A DNA stretch of 35,499 nt, from assembly GCA_030525945.1 (NCBI GenBank), contig JAUNDT010000015.1:1-35499 (forward strand), in the 5' to 3' direction. This DNA comes from Coriobacteriaceae bacterium. Lineage in GTDB: Bacteria > Actinomycetota > Coriobacteriia > Coriobacteriales > Coriobacteriaceae. The number at the start of each line of letters is the position of its first letter. Positions within the stretch are counted from its first letter, which is position 1. This document shows positions 1 to 35,499 of the stretch, in pieces. Made by a program: the position numbers and the translations under genes. A model generated the notes under the pieces. The model made no database searches and was not told the origin of the DNA. It saw only the letters and a program-made list of their open reading frames with translations.

Positions 1-498
1 GTGGAGGATCTGCTCGATAGCTGGCCTGGCACGCTCATTTTGGTGACGCACGACCGCTTCCTTATGGAGCGCGTGACCGACCAGCAGTGGGCCCTACTTG
101 GCGGCAAGCTCCGCCATGTGCCGGGTGGAGTGGATGAGTATCTGCGCCTGGCGGCGCAGGCGAGCCCAGGTGGTGCGGCGCGCCCGCAGGCACCGGGCTT
201 CACCGGGACGGTCGAGGAGGGCGGCGATGCGTTGCGCAGTGCGGAAAAGGCGGCGGGGTCTGAGCCCTCGCTGAGCAACGCCGAGCGGCAGCGCCTGAAA
301 AAGGAGGTCGCCTCCCTTGAGCGCAAGATGGAGACGCGGCGTACCAAGCTCGAAGAAGCGAAGGAAGCGATGTTTGCCATCGATCCCACCGACTTTGCGG
401 CCCTGACGGCCCAGCAGGATGCAATTTCCGCAGCGCAGGAGGAGCTCGACGAGCTTGAGATGGCTTGGCTTGAGGTGAGTGAGCAACTGGAGGGCTGA
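1..498 (+). CDS. ABC-F family ATPase, C-terminal part (5' end outside window)
   Basis: The reading frame is open from base 1 and ends at TGA 496-498, so only the last 165 residues are present. Near the start is the H-switch of an ABC nucleotide-binding domain, VTHDRFL (residues 16-22), with the spacing after the Walker B/D-loop region that is usual in ABC-F proteins. A variable linker follows, then a highly charged coiled-coil tail (about residues 93-163, rich in Glu, Lys and Leu heptads). A C-terminal coiled coil of this kind is typical of Uup-type ABC-F proteins, which are soluble, bind the ribosome or branched nucleic acid, and lack membrane domains. The Walker A, Q-loop and signature motifs lie upstream of the window, so the subfamily cannot be fixed. 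GTG at base 1 is an internal Val codon, not a start. Confidence 0.85.
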   Translation: MEDLLDSWPGTLILVTHDRFLMERVTDQQWALLGGKLRHVPGGVDEYLRLAAQASPGGAARPQAPGFTGTVEEGGDALRSAEKAAGSEPSLSNAERQRLKKEVASLERKMETRRTKLEEAKEAMFAIDPTDFAALTAQQDAISAAQEELDELEMAWLEVSEQLEG

Positions 499-591
499 TG
501 TGGCCCCTGCGCCGGCTTTGAGTTCGTAGCGTTAACTGTGCGACCGTCGTGTGGGCTGCGTGCCCGTTGCGCCGGCCGCACGCCCGCCGAG

Positions 592-730
592 TCGACTATG
601 CACCCGCCGCATCGACCGTGCACTTATTGCGTCGAGCGTGCACCTGCTGTGTCGAGAGAGCACTTTCGTACCATTTTGTAACGGAAAGTGGGCAAAAAGT
701 GCACTCTCGACGCGGCAGGTGCACACTCGA
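592..730. repeat. 20-bp-period TCGA/GTGCAC array in inverted arrangement
   Basis: TCGA-type units begin at 592, 612, 632 and 652, exactly 20 bp apart, mostly of the form TCGA-NN-GTGCAC-N8. Two more units lie on the opposite strand, ending at 710 and 730, again 20 bp apart. The innermost units form a near-perfect inverted repeat, 638-666 against 696-724 (26 of 29 positions), around an A/T-richer centre. A 20-bp period is about two helical turns, which suits a protein-binding array or a large hairpin. No function is known to me. Confidence 0.7.
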
Positions 731-763
731 GCCGGAAGCGCGGTGGTGGTCGTTCCCGCCTTG

Positions 764-793
764 TGATCATTTTAAGATTCCCATAAATATAAT
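764..793 (+). promoter_or_regulatory. Candidate promoter upstream of pilin leader
   Basis: A consensus -10 hexamer TATAAT lies at 788-793. The best -35 with 18-bp spacing is TGATCA at 764-769, which is weak. The surroundings are A/T-rich compared with the flanking sequence. If used, it would give the pilin gene a leader of about 530 nt that contains the G-tract. Confidence 0.4.
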
Positions 794-882
794 TGGATGA
801 AGTGGCATGTGGGGATGGGCTAAAATCTAGGCGATTGACCATATGCGTCGCGATGAGACGCAGCGAGGAAGCATCAGCCCAT

Positions 883-948
883 ATGTTCGTGACCTGGAAG
901 CGCATATTTACTTGCTGGGGGGGGGTATTCCCAGCAAGACTCGCGTAG
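883..948 (+). CDS. Possible 21-aa leader ORF containing a nine-G tract
   Basis: ATG at 883 follows a GAGGAA element (865-870) at a rather long spacing of 12. The frame runs through the homopolymer at 917-925 and stops at TAG 946-948. Loss of one G would join it to the frame that stays open until TAG 1322-1324, giving 146 codons and ending four bases before the pilin start. The predicted product has no domain I recognise, so this may be only a regulatory or chance ORF. It is listed because the G-tract position is suggestive. Confidence 0.25.
   Translation: MFVTWKRIFTCWGGVFPARLA
911..938. repeat. Hairpin with nine-G homopolymer
   Basis: CTTGCTGGG (911-919) is a perfect inverted match to CCCAGCAAG (930-938). 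The left arm runs into a run of nine G residues (917-925). No T-tract follows, so it is not a typical terminator. Such G-runs are prone to slipped-strand changes in length. Confidence 0.6.
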
Positions 949-1328
949 CTGTCGCGTAGCGCGCAGAAGGCGCGTCGCAGCGCGGGGTTATGAGCGTAGG
1001 CGGCAGGGTTTGCCGCCAATGCGTGGAGCGCAAGCGGTCCGGCCGGTCGTTGTCACGCGATGCTTCGGGCCAGATTCCAGCACATATGTTTCCGGCCAGA
1101 ATAGGTCGGCTGACAATTCCCAAGTTCTTATAGCGGATTTGCCTGGGTCGGGTTGCAGCGTTGTCTCGCCTGCCCCGTTCGCTGTTTCGATTTCCAACAA
1201 TAGATTTTGCAGCCGTTCGCCCTTTGGAGTGGGCGGCCTGTCGGCGTTTCCTCCTGCAGGGAGAGCGCCCCATGATTCGCGGTTGATGCACGTTGGGTGC
1301 AACAAACATAGCAGAAAGGAATAGACCA

Positions 1329-3005
1329 ATGTGTAGCTCATCTCGTATGGGCAGGATGTTTATGCGCGTTGCGTGCCTGCTCGTGGCTGTCATGGCGATA
1401 GCCGTTGTCGCCCCTCCGCCCGCGCGAGCCGCCGGCGGAACCGCGACTGTCGTGATTAAAAACGATGGCACCTACAATGCCGAGGGCGGTTTTGGCGCAG
1501 ACTTTTGGCAGATTTTCTCAGCTTCGAAGTTGGAGAATGGCCAGGTGGCGTATACGCTCCAGAAGCCGTTCGATGAGTTTTTTAAATCGAACGAGAAGTA
1601 CGGGTGCGCGGGCTTGGATGGCAGCGACCTGAGCGATGCTGCATATGAGTATGTTGCTGGTTTGTCTAAGCTGGCAGGTCGCGAGGAGCAGGTCGATAAG
1701 CTCGTTGAGTTTTCCGGCGAAGTGCTCGCTTGGGTTCGTAAGAATTGGACTTCCCCCAAATACTATGGTGTGAAATCATCGGGCGATACTTTGACGCAGG
1801 AAGTCGAGCCGGGGTATTACGCGGTGAGGATTGATTTCTCTTCAAGTAAAAATGGCATCTTGATTAATGCGATTGACGGCGCTGTTCAATCTAGTATCAA
1901 GATGGAACATGTTTCCATTACAAATGAGGTTGCAAAGGGCTTGAATCCGCGTGAGGAGGATTTCAAGCCGTCTGTTGACGCGTCATTTGGCGAGTTAGTG
2001 ACATTTCGCTACAAGACGAAGGTGCAAGACCCTTATGTGCACAGCGTATCTTCCAGCTATCCGGCTGCGGTTAATTTGGACCATGACGTAAGCAATTCTT
2101 CATTTACTGTTCAACCGTATGAAATCACTTCATTTACGATAGGCGGTGTCAACTATTTAGGTGTTGAGGGAATTACCCAGATGATGAGGAGCGATGGACC
2201 GAGAATCGCTATTCCTTATGAATATATGAATAAGCACCAAGAGTTGATCGGACAGGATGTCGTTGTTACTTTTTCGGCGTATGTCAATACGATATCCGGA
2301 ACAGCGGGAACTACCATTAGTGATGCCACTGCGAATAAGGGCAATGTAACTCTTTACTCAAACTCCGTTGACGGAGAGGGCTATAAAGAGAAAAAACGCG
2401 CTCATGCCGATGTCTACTCTTCACGTATCGTGATTGATAAGTTTACGGGTGAGTACGGTCAGCCAGGCAGCTCGAACTTGGCGGGTGCCAAGTTCGAGCT
2501 GCGCAAAGGCGAAAACCCCGATGCTGAGGCTTATAAGCTGTATAGCAAAGAGGCGAATGTTTATCGAATTTGTGACCCGACTGTAGGGTCTTGGTCAGAG
2601 GCGGTCACCCAGTTCACCACGCCCGACTCTGGGCAGGTTACGATTGAGGGTCTGGGTGCAGGCGAGTACTGGCTGCACGAGGTCGAGCCTCCGTCGGGCT
2701 TCAAGAAGCTCGCCAAGCCGGTGAAGATCATCGTCAAGGCGAACTACGACACCGACTCCAAGGCGCTTACCGGCTGGGAGTTTGCCTATGACATGGGCGA
2801 CGGCAGCGGCGAGAAGCCGGCCGTGGCGAATAAGGTCAACCAGGAGGACGGCTCCAACGTCATCCCCGTGCTCAACAAGAAGAGCCAGGGCGACCCGCTG
2901 CCCAACACGGGCGGCATGGGCGTGGTGCCCTTCCTCGTGGTTGGCGCTTCGATCGTCGCGGGCGGCGCATATTGGATGCGCAGCCGCATGGTGAACGACC
3001 GGTAG
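1329..3005 (+). CDS. LPNTG-anchored isopeptide-type pilin (backbone-like)
   Basis: The 558-residue secreted surface protein begins with a signal peptide (MCSSSRMGRMF, a hydrophobic stretch, then a cleavage-like ARA-AGG near residue 34). It ends with a sortase signal: LPNTGG, a hydrophobic segment and the basic tail MRSRMVNDR. The body has the repeated beta-rich modules of SpaA/FimA-type pilins. An SpaA-like domain (SNLAGAKFELRKG) lies in the last third, followed by an E-box-like YWLHEVEPPSGF, the glutamate region used for intramolecular isopeptide bonds. I did not find a canonical WxxxVxVYPK pilin motif; a lysine in VYSSRIVIDKF might serve instead. ATG 1329 was chosen because AGAAAGGA (1312-1319) precedes it by nine bases. 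The sortase gene starts six bases after the stop. The middle of the gene (about 1780-2440) is more A/T-rich than its neighbours, as is common for antigenically variable or transferred surface genes. Confidence 0.9.
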   Translation: MCSSSRMGRMFMRVACLLVAVMAIAVVAPPPARAAGGTATVVIKNDGTYNAEGGFGADFWQIFSASKLENGQVAYTLQKPFDEFFKSNEKYGCAGLDGSDLSDAAYEYVAGLSKLAGREEQVDKLVEFSGEVLAWVRKNWTSPKYYGVKSSGDTLTQEVEPGYYAVRIDFSSSKNGILINAIDGAVQSSIKMEHVSITNEVAKGLNPREEDFKPSVDASFGELVTFRYKTKVQDPYVHSVSSSYPAAVNLDHDVSNSSFTVQPYEITSFTIGGVNYLGVEGITQMMRSDGPRIAIPYEYMNKHQELIGQDVVVTFSAYVNTISGTAGTTISDATANKGNVTLYSNSVDGEGYKEKKRAHADVYSSRIVIDKFTGEYGQPGSSNLAGAKFELRKGENPDAEAYKLYSKEANVYRICDPTVGSWSEAVTQFTTPDSGQVTIEGLGAGEYWLHEVEPPSGFKKLAKPVKIIVKANYDTDSKALTGWEFAYDMGDGSGEKPAVANKVNQEDGSNVIPVLNKKSQGDPLPNTGGMGVVPFLVVGASIVAGGAYWMRSRMVNDR

Positions 3006-3011
3006 CGACCC

Positions 3012-3974
3012 ATGCGTCGGTACCGTGGACAACATTTTCGCCGGCATCGGGCGGGGTGGTACACCTATGACGTGCCCCGCCCGGCGCGCTGGCGGCGCCT
3101 GATCGCCCCGCTGCTCGTGATGCTGCTCGGCCTCGCCATCTGCGCGTATCCGTTCGTGAGTGCCTTCTTGTACTCGTGGGACGTGTCGCACAGCGTCGAG
3201 GCGTACAACGAGCAGATGAAGGACGTGTCCCAAACGCAGGCCCAGCGCGAGCTCGGCCGTGCGCACGATTTCAACCGTCTGATCGCGCCCTCGGGCGGCG
3301 CGTACGGCCCGCGCGAGGTCTCGGCGGAGGAGGAGCGCGCGCTTGCGCAGCTGCCCTACGACGACCTGCTGAACTTTGGCGACGGCCTCATGGGCTACAT
3401 CGTCATCCCGAGCCTCAACCGCACACTGCCCATCTTCCACGGCACGGAGGAGGCCCTGCTGCAAAAGGGCGTGGGGCACCTCGAGGGCACGTCGCTGCCG
3501 GTGGGCGGCTCGGGCTCGCATGCGGTACTCACGGGTCATAGCGGCTTGCCGTCCGCGCCCATTTTCACGGGCATCGGACAGCTTGATGAGGGCGAGCTCA
3601 TCTACATCAAGATCTTCGGGGAGACGTTTGCGTACCGGGTGACGGGTCATCGCAAGGTGCTGCCCGAGGACACGTCGGGCCTGGACATCAAGGCGGGCAA
3701 GGACCTGCTCACGCTGGTGACGTGCACACCGTACGGGATCAACTCGCACCGGCTGCTCGTGGAGGCGGAGCGCGTGCCGTACACCGAGTCGTCGTGCACG
3801 GCGGCGTCGTGTCCGTTCCCGTGGCTGCTGTTGCTGCTCACGGGTCTACTCGCGTTCTTGCTTGGCCTGCTGACGGGCTGGCTGCTGTGGGGACGCCGGC
3901 GCAAGGACCCCGAGCCGTTCGACGCGCACGACCTGGTTGCCGGCAGCGCGACCGAGTGGCGGCGCGCGGATTAG
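3012..3974 (+). CDS. Class C (pilin-polymerising) sortase
   Basis: The 320-residue membrane transpeptidase should cleave the LPxTG signal of the adjacent pilin and link subunits through a lysine. The catalytic triad is visible: His176 in LTGHSG, Cys238 in TLVTC, and Arg247 in HRLLVEAER. There is an N-terminal transmembrane segment (about residues 28-50) and a C-terminal one (about 268-292) followed by a basic tail. Two membrane segments are typical of class C enzymes. The DPFW-type lid motif was not clearly seen. The gene lies six bases after the pilin stop, so the two are almost certainly co-transcribed. The SD before ATG 3012 is poor, consistent with translational coupling. No tip pilin or second sortase is in the window, so this is a minimal pilus pair. 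Confidence 0.93.
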   Translation: MRRYRGQHFRRHRAGWYTYDVPRPARWRRLIAPLLVMLLGLAICAYPFVSAFLYSWDVSHSVEAYNEQMKDVSQTQAQRELGRAHDFNRLIAPSGGAYGPREVSAEEERALAQLPYDDLLNFGDGLMGYIVIPSLNRTLPIFHGTEEALLQKGVGHLEGTSLPVGGSGSHAVLTGHSGLPSAPIFTGIGQLDEGELIYIKIFGETFAYRVTGHRKVLPEDTSGLDIKAGKDLLTLVTCTPYGINSHRLLVEAERVPYTESSCTAASCPFPWLLLLLTGLLAFLLGLLTGWLLWGRRRKDPEPFDAHDLVAGSATEWRRAD

Positions 3975-4042
3975 CGCGACGTGCGGGTTGCTTGCGTGGG
4001 ATTGCGTGTCGGGCGTTTTCCCGGCGCGGCGTTGGATTTGAT

Positions 4043-4072
4043 GCCCGGGCTGGATGCGCTTCCAGCCCGGGC
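4043..4072 (+). terminator. Strong hairpin after pilus operon
   Basis: GCCCGGGCTGGA and TCCAGCCCGGGC form a perfect 12-bp stem with a 6-nt loop, 70 bp after the sortase stop. There is no U-tract, so it is either a U-less terminator or an mRNA 3'-end stabiliser. It lies between convergent genes (sortase and ppk) and could serve both. Confidence 0.65.
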
Positions 4073-4231
4073 GTTACACTCATACGGGGCGGTCAGTGAT
4101 GGCCGTCCCATTTTCGTGAAGTGGGGGGCGGTGCGCGTGGAGCGGTTGGGTCGTCCTATGTGCGCATCACCCGAGCTGGTGTCGATATGGCCCGTGTTGC
4201 GCGCCATCTCGACTGCCGGCGGCCGCTGCGG

Positions 4232-6607
4232 TTACGAGAGGATTTCGCGTACGCCGCTGAGGATGAGGTTGAATCCGTGACGTACGCGGCCTCGGCGGCT
4301 CCCGTTCGTCTGCCCGTCCGCATCGGCTGGACGAGGTGCAAGCTCGATGGCCCTCGAGGGCGTCGCCCCCTGCGCCGTATCCTCACACCCGCGCACGAGC
4401 GCCAGCTCGCGGGCGCAGGCATTCGCATCCGGCAGGGTGCACGGTTCCTGCGAACTGACCGCGCCGCCGCCAGCCACCGCGACCGACCCCGCCCGCGCCC
4501 ATTGCTCCTCCGCATCCCTGGCCCGTTCGCACGCCTGCGCCATGAGGTATTCCTGCGCATTGAAGGCCTCGCCGCCCTCATCGACGGGGATGGGCTCCCA
4601 AGCTCCGGTGCGATCGAGACGCCGCGCCTTCACGTTATCGCGCAGCTGGGCCGCCATGTACTTCCGAACCATGGCGCGGCACGCGGGGCTGAGAACGGGA
4701 AACGCGATCTCCACGCGATGCTCGGTGTTGCGCGTCATCATGTCCGCGCTCGAGAGGTAGATCGTGTCGGCCTCCTCGCCGAAGGCATAAACGCGGGCGT
4801 GCTCAAGGAACCGCCCGACGATCGAGCGGATGTGCACGTTCTCGGTTCGCCCGTCGACGCCCGGCAGCAGGCATGAGATGCCGCGGATGATCATGTCGAC
4901 CCGCACTCCGGCGCGGCTCGCCTCGGCGATCTTGTCGATGACGTCGCGGTCGGTGAGGGAGTTCATCTTGAAGAAGGCGTGCGCTGGCATACCCGCGCGC
5001 GCCCGGGAGATCTCGCGGTCCAGCCCGACCATGACCAGGGGTTTCAGCCCGGAGGGCGCCACGCCGAGGTACCGGTACTCCCCGTGGAGGTTTCCCAGCG
5101 TGAGGTTGCGGAAAAACGCGTTCGCATCCTCGCCGATGCCCTCGTGCGCGGTCATGAGCATGAAGTCGGAATACAGTTGGGCGGTCTTCTCATTGAAGTT
5201 GCCCGTGCCGAGCAGCGTGATCCGCTTGATCTTTCCCTGGTCATGGTAGGTGAGTTGGCAGATCTTGGAGTGACATTTGAACCCCTCGCTTCCGTAGATG
5301 ACGGTGCACCCCGCCTCCTCGAGCCGCTCCGCCCACGCGATGTTGTTCTCCTCGTCGAAGCGCGCACGAAGCTCCATGAGCACCGTGACCTCCTTGCCGC
5401 TCTCGGCCGCGCTTATGAGTGACTCGCACAGGCGCGACTGGCGCGCCACGCGGTAGAGCGTGATGCGCAGCGAGATGCAGGTGTCGTCGTGCGCGGCCTC
5501 GTTGATGAGGCCGAGCAGGGTCCCCATGGACTCGTAGGGGTAGAAGAGCAGCTTGTCTTCGGCGAACACCTGGTCGCGCATGGGGGCGCCCGGCGCGAAG
5601 AGCGGGCTGGGCTGCGGGGAGAACGGCGCGAAGAGCAGCCGTTCGCGTGCGGGCGCGGGGAGCTTGCCCTCGAGCGCGTACACGTAGCCCAGGTCAAGCG
5701 GCATATCCACGTGCAGGGTCGCCATCTGGGATAGGTGCAGCGCCTTGCGGACGGTCTTGACCGCGTCGCGTCCGAGCTCACCATGGATGGCGAGGAGCAC
5801 GGGCTTCAGGCGCAGGCGCTTCTTGAGCACCTTCTTCATGTGCTGGCGGTAGTCCTCGTCCTCCTCGACCCCCTCGCCGTCGGGGTCGAGGTCAGCGTTG
5901 CGGGTGACGCGGATCACGGCGCCGCCCTCGGGCACGTATGCCCCAAAGCACGAGTCGAGGCACGAGAGGATGACGTCCTCGAGCAGGATGTAGCGCAGGT
6001 GGCCTCCGTCGCCGGGGATCTCGACCACGCGCGGCAGCGACGCGGGGACCTCGATGATGCCGAGCAGCCCCTGCTCGTCGCCGGTGGCCGACGCGAGGGT
6101 GCACACCACGTAGAGCGCGCCGTTTCGCAGGTTGGGGAAGGGGTGGCGCGGGTCGATGACCAGCGGTGAGAAGATGGGGAGCACGTTGCGGGCGAAGTAG
6201 CTGCGCACGAAGTCGCGCTCGGCGCCGATGAGCTCGGCGGGCGAGATGCGCTCGACGCCCTCCGTACGCAGCTCGGACTCGAGGGAGCGCAGGGAGTCCG
6301 CCGCTCGGCCGAAGATCTGGGGCAGCCGCTGGAAGACCGCCTCGACCTGCTCGGACGGGGCCATGCCGCTCCTGTTGTCCCGCGGCTGGCGCTTGAGCGT
6401 CGCCAGGCTCGACAGGCCGCCCATGCGGACCATGAGGAACTCGTGCATGTTGCTCTCGAAGATGGCGATGAACTTGAGCCGCTCGAACAGCGGCACGCTC
6501 TCATCGAGGGACTCCTCGAGCACGCGCTCGTCGAAGCGAAGCCAGGAGAGCTCCCTGTTCTGCGTGTAGGTCGTGTCTCGCGTGCCGTCGTTTCCGTCGC
6601 TTCCCAT
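4232..6607 (-). CDS. ppk1: Polyphosphate kinase 1
   Basis: The 791-residue enzyme reversibly polymerises the gamma-phosphate of ATP into inorganic polyphosphate. The N-terminal domain begins with the family signature NRELSWLRFDERVLEE (about residues 17-32). The catalytic phosphohistidine region is GFKCHSKI, with His446. The second active-site segment SSADMMTRNTEHRVEIAFPV follows in the C2 domain. The PPK core ends near residue 700. The last 85 or so residues are a low-complexity Ala/Arg-rich tail longer than in typical PPK1. ATG 6607 is preceded on the minus strand by GAGGGAG at suitable spacing. It is transcribed divergently from pfkA across a 272-bp gap. No exopolyphosphatase gene is adjacent. 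Confidence 0.95.
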   Translation of the reverse strand: MGSDGNDGTRDTTYTQNRELSWLRFDERVLEESLDESVPLFERLKFIAIFESNMHEFLMVRMGGLSSLATLKRQPRDNRSGMAPSEQVEAVFQRLPQIFGRAADSLRSLESELRTEGVERISPAELIGAERDFVRSYFARNVLPIFSPLVIDPRHPFPNLRNGALYVVCTLASATGDEQGLLGIIEVPASLPRVVEIPGDGGHLRYILLEDVILSCLDSCFGAYVPEGGAVIRVTRNADLDPDGEGVEEDEDYRQHMKKVLKKRLRLKPVLLAIHGELGRDAVKTVRKALHLSQMATLHVDMPLDLGYVYALEGKLPAPARERLLFAPFSPQPSPLFAPGAPMRDQVFAEDKLLFYPYESMGTLLGLINEAAHDDTCISLRITLYRVARQSRLCESLISAAESGKEVTVLMELRARFDEENNIAWAERLEEAGCTVIYGSEGFKCHSKICQLTYHDQGKIKRITLLGTGNFNEKTAQLYSDFMLMTAHEGIGEDANAFFRNLTLGNLHGEYRYLGVAPSGLKPLVMVGLDREISRARAGMPAHAFFKMNSLTDRDVIDKIAEASRAGVRVDMIIRGISCLLPGVDGRTENVHIRSIVGRFLEHARVYAFGEEADTIYLSSADMMTRNTEHRVEIAFPVLSPACRAMVRKYMAAQLRDNVKARRLDRTGAWEPIPVDEGGEAFNAQEYLMAQACERARDAEEQWARAGSVAVAGGGAVSSQEPCTLPDANACARELALVRGCEDTAQGATPSRAIELAPRPADADGQTNGSRRGRVRHGFNLILSGVREILS

Positions 6608-6879
6608 GGCTGCTCCCTCGTCGTGCGTTGCTGTGCGCTGCTGTGATGCATGGCGTTAAGGTTTTCAGGCTATCGCCGCGGCGGCGTGCGGGCGGGCGGG
6701 GGAGCGAAGCCTGACGAGCCCCTTACACGCAGCTGTCCGGCGCATGAGGATGGGGCGCGATTGTAAGCGCTGCGCACGGAAGCGCGGCGGGTCCGGCCGC
6801 CGGGCGTACACTGTGAGGATGAAAACCCGTCCCCCGCGTCGCCCGCTTGGTGGCGCGACCCTGACCATGGAGGATCTCT

Positions 6880-7959
6880 ATGTTGCGTATCGGCCTTTTG
6901 ACCAGCGGCGGCGATTGCCAGGCGCTCAACGCGACCATGCGCGCCATCGTGAGGACCCTCGTCAACCGCGCGCCCGAACCGGTCGAGGTCGTCGGTTTCG
7001 AGGACGGCTACCAGGGGCTCATCTACCGGCGGTTTCGCATGATGGACCCGGCGGGTTTCGACGACGTCCTCGCGCGCGGCGGCACTATCTTGGGGACCAG
7101 CCGCACGCCCTTCAAGCGCCTCGACATACCGGAGGCCGACGGGGTGGACAAGGTCGCCGCCATGAAGCGCACCTATGCGGAGTTGGGGCTCGACTGCCTG
7201 TTCATGCTGGGCGGCAACGGCTCGACGAAGACGGCGCACCGTCTTGCGCGCGAGGGGCTGCGCGTCATCGCGCTGCCCAAGACCATCGACAACGACACCT
7301 GGGGGACCGACCTCACCTTCGGCTTCACGAGCGCTGTCGAGGTGGCGACGCGGTGCATCGACGACATCCGCACCACGGCGAGCAGCCACGGGCGCGTGTT
7401 CGCGGTCGAGGTCATGGGGCACAAGGTCGGCTGGATCCCGCTGTACGCCGCGGTCGCGGGCGGCGCGGACGCGTGCCTGATCCCCGAGATCCCCTACGAG
7501 ATCGACAAGGTTGCGGCGGCCGTGGAGCGCAGGCTGGACGCGGGTGCGGCGTGCGCGATCGTGGTGGTGGCGGAGGGCGCCGTCTCGCGCGCGGAGGTGG
7601 AGATGCCCAAGAAGGAGTACAAGAGGGCGGTGGCGGCGCGGACCTCGCCGTCCGTCGCGTACGACATCGCGCGCGAGCTCGGCGCCCGCACGGGCCGCGA
7701 GGTGCGCACGGCGGTGCCGGGCCATACGCAGCGCGGCGGCGCGCCCGACGCGCAGGACCGCGTGTTCGCCACGCAGTGCGGCGTCGAGGCCGCACTGGGC
7801 TTTTTGGAGGGCGCGCACGGCTTCATGGTCGCGCAGCGCGAGGGGCGCATGTGCCGCGTGCCGCTGGGGGAGGTGGCCGGCCGCCTCAAGCGCGTCGACC
7901 CCGAGGGCGACCTGGTGCGCGAAGCACGCGCCCTAGGTGTATCGTTCGGCGACGAGTAA
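6880..7959 (+). CDS. pfkA: 6-phosphofructokinase (Lys-type, group III-like)
   Basis: The 359-residue enzyme phosphorylates fructose 6-phosphate at the committed step of glycolysis. The N-terminal phosphate-binding loop is TSGGDCQALNA (about residues 7-17). The substrate motif PKTIDND spans 133-139, and GHTQRGG lies near 285. Lys at the PKTIDND position is characteristic of PPi-dependent and actinobacterial group III enzymes; ordinary ATP-PFKs have Gly. The phosphoryl-donor motif reads GGNGS (111-115). Its Gly114 is usually associated with ATP use, but the preceding residue is Asn where most ATP-PFKs have Asp (GGDGS). Donor specificity is therefore uncertain from sequence. ATG 6880 follows GGAGG (6869-6873) at ideal spacing. 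The gene appears monocistronic. Confidence 0.93.
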   Translation: MLRIGLLTSGGDCQALNATMRAIVRTLVNRAPEPVEVVGFEDGYQGLIYRRFRMMDPAGFDDVLARGGTILGTSRTPFKRLDIPEADGVDKVAAMKRTYAELGLDCLFMLGGNGSTKTAHRLAREGLRVIALPKTIDNDTWGTDLTFGFTSAVEVATRCIDDIRTTASSHGRVFAVEVMGHKVGWIPLYAAVAGGADACLIPEIPYEIDKVAAAVERRLDAGAACAIVVVAEGAVSRAEVEMPKKEYKRAVAARTSPSVAYDIARELGARTGREVRTAVPGHTQRGGAPDAQDRVFATQCGVEAALGFLEGAHGFMVAQREGRMCRVPLGEVAGRLKRVDPEGDLVREARALGVSFGDE

Positions 7960-8141
7960 TCGTCCCACGCGCGCGATGCGATTGCCCCAGTTGTCGCCGC
8001 GATCAAAAAGCGCTGACGGCTGAGCGCAGTGGGGCGAAGGCGAGCCGCTCGCGCCTGGGCGGGAGCGGCCGGCGGCGCGGTCGATATGCGCGACCCCACC
8101 TTTGGATGTTGGGTCATGGTTGCGTCTTTGCCGTGCGGTTT

Positions 8142-9443
8142 CTATGTCCAGAGCGCCCTATTCGTCGCTGCGTAGAGCGGTATGTTCCTCATCCAGTCTT
8201 GTTCGCGATAGCCGGAGAGGCTGAAGCGTACTGCCTGGACTTCGGGATGTCTGTCTTTGAATGCGCGCAGGCTTTTTGACCTCAAGTTTTCCGATGCCTT
8301 GACTTCAATGGCGCACACATCGGAACCATTTTGGACCAGGAAGTCTATCTCACCGGTGGAGTTCTCCGCCGACCAATAATGCGGGGTGCATGCGCAGGCG
8401 GAGATCAGCTGCTGGCAAATGAACTGTTCGGTGAGGGCGCCCTTGAACTCCTCGAATATCGCGCTGCCTCCTATGACGGTTTCCTTGTTGAGTTCCGCCA
8501 TGGCGGAGAGGAGGCCGATGTCTACCAGGAAGAGCTTGAACGAGGAATTGTTGGCGTACGCCTTGAGCGGGACGTCCGGCTTGGAGATTCGGGGGACCCT
8601 CACTACGATGCCCGCCTGTTCGAGCCAGGTGATTCCCGAGCGGTAGTTTGTGGCTCGTGCACCTTGTGCGATGTGTCCGAATACGAATTTCTTGTTCTCT
8701 TGTCCCAGATGCGTTGGGATTGAGCGGAAGGCGGCGATCGCGTACTCGGACTCTCGACCGCCCAAGTGCTTGGAGATGTCGCGCTCGTATCCAAGCAGAA
8801 TCTGGTTCTGCACGTCGCGCGCGTCTTCGAGCAGGCCGTCTTCCATAAAAGCACTGACGGCTTCCGGCATGCCCCCAACGTAGTAGTACTGTCTCAGCAG
8901 CGGCGTGAGTCGACTGGCAAACGAATTGATGAGCGTGACGTCGCCGCTCTCGATAAGGTGGCGCAGGTTCTGGTTGCCCGTGGCATCGAGGAATTCTGGG
9001 AAGTTCAGCGGATACAGGTCGAGTGTGTTGACCTTGCCGACTGGATAGCCTGTTCCCTCGTGTACCGTTATGCCGAGAAGTGATCCGGCTGCGGCGATAA
9101 AACATCCGGGCGCGTCCTCGCAGAAATACTTGAGCGAGGTGAGTGCTTTGGGGCAGGCCTGTATCTCATCGAGGATGATGAGCGTGGAGCCTTCTCTGAT
9201 TACTTCTCCGGTCTCAAATTGGATGGCGGAAAGTATGCGGTCGATGTTGTAGCCGGCTTCGAATTGCTCGGACATCGCGGGATTGCCGTCCAGGTTGACG
9301 TAGGCGATGTTGTCGAACGCCGTGCGGCCGAACTCCTTCAATAACCAGGTTTTTCCGACTTGTCGGGCGCCATTGAGGATCAAGGGCTTGCGACGCTTGC
9401 TTTTGCGCCAAGCCAGCAAATCCTTCATGAGGTCTCTGTCCAT
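8142..9443 (-). CDS. AAA_14/DUF4143 ATP-binding protein
   Basis: The 433-residue P-loop ATPase belongs to the widespread AAA_14 plus DUF4143 family. Walker A is GARQVGKT (25-32) and Walker B is TLIILDEIQ (87-95). A sensor-like AAAGSLLGI follows. The C-terminal half is the DUF4143 domain, ending in a PD-(D/E)XK-nuclease-like fold with EIDFLVQNG and AIEVKAS. The family is abundant in gut anaerobes, often in many copies, and its function is unknown; roles in DNA processing or defence are only inferred. ATG 9443 follows AGGAAGGA on the minus strand. The promoter region carries three copies of a conserved repeat (9511-9587), suggesting dedicated regulation. It lies between pfkA and kdpE without an evident operon partner. 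Confidence 0.9.
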   Translation of the reverse strand: MDRDLMKDLLAWRKSKRRKPLILNGARQVGKTWLLKEFGRTAFDNIAYVNLDGNPAMSEQFEAGYNIDRILSAIQFETGEVIREGSTLIILDEIQACPKALTSLKYFCEDAPGCFIAAAGSLLGITVHEGTGYPVGKVNTLDLYPLNFPEFLDATGNQNLRHLIESGDVTLINSFASRLTPLLRQYYYVGGMPEAVSAFMEDGLLEDARDVQNQILLGYERDISKHLGGRESEYAIAAFRSIPTHLGQENKKFVFGHIAQGARATNYRSGITWLEQAGIVVRVPRISKPDVPLKAYANNSSFKLFLVDIGLLSAMAELNKETVIGGSAIFEEFKGALTEQFICQQLISACACTPHYWSAENSTGEIDFLVQNGSDVCAIEVKASENLRSKSLRAFKDRHPEVQAVRFSLSGYREQDWMRNIPLYAATNRALWT

Positions 9444-9487
9444 AGCATCCTTCCTGGCAACGCTTGCGTTCTCTACGGTTGATACCT

Positions 9488-9516
9488 ATTGTATTGCGGA
9501 AGGTGTGCGATTTTAA
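9488..9516 (-). promoter_or_regulatory. Candidate promoter of the AAA_14 ATPase
   Basis: On the minus strand a -10 TACAAT (9493-9488) lies 17 bp from TTAAAA (9516-9511). The -35 element is the edge of the first copy of the 32-bp-period repeat, so a protein bound there would act directly on the promoter. Confidence 0.5.
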
Positions 9517-9587
9517 GGACGTATTTTCGCAAGTTTATGCTTTTTTAAGGACGTATTTTAGCAAAAACTTGTTTTCTTAAGGACGTA
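9511..9587. repeat. Three repeats, 32-bp period, in ATPase promoter
   Basis: TTAAGGACGTA occurs at 9513, 9545 and 9577, exactly 32 bp apart (about three helical turns). The first two copies share TTTTAAGGACGTATTTT and a following GCAA; the third is shorter. The tract is strongly A/T-rich. It probably serves as an operator array for the adjacent ATPase gene. Confidence 0.75.
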
Positions 9588-9677
9588 ACGAGGCTCTCAA
9601 CGGAGCTGGCGACGTGAGGTGCACCCGGGGCGTTAGGCGCATCGCACGCCGGTGACACATCCGCTCAGCCCCGCCCG

Positions 9678-10385
9678 CTACAGTCGCTGCATGCGGTATC
9701 CCACGCCCACGTGCGTCTGGATGAGCTGCGGGTGCGCGGGGTCGGCCTCGATCTTCTTGCGCAGCGTCCGCATGAACACGCGCAGGCTGGCGATGTCGCT
9801 GTCCCAGCTCGTGCCCCAGATCTCGCGCGTGATGAACGTGTGGGTGAGCACCTTGCCAGCGTTGCGCGCCAACAGCGCCAGCAGCTTGTACTCGGTGGGG
9901 GTGAGGCCGAGCTGCTCGCCGCCCAGGTAGGCGCAGCCCGCCGCATAATCGATGCGCAGCGGCCCGTTCTCGAATACGCTCTCGTCCGCCGCGCCGCCGC
10001 CCGCCAGCTGCGAGCGGCGCAGGCTCGCCCGCACGCGCGCCAACAGCTCGTCCACGGAGAAGGGCTTGGTGAGGTAGTCATCGGCCCCGGCATCGAGCGC
10101 GCGGATCTTGTCGGCGTCCTCGGCGCGCGCGGAGATGACGATGATCGGTACGGCTGACCACCCGCGCACCTTCTCGATCACATCCACGCCGTCGATGTCG
10201 GGCAGGCCCAGGTCGAGCATGATGAGGTCGGGGTGGTGCGAGGCGGCGGCGAGCACGGCGGCCTCGCCCGTAACGGCGACGTCCAGGTGGTAGCCGTGCA
10301 TCTCGAGCGCGGTGGTCACCAGGTTGCGCACCGCGCCGTCGTCCTCGACCACCAAAATCGTGTGCTGCGCAGATGCCTCACTCAT
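9678..10385 (-). CDS. kdpE: KdpE response regulator
   Basis: The 235-residue OmpR/PhoB-family regulator should activate kdpFABC after phosphotransfer from KdpD. The receiver domain (about 8-120) has the acidic pair VVEDD (13-15 region), the phospho-acceptor Asp58 in IMLDLGLPD, and the conserved Lys in YLTKPFSVDEL. The C-terminal winged-helix domain includes LTPTEYKLLALLARNAGKVLT... and ends in VGVGYRMQRL, typical of the family. ATG 10385 overlaps the end of kdpD by eight bases, so the two are translationally coupled, in the order kdpD then kdpE. The target genes lie divergently beyond kdpD. Confidence 0.96.
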   Translation of the reverse strand: MSEASAQHTILVVEDDGAVRNLVTTALEMHGYHLDVAVTGEAAVLAAASHHPDLIMLDLGLPDIDGVDVIEKVRGWSAVPIIVISARAEDADKIRALDAGADDYLTKPFSVDELLARVRASLRRSQLAGGGAADESVFENGPLRIDYAAGCAYLGGEQLGLTPTEYKLLALLARNAGKVLTHTFITREIWGTSWDSDIASLRVFMRTLRKKIEADPAHPQLIQTHVGVGYRMQRL

Positions 10386-13110
10386 GAATCTCTACCTCCT
10401 CGCCCGCCAGCGTAAAGCGGAACACCGCCCCGTGCGGCACGTTGTCGAACACGCCAATGGTACCGCCATGCGCCTCGATGATGGAGCGGCAAAGCGACAG
10501 TCCCAGCCCAAAGCTGCGATGCGAGTCCACGGGCAGCGAGTTGGACGCGATGAAGAACCGGTCGAAGATCCGTGGCTTGTCCTCGTCCGCCACGCCGGGG
10601 CCATCGTCCGCTACCTCCACGACCACGTTCTGGCCCGACCGGAACGAGCGCACCGTGATCGTTGACCCGGTCGGCGTGTACTTGAGCCCGTTCACGATGA
10701 GGTTCGTGAGCACCTGCATGATCAGGTGCACGTCGATGCGCACGAGCAGCAGGTCGTCGGTGTGCTCCATCACCACCGTGTGGCCGGACGTCTCGCGCGT
10801 GACGTGCGCGAGCGCCTCGGAGATCACCTCGTCCATGAGCTCGGAGGTGAGGTTGAGCTTCATGTCGCCGTCCTCGATGCGCGTGACGGCCAGCAGGTTC
10901 TCCACCGTGTCGATGAGCCACAGCGAGTCGTCGTAGATGGCGTTCGCGAGTTCGTGGCGCTTGGCCGGGCCGAGCTGCCCCGTGTCCTCGCGGAGAATCC
11001 CCGCCGAGCCGGAGATGGACGTGAGCGGCGTGCGCAGGTCGTGCCCGATGGAGCGCAGCAGGTTGGCGCGGAGTTGCTCGTTTTTGGCGAGCACGGCGGC
11101 CTCCTCGCGCTCGCGGGCTGCCTGGTCGCTCTCGAGCGCGAGCGCGGCCTCGCCCACGATGGAGAGCATGATGGAGTTCTCGAACGCCTCGAGGGGCCGC
11201 TTGCCGATGGCCAGGCCCACCACGCCGAACACGCGCCCACCGGCGCGCACGGCCAGGTACAGGCAGCGCGCCTCGGGCAGGGTGCTGGTGCTGGCGCCCG
11301 CGTGCTTGTTGTTCGTGAACGCCCACATCGCCACGGCGCGCTCGTAGTCGCCGACGAGCTCGCCGTGCTCGTGCTCGGTACCCGCGCCCTGGTAGAGTGG
11401 CTCGCCCAGACCCTCGCCCTCGGCGGGGTAGAACACCACGTCCACGCGCAGGAGCTTGATGAGTTGGCTCATCATGACGCGCGCCCGCGCCTCGAGGCCC
11501 TGTTCCTGTTGGAGCAGCTGGTTCGTCTCCAGTAGCACACGCGTGCGGTAGGCGTTCTTGGCGCTCGCACGGGCGTTGTCGGTGATGCGCGCGGTGAGCT
11601 CGGCCGCCACCATGGCGGTCACGAACATGATGGCGAAGGTGACGAGGTAACTTTTGTCGAAGCTCTCGAGCGAGAGGATAGGCGTGACGAAGCAGAAGTT
11701 GTAGAGCACCACGGACAGCACACTCGACAACAGGGTGCACAGCCGTCCCTCGGTGGTGACGGCGGTGAGCAGCGCCGTGAGGATGTACAGCGAGATGATA
11801 CTCGAGTCCGCGAAGCCGAAGGAGCGGAAGCCCAGGCCGATGCCGGTGGCGATGGCGGCGAGCCCCACGGTGCGGGCGACGTCGCGCGTGCGGGGCATGT
11901 CGGGTGCCTCCTGGCGCGCGGCGTGGCGCTCGATGGCGCGTGCGCTCGTCTGGTCGGGGATGATGTAGATGTCGAGGTTGGGCGCGATGGCGATGAGCTG
12001 CTCGATCAGCGACTTCTTGCCGAATAGCGCCCGGCGTGCGCCGCTCGTCTCGCCCGTGCGGCCCATGACGATCTTCGAGATGCCGGAGAGCCGCGCGAAC
12101 TCGGCGATCTGGAACGCGACGTCGTCGCCGTAGACCGACTCCACGTGCGCCCCGAGTTGCTCGGCGAGCGCCATGTTCTGCTGTAGACGCTCGCGGTCCC
12201 CATCGCTCATGGCCTGGGTGTGCGGGCTTTCCACGAACAGAGCCGTGAGCTGCCCGTGGAACGCCTTGGCCATGCGCGCGGCCGTGCGCACGATGCGCGG
12301 GTTGGTGGGCGCGGGGGAGACGCACACGAGGATGTGCTCGCTCGTATAGTAGTCGCGGTTGCCGATCACGCGCGCGGCGTCGGCCAGGCGGCCCATGCGG
12401 TCGGCGCACTTGCGCAGGGCGATCTCGCGCAGGGCGGTGAGGTTCTCCACGGTGAAGAAGTTGTCCTGGGCGCGCTCGGCCTGGGTCTCGCGGTAGACGA
12501 GGCCCGCCTGCAGGCGCTCGAGCAGGTCGCTCGGCTCGATGTCCACGAGCTCGACCTGGTCGGCGTCATCGAAGACGCGGTCGGGGATGCGCTCGCGCAC
12601 GATGACGCCGGTGATGGCGGCAACCATATCGTTCAGGCTCTCGATGTGCTGCACGTTGACCGTGGTGTATACGTCGATGCCCGCGCGCAGGAGCTCCTCG
12701 ACGTCCTGGTAGCGCTTGGCATGACGGCAGCCCGGGGCATTGGTGTGGGCGAGCTCATCGACGAGGATGAGCTGCGGGGCGCGCATGATGGCGGCGTCCA
12801 GGTCGAATTCGCGCAGGGTGATGCCGTTGTGATCCACGAGCTCATGCGGGACCTGCTCCAGGCCGCGCGCGAGCCGCGCCGTGGCGGGACGTTCGTGCGG
12901 CTCGATGTAGCCGGCCACCACGTCCACGCCGCGCTTGCGCGCCGCATGGGCCGCCTGCAGCATGGCGTAGGTCTTGCCTACGCCCGCCGCGTAGCCGAAG
13001 AAGATCTTGAGGTGCCCGCGCCGTTCGCGCTGGGCGGCCTGATCGTCCTGCTCAATCGCGCGTAGCAGCCTATCGGGATCGACGCGGGTGTCCGATGCGT
13101 CTCGCGGCAT
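10378..13110 (-). CDS. kdpD: KdpD osmosensitive K+ channel sensor histidine kinase
   Basis: The 910-residue membrane histidine kinase senses potassium limitation and phosphorylates KdpE. The N-terminal KdpD domain has Walker A GYAAGVGKTYAM (39-50) and the family segment GYIEPHERP. A universal-stress-type domain follows (ILVCVSPAPTNPR onward), then four closely packed transmembrane helices, a GAF-like region, and the kinase core. The core has the H-box SIGHDLRTPLTS (His near 690), N-box NLIVNGLKYTP, and G-boxes ADDGPG and FGLGLSL. I chose ATG 13110 because AAGGAG lies just upstream and the N-terminus then matches the family; a longer in-frame ATG at 13191 would sit inside a large hairpin. Its 5' leader contains a conserved structured element (13130-13250). 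Confidence 0.96.
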   Translation of the reverse strand: MPRDASDTRVDPDRLLRAIEQDDQAAQRERRGHLKIFFGYAAGVGKTYAMLQAAHAARKRGVDVVAGYIEPHERPATARLARGLEQVPHELVDHNGITLREFDLDAAIMRAPQLILVDELAHTNAPGCRHAKRYQDVEELLRAGIDVYTTVNVQHIESLNDMVAAITGVIVRERIPDRVFDDADQVELVDIEPSDLLERLQAGLVYRETQAERAQDNFFTVENLTALREIALRKCADRMGRLADAARVIGNRDYYTSEHILVCVSPAPTNPRIVRTAARMAKAFHGQLTALFVESPHTQAMSDGDRERLQQNMALAEQLGAHVESVYGDDVAFQIAEFARLSGISKIVMGRTGETSGARRALFGKKSLIEQLIAIAPNLDIYIIPDQTSARAIERHAARQEAPDMPRTRDVARTVGLAAIATGIGLGFRSFGFADSSIISLYILTALLTAVTTEGRLCTLLSSVLSVVLYNFCFVTPILSLESFDKSYLVTFAIMFVTAMVAAELTARITDNARASAKNAYRTRVLLETNQLLQQEQGLEARARVMMSQLIKLLRVDVVFYPAEGEGLGEPLYQGAGTEHEHGELVGDYERAVAMWAFTNNKHAGASTSTLPEARCLYLAVRAGGRVFGVVGLAIGKRPLEAFENSIMLSIVGEAALALESDQAAREREEAAVLAKNEQLRANLLRSIGHDLRTPLTSISGSAGILREDTGQLGPAKRHELANAIYDDSLWLIDTVENLLAVTRIEDGDMKLNLTSELMDEVISEALAHVTRETSGHTVVMEHTDDLLLVRIDVHLIMQVLTNLIVNGLKYTPTGSTITVRSFRSGQNVVVEVADDGPGVADEDKPRIFDRFFIASNSLPVDSHRSFGLGLSLCRSIIEAHGGTIGVFDNVPHGAVFRFTLAGEEVEIHE

Positions 13111-13129
13111 GGCTTTCTCCTTCCCGGGT

Positions 13130-13250
13130 GGTCTCCAGGCGGACCCATAGCATCCGCTGCTCGGGCAGTCCTGCTCGCACGGACCGTCCACTGGACGGTC
13201 CGGCTCGTGCGGAACTCGCGACGGACGCTATGGGTCCGCCCGGAGGCCCA
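13130..13250. repeat. Large hairpin element 1, kdpD 5' leader
   Basis: The outer arms GGCGGACCCATAGC and GCTATGGGTCCGCC pair near-perfectly. An inner 10-bp perfect palindrome with a one-base centre spans 13181-13201 (core GTCCACTGGAC). Between the stems are unpaired segments (13150-13172 and 13208-13228) that are conserved in element 2. It lies 20 bp upstream of the kdpD start codon. Confidence 0.8.
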
Positions 13251-13285
13251 TGCGCGGCCGTGGCTGGGCTTGTTTTGAGTCGGTG

Positions 13286-13409
13286 CCGGTCGGTGGGCGG
13301 GCGCACAACGTCCGTTGCGAGTTCCGCACGCAAAGGAGCGTCCAGTGGACGCTCCGTCTTGCGTAGGACTGTTCGAGCAGCGGATGTTGCGCGCCCACCC
13401 ACCGACCGC
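13286..13409. repeat. Large hairpin element 2, opposite orientation
   Basis: The outer arms CGGTCGGTGGGCGGGCGC and GCGCCCACCCACCGACCG pair closely, although their sequence differs completely from the element 1 arms. The centre is another perfect 10-bp palindrome (13335-13355) with the same core, GTCCAGTGGAC on this strand. Its internal segments, on the reverse strand, match those of element 1 at about 20 of 22 positions. The stems therefore vary while the internal segments are conserved. Confidence 0.8.
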
Positions 13410-13458
13410 TTGGGCATGAGTATAGCCCGCCGTCGCCGTATGCGACCGCCGTCTACCT

Positions 13459-13527
13459 GCATCTTTATGGCATCTTAACGCGAGTGCTCCCCATGTTTAC
13501 ACCGTCTTAAGACCCCAAGGCGTTTAC
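13459..13527 (+). promoter_or_regulatory. Candidate KdpE-binding region upstream of kdpF
   Basis: GCATCTTTATG (13459-13469) is directly followed by GCATCTTAACG (13470-13480). This is a head-to-tail repeat at 11-bp period, the usual binding geometry of OmpR/PhoB-family regulators. A second direct repeat of GTTTAC-N-GTC occurs at 13495 and 13522. The site lies 120-140 bp before kdpF. A clear -35/-10 pair was not found. Confidence 0.5.
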
Positions 13528-13600
13528 TGTCCTCAAGCGCTCGGGCGTGTCGGGGCGCAGCTGCAAGGGGAGACGACGCGCGCAGAGGAAGGGCCGGAAC

Positions 13601-13687
13601 ATGGACGTTCTCATTCCCATCATTGGGCTGACCTGCATCGGTCTGCTGATCTACTACATCTATATCTTGATGAGGAGCGAGTCGTAA
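13601..13687 (+). CDS. kdpF: KdpF, small stabilising subunit
   Basis: The 28-residue peptide is a single transmembrane helix: MDVLIPIIGLTCIGLLIYYI followed by YILMRSES. Family members are about 29 residues long and stabilise the KdpABC complex. ATG 13601 is preceded by GAGGAAGG. The stop lies four bases before the kdpA ATG, and the kdpA SD (GAGGAG) lies inside kdpF. Position and length make the assignment firm despite the short sequence. Confidence 0.9.
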   Translation: MDVLIPIIGLTCIGLLIYYIYILMRSES

Positions 13688-13691
13688 CGCC

Positions 13692-15542
13692 ATGAGTGCC
13701 ATCATCCAATATGCGCTGTACTTCGCCATTCTCGTCGCGCTCGCGGTCCCGCTGGGCCGCTTCATGGCGCGCGTGATGGACGGCGAGCGCACGTTTCTCA
13801 CCCCGGTGCTCGCACCGGTTGAGCGCGGTATCTACCGCCTGCTCCGTATCGATCCTTCCGAGGACATGGCCTGGAAGCGCTATCTGGTGAGCGTCCTTGC
13901 GTTCTCGGGTATCGGCCTGGTGGTCGTGATCGCCCTGCAGATGCTCCAAGGCGTGCTGCCGGGCAACCCCGAGGGCCTTCCCGGAGTGCCGTGGGACCTG
14001 TCGTTCAACACGGCGGCGTCCTTCATCACGAACACCAACTGGCAGGCGTACTCGGGCGAGAGCACGCTGTCCTACCTCACGCAGTTCATGGGCCTCACGG
14101 TGCAGAACTTCGTGTCCGCCGGCACCGGCATCGCGGTGATGTTCGCGCTCATCCGCGGTTTCAGGCAGGTCAAGAGCACGGGCCTCGGCTCCTTCTGGGT
14201 CGACCTCACCCGTATCGTGCTCTATGTCCTCATCCCGCTGAACCTCGTGCTCGGCCTGGCGCTCGCCGCGGGCGGCGTGGTGTCGAACTTCTCGCCGGCA
14301 AAGACCGCCGAGCTGGTGGAGCCCATCGCCGTCGTGCAAAACGAGGACGGCGCTTGGGTCCCGTTCGAGGGCGCCCAGATTGACGGCGAGACCGTGACGG
14401 TCGACGGTGAGGTCGTCGAGGGCGCCCGCGTGGTCACCGAGCAATGGCTGCCCCAGGGCCCCGCTGCGAGCCAGGTCGCCATCAAGCAGACGGGCACCAA
14501 CGGCGGCGGCTTCTTTGGCGTGAACTCCGCGCATCCGTATGAGAACCCCAACCCGTTCACCAACCTCATTGAGATGACGAGCCTGCTGCTCATTCCGGCT
14601 GCCTGCTGCTTCACCTTCGGCATCGGCGTTAAGAACACCCGTCAGGGCAAGGCGATCTTCGCCGCCATGCTCGTGCTGCTCGTGGTCTTCACCGGCGTCA
14701 TCGGCGTGAACGAGCAACTCGGCACCCCGCAGCTCGCGAGCGACGGCGCGGTCGAGATGGCCGCCCAGGACGGCGCGTCCGCCGAGGGCGCCGATCTGTC
14801 CAACCCCGGCGGCAACATGGAGGGCAAGGAGACGCGCTTTGGCATTGCCACCTCCTCCACCTGGTCCGCCTTCACCACCGCCGCATCCAACGGCTCGGTG
14901 AACTCCATGCACGACTCCTACACCCCGCTGGGCGGTATGGTGCAGATGCTCCAGATGGCCTTAGGCGAGGTCGTGTTCGGCGGCGTGGGCTGCGGCCTGT
15001 ACGGCATGATCGGATTTGCCATCCTCACGGTGTTCATCGCGGGCCTCATGGTGGGCCGCACGCCCGAGTTCTTGGGCAAGAAGATCGAGCCGCGCGAGAT
15101 GCGCTGGGCCGTGGTGCTGTGCCTGGCTACGCCGTTTTGCATCCTGGTGTGCTCGGCGATCGCCTCGCTCATCCCCGGCATCTCCGATCAGCTCACCAAC
15201 GGCGGCGCGCACGGCTTCTCCGAGCTGCTCTACACGTTCACCTCGGCTGGCGGTAACAACGGCTCCGCCTTTGCCGGCATGAACGCCAACACGCCGCTTT
15301 TGAACGTCATGATCGGCGTCGAGATGCTCGTGGCGCGCTTCCTTCCCATCGCGGGCACGCTCGCCATCGCCGGCTCCCTGGCGTCCAAGTCCAAGGTCGC
15401 CGAGACCGCGGGCACGCTTTCCACCACCAACGGCATGTTCGTGTTCCTGCTCGTCTTCGTTGTGCTGCTCATCGGCGCCCTCAGCTTCTTCCCCGTGCTG
15501 GCGCTGGGCCCCGTGGCCGAGTTCTTCCAGATGATCGCCTAA
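13692..15542 (+). CDS. kdpA: KdpA, K+-translocating subunit
   Basis: The 616-residue membrane protein forms the potassium channel of the KdpFABC pump. It has about ten transmembrane segments and the degenerate selectivity-filter repeats, including [10 protein letters not shown] in the first pore region and [19 protein letters not shown] in the second. [11 protein letters not shown] and [13 protein letters not shown] mark the third and fourth. The typical length is about 560 residues. The excess comes from two Asp/Glu-rich insertions in external loops, near residues 205-250 and 345-375. The kdpB start follows after 16 bases, with AAGGAGG immediately after the kdpA stop. Confidence 0.97.
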
Positions 15543-15558
15543 GGAGGGCGTACTCATA

Positions 15559-17613
15559 ATGGCTGTTCAAAAAGATATGGCGGCGCGTGCGGTGCGCGAC
15601 TCGTTCGCCAAGCTCGATCCGCGCATCCAGATCCAAAACCCGGTGATGTTTCTCGTATGGGTGTCCGCCGTCATGACCACGGTGCTCGCCGTGGCGTCGG
15701 CCGCGGGTGTGCAGGATGCCGGCGTCTCCACGGGATACGTGGTTGCCATCGCGGTGATTTTGTGGCTCACCTGCCTGTTCTCTAACTTTGCCGAGGCGCT
15801 CGCCGAGGGCCGCGGCAAGGCGCAGGCCGACTCCCTGCGCGCCGCCAAGAAGGACGTCGAGGCACACAAAATCGCCTCCATCGCTGAGCGCGACTCCTTC
15901 ACGGTGGTTCCTGGCGCCTCGCTTACCCGCGGTGACCTGGTGATCGTCCGCGCAGGCGAGCAGATCCCGGGCGACGGCGACGTGGTCGAGGGTGCGGCCT
16001 CCGTGGACGAGAGCGCCATCACCGGCGAGTCTGCGCCCGTGGTGCGCGAGGCCGGCGGCGACCGCTCCGCCGTGACCGGCGGCACCACGGTGCTCTCCGA
16101 CTGGATCGTGGTCAAGATCTCCAGCGAGCCCGGCCAGAGCTTCCTGGACAAGATGATCGCCATGGTTGAGGGCGCCGCGCGCAAGAAGACCCCCAACGAG
16201 ATCGCGCTCGAGATCTTCCTCGTGGCCCTCTCCATCGTGTTCATCCTCGTGACCATCGCCCTGTGGTGCTACTCCGACTTCTCCGCGGGCCTTGCCGGCA
16301 TGGCGAACCCCACCGCGCTCACCACGCTCGTGGCGCTGCTCGTGTGCCTGGCGCCCACCACCATCGGCGCCCTGCTCTCCGCCATCGGCATCGCCGGCAT
16401 GAGCCGCCTGAACGAGGCCAACGTGCTCGCCATGAGCGGCCGCGCCATCGAGGCCGCGGGCGACGTGGACATCCTCATGCTCGACAAGACCGGCACCATC
16501 ACGCTGGGCAACCGCCATGCCTCCGAGTTCATCCCGGTGGACGGCGTGGACGCCGCCGAGCTCGCCGACGCCGCGCAGCTCTCCAGCCTGGCCGACGAGA
16601 CGCCCGAGGGCCGCTCGATCGTGGTGCTCGCCAAGGAGCAGTTCGGCCTGCGCGGCCGCACGCTCGAGGACAAGGGCATGGAGTTCATCCCCTTCACCGC
16701 GGCGACCCGCATGTCCGGCGTGGACTTCGACGGCAACCAGATCCGCAAGGGCGCGGCCGACTCCGTGCGTGCCTACGTGGAGGCCGCGGGCGGCGTGTTC
16801 TCGCCCGAGTGCGACGAGGTCGTGGAGCGCATCGCCAAGGCCGGCGGCACCCCGCTCGTGGTGACCAAGAACGCCCGCGTGCTGGGCGTGGTCTACCTCA
16901 AGGACATCATCAAGCAGGGCGTGAAGGAGAAGTTCGCCGACCTGCGCCGCATGGGCATCAAGACCATCATGGTCACGGGCGACAACCCGCTCACCGCGGC
17001 CGCCATCGCCGCCGAGGCAGGCGTGGACGACTTCCTGGCCGAGGCCACGCCCGAGGGCAAGCTCGAGAAGATCCGCCAGTTCCAGCGCGAGGGGCACCTC
17101 GTGGCCATGACGGGCGACGGCACCAACGACGCCCCGGCGCTCGCGCAGGCCGACGTGGCTGTGGCCATGAACACCGGCACGCAGGCCGCCAAGGAGGCCG
17201 GCAACATGGTGGACCTCGACTCGAGCCCCACCAAGCTCATCGAGGTCGTGCGCATTGGCAAGCAGCTGCTCATGACCCGCGGCTCGCTCACCACCTTCTC
17301 GGTGGCCAACGACGTGGCCAAGTACTTCGCCATCATCCCGGCGCTGTTCGCACCCATCTACCCGGGCCTTTCGGCCCTGAACATCCTGGGGCTCGCCACG
17401 CCGCTGTCCGCCGTGCTCTCGGCCATCATCTACAACGCGCTGGTGATCGTGGCGCTCATCCCGGCGGCGCTCAAGGGCGTTAAGTACCGCGAGGTGCCCA
17501 GCAGCCAGCTGCTCGCGCACAACCTGCTCGTGTGGGGCGTGGGCGGCATCGTGGCCCCGTTCGTGTTCATCAAGATCATCGACATGCTGCTCGTTGTGTG
17601 CGGGCTGGCGTAA
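15559..17613 (+). CDS. kdpB: KdpB, P-type ATPase subunit
   Basis: The 684-residue P-type ATPase is the energising subunit of the KdpFABC complex. The phosphorylation motif DKTGTIT begins at Asp309. The actuator-domain TGES lies at 155-158, and the hinge motifs [10 protein letters not shown] and [12 protein letters not shown] follow in the C-terminal half. There are seven or so membrane helices. The length matches the family (about 680). The SD AAGGAGG is 11 bases upstream. The gene is strongly biased towards G/C-ending codons, like a well-expressed native gene. Confidence 0.98.
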
Positions 17614-17631
17614 AGGTTGGGGGAGAGTTCC

Positions 17632-18402
17632 ATGAAGCAGGGTTCTTCTGCGGAGTTTGAGCAGATTGAGGCAGCTGCGGCGTCTGCTGCGGCGGAGGGT
17701 GCCGCGTCCGTTACTGCGGAAGGTTCGGAGGGTCCGCGCGTATCTGCCGCGGTGCCTGCCGCGGGGGAGGGCGCCGGCGCGAGCGCGCCCGCTTCCGTCC
17801 GCGTGAAGTCGGGCTTCAAGGGCGTCGCGTCCCGCGCTCTTGCCGTGTTCGCGCTGTTCACCGTGGTGTGCGGCCTGGGGTACACACTGGTGGTGACGGG
17901 TGTCGCCCAGCTCGTGTTCCCGCATCAGGCGAACGGCTCGCTCATCGAGGCCGACGGCAAGGTATTGGGCTCCGAGCTGATCGCCCAGAACTTCGAGGAC
18001 GAGGGCCACATGTGGGGCCGCATCCAGAACGCGACTTTCGTTGAGGGCGACGACGGCGAGCTGCGCGCCTACGGTGCTCCGTCGAATTTGTCGCCCGCAA
18101 GCGACGAGTACGCTGCGCTGGTTGAGGAGCGCGTGGCCAAATTGCGCGCTGCGAACCCGGATGCCACCGCCGACACTGTGCCGGTGGACCTGGTGACGTG
18201 TTCTGGCTCCGGCCTCGACCCCGAGATCTCGCCCGCGGCGGCGGAGTACCAGGTGCCGCGCATCGCCGAGGCCACCGGCAAGAGCGAGGACGAGGTGCGC
18301 CAGATCGTTCGCGACTGCACCACGGGTCGCTTCCTCGGTGTGTTCGGTGAGCCTCGCGTGAACGTGCTCAAGGTCAACCTCATGCTCGACGGCGAGCTGT
18401 AA
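17632..18402 (+). CDS. kdpC: KdpC subunit with extended N-terminus
   Basis: The 256-residue subunit C of the potassium pump has one transmembrane helix (about 70-92) and an extracytoplasmic domain. The family motif region includes LIAQNFEDEGHMWGR and, near the C-terminus, VNVLKVNLMLD. Canonical KdpC is about 190 residues and begins directly before the helix. Here an Ala/Gly/Glu-rich, apparently disordered 60-residue segment precedes it, facing the cytoplasm. ATG 17632 is used because GGGGGAG precedes it; a TTG 15 bases earlier is less likely. It is the last gene of the kdpFABC operon. Confidence 0.94.
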   Translation: MKQGSSAEFEQIEAAAASAAAEGAASVTAEGSEGPRVSAAVPAAGEGAGASAPASVRVKSGFKGVASRALAVFALFTVVCGLGYTLVVTGVAQLVFPHQANGSLIEADGKVLGSELIAQNFEDEGHMWGRIQNATFVEGDDGELRAYGAPSNLSPASDEYAALVEERVAKLRAANPDATADTVPVDLVTCSGSGLDPEISPAAAEYQVPRIAEATGKSEDEVRQIVRDCTTGRFLGVFGEPRVNVLKVNLMLDGEL

Positions 18403-18432
18403 GCCAGCTGCCCGTAACCTTACGTTTTTGTT

Positions 18433-18469
18433 CGCCGCGCGCAGGTCAAATCGATGGCTGCGCGCGGCG
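18433..18469 (+). terminator. GC-rich hairpin after kdpFABC
   Basis: CGCCGCGCGCAG and CTGCGCGCGGCG form a perfect 12-bp stem with a 13-nt loop, 31 bp after the kdpC stop. No T-tract follows. It is probably the operon terminator or a 3'-end stabiliser. Confidence 0.6.
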
Positions 18470-18482
18470 TCGTTGTCAAGGA

Positions 18483-18540
18483 GGTAGCGCCCCTCCGGCA
18501 CCTGTTACACGCGGGCAACAGGTGCCGGAGGGGTGTCGCC
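18483..18540. repeat. Inverted pair of 29-nt dyad modules
   Basis: CCCCTCCGGCACCTGTT and AACAGGTGCCGGAGGGG form a perfect 17-bp inverted repeat. Each half is one copy of the module found at 20327, 20375, 22170 and 28672. The two modules face each other and make a long hairpin. Confidence 0.8.
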
Positions 18541-18629
18541 ATCCCGGAGGGCGTTACCATGGAGATTTCTCCTCAAGAAGACCGCGGGGTTCATGTGTTT
18601 CAGCTCCGCCCGTCTTCCGCGATGCATGA

Positions 18630-18778
18630 TGCAAATACGCAAATGCGCAAATGCGCGGATAATTTTTGATGAGTCGAGCAGACCGAATTAGCGCGCCTTC
18701 TCTACCTGCGGTTTCGTAGACGCGGAATAGCGCACTGCCCGAATACGCCGTATTTATCCGCGCATTTGCGTATTTGCA
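18630..18778. mobile_element. MITE-like element with 25-bp inverted ends
   Basis: The right end (18754-18778) is a perfect reverse complement of the left end (18630-18662), except that the left end carries an internal 8-bp duplication (CAAATGCG). The shared end sequence begins TGCAAATACGCAAATGCG. The 91-bp interior encodes nothing recognisable and contains the related pair GAATTAGCGC and GAATAGCGC. A clear target-site duplication was not found, so mobility is inferred only. Confidence 0.5.
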
Positions 18779-18947
18779 CGTCGCTTTGCGTGTGCGTGTG
18801 CGTGTGCGCACCTGGTGGCTGCACCTCGTCATTTGAGAAGGCCGATCCCCCAGTCTTACGGGTTTGTTCGTTTGGCGTAAGCCAAATCGATGGCTGCGCG
18901 AGGGCCTGCTCACGAGAATAGATGCAAACATCAATGAAGGGACCCGT

Positions 18948-20312
18948 ATGTATCTATATCTCAAGTTAGCGGCTGGCAATGTGCGGCGATGCGCCCGCGA
19001 CTACTCGGTATATTTCGCCGCGTTGGCGTGCGCGACCTGCCTTATGTACTCGTTCACGGCATCCATGGATTACCTGAAGGCTCTTGGATTGTCGTCCGAG
19101 CAGGCTGATGCCCTCGGCAGCGCCGGCGATGTTTTGCAGGCGTTTTCCGTCTTCACGGTGATCGTCTTCATGTTTTTGGTCCGCTACGCCGATCACTTCT
19201 TGCTGCGCCGACGCGCGCGGGAGTTCGCGCTATACGAGCTGATGGGTATGGACACCGGTGCAGTTTCGTCCATTCTGCTCTTTGAGGGCGTGCTGGTGGG
19301 AACAACCGCTCTTGTTGGGGGCGTGGCGCTGGGCGCACTTCTGTCCCCGGCGTTCGGGGCGATAGCCGCATTCGTGTTTGGTGTGTCCTGGCGGTTTGTG
19401 TTCTCGTTCTCTCCCGATGCCGCTGCGTGGACGGCGCTGTGCTTTGCCGCAGTGTTTGCGGTTAATGCCGCCGGTGACGCCCGCATGGTCGCGCGAAAGC
19501 CGTTGATCGAGCTCGTCGCCGCCCGCCGAACGCCGGAGCGGGCCCATGTGACGGGAGGCCTTGCAAGTATGGTTCGGCTGGCACTCGCCGTGCTTTTGCT
19601 TGGCGTGGTGTGGGGCTCCTGTTTGCTTCAACCCGTCTATTTCATCGCTTTTATTATCCCCATGGGGTTTGCGGCGTGCATTGCCACGGCGCTTGTCGCG
19701 CAGCTGGGTGTTGTCCGATGGGCGGAAGCGTCGCGGCGGCGAGGCGGGCGGTACTGGCGCGGCGTGCGCGTGTTCACGGTGCGGCAGGTTGAGTCGCGCG
19801 TTACGAGCACCTCGATGGCGCTCGCGTGCGCGTGCGTCTTGATTGCCGCAGCGGTGTGCATGATGGTCGCGGGGTTTGCGCTCAGCGTCGGGCTGCGCAC
19901 GTCGGAGATGATCTCGAGCGGTGTGGCGGATTCGCTGGCACCCATTGGATTCATCGGCATCTTTTATGGCTCGGTGTTCTTGTTGGCGGCCGTCGCGGTG
20001 CTCTCGCTGCAGCAACTCTCGGGGGTTGCTGATTCCCGCGGGGCATTTCGGACCCTTGCGCAGCTCGGTTGCGAGCGCTCGGATATGCGGGCCTCGTTGC
20101 GCACGCAGGTGCGCCTATGCTTTGCCGCCCCTCTTCTGGGCGCGCTCGTCCATGATGTGTTCGGGTTTGCGCTCGTGGCGTTTCTCTCATCTGCGTTGGG
20201 CGTGCAGAGCTTTGCGTCAATTGTTGCCGGCGTGCTCGCACTCACGGTTGGGTTCATCGGGGTGTATAGCCTGCTTACCGAGCGGGCCGCCGAGCGCCTG
20301 GCACTGCCTTAG
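18948..20312 (+). CDS. FtsX-like ABC transporter permease (BceB-like, short)
   Basis: The 454-residue integral membrane protein has about ten hydrophobic helices. The N-terminus, MYLYLKLAAGNVRRCARDYS followed by a helix, resembles that of BceB/VraG-type permeases, which export or sense cell-wall antibiotics. The cytoplasmic segment RRRAREFALYELMGMDTG is typical of FtsX/MacB-fold permeases. BceB proteins are about 650 residues and carry a large extracellular domain; this one is some 200 residues shorter and seems to lack it. No ABC ATPase gene is adjacent, so it is either an orphan or uses an ATPase encoded elsewhere. ATG 18948 was chosen for GAAGGGA just upstream; the frame stays open 28 codons earlier without an SD. 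Confidence 0.8.
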   Translation: MYLYLKLAAGNVRRCARDYSVYFAALACATCLMYSFTASMDYLKALGLSSEQADALGSAGDVLQAFSVFTVIVFMFLVRYADHFLLRRRAREFALYELMGMDTGAVSSILLFEGVLVGTTALVGGVALGALLSPAFGAIAAFVFGVSWRFVFSFSPDAAAWTALCFAAVFAVNAAGDARMVARKPLIELVAARRTPERAHVTGGLASMVRLALAVLLLGVVWGSCLLQPVYFIAFIIPMGFAACIATALVAQLGVVRWAEASRRRGGRYWRGVRVFTVRQVESRVTSTSMALACACVLIAAAVCMMVAGFALSVGLRTSEMISSGVADSLAPIGFIGIFYGSVFLLAAVAVLSLQQLSGVADSRGAFRTLAQLGCERSDMRASLRTQVRLCFAAPLLGALVHDVFGFALVAFLSSALGVQSFASIVAGVLALTVGFIGVYSLLTERAAERLALP

Positions 20313-20736
20313 GCGGGGCGGAGAAGGGGTAACACTCCTTCGGCACCTGTTACCCCCGGCACCTGCTACCCCTGGGGCAACACCCCTCCAGCATCTGTTG
20401 CCCTTGGCACCTGCTATCCATTTCGGTACCTGTTGCCTACGGCACCTGCTATCCACTTCGGCACCTGTTACCCCGATGTCTGTTGCCGGCACGGCATCTG
20501 TTGTCCCGCGTCAGGTACAGCTACTTCCCCTAGGCATCTTCGGCGATGTCGCGCACGGGTAGCACTCCTCCTGGTAACACCCCTCCGGCACCAGTCGCCC
20601 TCGGAAGTGGGCAACGCCCCTTCTTCACTTGTTACCCTGCGGTGGGTGGCACTGCTCCCAGTGATTGCCGTTGCACGGCGCCTGTTACCTGGGGGCGTAT
20701 ACTGGGGATACCCATAGGGGAAGGGGCGGTCGCGTT
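20313..20736. other. 424-bp gap filled with a degenerate repeat array
   Basis: The gap holds no gene. It is almost entirely degenerate GGCACCTGTTACC units and 29-nt dyad modules, described separately. The last 40 bp carry the SD and probably the promoter of the DUF1287 gene; GCGTATACTGGGG (20694-20706) contains a TATACT-like -10. Confidence 0.7.
20327..20693. repeat. Array of 29-nt dyads and GGCACCTG units
   Basis: Full 29-nt modules occur at 20327-20355 (GGGTAACA with TGTTACCC), 20375-20403 (GGGCAACA with TGTTGCCC), 20572-20600 and 20609-20637. Each has an 8-bp stem and a 13-nt loop. Single half-units with GGCACCTG or close variants start at 20342, 20358, 20390, 20406, 20425, 20441, 20460, 20475 and 20493, mostly 15-19 bp apart. 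The A-T to G-C change in both arms of the second module is a compensatory pair. Confidence 0.8.
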
Positions 20737-21414
20737 ATGGCTCGAATCGGAAAGCGTGCTCGTATTGGGCTGATGCTGCTTGCCGTCTGCGTGGCGGCGA
20801 TAGCGGTGACGTGCGTTTTGGTTGGAACGGGCAGGCTGTGCATTACGTCCGCCGCTCGTCCCGAGAATCGCTCCTCGTTCGATTTGCCCGCCTATACAAG
20901 CTCAAACGATCAAGACGGGGATGGCGTGGACGACCAGCCCGACATCCTTGCCGCGGCACTTGCCTATGTAGAGACGAAGCCGCGGTATAAAAGCGCCTAT
21001 TATGCCTCGGGTTATCCGGATGACGGGTACAGGGTCTGCACCGATGTTGTTGCCGTCGCCTGCCGGGAGGCGGGGTATGACTTGCAAGAACTCGTTCATG
21101 AGGATATTGCCGCCAGCCCGGAGACGTATGACGTTGACCAGCCCGATTCCGCCATTGACTTTCGCCGTGTGCGCAACTTGCGGGTGTTTTTCGAGCGCAA
21201 CGCGCAGACGCTCACGTGCGACCCAGCGCGCATAGGGGAATGGCAGGGCGGCGATATTGTCGTGTTCGAGAACCATATTGGGATCGTGTCTGACCGCCGC
21301 AACGCCAGCGGCGTGCCGTATCTCATTCACCATGCCAGCCAGTTTCAGCTCGCCTATGAGGAGGACGCGCTGGAGCGATATGCGCCCGTCGTCGGTCACT
21401 TTCGTTTGGGGTAG
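20737..21414 (+). CDS. DUF1287 family secreted/membrane-anchored protein
   Basis: The 225-residue protein has an N-terminal hydrophobic anchor or signal (about residues 8-32). A Ca2+-loop-like DQDGDGVDDQPDI follows, then the DUF1287 domain. The domain has an NlpC/P60-like arrangement: a Cys in GYRVCTDVVAVACREAGYD near residue 104, a conserved acidic residue after it, and the His of FENHIGIVSDRR near 174. The family's biochemical activity is not known to me; the Cys/His layout suggests a papain-like hydrolase acting at the cell envelope. ATG 20737 follows AAGGGG at a spacing of about ten. It is flanked on both sides by repeat-rich DNA and has no operon partner. Confidence 0.8.
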   Translation: MARIGKRARIGLMLLAVCVAAIAVTCVLVGTGRLCITSAARPENRSSFDLPAYTSSNDQDGDGVDDQPDILAAALAYVETKPRYKSAYYASGYPDDGYRVCTDVVAVACREAGYDLQELVHEDIAASPETYDVDQPDSAIDFRRVRNLRVFFERNAQTLTCDPARIGEWQGGDIVVFENHIGIVSDRRNASGVPYLIHHASQFQLAYEEDALERYAPVVGHFRLG

Positions 21415-21603
21415 TTGGCATTGCCGTTTGCGGTCCGGCTTGCTTTCCGTTTGCGGTCCGGCTCGCGCTGCCGATTGCGATCCTGCTTGCGTTGTCGTTT
21501 TCAGCCCTGTTTGCGTTGCTGTTTTTGGTGCAGCTCGCGGACCGGTTTGCGGCGTTATCCGAAGTGGCAGTGCAGTTCGATGCCACGGTCCCGCTTCCGA
21601 TGC

Positions 21604-21675
21604 CGCGAATGTGTACACTCGCGAGCCGAAATGACCTTATTGGCGCGTCTGAGACTGCGAATGTACACATTGGCG
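21604..21675. repeat. Pair of GTGTACAC palindromes, 52 bp apart (copy A)
   Basis: CGCGAATGTGTACACTCGCG (21604-21623) and TGCGAATGTACACATTGGCG (21656-21675) are near-palindromes in the same orientation, with starts 52 bp apart. The arrangement and spacing are identical to copy B at 27143-27214. Confidence 0.75.
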
Positions 21676-21935
21676 ATATGGGCTGTCTATTTTGAGGGCT
21701 ACGCTTCTCCGGTACATGTTGTGCATTGCCGTTCAAGGGCAAGACCCCCATGGCGCCTGTTGCCTACGGTACCTGTTACCAATGGCGCCTGTTGCCTATT
21801 GCCGTTCAGGCCGTCTGCCAGGCTGGATGTCGCTGGGGATACGTTGTTGGGAGGACGGTTGTCGGATGCGCGCCCGCAGGCAAGCGGTTGAGCCGTCGTT
21901 TGGCGCGACCAGTGCCCGTCATTTCCAAACCCTAG

Positions 21936-22145
21936 CTGCATTGGGGGAGGTTTTTGGGTCCGCGCCCCAAACCCGCCCTATATTGGGGGAGGTTTGGGTG
22001 TCCGGTGCCCTTTTGCGCGCCAAATTGAGTAGAAAACCGCAGGATTCCGTTCGCGAGTTTAGCTGTTTTTCGAGCAGCTGGCCCAAAACCTCCCCCAATG
22101 TAGGGCAGGTTGTTTTTCAAGTCGCTCAAACCACCCCCAATGCAG
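21936..22145. mobile_element. 210-bp nested inverted-repeat element (MITE-like)
   Basis: The outer ends CTGCATTGGGGGAGG (21936) and CCACCCCCAATGCAG (ending 22145) are inverted repeats. Inside them, GCCCTATATTGGGGGAGG (21975) pairs with CCTCCCCCAATGTAGGGC (ending 22106). The arms thus contain two related copies on each side, and G-runs alternate with C-runs. The centre (about 22000-22080) encodes nothing recognised. No transposase is nearby. Confidence 0.6.
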
Positions 22146-22169
22146 AGGAGTTTCCCGATGCATCTTCCT

Positions 22170-22198
22170 TGGTAACACCCCTACGGCATTTGTTACCC
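22170..22198. repeat. 29-nt dyad module, isolated copy
   Basis: TGGTAACA and TGTTACCC form the stem around a loop containing CCCCTACGGCATT. The length and layout are the same as the modules at 20327, 20375 and 28672. It lies downstream of the last gene of the PadR/ABC operon. Confidence 0.75.
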
Positions 22199-22334
22199 TT
22201 CGTCTACGGTGCCTGTTGTCCTGGTGTGGGAACATGTGAGGGAATAGGAGGCCATATTGAGTTGCTTTTCAGGACGTGCTTCACGGCGGGGTATTGTAGG
22301 TTCTTCGGTGAGATTTTGGGGCTAGGACGATGCG

Positions 22335-23165
22335 TCAGCCGCGCGCTGCGTACAGGGCGAGGGCGACAGCGCTGGTGATGGCGGAGAACGTAACGGCTGG
22401 GACCGCGATGGCGGAGAGGTCCGTCATGCTGCAGGCGTGCATGAGGAAGCTTGCGTGGGTTAGCTGGACAGATTCGGGAAATGAGAGCTGTGCCACGCAT
22501 GCGGCGATGAAGCCGACCGCCATGATGCCGAATGCCGCGGGACGGTTGGGTACGATGCGGAAAACCGCGAGTGAGCAGGCGATGAGCGATGCCCCGGCGA
22601 CGAGGATGATCGCCAGCCTCGGCACGACCAACGCCAAGACGCTCGGCATAAGCTCCAGACACCCCGCCTGCAGGCAGCACACGGCGGTCTGTCCGAGCGT
22701 CGCGAACGTGAAGAGTGCGAGCGTTGGGATGGAGACGCACGTAAAATCGTTGAGTCCCAGCCGCCACGGGGAGATGCCGCGCGCCCGCGATGCGGTTTGG
22801 GTGCCGGTTGCGTGCGCAATGCCGTCAAACCGTCCGCACATCGCCAGCGCAGCGAACGGCAGGAGCACGGTGCCCGCGAGGCCGGCGCATGCGAATGCGT
22901 AGTTGGCGGGGACGCCCACGTTGTCCATCCAATATGCGGGGTCGGGGGCAAAACCGATCCCGCCGTGGTCGGTGAGGGCGAACATCCACGCCCCGTTACC
23001 TGCCGCGAGGTAGACGAGGCACGACAGCGCCGTGCAGGCAAGGGCGAGCAGGCCGAGGTGCGACTTGGCACATACGAATGCCATTGCCCGGAATGGGTGG
23101 GGACGGCGTGTCGGGGCGTGTGACGCACGACCGCCTCGCGTGGGACGGCTACACTTTGTGTTCAT
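22335..23165 (-). CDS. ABC transporter permease 2 of PadR operon
   Basis: The 276-residue polytopic membrane protein has about six hydrophobic helices and looks like an ABC-2-type permease. Its sequence is not clearly assignable to a named family. It is the last gene of a six-gene operon, and its ATG overlaps the preceding stop (ATGA, 23162-23165). SD CAGGAGG precedes ATG 23165 by seven bases, so I prefer it over an upstream in-frame start. Its pairing with another permease and an ATPase resembles lantibiotic-immunity (LanFEG-type) exporters, where two small permeases of about 250 residues share one ATPase. That functional link is an inference. The N-terminus is basic and cytoplasmic (about 30 residues). 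Confidence 0.75.
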   Translation of the reverse strand: MNTKCSRPTRGGRASHAPTRRPHPFRAMAFVCAKSHLGLLALACTALSCLVYLAAGNGAWMFALTDHGGIGFAPDPAYWMDNVGVPANYAFACAGLAGTVLLPFAALAMCGRFDGIAHATGTQTASRARGISPWRLGLNDFTCVSIPTLALFTFATLGQTAVCCLQAGCLELMPSVLALVVPRLAIILVAGASLIACSLAVFRIVPNRPAAFGIMAVGFIAACVAQLSFPESVQLTHASFLMHACSMTDLSAIAVPAVTFSAITSAVALALYAARG

Positions 23166-24034
23166 TGACAAGCCTCCTGGTGATTGCAAGCGAAGTACAT
23201 GAGCGCGCAGCATATGCCGATTGCGAGTGCGCCGATTATGGCGATTGCGCCCAGCAGCATGGACTGCGTGTTCAGCGAGCAGGTGTGCATAAGACACACG
23301 GCGGGATTGGCCCATACGATTGCCGGTGCACTTCCTGCGATGTAAGCGTTGGGATACGCAAGCAGCGCCCCTATATGAAACGTGAGGGTAAGGAATGCGG
23401 AGAGCAGGGGAGCCCTCGTCAGCGAGGCGATGCACGAAGAGATGAGGTAGATTGCACTGAGCAGCAGGCAGTTAGTGGCAATCACCGCGCATGCCAGGGC
23501 CCAGGGCGCCTCGACGAACGACGTGTTGCAGGCGGGCAGCCGAAATATGAAGCTCGCGAAACACGACAGGGCGTACGCGAGCGAGAGCGCGCCCGCCTCT
23601 GGCAGGGCGCGTGACAAGGCCGTCGCCCCACTGGGGATGCCGCGTGCCCGCGAGATGCGCGCGGTCATAGCGGAGACTCCCTTGTCTATGGCGGCGACGG
23701 CCAGAATCGCCGCCACGGGAATCCAGGCAATCGTATAGACGAGCGCGCCGCGCAAGGCGGATTCGGCGGCTTGCCCGGACACCGTGACGTTGCCGATAAA
23801 TCCAATGGTGGCGCCGACGACTTCGTTCGGGACGCCCGCGACCATGAACAACGGCCCGCCCTGTTCGGCGAGGACGGTCGCGGCGCAGGTCATCAGGGCC
23901 ATGCCTGCGAGGAGGGCGATGCGTCCCGTGCGCCGGGCGAGGAAGAGGCCTGACGCGAGCGCGTTGCGCATGGTTCTGAGGGCGGTGCCCCTGGCGTTCG
24001 ATGCTATGGGCGCGTGCTGCCGGCTAGCGCGCAT
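23162..24034 (-). CDS. ABC transporter permease 1 of PadR operon
   Basis: The 290-residue polytopic protein has about six transmembrane helices and a basic N-terminus. The helix distribution (a first helix, a large loop, then five helices) is that of ABC-2 permeases. I do not recognise a specific family. ATG 24034 is preceded by GGGAGGGAG and overlaps the end of the ATPase gene by 11 bases. Its stop overlaps the next permease start as ATGA. Such tight coupling implies stoichiometric synthesis of ATPase and two permeases, as in LanFEG-like heteromeric exporters. The substrate is unknown. Confidence 0.78.
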   Translation of the reverse strand: MRASRQHAPIASNARGTALRTMRNALASGLFLARRTGRIALLAGMALMTCAATVLAEQGGPLFMVAGVPNEVVGATIGFIGNVTVSGQAAESALRGALVYTIAWIPVAAILAVAAIDKGVSAMTARISRARGIPSGATALSRALPEAGALSLAYALSCFASFIFRLPACNTSFVEAPWALACAVIATNCLLLSAIYLISSCIASLTRAPLLSAFLTLTFHIGALLAYPNAYIAGSAPAIVWANPAVCLMHTCSLNTQSMLLGAIAIIGALAIGICCALMYFACNHQEACQ

Positions 24035-24878
24035 AGTGGCTCCCTCCCCGCGCTGTTTCGACTTCGCGCACAATGTCGCTCGGGGTCTCCGTACGTGCGT
24101 CACGTTGGGAATATCCCATCCCGTGCGTTTGCCCTTGCGCATGTCGCCTGCGCTCGCGGAATCGACCCAAGGCGATATCCATGTACAGCTCCTCCAGGTT
24201 TCCTCCGCCCAGCCTGTCGACATCGTCCGCGGTCATCTCCGCGATCAGATGGCCGTGGCTCAGCACCAGAAAGTCTGTCGCGGTCTGATGGAGCTCGGAC
24301 AAGTTGTGGCTCGAGATGAGCATGGTGGTCGCGCGTTCTTCGTTGAGCCGCCTGAGCAGCTGACGGATCTCGACGGTCCCCAATGGGTCGAGCCCGTTGG
24401 TCGGCTCGTCGAGCACGAGCATACGGGGGTTGCCGAGCAGTGCAATGGTGAGGTCCAGGCGCCTGCGCATGCCGAGTGAGAAACTTCGGACCTTCTTCTT
24501 GCTCGTGTCGGCGAGCCCCGCCATGTCCAGCAGGTGGGGGATCTGCCCTTGGTCAAGCCCCCATTCGAGGCAGCGCGCTTTGAGGTTGTCCGTCGCGCTG
24601 AGCTGGGGGTAGCTCGCACCCGCGTCAGGAACATAGCCAACGCTCGCCCGCGCTCTTCTCAAGCCCGCGACGTCGTGCTCTCCCCATAGCTCGATCGTGC
24701 CCGAGCTCGGCCTGCTTAGCCCCATGAGGATGCGAATGAGCGTTGACTTGCCCGCGCCGTTCTCGCCGATGAGCCCGTAGATGCGGCCCGATTCGAGCTC
24801 GAGGTCTACGGGTCCCAAAACGACGTTCGAGCGGTAGCGTTTAGTGACACCAGCAAGGCGTGCTGCCGGAAGTGACAT
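24024..24878 (-). CDS. ABC transporter ATP-binding protein
   Basis: The 284-residue ATPase energises the two downstream permeases. Walker A is GENGAGKST (38-46), the signature region is FSLGMRRRLDLTIAL, Walker B is RMLVLDEPTNGLDP and the H-switch is ISSHNLSELHQ. The degenerate signature (SLGM in place of SGGQ) is usual in BcrA/LanF-type exporters for peptide antibiotics. An extra C-terminal tail of about 50 residues after the H-loop region is Arg/His-rich. ATG 24878 follows GGAGG at a spacing of six; a TTG four codons earlier overlaps that SD. It starts 51 bp after the DUF4097 gene, with no terminator between, so it belongs to the same operon. Confidence 0.92.
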   Translation of the reverse strand: MSLPAARLAGVTKRYRSNVVLGPVDLELESGRIYGLIGENGAGKSTLIRILMGLSRPSSGTIELWGEHDVAGLRRARASVGYVPDAGASYPQLSATDNLKARCLEWGLDQGQIPHLLDMAGLADTSKKKVRSFSLGMRRRLDLTIALLGNPRMLVLDEPTNGLDPLGTVEIRQLLRRLNEERATTMLISSHNLSELHQTATDFLVLSHGHLIAEMTADDVDRLGGGNLEELYMDIALGRFRERRRHAQGQTHGMGYSQRDARTETPSDIVREVETARGGSHYAR

Positions 24879-24929
24879 GGGTGCCTCCAAAAGGATGCGG
24901 GTGGATGGGGTTGTGATGATTCGGGCTGC

Positions 24930-25892
24930 CTATCGACTGCCGGTAAAGCCGATCTGGATGCTGCCGTTGATGGCCTCGACGTGGACGATGCGCGATGCGT
25001 CGAAGTTGCCGCGCGGTGTGTCGACATCGCCGGCCTCGCTGTAGGCGTCGATGCGGTAGTCATTCTCGCTGCCCAAGTAGGACAGGCTTACATCACCGTT
25101 TTCGCTCTCGACTTCGGTCTCCGCGGCATCGAGATTCTGCGCGGTGATTTCACCGTTCTCGCTTTCGCAGGTGAGGGTCTCGCTTGCAGTTACGTTTGCC
25201 AAGATGATGGATCCGTTTGTGCTTGCGACCTCGGCGGTTCGGGTCGAGATGCCGCTGAGGGAGACCTCGCCGTTTTCATTGGAGACGGTGAGCTCATCTG
25301 TCGTGACGTTCGAAAGCATGGCGTCGCTGCTCTGGTGGTCCGCGCTTAGCTTCTTGGCGGAAACATCGTTCAGCACCGTGTCGCCGTTGAGGTTGGAGAT
25401 GGAAACCTCGGCGAGTTCATGCAGGTCTTCGATAAAGACTTCTCCCGCGTCGGATTCGATCTCGATGGCTCCGGCGAACGTCGACGGCACGCGCACCACG
25501 GTGGTCGTGTCCTGCACACCGCCCGCCTCAGCGGGGGAGAGGTCGAGCATGACGCCGTCCACGGGCTTGCTGGTGACGTTGAGCGTCAGCACACCGTTTT
25601 CGCCTTCGATATCGATGTCCTGCGCGTTTCCCGTCCAGTATTCGATCTCGATGGCGTCGCCGGCTGCCTGTTCAAAGCGCACGTTCTCGAAGTCGGAGCG
25701 AACTACGATGCGCCCATGCGGGGCGCTCTCCTCGCTCTCAAGTGTGCGTTCGTTTCGTTTCCAGTCATAATCGACGGTAGAGAGCTTAGCGAGGTCGAAC
25801 CCCGCGCTCGCCCATGCGCCGCCCATGAGGAGCGTGCCTGCGCAGATGAACGCGGCAGCGGTGACGAGCACGACTTTTGACGATTTACGCAT
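24930..25892 (-). CDS. DUF4097 beta-strand-repeat protein, membrane-anchored
   Basis: The 320-residue protein begins with MRKSSKVVLVTAAAFICAGT, a signal or anchor segment. The rest is a DUF4097 beta-helix of repeated Asn-Gly/Glu-Asn-Gly turns, such as VSNENGEVSLSG, VASTNGSIILAN, CESENGEITAQN and VESENGDVSLSY, each about 20-22 residues. Each repeat forms one rung of a right-handed beta solenoid outside the membrane. Proteins of this type often lie beside PadR and DUF1700 genes and are thought to respond to envelope stress; direct biochemical data are not known to me. ATG 25892 overlaps the end of the DUF1700 gene by eight bases. Confidence 0.88.
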   Translation of the reverse strand: MRKSSKVVLVTAAAFICAGTLLMGGAWASAGFDLAKLSTVDYDWKRNERTLESEESAPHGRIVVRSDFENVRFEQAAGDAIEIEYWTGNAQDIDIEGENGVLTLNVTSKPVDGVMLDLSPAEAGGVQDTTTVVRVPSTFAGAIEIESDAGEVFIEDLHELAEVSISNLNGDTVLNDVSAKKLSADHQSSDAMLSNVTTDELTVSNENGEVSLSGISTRTAEVASTNGSIILANVTASETLTCESENGEITAQNLDAAETEVESENGDVSLSYLGSENDYRIDAYSEAGDVDTPRGNFDASRIVHVEAINGSIQIGFTGSR

Positions 25893-26712
25893 GGTGATCA
25901 CCTGAATTCGAATGGGGCGTGGGGTCGTTGGTAGAGCCTGTTTGGGATTCAGCGCTGACGAGGGAATCGGTTTGGCGGCAGCTGCTGCTAACGCCGCTGC
26001 GTTGCTGTGCGTGCTCGGCTGCGCCGTGGCCATTTTGATGGGCGCTGGCGCTCAGAGTGCCGCCATACTGTTGAGCGAAGTCACTCGCCGCGTCTACGTC
26101 CGCCGTGTTCTCCTTGTGCCCGACTTTCCCAACGCGCACGAACAGCCCGGCAATCCAGCGGGCAAAGGACTTCGTCACACGGAACAACAGCTTGCTCACC
26201 CACAGGACGGCGAATGAGGCGACAAGTCCCAGGCCGGCAGCGATGAGCGTGCCGCCCAACACGAAGATGCCCGACTGCACCGCGCCGTCTGCGGTAAACG
26301 TTACGAGTGCGTAGAGCCCCACAACGGGCATGAGCACCAAGATGGCGTCGACCAGCACGAGTGACGCGATCACCGCCCATATGCTCGCGTAGATGGCGAG
26401 TGAGGCGATCGCCAGCGCCAGGATGATCGGCACCCAAATGGGGGAGAACAGCGCGAGCAGGACGATGTTCAGCGTGCGACTGCCCGTGTTCGCTCGCGCG
26501 ATGGCGCGGGGGACGGGTGGTAGCTCGGCAGTGATCTGCGCCGCGATGTCGCTTACGGGCCCAAGGCTCGCCACCGCCTCGTCTTCGGAAAGGCCGTCCT
26601 CCATGCGGTCGCTGATGGCCTCGTCGTAGAACGCGAGCGCCTGCTCGATATCCGCGCGCGGGAGCTTGCCCAGCGCGTGTTCGAGCTCGGCAAGAAATGC
26701 CTGCTTGGTCAT
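25885..26712 (-). CDS. DUF1700 family membrane protein
   Basis: The 275-residue protein starts with a conserved cytoplasmic HAAS-type helical domain: MTKQAFLAELEHALGKLP, then FYDEAISDRMEDGLSEDEAV and ASLGPVSDIAAQI. It continues with about four transmembrane helices (100-205) and a hydrophilic Ser/Gln-rich tail. In Firmicutes and Actinobacteria DUF1700 proteins lie directly downstream of a PadR repressor and upstream of DUF4097, exactly as here. The HAAS domain is thought to interact with PadR or a partner. ATG 26712 overlaps the PadR stop as ATGA. The C-terminal tail from about residue 225 is poorly conserved in type and may be disordered. Confidence 0.9.
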   Translation of the reverse strand: MTKQAFLAELEHALGKLPRADIEQALAFYDEAISDRMEDGLSEDEAVASLGPVSDIAAQITAELPPVPRAIARANTGSRTLNIVLLALFSPIWVPIILALAIASLAIYASIWAVIASLVLVDAILVLMPVVGLYALVTFTADGAVQSGIFVLGGTLIAAGLGLVASFAVLWVSKLLFRVTKSFARWIAGLFVRVGKVGHKENTADVDAASDFAQQYGGTLSASAHQNGHGAAEHAQQRSGVSSSCRQTDSLVSAESQTGSTNDPTPHSNSGDHHA

Positions 26713-27023
26713 TGTGATGCACCTCGTTTCACGAAATCGTAGATCGACATGATGTCTGCTTGTTCTGATAGGAATTCCGCGATGCGTTCGCTGCCGGCGG
26801 GCGTGAGTCGGTAGTATTTGCGCAGGCGGCCGTTGTGCTCCACGGAGTACGCGGTGAGGCATTCGGCCTTCTCGAGGCGTTTGAGCAGCGGGTAGAGCGT
26901 CGACTCGGTGAGCCCCAGGATGTCGGGGACGTCCTTGACGATCTGGTAGCCGTAGGAGTCGTGCGCCTTGAGCGACGCGAGCACGCATATCTCCAGGAAG
27001 CCTCGCTTCATCTGAGCATCCAT
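26709..27023 (-). CDS. PadR family transcriptional regulator
   Basis: The 104-residue winged-helix repressor has the PadR pattern. The N-terminal helix is FLEICVLASLKAHDSYGYQI, recognition comes from LTESTLYPLLKRLEKA, and the wing is SVEHNGRLRKYYRLTPAG. It is a short PadR-s1 type without a long C-terminal domain. ATG 27023 follows AAGGGAGG; an ATG five codons upstream would overlap that SD. It is first in the operon padR-DUF1700-DUF4097-ABC-permease-permease. A perfect dyad overlaps its own promoter (27042-27062), so autoregulation of the whole operon is likely. Confidence 0.95.
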   Translation of the reverse strand: MDAQMKRGFLEICVLASLKAHDSYGYQIVKDVPDILGLTESTLYPLLKRLEKAECLTAYSVEHNGRLRKYYRLTPAGSERIAEFLSEQADIMSIYDFVKRGASQ

Positions 27024-27041
27024 GATACCTCCCTTCAACCG

Positions 27042-27062
27042 ATACTATACGGCGCATAGTAT
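27042..27062. promoter_or_regulatory. PadR operator, perfect 7-7-7 dyad
   Basis: ATACTAT (27042-27048) and ATAGTAT (27056-27062) are perfect inverted repeats with a 7-bp spacer. The dyad covers the -10 hexamer and part of the spacer of the operon promoter. ATAC/GTAT arms are common in PadR-family operators. Confidence 0.8.
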
Positions 27063-27072
27063 AAGGCGTCAA
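27044..27072 (-). promoter_or_regulatory. Consensus promoter of the PadR operon
   Basis: On the minus strand TTGACG (27072-27067) and TATAGT (27049-27044) are separated by exactly 17 bp. Transcription would begin near 27037, giving a leader of about 14 nt before ATG 27023, just enough for the SD AAGGGAGG. Confidence 0.8.
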
Positions 27073-27543
27073 CGGGGGTTTGAATCTAACGCCCCTTCGG
27101 CACCCGTTACCTCGCGGACGGGCTGGACCTCGCCGCTGATGTCGCGAATGTGCACACTCGCGTCATGAATCGGGCGTTTTTGCGCTTCCGGGCTCGCGAA
27201 TGTGCACACTGGCGCTGCTTTGATGTGAGAACAACCACAACGTCGTTTGGGAGGTGCAGCCATACGGTGGCATTGCCTTCTACCTGCGGCTTGCAACCGC
27301 AGGGTGCCTCGAAGTTGCGTAAAATGAAGCCTTAAGTTGGTGGTTCGGGCCGTGCGGCTACCGTAATGTGTGAGTCGCCGGCAAGGAACCGCCCATACCG
27401 GGAAGCCGCCTTCGCGCCATCGCCGCGTGCTGACGGGGCGCATTTGGCGGAGCGTCACCTAACGAGTGCCGCTTCATTCAGGTGGAGCGTTGCTGAGTGA
27501 CGCATTGCGCCATCAGCATCCCGGGCCAACGAGAGGACCCATC
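27073..27543. other. 470-bp gap between PadR operon and HTH gene
   Basis: No gene is supported. It contains a diverged 29-nt dyad module (about 27084-27112), copy B of the paired 20-bp palindromes (27143-27214), and a near-palindrome CTGCGGCTTGCAACCGCAG (27284-27302). GTTGCGTAAAATG (27314-27326) contains a TAAAAT that could be a -10. The final 80 bp carry GCGTCAC and GTGACGC as distant inverted arms. Confidence 0.55.
27143..27214. repeat. Pair of GTGCAC palindromes, 52 bp apart (copy B)
   Basis: CGCGAATGTGCACACTCGCG (27143-27162) and CGCGAATGTGCACACTGGCG (27195-27214) differ at one base. They have the same orientation and the same 52-bp spacing as copy A at 21604-21675. The 32-bp spacers of the two copies are only weakly similar. 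Confidence 0.8.
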
Positions 27544-28617
27544 ATGAGTTTCCGCACCAACCTCCAATATCTGCGCGCCGAACGCCGCATGACCCAGGAG
27601 CAGCTTGCCATGCTACTCGGCGTGTCGCGCCAGAGCGTGACCAAGTGGGAGGCCGAGAAGGCCTATCCCGAGATGGATAAGCTCATCAAGATCTGCCAGC
27701 TCTTCGACTGCTCGCTCGATGACCTGGTGCAGGGCGACGTCTCACGCCGTACGGTCGACGCAACGGGTAACGCGGGCGCGGCGAGCCCCGTTGTGAACGC
27801 CTCTACCCATGGGCTTGATGGGGGAGAGCCGTTTAGCGACCGACCTCGACGGTTACCGATCCCCGCGGGGCCCGCAACGGACATCTGCGGCTATGACGAG
27901 CAAACGCGTTCCCTGGCGCGAAAGATCTCCCTCGGCGTCACCGTGATTATCCTCGGCCTCGCCGCCGCGATATTCACCGGTGAGGTCCTGCATTCAGATG
28001 GAATCGTCCTTGTGTCCCTATTTGCCTTGGTTGCCGTCGGCCTGGGATTCATCATCCCCGCCGGGATGGACTACGCGGCGTTCAAGAAGGCGCATCCGTA
28101 TGTCGCAGATTTCTACACGGAAGAACAGAAGTCGACGGTGCGCCGCCGCGCTTCAATCGCGATCGTCGCGGGCATCGCGTTGATCCTGCTTGGCATTGCC
28201 GTAGCGGCCCTGTTCGAGGTGGAGTCGGACGTCCAGGTGTACGGCAGCACGCTCATGATGGTCCTCATCGCTGCCGGTGTGGGCGTCATCGTCCATTGGA
28301 GCATGCTTTGGGGCCGTACGAACCTAGACGAGTACAACAGGGAATGGCTCGAGACGGTCGAGCTGGGCGAAGATGACCTGGCGCAGCTCGACCCGCAAAG
28401 CCGAGAGGCGTACCTGCGCGCAAGTGATCCCGCACATCGCCAGCGTGCCAATCACAGTAGTAAGGCATGCACGGTCATCATGCTCGTTGCGACCATCATC
28501 GCCCTGGCCTGGCTGTTCGTAGGCCCGTCTATCGGCGCGCCGATGAGCATCTTCTGGCTTCCCTGGGTGATCGGCGGCGTCTTGTGCGGCATCGCCTGCG
28601 TGGTCATTGGTGACTAG
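27544..28617 (+). CDS. XRE-family HTH protein with C-terminal membrane domain
   Basis: The 357-residue protein has an N-terminal Cro/C1-type helix-turn-helix (about residues 3-62: LRAERRMTQEQLAMLLGVSR, then QSVTKWEAEKAYPEMDKL). A linker of about 55 residues follows, then four to five transmembrane helices (about 140-350). It is therefore probably a membrane-bound transcription factor that senses an envelope or membrane signal. I do not recognise a narrower family. ATG 27544 is preceded by GAGAGGA at a spacing of seven to eight. It converges with a smaller protein of the same architecture at 28852-29472. Confidence 0.88.
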   Translation: MSFRTNLQYLRAERRMTQEQLAMLLGVSRQSVTKWEAEKAYPEMDKLIKICQLFDCSLDDLVQGDVSRRTVDATGNAGAASPVVNASTHGLDGGEPFSDRPRRLPIPAGPATDICGYDEQTRSLARKISLGVTVIILGLAAAIFTGEVLHSDGIVLVSLFALVAVGLGFIIPAGMDYAAFKKAHPYVADFYTEEQKSTVRRRASIAIVAGIALILLGIAVAALFEVESDVQVYGSTLMMVLIAAGVGVIVHWSMLWGRTNLDEYNREWLETVELGEDDLAQLDPQSREAYLRASDPAHRQRANHSSKACTVIMLVATIIALAWLFVGPSIGAPMSIFWLPWVIGGVLCGIACVVIGD

Positions 28618-28629
28618 ATGTGGTTTTCG

Positions 28630-28660
28630 CCGCCCCTGTCGAATAATTCGGCAGGGGCGG
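28630..28660 (+). terminator. Terminator after HTH-membrane gene
   Basis: CCGCCCCTGTCGAA and TTCGGCAGGGGCGG form a 14-bp stem with one G-U pair and a 3-nt loop, 12 bp after the stop. TTGTCT follows, a short U-rich tail. Confidence 0.8.
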
Positions 28661-28671
28661 TTGTCTCAGTC

Positions 28672-28700
28672 GGGTAACACCCCTCCGGTGCCTGTTGCCT
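28672..28700. repeat. 29-nt dyad module, isolated copy
   Basis: GGGTAACA (28672) and TGTTGCCT (ending 28700) enclose a 13-nt loop beginning CCCCTCCGG. A further half-unit, GGTGTCTGTTACC, follows at 28704. Same family as 20327-20693. Confidence 0.75.
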
Positions 28701-28740
28701 TACGGTGTCTGTTACCTTGCGAGCCCGTCGCGCCGCGTCA

Positions 28741-28803
28741 TTCGGATACACCACCGTCATGGCAGGGCGATTTGCCCAATCCCGTGACGGTGGTGTATCC
28801 GAA
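28741..28803. repeat. Perfect 19-bp inverted repeat between convergent genes
   Basis: TTCGGATACACCACCGTCA (28741-28759) is exactly complementary to 28785-28803. The 25-nt loop contains a smaller hairpin, GGGCGATTTGCCC. It lies about 50 bp beyond the stop of the minus-strand HTH gene and could terminate it, although no T-tract is visible. Confidence 0.8.
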
Positions 28804-28851
28804 TTGTGGGTCATGGGCGGCTGGCGCTGTTGCAGGGCGTGTCTCCGCAGC

Positions 28852-29472
28852 CTAGTGCAGCAAACCCCATGCAATGAATCCAACAACCCCGCCAATAACG
28901 GCTGAAAGCGCGAATATCAGCAGGTCATACGCCAGACGGTGACGACCCGCCCAGCCACGACGGGTCCGCGCGTTGGGATCGCGCACGATTTCTCCCTCGC
29001 CATTCATAAACGCGAGGATTTCCTTGTACGTCACCAGGTCGTTCTTGCGCTTCATGTGCTCCACGACGAAGGAGAGCGCGCAGGCGCCCACTGCGGGCAT
29101 GAGCACCAGCGCGGTGGCGATGCTCGTACCCCACGTGCGTTCCGTCCATTCGAGCGCGGGCGATACGACCAGCACGATTACCACGGCCAGCAGTGCGACC
29201 ATCGCCACGGACAGCCACGCCATCATCTTGCCGGTGCGCGCCCGCTCCTTCTCAACGGCCTCTTCCATCACGGTCACGTCTCCCTTCACGAGTGTGTCGA
29301 TGGAGGTGTCGAACAGGACGCTCAACATGAGCAGACTCTGGACGTCCGGGTACGTCTTGTCCCGTTCCCAGTTGGAAATCGTCTGGCGCGACACATAGAG
29401 CTTTTCGGCGAGTTGCTCCTGTGAGAGCCCCATCGCCTCGCGGCGCATCTTGATCTGATTGCTGATGTCCAT
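28852..29472 (-). CDS. XRE-family HTH protein with membrane helices
   Basis: The 206-residue protein has an N-terminal Cro/C1-type HTH (about 4-60: MRREAMGLSQEQLAEKLYVS, then RQTISNWERDKTYPDVQSLL) and a short linker. A transmembrane pair (about 85-135) and a C-terminal pair or single helix (about 175-205) follow. It shares its layout with the convergent gene at 27544-28617, but the two are not close in sequence outside the HTH. ATG 29472 follows GGGAGG; a GTG two codons earlier lies within the SD. Two identical 15-bp repeats stand upstream (29526-29585), a likely autoregulatory site. Confidence 0.88.
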   Translation of the reverse strand: MDISNQIKMRREAMGLSQEQLAEKLYVSRQTISNWERDKTYPDVQSLLMLSVLFDTSIDTLVKGDVTVMEEAVEKERARTGKMMAWLSVAMVALLAVVIVLVVSPALEWTERTWGTSIATALVLMPAVGACALSFVVEHMKRKNDLVTYKEILAFMNGEGEIVRDPNARTRRGWAGRHRLAYDLLIFALSAVIGGVVGFIAWGLLH

Positions 29473-29525
29473 TTTCACCTCCCGGTCGTGAAGAAGCGTG
29501 CCGCGGCTGGTGCGGCGGCGCTATC

Positions 29526-29585
29526 AAATCTGTTGTACATAATACGGGCACACCTGCCAAATGCGCTGCAAAATCTGTTGTACAT
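29526..29585. promoter_or_regulatory. Direct repeats upstream of HTH gene
   Basis: AAATCTGTTGTACAT occurs exactly at 29526-29540 and 29571-29585, 45 bp apart, with TGTACA-type cores. On the minus strand the proximal copy abuts a -10-like TATTAT (29544-29539). This suits binding by the product of the adjacent HTH gene. Confidence 0.7.
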
Positions 29586-29713
29586 GACGATGACCTGCGA
29601 TTATGCGGATTGAGACGTCAGCGTTCCGCGCGGACGGGATGGCGAGGGGAGGGACGCTGTCGATATCCTCGCGCCTTTAGGGACGTGCGAGATGCGTCCG
29701 CTCACGTTCATCA

Positions 29714-29743
29714 TTGCGCTCCCGTAACCCCCTGTGCTATACT
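29714..29743 (+). promoter_or_regulatory. Promoter of Mef-like exporter
   Basis: TTGCGC (29714-29719) and TATACT (29738-29743) are separated by 18 bp. Transcription would start near 29750 and give a leader of about 119 nt that includes a short ORF and a terminator. Confidence 0.7.
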
Positions 29744-29784
29744 CATCCGCCACGGTTTTCCAAAGAAAGAAAGGTTGTGACACG

Positions 29785-29811
29785 GTGCCGATTCCGATGC
29801 TCGCTTTCTAA
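29785..29811 (+). CDS. Leader peptide of Mef-like exporter
   Basis: GTG 29785 starts an eight-codon ORF (MPIPMLAF), preceded by AAAGAAAGG (29766-29774) at a spacing of ten. It stops at TAA 29809-29811, directly against the left arm of a terminator (29812). A ribosome stalled here would cover that arm. The codons ATGCTC can also pair with GAGCAT in the exporter SD (29861-29866). Short leader peptides that sense ribosome inhibitors are established for mef/msr and erm genes. ATG 29797 (MLAF) is an alternative start. Confidence 0.55.
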   Translation: MPIPMLAF

Positions 29812-29837
29812 CGGTCGCTCAGCGACCGCCTGTTTTT
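29812..29837 (+). terminator. Attenuator in Mef-like exporter leader
   Basis: CGGTCGCT and AGCGACCG form a perfect 8-bp stem with a one-base centre (29812-29828), followed by CCTGTTTTT. This is a standard Rho-independent terminator placed 31 bp upstream of the exporter start codon and directly after the leader ORF stop. Confidence 0.85.
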
Positions 29838-29868
29838 GTTCGTCGCTCGATTGTTTAAAGGAGCATAT

Positions 29869-31137
29869 ATGTCGCAACCTCGTTCCGAGGCCGTGCCCGC
29901 GTCTTCCAACGCGTGGCGCCGTCCGCTCGCCTTCGTCTGGATTGGCGAGTTCATCTCCGTTCTTACCAGCTCAATACTCCAGATGGGCCTCATCTGGCAC
30001 GTGACCCTCACCACGAACTCCGCCGGCGCACTGTCGTTCGTGAGCTTGGCGGCCTTCCTGCCCATGGCCCTGCTCGGCGCGTTCGCCGGCACCATCGTGG
30101 ACCGCATGTCTATCAAGCGCCTCTTGATCGGCGCCGACCTGTTCATCGCCGTCGTGAGCTTCACTCTTGTGTTTGGTTCCCTCAACGGCGACCTGTCCGT
30201 TGCGGCCGTCGCCGTGGTGGCGTTTGCCCGTGCGCTCGGAAGCACCCTGCACCAGCCGGCGTTCAATGCGCTTACGCCCATGATCGCCCCGCCCGAGGTG
30301 CTCGGCAAGTTGGCGGGCATCCTGCAGTTCATGCAGTCGGGCAGCTTCATCATCGGCAACGCGATTGCCGCGGTCATCTATCCCGCGTTCGGTCTCACCG
30401 CCATGATCGCGCTCGATGTCGCGGGCGCCGTGCTGGCGAGTGTCGCGGTCGCGCTCTCAGGCGTCAAGACGCCCGTGCCTGAGCGCCATACGCCCGAGGA
30501 GAACGTCGAGACCTCGCGCCTCGCGGTCCGTACCTTCCTGTCCGACACGGCGGAGGGCTACCGCGAGCTGAAGCGCCACGATGCGCTGTTCGCCATGCTG
30601 TGGTCGGGCTTCGTGTTCTCGGTGCTGTTCTCACCCATATCCGCCCTGTTCCCGCTTATGACGCTCGACCATTTCGGCGGCACAACGGTCGATTCCGCGC
30701 TAGCTGAAATCGTGTTCTCGGTCGGTATCATCGTGGCGAGCGGATGGATCGGCGCGACGGGCGGCCTTAAGAACCGCGGTTTCTCCTGCGTGCTCGCCAT
30801 CGTGCTCTTCGGCGCTGCAACGCTGCTGAGCGGCCTGGTTCCCGTCGCCGCGCTGCCGCTCTTCTTCCTCCTCGCCTTCGTGATGGGCTTCTCGAGCCCG
30901 CTGTACGGCGCGCCCATGATGGCGCTCATGCAGGAGCGCATCGAGCCGAGCTGTATGGGTCGCGTGTTCGGCCTGTACGGCGCCGTCAACGGCTGGGCCA
31001 TGCCTCTGGGCCTGATCATCTCGGCGCTGTTCGCCGATGTCATCGGCGTGGGCTCGTGCTTCACGCTCGTCGGCGCCGCCATGGTCGTGCTCGCGGGCAT
31101 CACTTGGGCGATTCCGAGCATCCGCAAGATTGGGTAG
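29869..31137 (+). CDS. MFS exporter, Mef (macrolide efflux)-like
   Basis: The 422-residue protein has 12 transmembrane helices of the MFS drug-exporter type. Several segments closely resemble Mef(A): GEFISVLTSSILQMGLIWHV at the start, FLPMALLGAFAGTIVDRMS in helix 2 and the motif A loop, ARALGSTLHQPAFNALTPMI, ALFPLMTLDHFGGTTV, and LGRVFGLYG-like MGRVFGLYGAVNGWAMPLG near the end. The comparison is from memory of the family, so drug specificity is not established. ATG 29869 follows AAAGGAG at a spacing of five. The leader contains a promoter, an eight-codon ORF and an intrinsic terminator, matching ribosome-stalling induction as known for mef/msr genes. The gene has the same codon bias as the chromosome, so it looks native rather than newly acquired. 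Confidence 0.85.
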   Translation: MSQPRSEAVPASSNAWRRPLAFVWIGEFISVLTSSILQMGLIWHVTLTTNSAGALSFVSLAAFLPMALLGAFAGTIVDRMSIKRLLIGADLFIAVVSFTLVFGSLNGDLSVAAVAVVAFARALGSTLHQPAFNALTPMIAPPEVLGKLAGILQFMQSGSFIIGNAIAAVIYPAFGLTAMIALDVAGAVLASVAVALSGVKTPVPERHTPEENVETSRLAVRTFLSDTAEGYRELKRHDALFAMLWSGFVFSVLFSPISALFPLMTLDHFGGTTVDSALAEIVFSVGIIVASGWIGATGGLKNRGFSCVLAIVLFGAATLLSGLVPVAALPLFFLLAFVMGFSSPLYGAPMMALMQERIEPSCMGRVFGLYGAVNGWAMPLGLIISALFADVIGVGSCFTLVGAAMVVLAGITWAIPSIRKIG

Positions 31138-31176
31138 CGGTTCGCTATTCGCCGTTTGAGGCCATACTTGCTACGA

Positions 31177-31223
31177 GCGCCCCTCCCCAAGTTCTTTTTC
31201 GAAGGACCGGGGAGGGGCGCTTT
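31177..31223 (+). terminator. Terminator after Mef-like exporter
   Basis: GCGCCCCTCCCC (31177-31188) and GGGGAGGGGCGC (31209-31220) form a perfect 12-bp stem with a 20-nt loop, followed by TTT. It lies 39 bp after the stop and between convergent genes. Confidence 0.8.
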
Positions 31224-31281
31224 GCATGCGGGGCTCTGCGTATTGCTTGTCATGCCCTGTGCTCCGTCTGTCGGCCGTAAC

Positions 31282-32112
31282 TTAGGGCTCCAAGAACCGC
31301 TCGACGAGCTCCTCGAACGCGCCGTCCATGCCAGTTGTTTCAAGCACGGCATCGCAATACGGGCGAACGTCGTCGGTTACATTCGCCACGCCCACGCCCA
31401 GGCCCGCAGCTTGGATCATGGAGAGGTCGTTTGCGGAATCGCCCACGGCAATCACCTCGGACATCGGGATGTCGAGCATCTGCGCCAGGCGGGCAAGACC
31501 CGTTCCCTTGTTCACGCCCGCCGGCATGAACTCCAAGTACCGTTTGGATGAGAAGGTGATTTCAACGCCGAGCCGCTCGGCCATGGGCGCAAGCGTTTCG
31601 CCCAGCTCCTGTAGGGCCTCAAAGTCACGATTCACATAAATGAGCTTCACGATATCCCGGTCGCCCAAAAATGACAGGTCGGGGTGGTCCTTGCTGTTCA
31701 CATGCGTCACGCCCGAGATCAAGGCGAGGTACGCCCGCTCGGCATCGTCGGCGTCAGGCACGAACACGTGCCCGTCGGCGACGTTGATGTGCATGCACAG
31801 GCCCAGCTCGCGGCCCACGGCGTAGAGCTCCTCGGCACATGCGCGTGAGATACCGCAGGTGGTGAGGGGTGCAGGGTCGCCCACGCGGTTCATAAACCCG
31901 CCGTTGTACGAGAGGACGTAGCTGCCTTCGATCAGCTCGCGCGCCTCACCGGAGAAGTTGTCCATGATGGAGGAGTACCAACGTCCGCTTGAGGGGACGA
32001 ACAAAACGCCGAGCTCCTTCATGCGCCGCAGCGCCCGTAGGTTCGCCTCGGGAACGGAGCGGCTGGCATCGAGAAACGTCTCGTCCATATCGCTGGCGAC
32101 AAGTCGGTACAC
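31282..32112 (-). CDS. HAD superfamily (Cof-type) sugar/phosphate phosphatase
   Basis: The 276-residue cytoplasmic HAD hydrolase is of the Cof/YidA type IIB group. Motif I is ASDMDETF (Asp8 nucleophile, Asp10), motif II is PSSGR (about 44-48), the motif III lysine is in GVNKGTGLARL, and motif IV is VGDSANDLSM. It probably dephosphorylates small phosphorylated metabolites; the substrate is unknown. I chose GTG 32112 because GAAGGGAG precedes it by five bases and the protein then begins directly with the core (MYRLVASD). A hairpin plus T-tract lies just upstream (32131-32164), so expression may depend on readthrough. Confidence 0.9.
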   Translation of the reverse strand: MYRLVASDMDETFLDASRSVPEANLRALRRMKELGVLFVPSSGRWYSSIMDNFSGEARELIEGSYVLSYNGGFMNRVGDPAPLTTCGISRACAEELYAVGRELGLCMHINVADGHVFVPDADDAERAYLALISGVTHVNSKDHPDLSFLGDRDIVKLIYVNRDFEALQELGETLAPMAERLGVEITFSSKRYLEFMPAGVNKGTGLARLAQMLDIPMSEVIAVGDSANDLSMIQAAGLGVGVANVTDDVRPYCDAVLETTGMDGAFEELVERFLEP

Positions 32113-32130
32113 GTGGACTCCCTTCGCTTG

Positions 32131-32164
32131 GAAAAATGAGGCGGGCACATTATCGCCCACCTCA
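32131..32164 (-). terminator. Terminator after trpS / before HAD gene
   Basis: On the minus strand TGAGGTGGGC and GCCCGCCTCA pair over an 8-nt loop and are followed by TTTTT. It lies about 60 bp after trpS and ends 18 bp before the HAD start codon. It could terminate trpS or act as an attenuator for the HAD gene. Confidence 0.8.
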
Positions 32165-32222
32165 TACTTAAATCAACAAGTTAGCATGCCTCGTTACACG
32201 GGAGAAATCTTGTTGCGCGCGG

Positions 32223-33272
32223 CTAGTACACCATGCCCATGGCCTCGCGGACCTCATTCAGGGTCGCCTCGGCGATCTCGTTGGCACGGCGGTTGCCCTC
32301 ATGCAGCACGTCCTTCACGTAATCCAGGTCGCGCTCGAGCTCGGCGCGGCGCTCGCGGATGGGCGCGAAGTACTCGTTCACGCTCTCGGTGACGTACTTC
32401 TTGAGCTGACCGGACCCGCCCATGCCGATCTCCTCGGCGATCTCGACCTCGGAGCGGCCGGTGCAGATGGCGGCGGTGGAGAGCAGGCCCGACACGCCGG
32501 GGCGCGCTTCCGGGTCGAACGTGATCATGCGCTCGCCGTCGGTCTGGCTCTTCTTAATGCGCTTGGCGGTCTCCTCGGCGGTCATCGAGATGTTGATGGC
32601 ATTGCCGTAGGACTTGCTCATCTTGCGGCCGTCCAGTCCGGGCAGCAGCGGCGTGTCGGACAGCAGCGCGTCGACCTCGGGGAACACGTTGCCAAAGCGG
32701 TTGTTGAACTTGCGCGCGATGGTGCGGGTGAGCTCGATATGCGGCAGCTGGTCGCGGCCGACCGGCACCACATTCCCCTTGGCGAACAGGATGTCGCACG
32801 CCTGGTGCACCGGATAGGTGAGCAAAAGGCCCGTGAGCTCGTGGTTGCTCGCCTCCATCTCGGCCTTGACCGTGGGGTTGCGCTGCAGCAGCGCCTCGGA
32901 GACCAGAGAGAGGAACGGCAGCATGAGCTGATTGCAGGCGGGCACGGAGGAGTGCGTGTAAATCATGGTCTTGTTGGGGTCCAGGCCGCAGGCCAGGTAG
33001 TCGATGACCATGTTGTAGACGTTGTCCTGGATGTTCTCGGTGGAGTCGCGGTCGGTGATGACCTGGTAATCGGCGATGAGCACGTTGGTGCGCACGCCCA
33101 TCTCCTGCAGCTCCACGCGGCTCTTGAGCGTGCCAAAGTAGTGGCCCAGGTGCAGGCGGCCGGTGGGGCGGTCGCCCGTGAGCATGGTGTACTTCTCGGG
33201 GTGCAGGGGCAAGTCGGCGCGGATCTCGTTGCTGCGCTTGAGGCTCACGTCGTAGCTGAGTTCGTTGGGCAT
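32223..33272 (-). CDS. trpS: Tryptophanyl-tRNA synthetase
   Basis: The 349-residue class I synthetase charges tRNA-Trp. The HIGH-type motif is HLGH (41-44) in TGRLHLGHYFG, and KMSKS lies at 217-221 in LDGRKMSKSYGN. Other family segments include DYQVITDRD and PVGRDQLPHIELTR. The length fits the family (330-350). ATG 33272 follows AAAGGA at a spacing of eight; an upstream in-frame start 11 codons earlier has no SD. No T-box structure was recognised in the 130-bp gap upstream. Confidence 0.97.
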   Translation of the reverse strand: MPNELSYDVSLKRSNEIRADLPLHPEKYTMLTGDRPTGRLHLGHYFGTLKSRVELQEMGVRTNVLIADYQVITDRDSTENIQDNVYNMVIDYLACGLDPNKTMIYTHSSVPACNQLMLPFLSLVSEALLQRNPTVKAEMEASNHELTGLLLTYPVHQACDILFAKGNVVPVGRDQLPHIELTRTIARKFNNRFGNVFPEVDALLSDTPLLPGLDGRKMSKSYGNAINISMTAEETAKRIKKSQTDGERMITFDPEARPGVSGLLSTAAICTGRSEVEIAEEIGMGGSGQLKKYVTESVNEYFAPIRERRAELERDLDYVKDVLHEGNRRANEIAEATLNEVREAMGMVY

Positions 33273-33404
33273 GGCTGGTCCTTTCTGGGTGAATGAGTCG
33301 GGCATGCGACGCCGCCCGAGGCGTGGTGCGGCTGCATGGGGAATGGCAGGGAGTGGTGACCGGGGCTGGGACTTCGGGTCGGGGCTCGATCTCAGGTCCT
33401 GGAT

Positions 33405-34658
33405 CTAAGGGCGCTTATCCGCAGACTTGCGCTCGCCGGTGGGCAGGAGCTGCTCAAGGTGCTCGAGGCGCTCCTCGCGAGCTTCCGCCGCTTCTGCCTC
33501 TGCCTCGGCAAATCCCGGGTCCTCGGGGGTGACGATCTCGTCCCGCTTGGTCTTGGGATTGTAGTGATGGCGAAGCACGGGCTCAAACAGATGCAGGCGC
33601 GCGGCGAAGCAAGCGGACACGATGAGCAGGGTTACGAAGATGAAGACGCGGGGCCACACCGTGACCTGGTTGATCAGCACGGCGCCGAGGGAGAGCAGCA
33701 GGCACCATGCGTAAATCAGCAGCACCGCCTGACGCTGGTCGTAGCCCTCTTGAATGAGACGGTGATGAATGTGGCCCTTGTCGGCCTGGCCGATGCTTAC
33801 GTGCGCCCGGCGCCTGCGTACAATGGCGGACAGCGTATCGATGATAGGCACGCCCGCCACGATCAGGGGGATGATCAGCGAGGTGAGCGCGGCGGTGCGG
33901 CTCACATTCAGCAGCGAGATGGTGCCCAGGCCAAAGCCCAGGAGCAGCGAGCCCGAGTCTCCCAAAAAGATGCTCGCCGGGTGGAAGTTGTAACGCAAAA
34001 ACGCCAGGCAGGCGCCGAACAGCGCGATTGCCAGGGCGGCGGCGTCCAGACGGCCCGAGAGCAGGGCGAAGGAGAACATCGAAAGCGACGCGATGCCGGA
34101 GATGCCCGTGGCGAGCCCGTCAAGCCCGTCGATGAGGTTAATGATGTTCGTGAAGGCAACGAGGTAGATGATCGTAATGGGGTAGGCGAGCAGCCCCAGC
34201 TCGACCTCGGCGCCCGCGGCGAAGGGGTTGACCACGCGGCCGATGAGCAGACCGCCGGCCGCCGCCACGCCCGCGGCGACGATTTGCCCCAGGAGCTTCT
34301 TCTTGGGCGAGAGTGACTTCACGTCGTCGACGGCGCCCACGATAACGATGATGAGAAACGCCACGCCGAGCAGGGGGTAGTTGATATCCATGCTGGGGTG
34401 GGGGATGAGGATCGGCGGCCAGTCGAGGAGCTTGATGCCCGCAATCTCGACGATAAGCGCAACGCACAGGCCGGCGAATACGGCAAGCCCGCCCAGGCGG
34501 GGGATGGGCTTGGTGTTGATGCGCCGCTTGGACGGGTAGTCGATGGCGTCGAAGCGATGCGCCAGCCGCTTGGCGAGCGGTACGCACGCGAACGTGGTGA
34601 CGAACGCCGCCACGGCCACGCATATAAATGGAAGAGTCTGCTCCACCTGTGGGTTCAC
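33405..34658 (-). CDS. Undecaprenyl-phosphate glycosyl-1-phosphate transferase (WecA/TagO-like)
   Basis: The 417-residue polytopic enzyme of the MraY/WecA family transfers a sugar-1-phosphate (usually GlcNAc-1-P) from UDP-sugar to undecaprenyl phosphate. This starts synthesis of cell-wall polysaccharide or teichoic acid. Motifs are VGAVDDVKSLSPKKK (catalytic DD), NIINLIDGLDGLATG (NxxNxxDGLDGL), IFLGDSGSLLLGF, and the cytosolic HIHH of ADKGHIHHRL typical of WecA/TagO rather than MraY. There are about eleven helices and a 45-residue charged tail. The start is uncertain: GTG 34658 or GTG 34646 precedes the first helix, while the frame continues upstream to an ATG at 34799 without good SD. A promoter-like TATATAAG lies near 34690. 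Confidence 0.9.
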   Translation of the reverse strand: MNPQVEQTLPFICVAVAAFVTTFACVPLAKRLAHRFDAIDYPSKRRINTKPIPRLGGLAVFAGLCVALIVEIAGIKLLDWPPILIPHPSMDINYPLLGVAFLIIVIVGAVDDVKSLSPKKKLLGQIVAAGVAAAGGLLIGRVVNPFAAGAEVELGLLAYPITIIYLVAFTNIINLIDGLDGLATGISGIASLSMFSFALLSGRLDAAALAIALFGACLAFLRYNFHPASIFLGDSGSLLLGFGLGTISLLNVSRTAALTSLIIPLIVAGVPIIDTLSAIVRRRRAHVSIGQADKGHIHHRLIQEGYDQRQAVLLIYAWCLLLSLGAVLINQVTVWPRVFIFVTLLIVSACFAARLHLFEPVLRHHYNPKTKRDEIVTPEDPGFAEAEAEAAEAREERLEHLEQLLPTGERKSADKRP

Positions 34659-35252
34659 CGCCTTGCAAGTGCATGTGTCGTGCGTAGAACTTATATATGA
34701 TACAAGAAGGCCTGCTTTGCCGCCCACCAGGGGTGCTCTAACCAGCTTCAAGCACAGCCCAGCCACATTATTCGGGTTAATCTGGCGGCGATTCTGCATA
34801 CGACGGCAAGTCCCGTGTGCATCCGATGCCTCTCAAAAATCTGGCAGACGGTAGATAATCACCGATAAACGGTATCTTTGACCTGCAAACTGAATATTCT
34901 GAAAAATATTTTGTATATTGATGAGCCGTAAAAAGCAACCCACCATGTTTTCAATAGTATGCAGTCTAGTTGCAAAAATATGCAGTAACGAGAATCCTAA
35001 AGCCTCTTTCTTCCATATCAGACAAGGGCAATACAAAAGGTTTACGCACGTAAATCGCTTTATCCTATAAAAGCAGTCAACTGGTGCATTGTGCGCGGAT
35101 ATACCGTTCCCGACATTTTTCCTACCGTTGGCGGGTGTCGAGCATATAGATTCGAAAATTGGATATAACGGTAATTGTTGAACGGAGCCCCACACCCCGT
35201 GGAGCTAAGAGAGGGGGCGCATGGCACCCCCGCAAAAGAAAGGTAGGAGGCA
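34659..35252. other. About 590-bp A/T-rich regulatory gap before arcA
   Basis: No gene is supported. The stretch 34840-35160 is clearly more A/T-rich than the rest of the window. It contains a perfect dyad, TTTACGCACGTAAA (35041-35054), and a repeated TATGCAGT (34959, 34980). A GGGGGCGC/ACCCCC hairpin (35212-35230) stands just before the arcA SD. ArgR-like A/T boxes (GAATATTC near 34892) are possible but unproven. Confidence 0.5.
35041..35054. promoter_or_regulatory. Perfect dyad, possible operator/promoter of arcA
   Basis: TTTACG and CGTAAA are perfect inverted arms with a CA spacer. A TATAAA (35066-35071) lies 19 bp from the first TTTACG, so the dyad may overlap a -35 region. The bound regulator is unknown. 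Confidence 0.45.
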
Positions 35253-35499
35253 ATGACGAAAGGCTTGCATGTCACAAGTGAGATCGGGCAGCTTAAGAAG
35301 GTCTGCCTGCATCGTCCGGGCGAGGAGCTTCTGAATCTCCCGCCGTTCGAGCTCGAGCGTCTGCTCTTCGACGACGTGCCCTTCCTCGAGGTCGCTCAGG
35401 AGGAGCACGACACCTTCGCGCAGATCCTCCGCGATCAGGGCGTCGAGGTCCTGTACCTCGAGAAGCTCGTTGCCGAGGTCTTCGACCAGGTTCCGGGTG
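35253..35499 (+). CDS. arcA: Arginine deiminase, N-terminal part (3' end outside window)
   Basis: The first 82 residues begin [20 protein letters not shown], then [20 protein letters not shown] and [16 protein letters not shown], all conserved in arginine deiminases. The enzyme hydrolyses arginine to citrulline and ammonia, the first step of the ADI pathway that yields ATP and raises pH. The catalytic Cys, His and Asp residues lie in the missing C-terminal part. ATG 35253 follows an excellent AGGAGG (35245-35250). A GC hairpin (35212-35230) precedes it in the leader. Downstream arcB/arcC are expected but not visible. Confidence 0.95.

Follow-up and report, generated by a model that had tools for sequence, protein, structure and literature searches.

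The intergenic region between kdpD and kdpF-kdpA in a Coriobacteriaceae bacterium contains two large palindromes, and the question raised by this locus is whether they are a structured RNA or a mobile repeat recognized as a hairpin, the two possibilities named in an earlier note on this DNA. The window, that is, the whole stretch of DNA analyzed, comprised 35,499 nucleotides (positions 1 to 35,499 of contig JAUNDT010000015.1, assembly GCA_030525945.1). Within it, kdpD (10378..13110, minus strand, called start 13110) and kdpF (13601..13687, plus strand, 28 aa, identified by eye) flank a gap of 490 bp; the kdpD and kdpF names came from protein sequence and gene order.

The first palindrome, copy 1 (13130..13248, plus strand), is 119 nt long, with a folded energy of -86.2 and a type B junction (CT-GCTC ... 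CGCG). It is composed of a left outer arm (13130..13158), whose outermost bases lie about 20 bp off the kdpD start, box 1 GCTCGGGCAGTCCT (13159..13172), for which the family form is GCTCNNNCAGTCCT, a variable inner tip hairpin (13173..13206) of the GCTCGCAC/GGCTC type around GTCCACTGGAC, box 2 GTGCGGAACT (13207..13216), and a right outer arm (13217..13248). A spacer of 38 bp (13249..13286) separates it from its convergent twin, copy 2 (13287..13408, minus strand), which is 122 nt long, has a folded energy of -92.1 and also carries a type B junction. Read on the minus strand, copy 2 consists of a left outer arm facing kdpF (13379..13408), box 1 GCTCGAACAGTCCT (13365..13378), a variable inner tip hairpin of the CGCAAGAC/TTTGC type (13330..13364), box 2 GTGCGGAACT (13320..13329), and a right outer arm (13287..13319). 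The earlier note had described two elements of about 120 bp in opposite orientation, with nearly identical inner segments and core, the first lying about 20 bp before the kdpD start, and the data confirmed this description in size, strand, boxes, GTCCACTGGAC tip and position. Its statement that the outer stems "differ entirely" was overstated: the 8 nt adjoining the core (CATCCGCT) are identical, and the left arms, aligned from the core, agree at 19 of 29 positions.

Further copies were present outside the window, and they form a dispersed family. A lax pattern allowing up to 3 mismatches gave 25 matches in the window genome (G000, 1.88 Mb, 23 contigs), while the reversed control pattern gave 3. 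One of the 25 (L023) was dropped, being no such hairpin, and the hairpin at L014 in the same genome looks truncated. A pattern scan of named genomes gave at least 112 matching stretches; among the 80 matches listed, nearly all were from Coriobacteriia (Collinsella, Adlercreutzia, Slackia, Gordonibacter, Enorma, Parvibacter, Ellagibacter and unnamed relatives), and the clear exceptions were MAGs labelled Candidatus Hydrogenedentota (L054) and Corynebacterium (L080). Of 296 sampled Coriobacteriia genomes, 77 had the exact core and none had the control; all 77 are Coriobacteriales, the order of the window. A looser core was present in 22 of 396 genomes of the phylum, with one control match (G505); this set included single copies in L311, which belongs to another order of the class, and in L310, from a different class. 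The looser-core search also showed 41 exact copies of a tip variant in G036.

A covariance model was built from 40 diverse copies. In the window it gave two strong matches (E 1e-20 and 1e-16), with 88.4 bits for copy 1, a score that is partly by construction because copy 1 was among the 40 input sequences, and 72.6 bits for copy 2; two weak matches (E 0.14 and 0.15) were opposite-strand echoes of the twin hairpins. Counted at E up to 0.001, with partial matches included and in genomes chosen because copies were present in them, the model found 53 matches in G036, 33 in G304 (a Gordonibacter record), 32 in G142, 31 in G303 (a Collinsella stercoris record), 28 in G306, 25 in G301 (the Hydrogenedentota-labelled MAG of L054), 23 in G155, 8 in G305 and 1 in G302. 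This last match, in the Corynebacterium MAG of L080, may come from a misbinned contig. The copy number was uneven, since several same-genus genomes had no exact core, against the 53 model matches in G036. Among 120 Hydrogenedentota genomes, one was positive, and this was G301 itself. No viral contig matched the first pattern, the two that matched the looser pattern had no such hairpin by eye, and phages gave no match. Three records of a plasmid collection matched, one from Collinsella covering 89% of the query and two from Rhodococcus covering 39%. In the same collection, the 900-kb Collinsella aerofaciens record NZ_OY725717.1 had six places matching the hairpin query. A hairpin was also seen between two genes that, judged by their sequence ends, we take to be pheS and pheT in five Eggerthellaceae-type loci (L043, L044, L069, L105 and L134), with three junction types and both orientations, and this gap is a recurrent landing place.

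Across the family, the boxes GCTCNNNCAGTCCT and TGCGGAACT were nearly fixed, whereas the tip and an outer stem of about 20-45 bp were free in sequence yet self-paired. Part of the apparent invariance of the boxes comes from the search patterns, which required them, but pairing was not imposed in this way. Three junction types were distinguished, each with matched left and right ends. For each type, when all copies were tested against a null in which arms were exchanged between copies, the outer arms paired well above the null at most positions up to about 25-30. The three junction types are out of register with one another, so that RNAalifold run on a mixed alignment did not detect the outer stem, and pairing was therefore measured per type. 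In 29 type B copies with unrelated left arms and 21 outer pairs, 93.4% of cells were standard pairs, compared with 49.9% (sd 1.6) in shuffles and 37-46% when the partner was slid by 1-3 columns. The number of cells changed on both sides was 257 against 74.5 in shuffles, and the covariation score was 1.066, with 0.229 in shuffles; the simple number of double-change pairs (21) did not exceed that of shuffles (19.9). These data showed that what is conserved in the hairpin stem is the pairing, whereas the sequence is not. The claim that the stems pair with themselves though their sequences differ was thus borne out by the covariation test, and the outcome that would have spoken against it, homologues keeping the stem sequence and not the pairing, was the reverse of what was observed.

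Strong covariation around near-fixed loops is what would be expected if the element were a structured RNA (a leader, an attenuator, a 3' processing signal or an sRNA) whose stems covary to keep an RNA fold. If selection acted on an RNA, G·U should be favoured above A·C on the strand that is transcribed. Over 127 distinct outer stems, however, Watson-Crick pairs numbered 3246, G·T 116 and A·C 179, so that G·T was not above A·C; the distinct tips had 14 of each. By junction type, the G·T and A·C counts were 52 and 65 in type A, 49 and 55 in type B, and 15 and 59 in type C, with neither strand clearly favoured in types A and B and A·C commoner in type C. In 34 distinct tRNAs of the same loci, G·T made up 63 of 738 drawn pairs, the tRNA program drawing standard pairs only, so that its A·C count is no control. 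The covariation therefore does not look RNA-driven.

The position of the copies relative to genes was also analyzed, with genes called by a purpose-built codon model. Of 93 sites, 77 lay outside called genes, and the 16 inside were excluded from the strand tally. At the 77 non-redundant intergenic sites, both flanking genes ran with the motif in 29 cases and against it in 24, while 16 sites lay between convergent and 8 between divergent genes; such near equality of strands, with convergent and divergent sites besides, does not favour the RNA explanation. One feature of position speaks for it, in that the left arm of a sense-oriented copy often starts right past a stop codon: at sites where both genes ran with the motif, the left side was the nearer one in 25 of 28 (median distance 47 nt on the left and 188 nt on the right), while sites with both genes against the motif showed little of this (15 of 23). 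Rfam gave no match at gathering score in the whole window, and two chance-level matches far below gathering score (E 0.47 and 0.93) in 13050-13480. Whole copies are, moreover, missing at orthologous sites, as described below. Structured RNA was rejected as the main reading for want of an Rfam match, a G·T excess and a gene-strand preference, and we regard it as improbable. Of the two possibilities that the earlier note had left side by side, the hairpin-recognized mobile repeat was supported by dispersed copies, a filled and empty site and 9-bp duplications in G301, and the structured RNA was not supported by the Rfam, G·T and strand results.

We also investigated whether the twin belongs to kdp loci as such. 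The model found it in 5 of 18 kdp loci, namely the window, a second kdp locus of G000, G274, and both loci of G299. It found no copy in the other 13; for 7 of these the stretch searched was shown to include the start of kdpD, and five empty gaps were inspected directly. A fixed role of the hairpin in the kdpD leader is unlikely because the model had no match in these 13 of 18 loci, and we propose no host function at kdp. The second kdp cluster of G000 (L166, G000:C3:8563) is on a 12.6-kb contig and is 89% identical over 641 bp. G299 has two kdp clusters on a single contig (L151 and L167), which makes a true second copy in G000 possible, rather than contamination.

Presence and absence were clearest at a Collinsella site. 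There, a segment of about 155 bp that is present in L124 and L045, and that comprises both arms, is missing from the orthologous L079, L120 and L096; the flanks of these three are 91/91%, 92/91% and 89/76% identical to those of L124. Since both arms are missing from the empty allele, this one clean Collinsella case rules out, for that site, arms that grew from the target by fold-back copying as well as a landing in a palindrome that was already there. At other fixed sites, parts of the element had been exchanged. The orthologous alleles L030 and L052 had identical arms and different tips, L028 and L035 had wholly different arms between flanks that were 100 and 95% identical, and in L076 and L146 the middle of both arms was replaced. 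At kdp, element 2 is of type B in the window and, by eye, of type A in L166, L150, L151 and L167. We infer that copies exchange or convert each other's arms and tips, possibly aided by hairpin template switching.

The same observations could come from old palindromes without current mobility, kept perfect by template switching at replication forks, with homologous recombination and deletion accounting for the differences between strains. Template-switch correction of quasi-palindromes is established in bacteria, and this explanation also accommodates arms and tips that change together at fixed sites between strains, and the lack of a clear fixed-length target duplication in Coriobacteriales. 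On this last point, 172 Coriobacteriales copies were flanked by shared 8-, 9- and 10-mers in 24, 8 and 6 cases, against means of 12.1, 3.8 and 1.4 and maxima of 19, 10 and 4 in 50 shuffles, which is a slight excess with no fixed length; the L013 case consists of two flanking REPs. However, immobile palindromes leave unexplained the near-fixed boxes across orders and phyla, the empty site without arms and the target duplications in G301, and we consider this account unlikely, if somewhat less so than the RNA one. The mobility of the hairpin family is supported by the empty Collinsella site, the presence and absence of the kdp twin, and the G301 target duplications.

In G301, the same boxes were found inside a unit of 143-191 bp, whose left end is CAGCGATTCTCGGCG followed by its own inverted copy and whose right end is CACCGAGAATTGCTG. 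From 20 contigs read among the 25 matches, both ends were located for 15 units, and 13 of these 15 had a 9-bp flanking repeat with at least 7/9 matches (6 exact), while mismatched pairings as a control gave 0 of 210. Possibly, the G301 unit is another transposon into which the hairpin has been taken up. The same genome contains bare 33-bp elements (L303 and L304), in which two inverted ends enclose just AAA or TTT and which, by eye, are flanked by 9-bp target duplications; these are very small mobile units. A variant unit at the start of a contig (L294, G301:C164) has outer flanks that form a long inverted repeat at the contig start, and it is possibly an assembly artefact.

The orientation of the copies was analyzed with respect to each other, to genes and to replication. 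Close pairs (up to 450 bp apart) in five genomes were convergent in 19 of 21 cases, tandem in 2 and divergent in none, and the close pairs of G000 were convergent by eye in 5 of 5; the total of 24 of 26 is not made up of independent pairs, since the kdp twin contributes four of them, two from G000 and two from G303. The GCTC side was the one nearer a gene at 58 of 73 non-redundant single sites (p 4e-7) and in 3 of 4 twin members. Given this polarity, twins look like two copies, each of which would face its own gene. There was no overall bias in replication strand (62 leading and 50 lagging, p 0.30; G155 without skew data). In G304 alone, 26 of 33 copies were on the inferred leading strand, in long one-strand blocks. 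Lagging-strand insertion, which G304 suggested, was rejected, as it was not matched by G036 (19/41), G142 (10/24) or G303 (7/14).

Genome-wide copies, polarity at gene borders, convergent pairs and long-term conservation of the boxes would also suit a site for chromosome maintenance or recombination (attC-like, dif-like or a nucleoid mark) that is kept by host selection and moves only incidentally. Against this stand the wide variation in copy number described above and the lack of a general replication-strand rule, and a maintenance site seems to us highly improbable.

Candidates for an enzyme that would act in trans were examined. Y1 transposases were absent from G304, G301 and G155, with their 33, 25 and 23 model matches, although many other hairpin-holding genomes do have a Y1 gene; RAYT/Y1 was accordingly rejected as the partner for these three copy-rich genomes. 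PF01609 had no match in G301, so that no partner of this transposase family was found there, G301 being a fragmented MAG in which the absence of an enzyme says little. Inspection by eye of the 25 largest clusters of genes neighbouring copies, and of the surroundings of the single copies in L310 and L311, led to no recognized transposase. The single Y1/RAYT-like gene of G000 (L026, G000:C2, about 99650) bears on both sides a different palindrome, AAATGCGTCATTTAGGGTC[A/T]GACCCTAAATGACGCATTTT, with small variations. This palindrome, which also adjoins some hairpins (L013, L014 and L025), is a separate REP system within G000.

The family was compared with known systems. REP/REPIN elements with RAYT use single-strand chemistry and are not known to show target-site duplications. 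MITE ends are conserved in sequence, and enterobacterial RU repeats are reportedly an example of a MITE. The hairpins resemble MITEs in being short, intergenic and palindromic, and the G301 form has inverted ends and 9-bp target duplications, so that terminal inverted repeats with a fixed-length duplication were found together in 13 of 15 units there. In contrast, Coriobacteriales copies have neither fixed inverted ends nor clear target duplications, and the outer arms are not conserved in sequence. In integron attC sites, the folded strand is recognized through unpaired bases and the terminal structure is variable. By analogy, the hairpins may be recognized in the same way, through unpaired bases of a folded strand with a variable terminal structure; unlike in attC, both stems are variable, and by eye the boxes match none of the attC core boxes known to us.

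The REPIN description (PMC3116915, Bertels and Rainey 2011) presents a REP doublet hairpin with two conserved ends and a spacer in which compensatory changes are common, the doublets being mostly inverted (93% of 430). REPIN is the closest description of how the hairpin family works: both are extragenic miniature hairpins, those of our family being probably mobile too, with two conserved boxes flanking a paired spacer whose length and pairing are relevant. An extragenic palindrome, conserved end boxes and a variable paired spacer were all found here. However, the hairpin family adds a long, free, self-paired outer stem beyond the boxes, its boxes are imperfect inverted copies, single copies are common, and RAYT/Y1, to which REPINs are tied, is absent from the three copy-rich genomes. 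Mobile palindromic intergenic DNA is also described for GC clusters of yeast mitochondria (PMC4478555) and repetitive hairpin elements of sponges (PMC2800124), which share with our family a turnover at strain level and the merging and shuffling of hairpins. Those elements sit in organelle genomes, and the stems of GC42 are the constrained part of low diversity (PMC4478555), which is the opposite of the situation here. A screen for RNAs in the human microbiome (PMC8040213) lists 250 candidates that are palindromic, as well as a motif of Collinsella that lies upstream of L7/L12, and it is possible that the hairpin family is listed in its supplements. The main text of the REP survey PMC12306157 contains none of five Coriobacteriia terms, and no description of the family was found in searches of Rfam and of open-licence papers.

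The best reading is likely a REPIN- or MITE-like miniature mobile hairpin. In our preferred explanation, which we hold to be probable, the family is a dispersed palindromic element with near-constant boxes and a free, self-complementary stem and tip, a miniature element moved in trans by a putative enzyme that would read the folded strand through the boxes. In Coriobacteriales, it would move as folded single-stranded or cruciform DNA. The boxes, which in the predicted fold form a UCNNR-type bulge opposite a short asymmetric loop, could be the points of contact for the enzyme. The arms would be kept perfect by hairpin template switching or by conversion from copy to copy, a suggestion made because whole arms or tips differ between strains at fixed sites. 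Convergent twins such as the kdp pair would arise because each copy settles at the border of a gene with its GCTC side outward.

A bolder version of this mechanism, tentative and on balance doubtful, is that the DNA is read by shape: an enzyme unlike known hairpin transposases would bind the two-box internal-loop signature in a folded strand and ignore the sequence of the stem. If so, whole stems and tips could be swapped between copies, and the element could pass from one phylum to another and also, as a prefabricated hairpin module, become part of other transposons, as in G301.

Strong covariation in stems is normally taken as a sign of structured RNA, but it arises here in apparently mobile DNA, and RNA screens in these genomes may therefore list the copies as RNAs. 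The repeat family formed by the hairpins is abundant in Collinsella, Gordonibacter, Slackia and their relatives, many of which are human gut bacteria. With near-fixed boxes set against free stems, the family offers a bait for the enzyme and a natural way to test how folded DNA is recognized by a protein.
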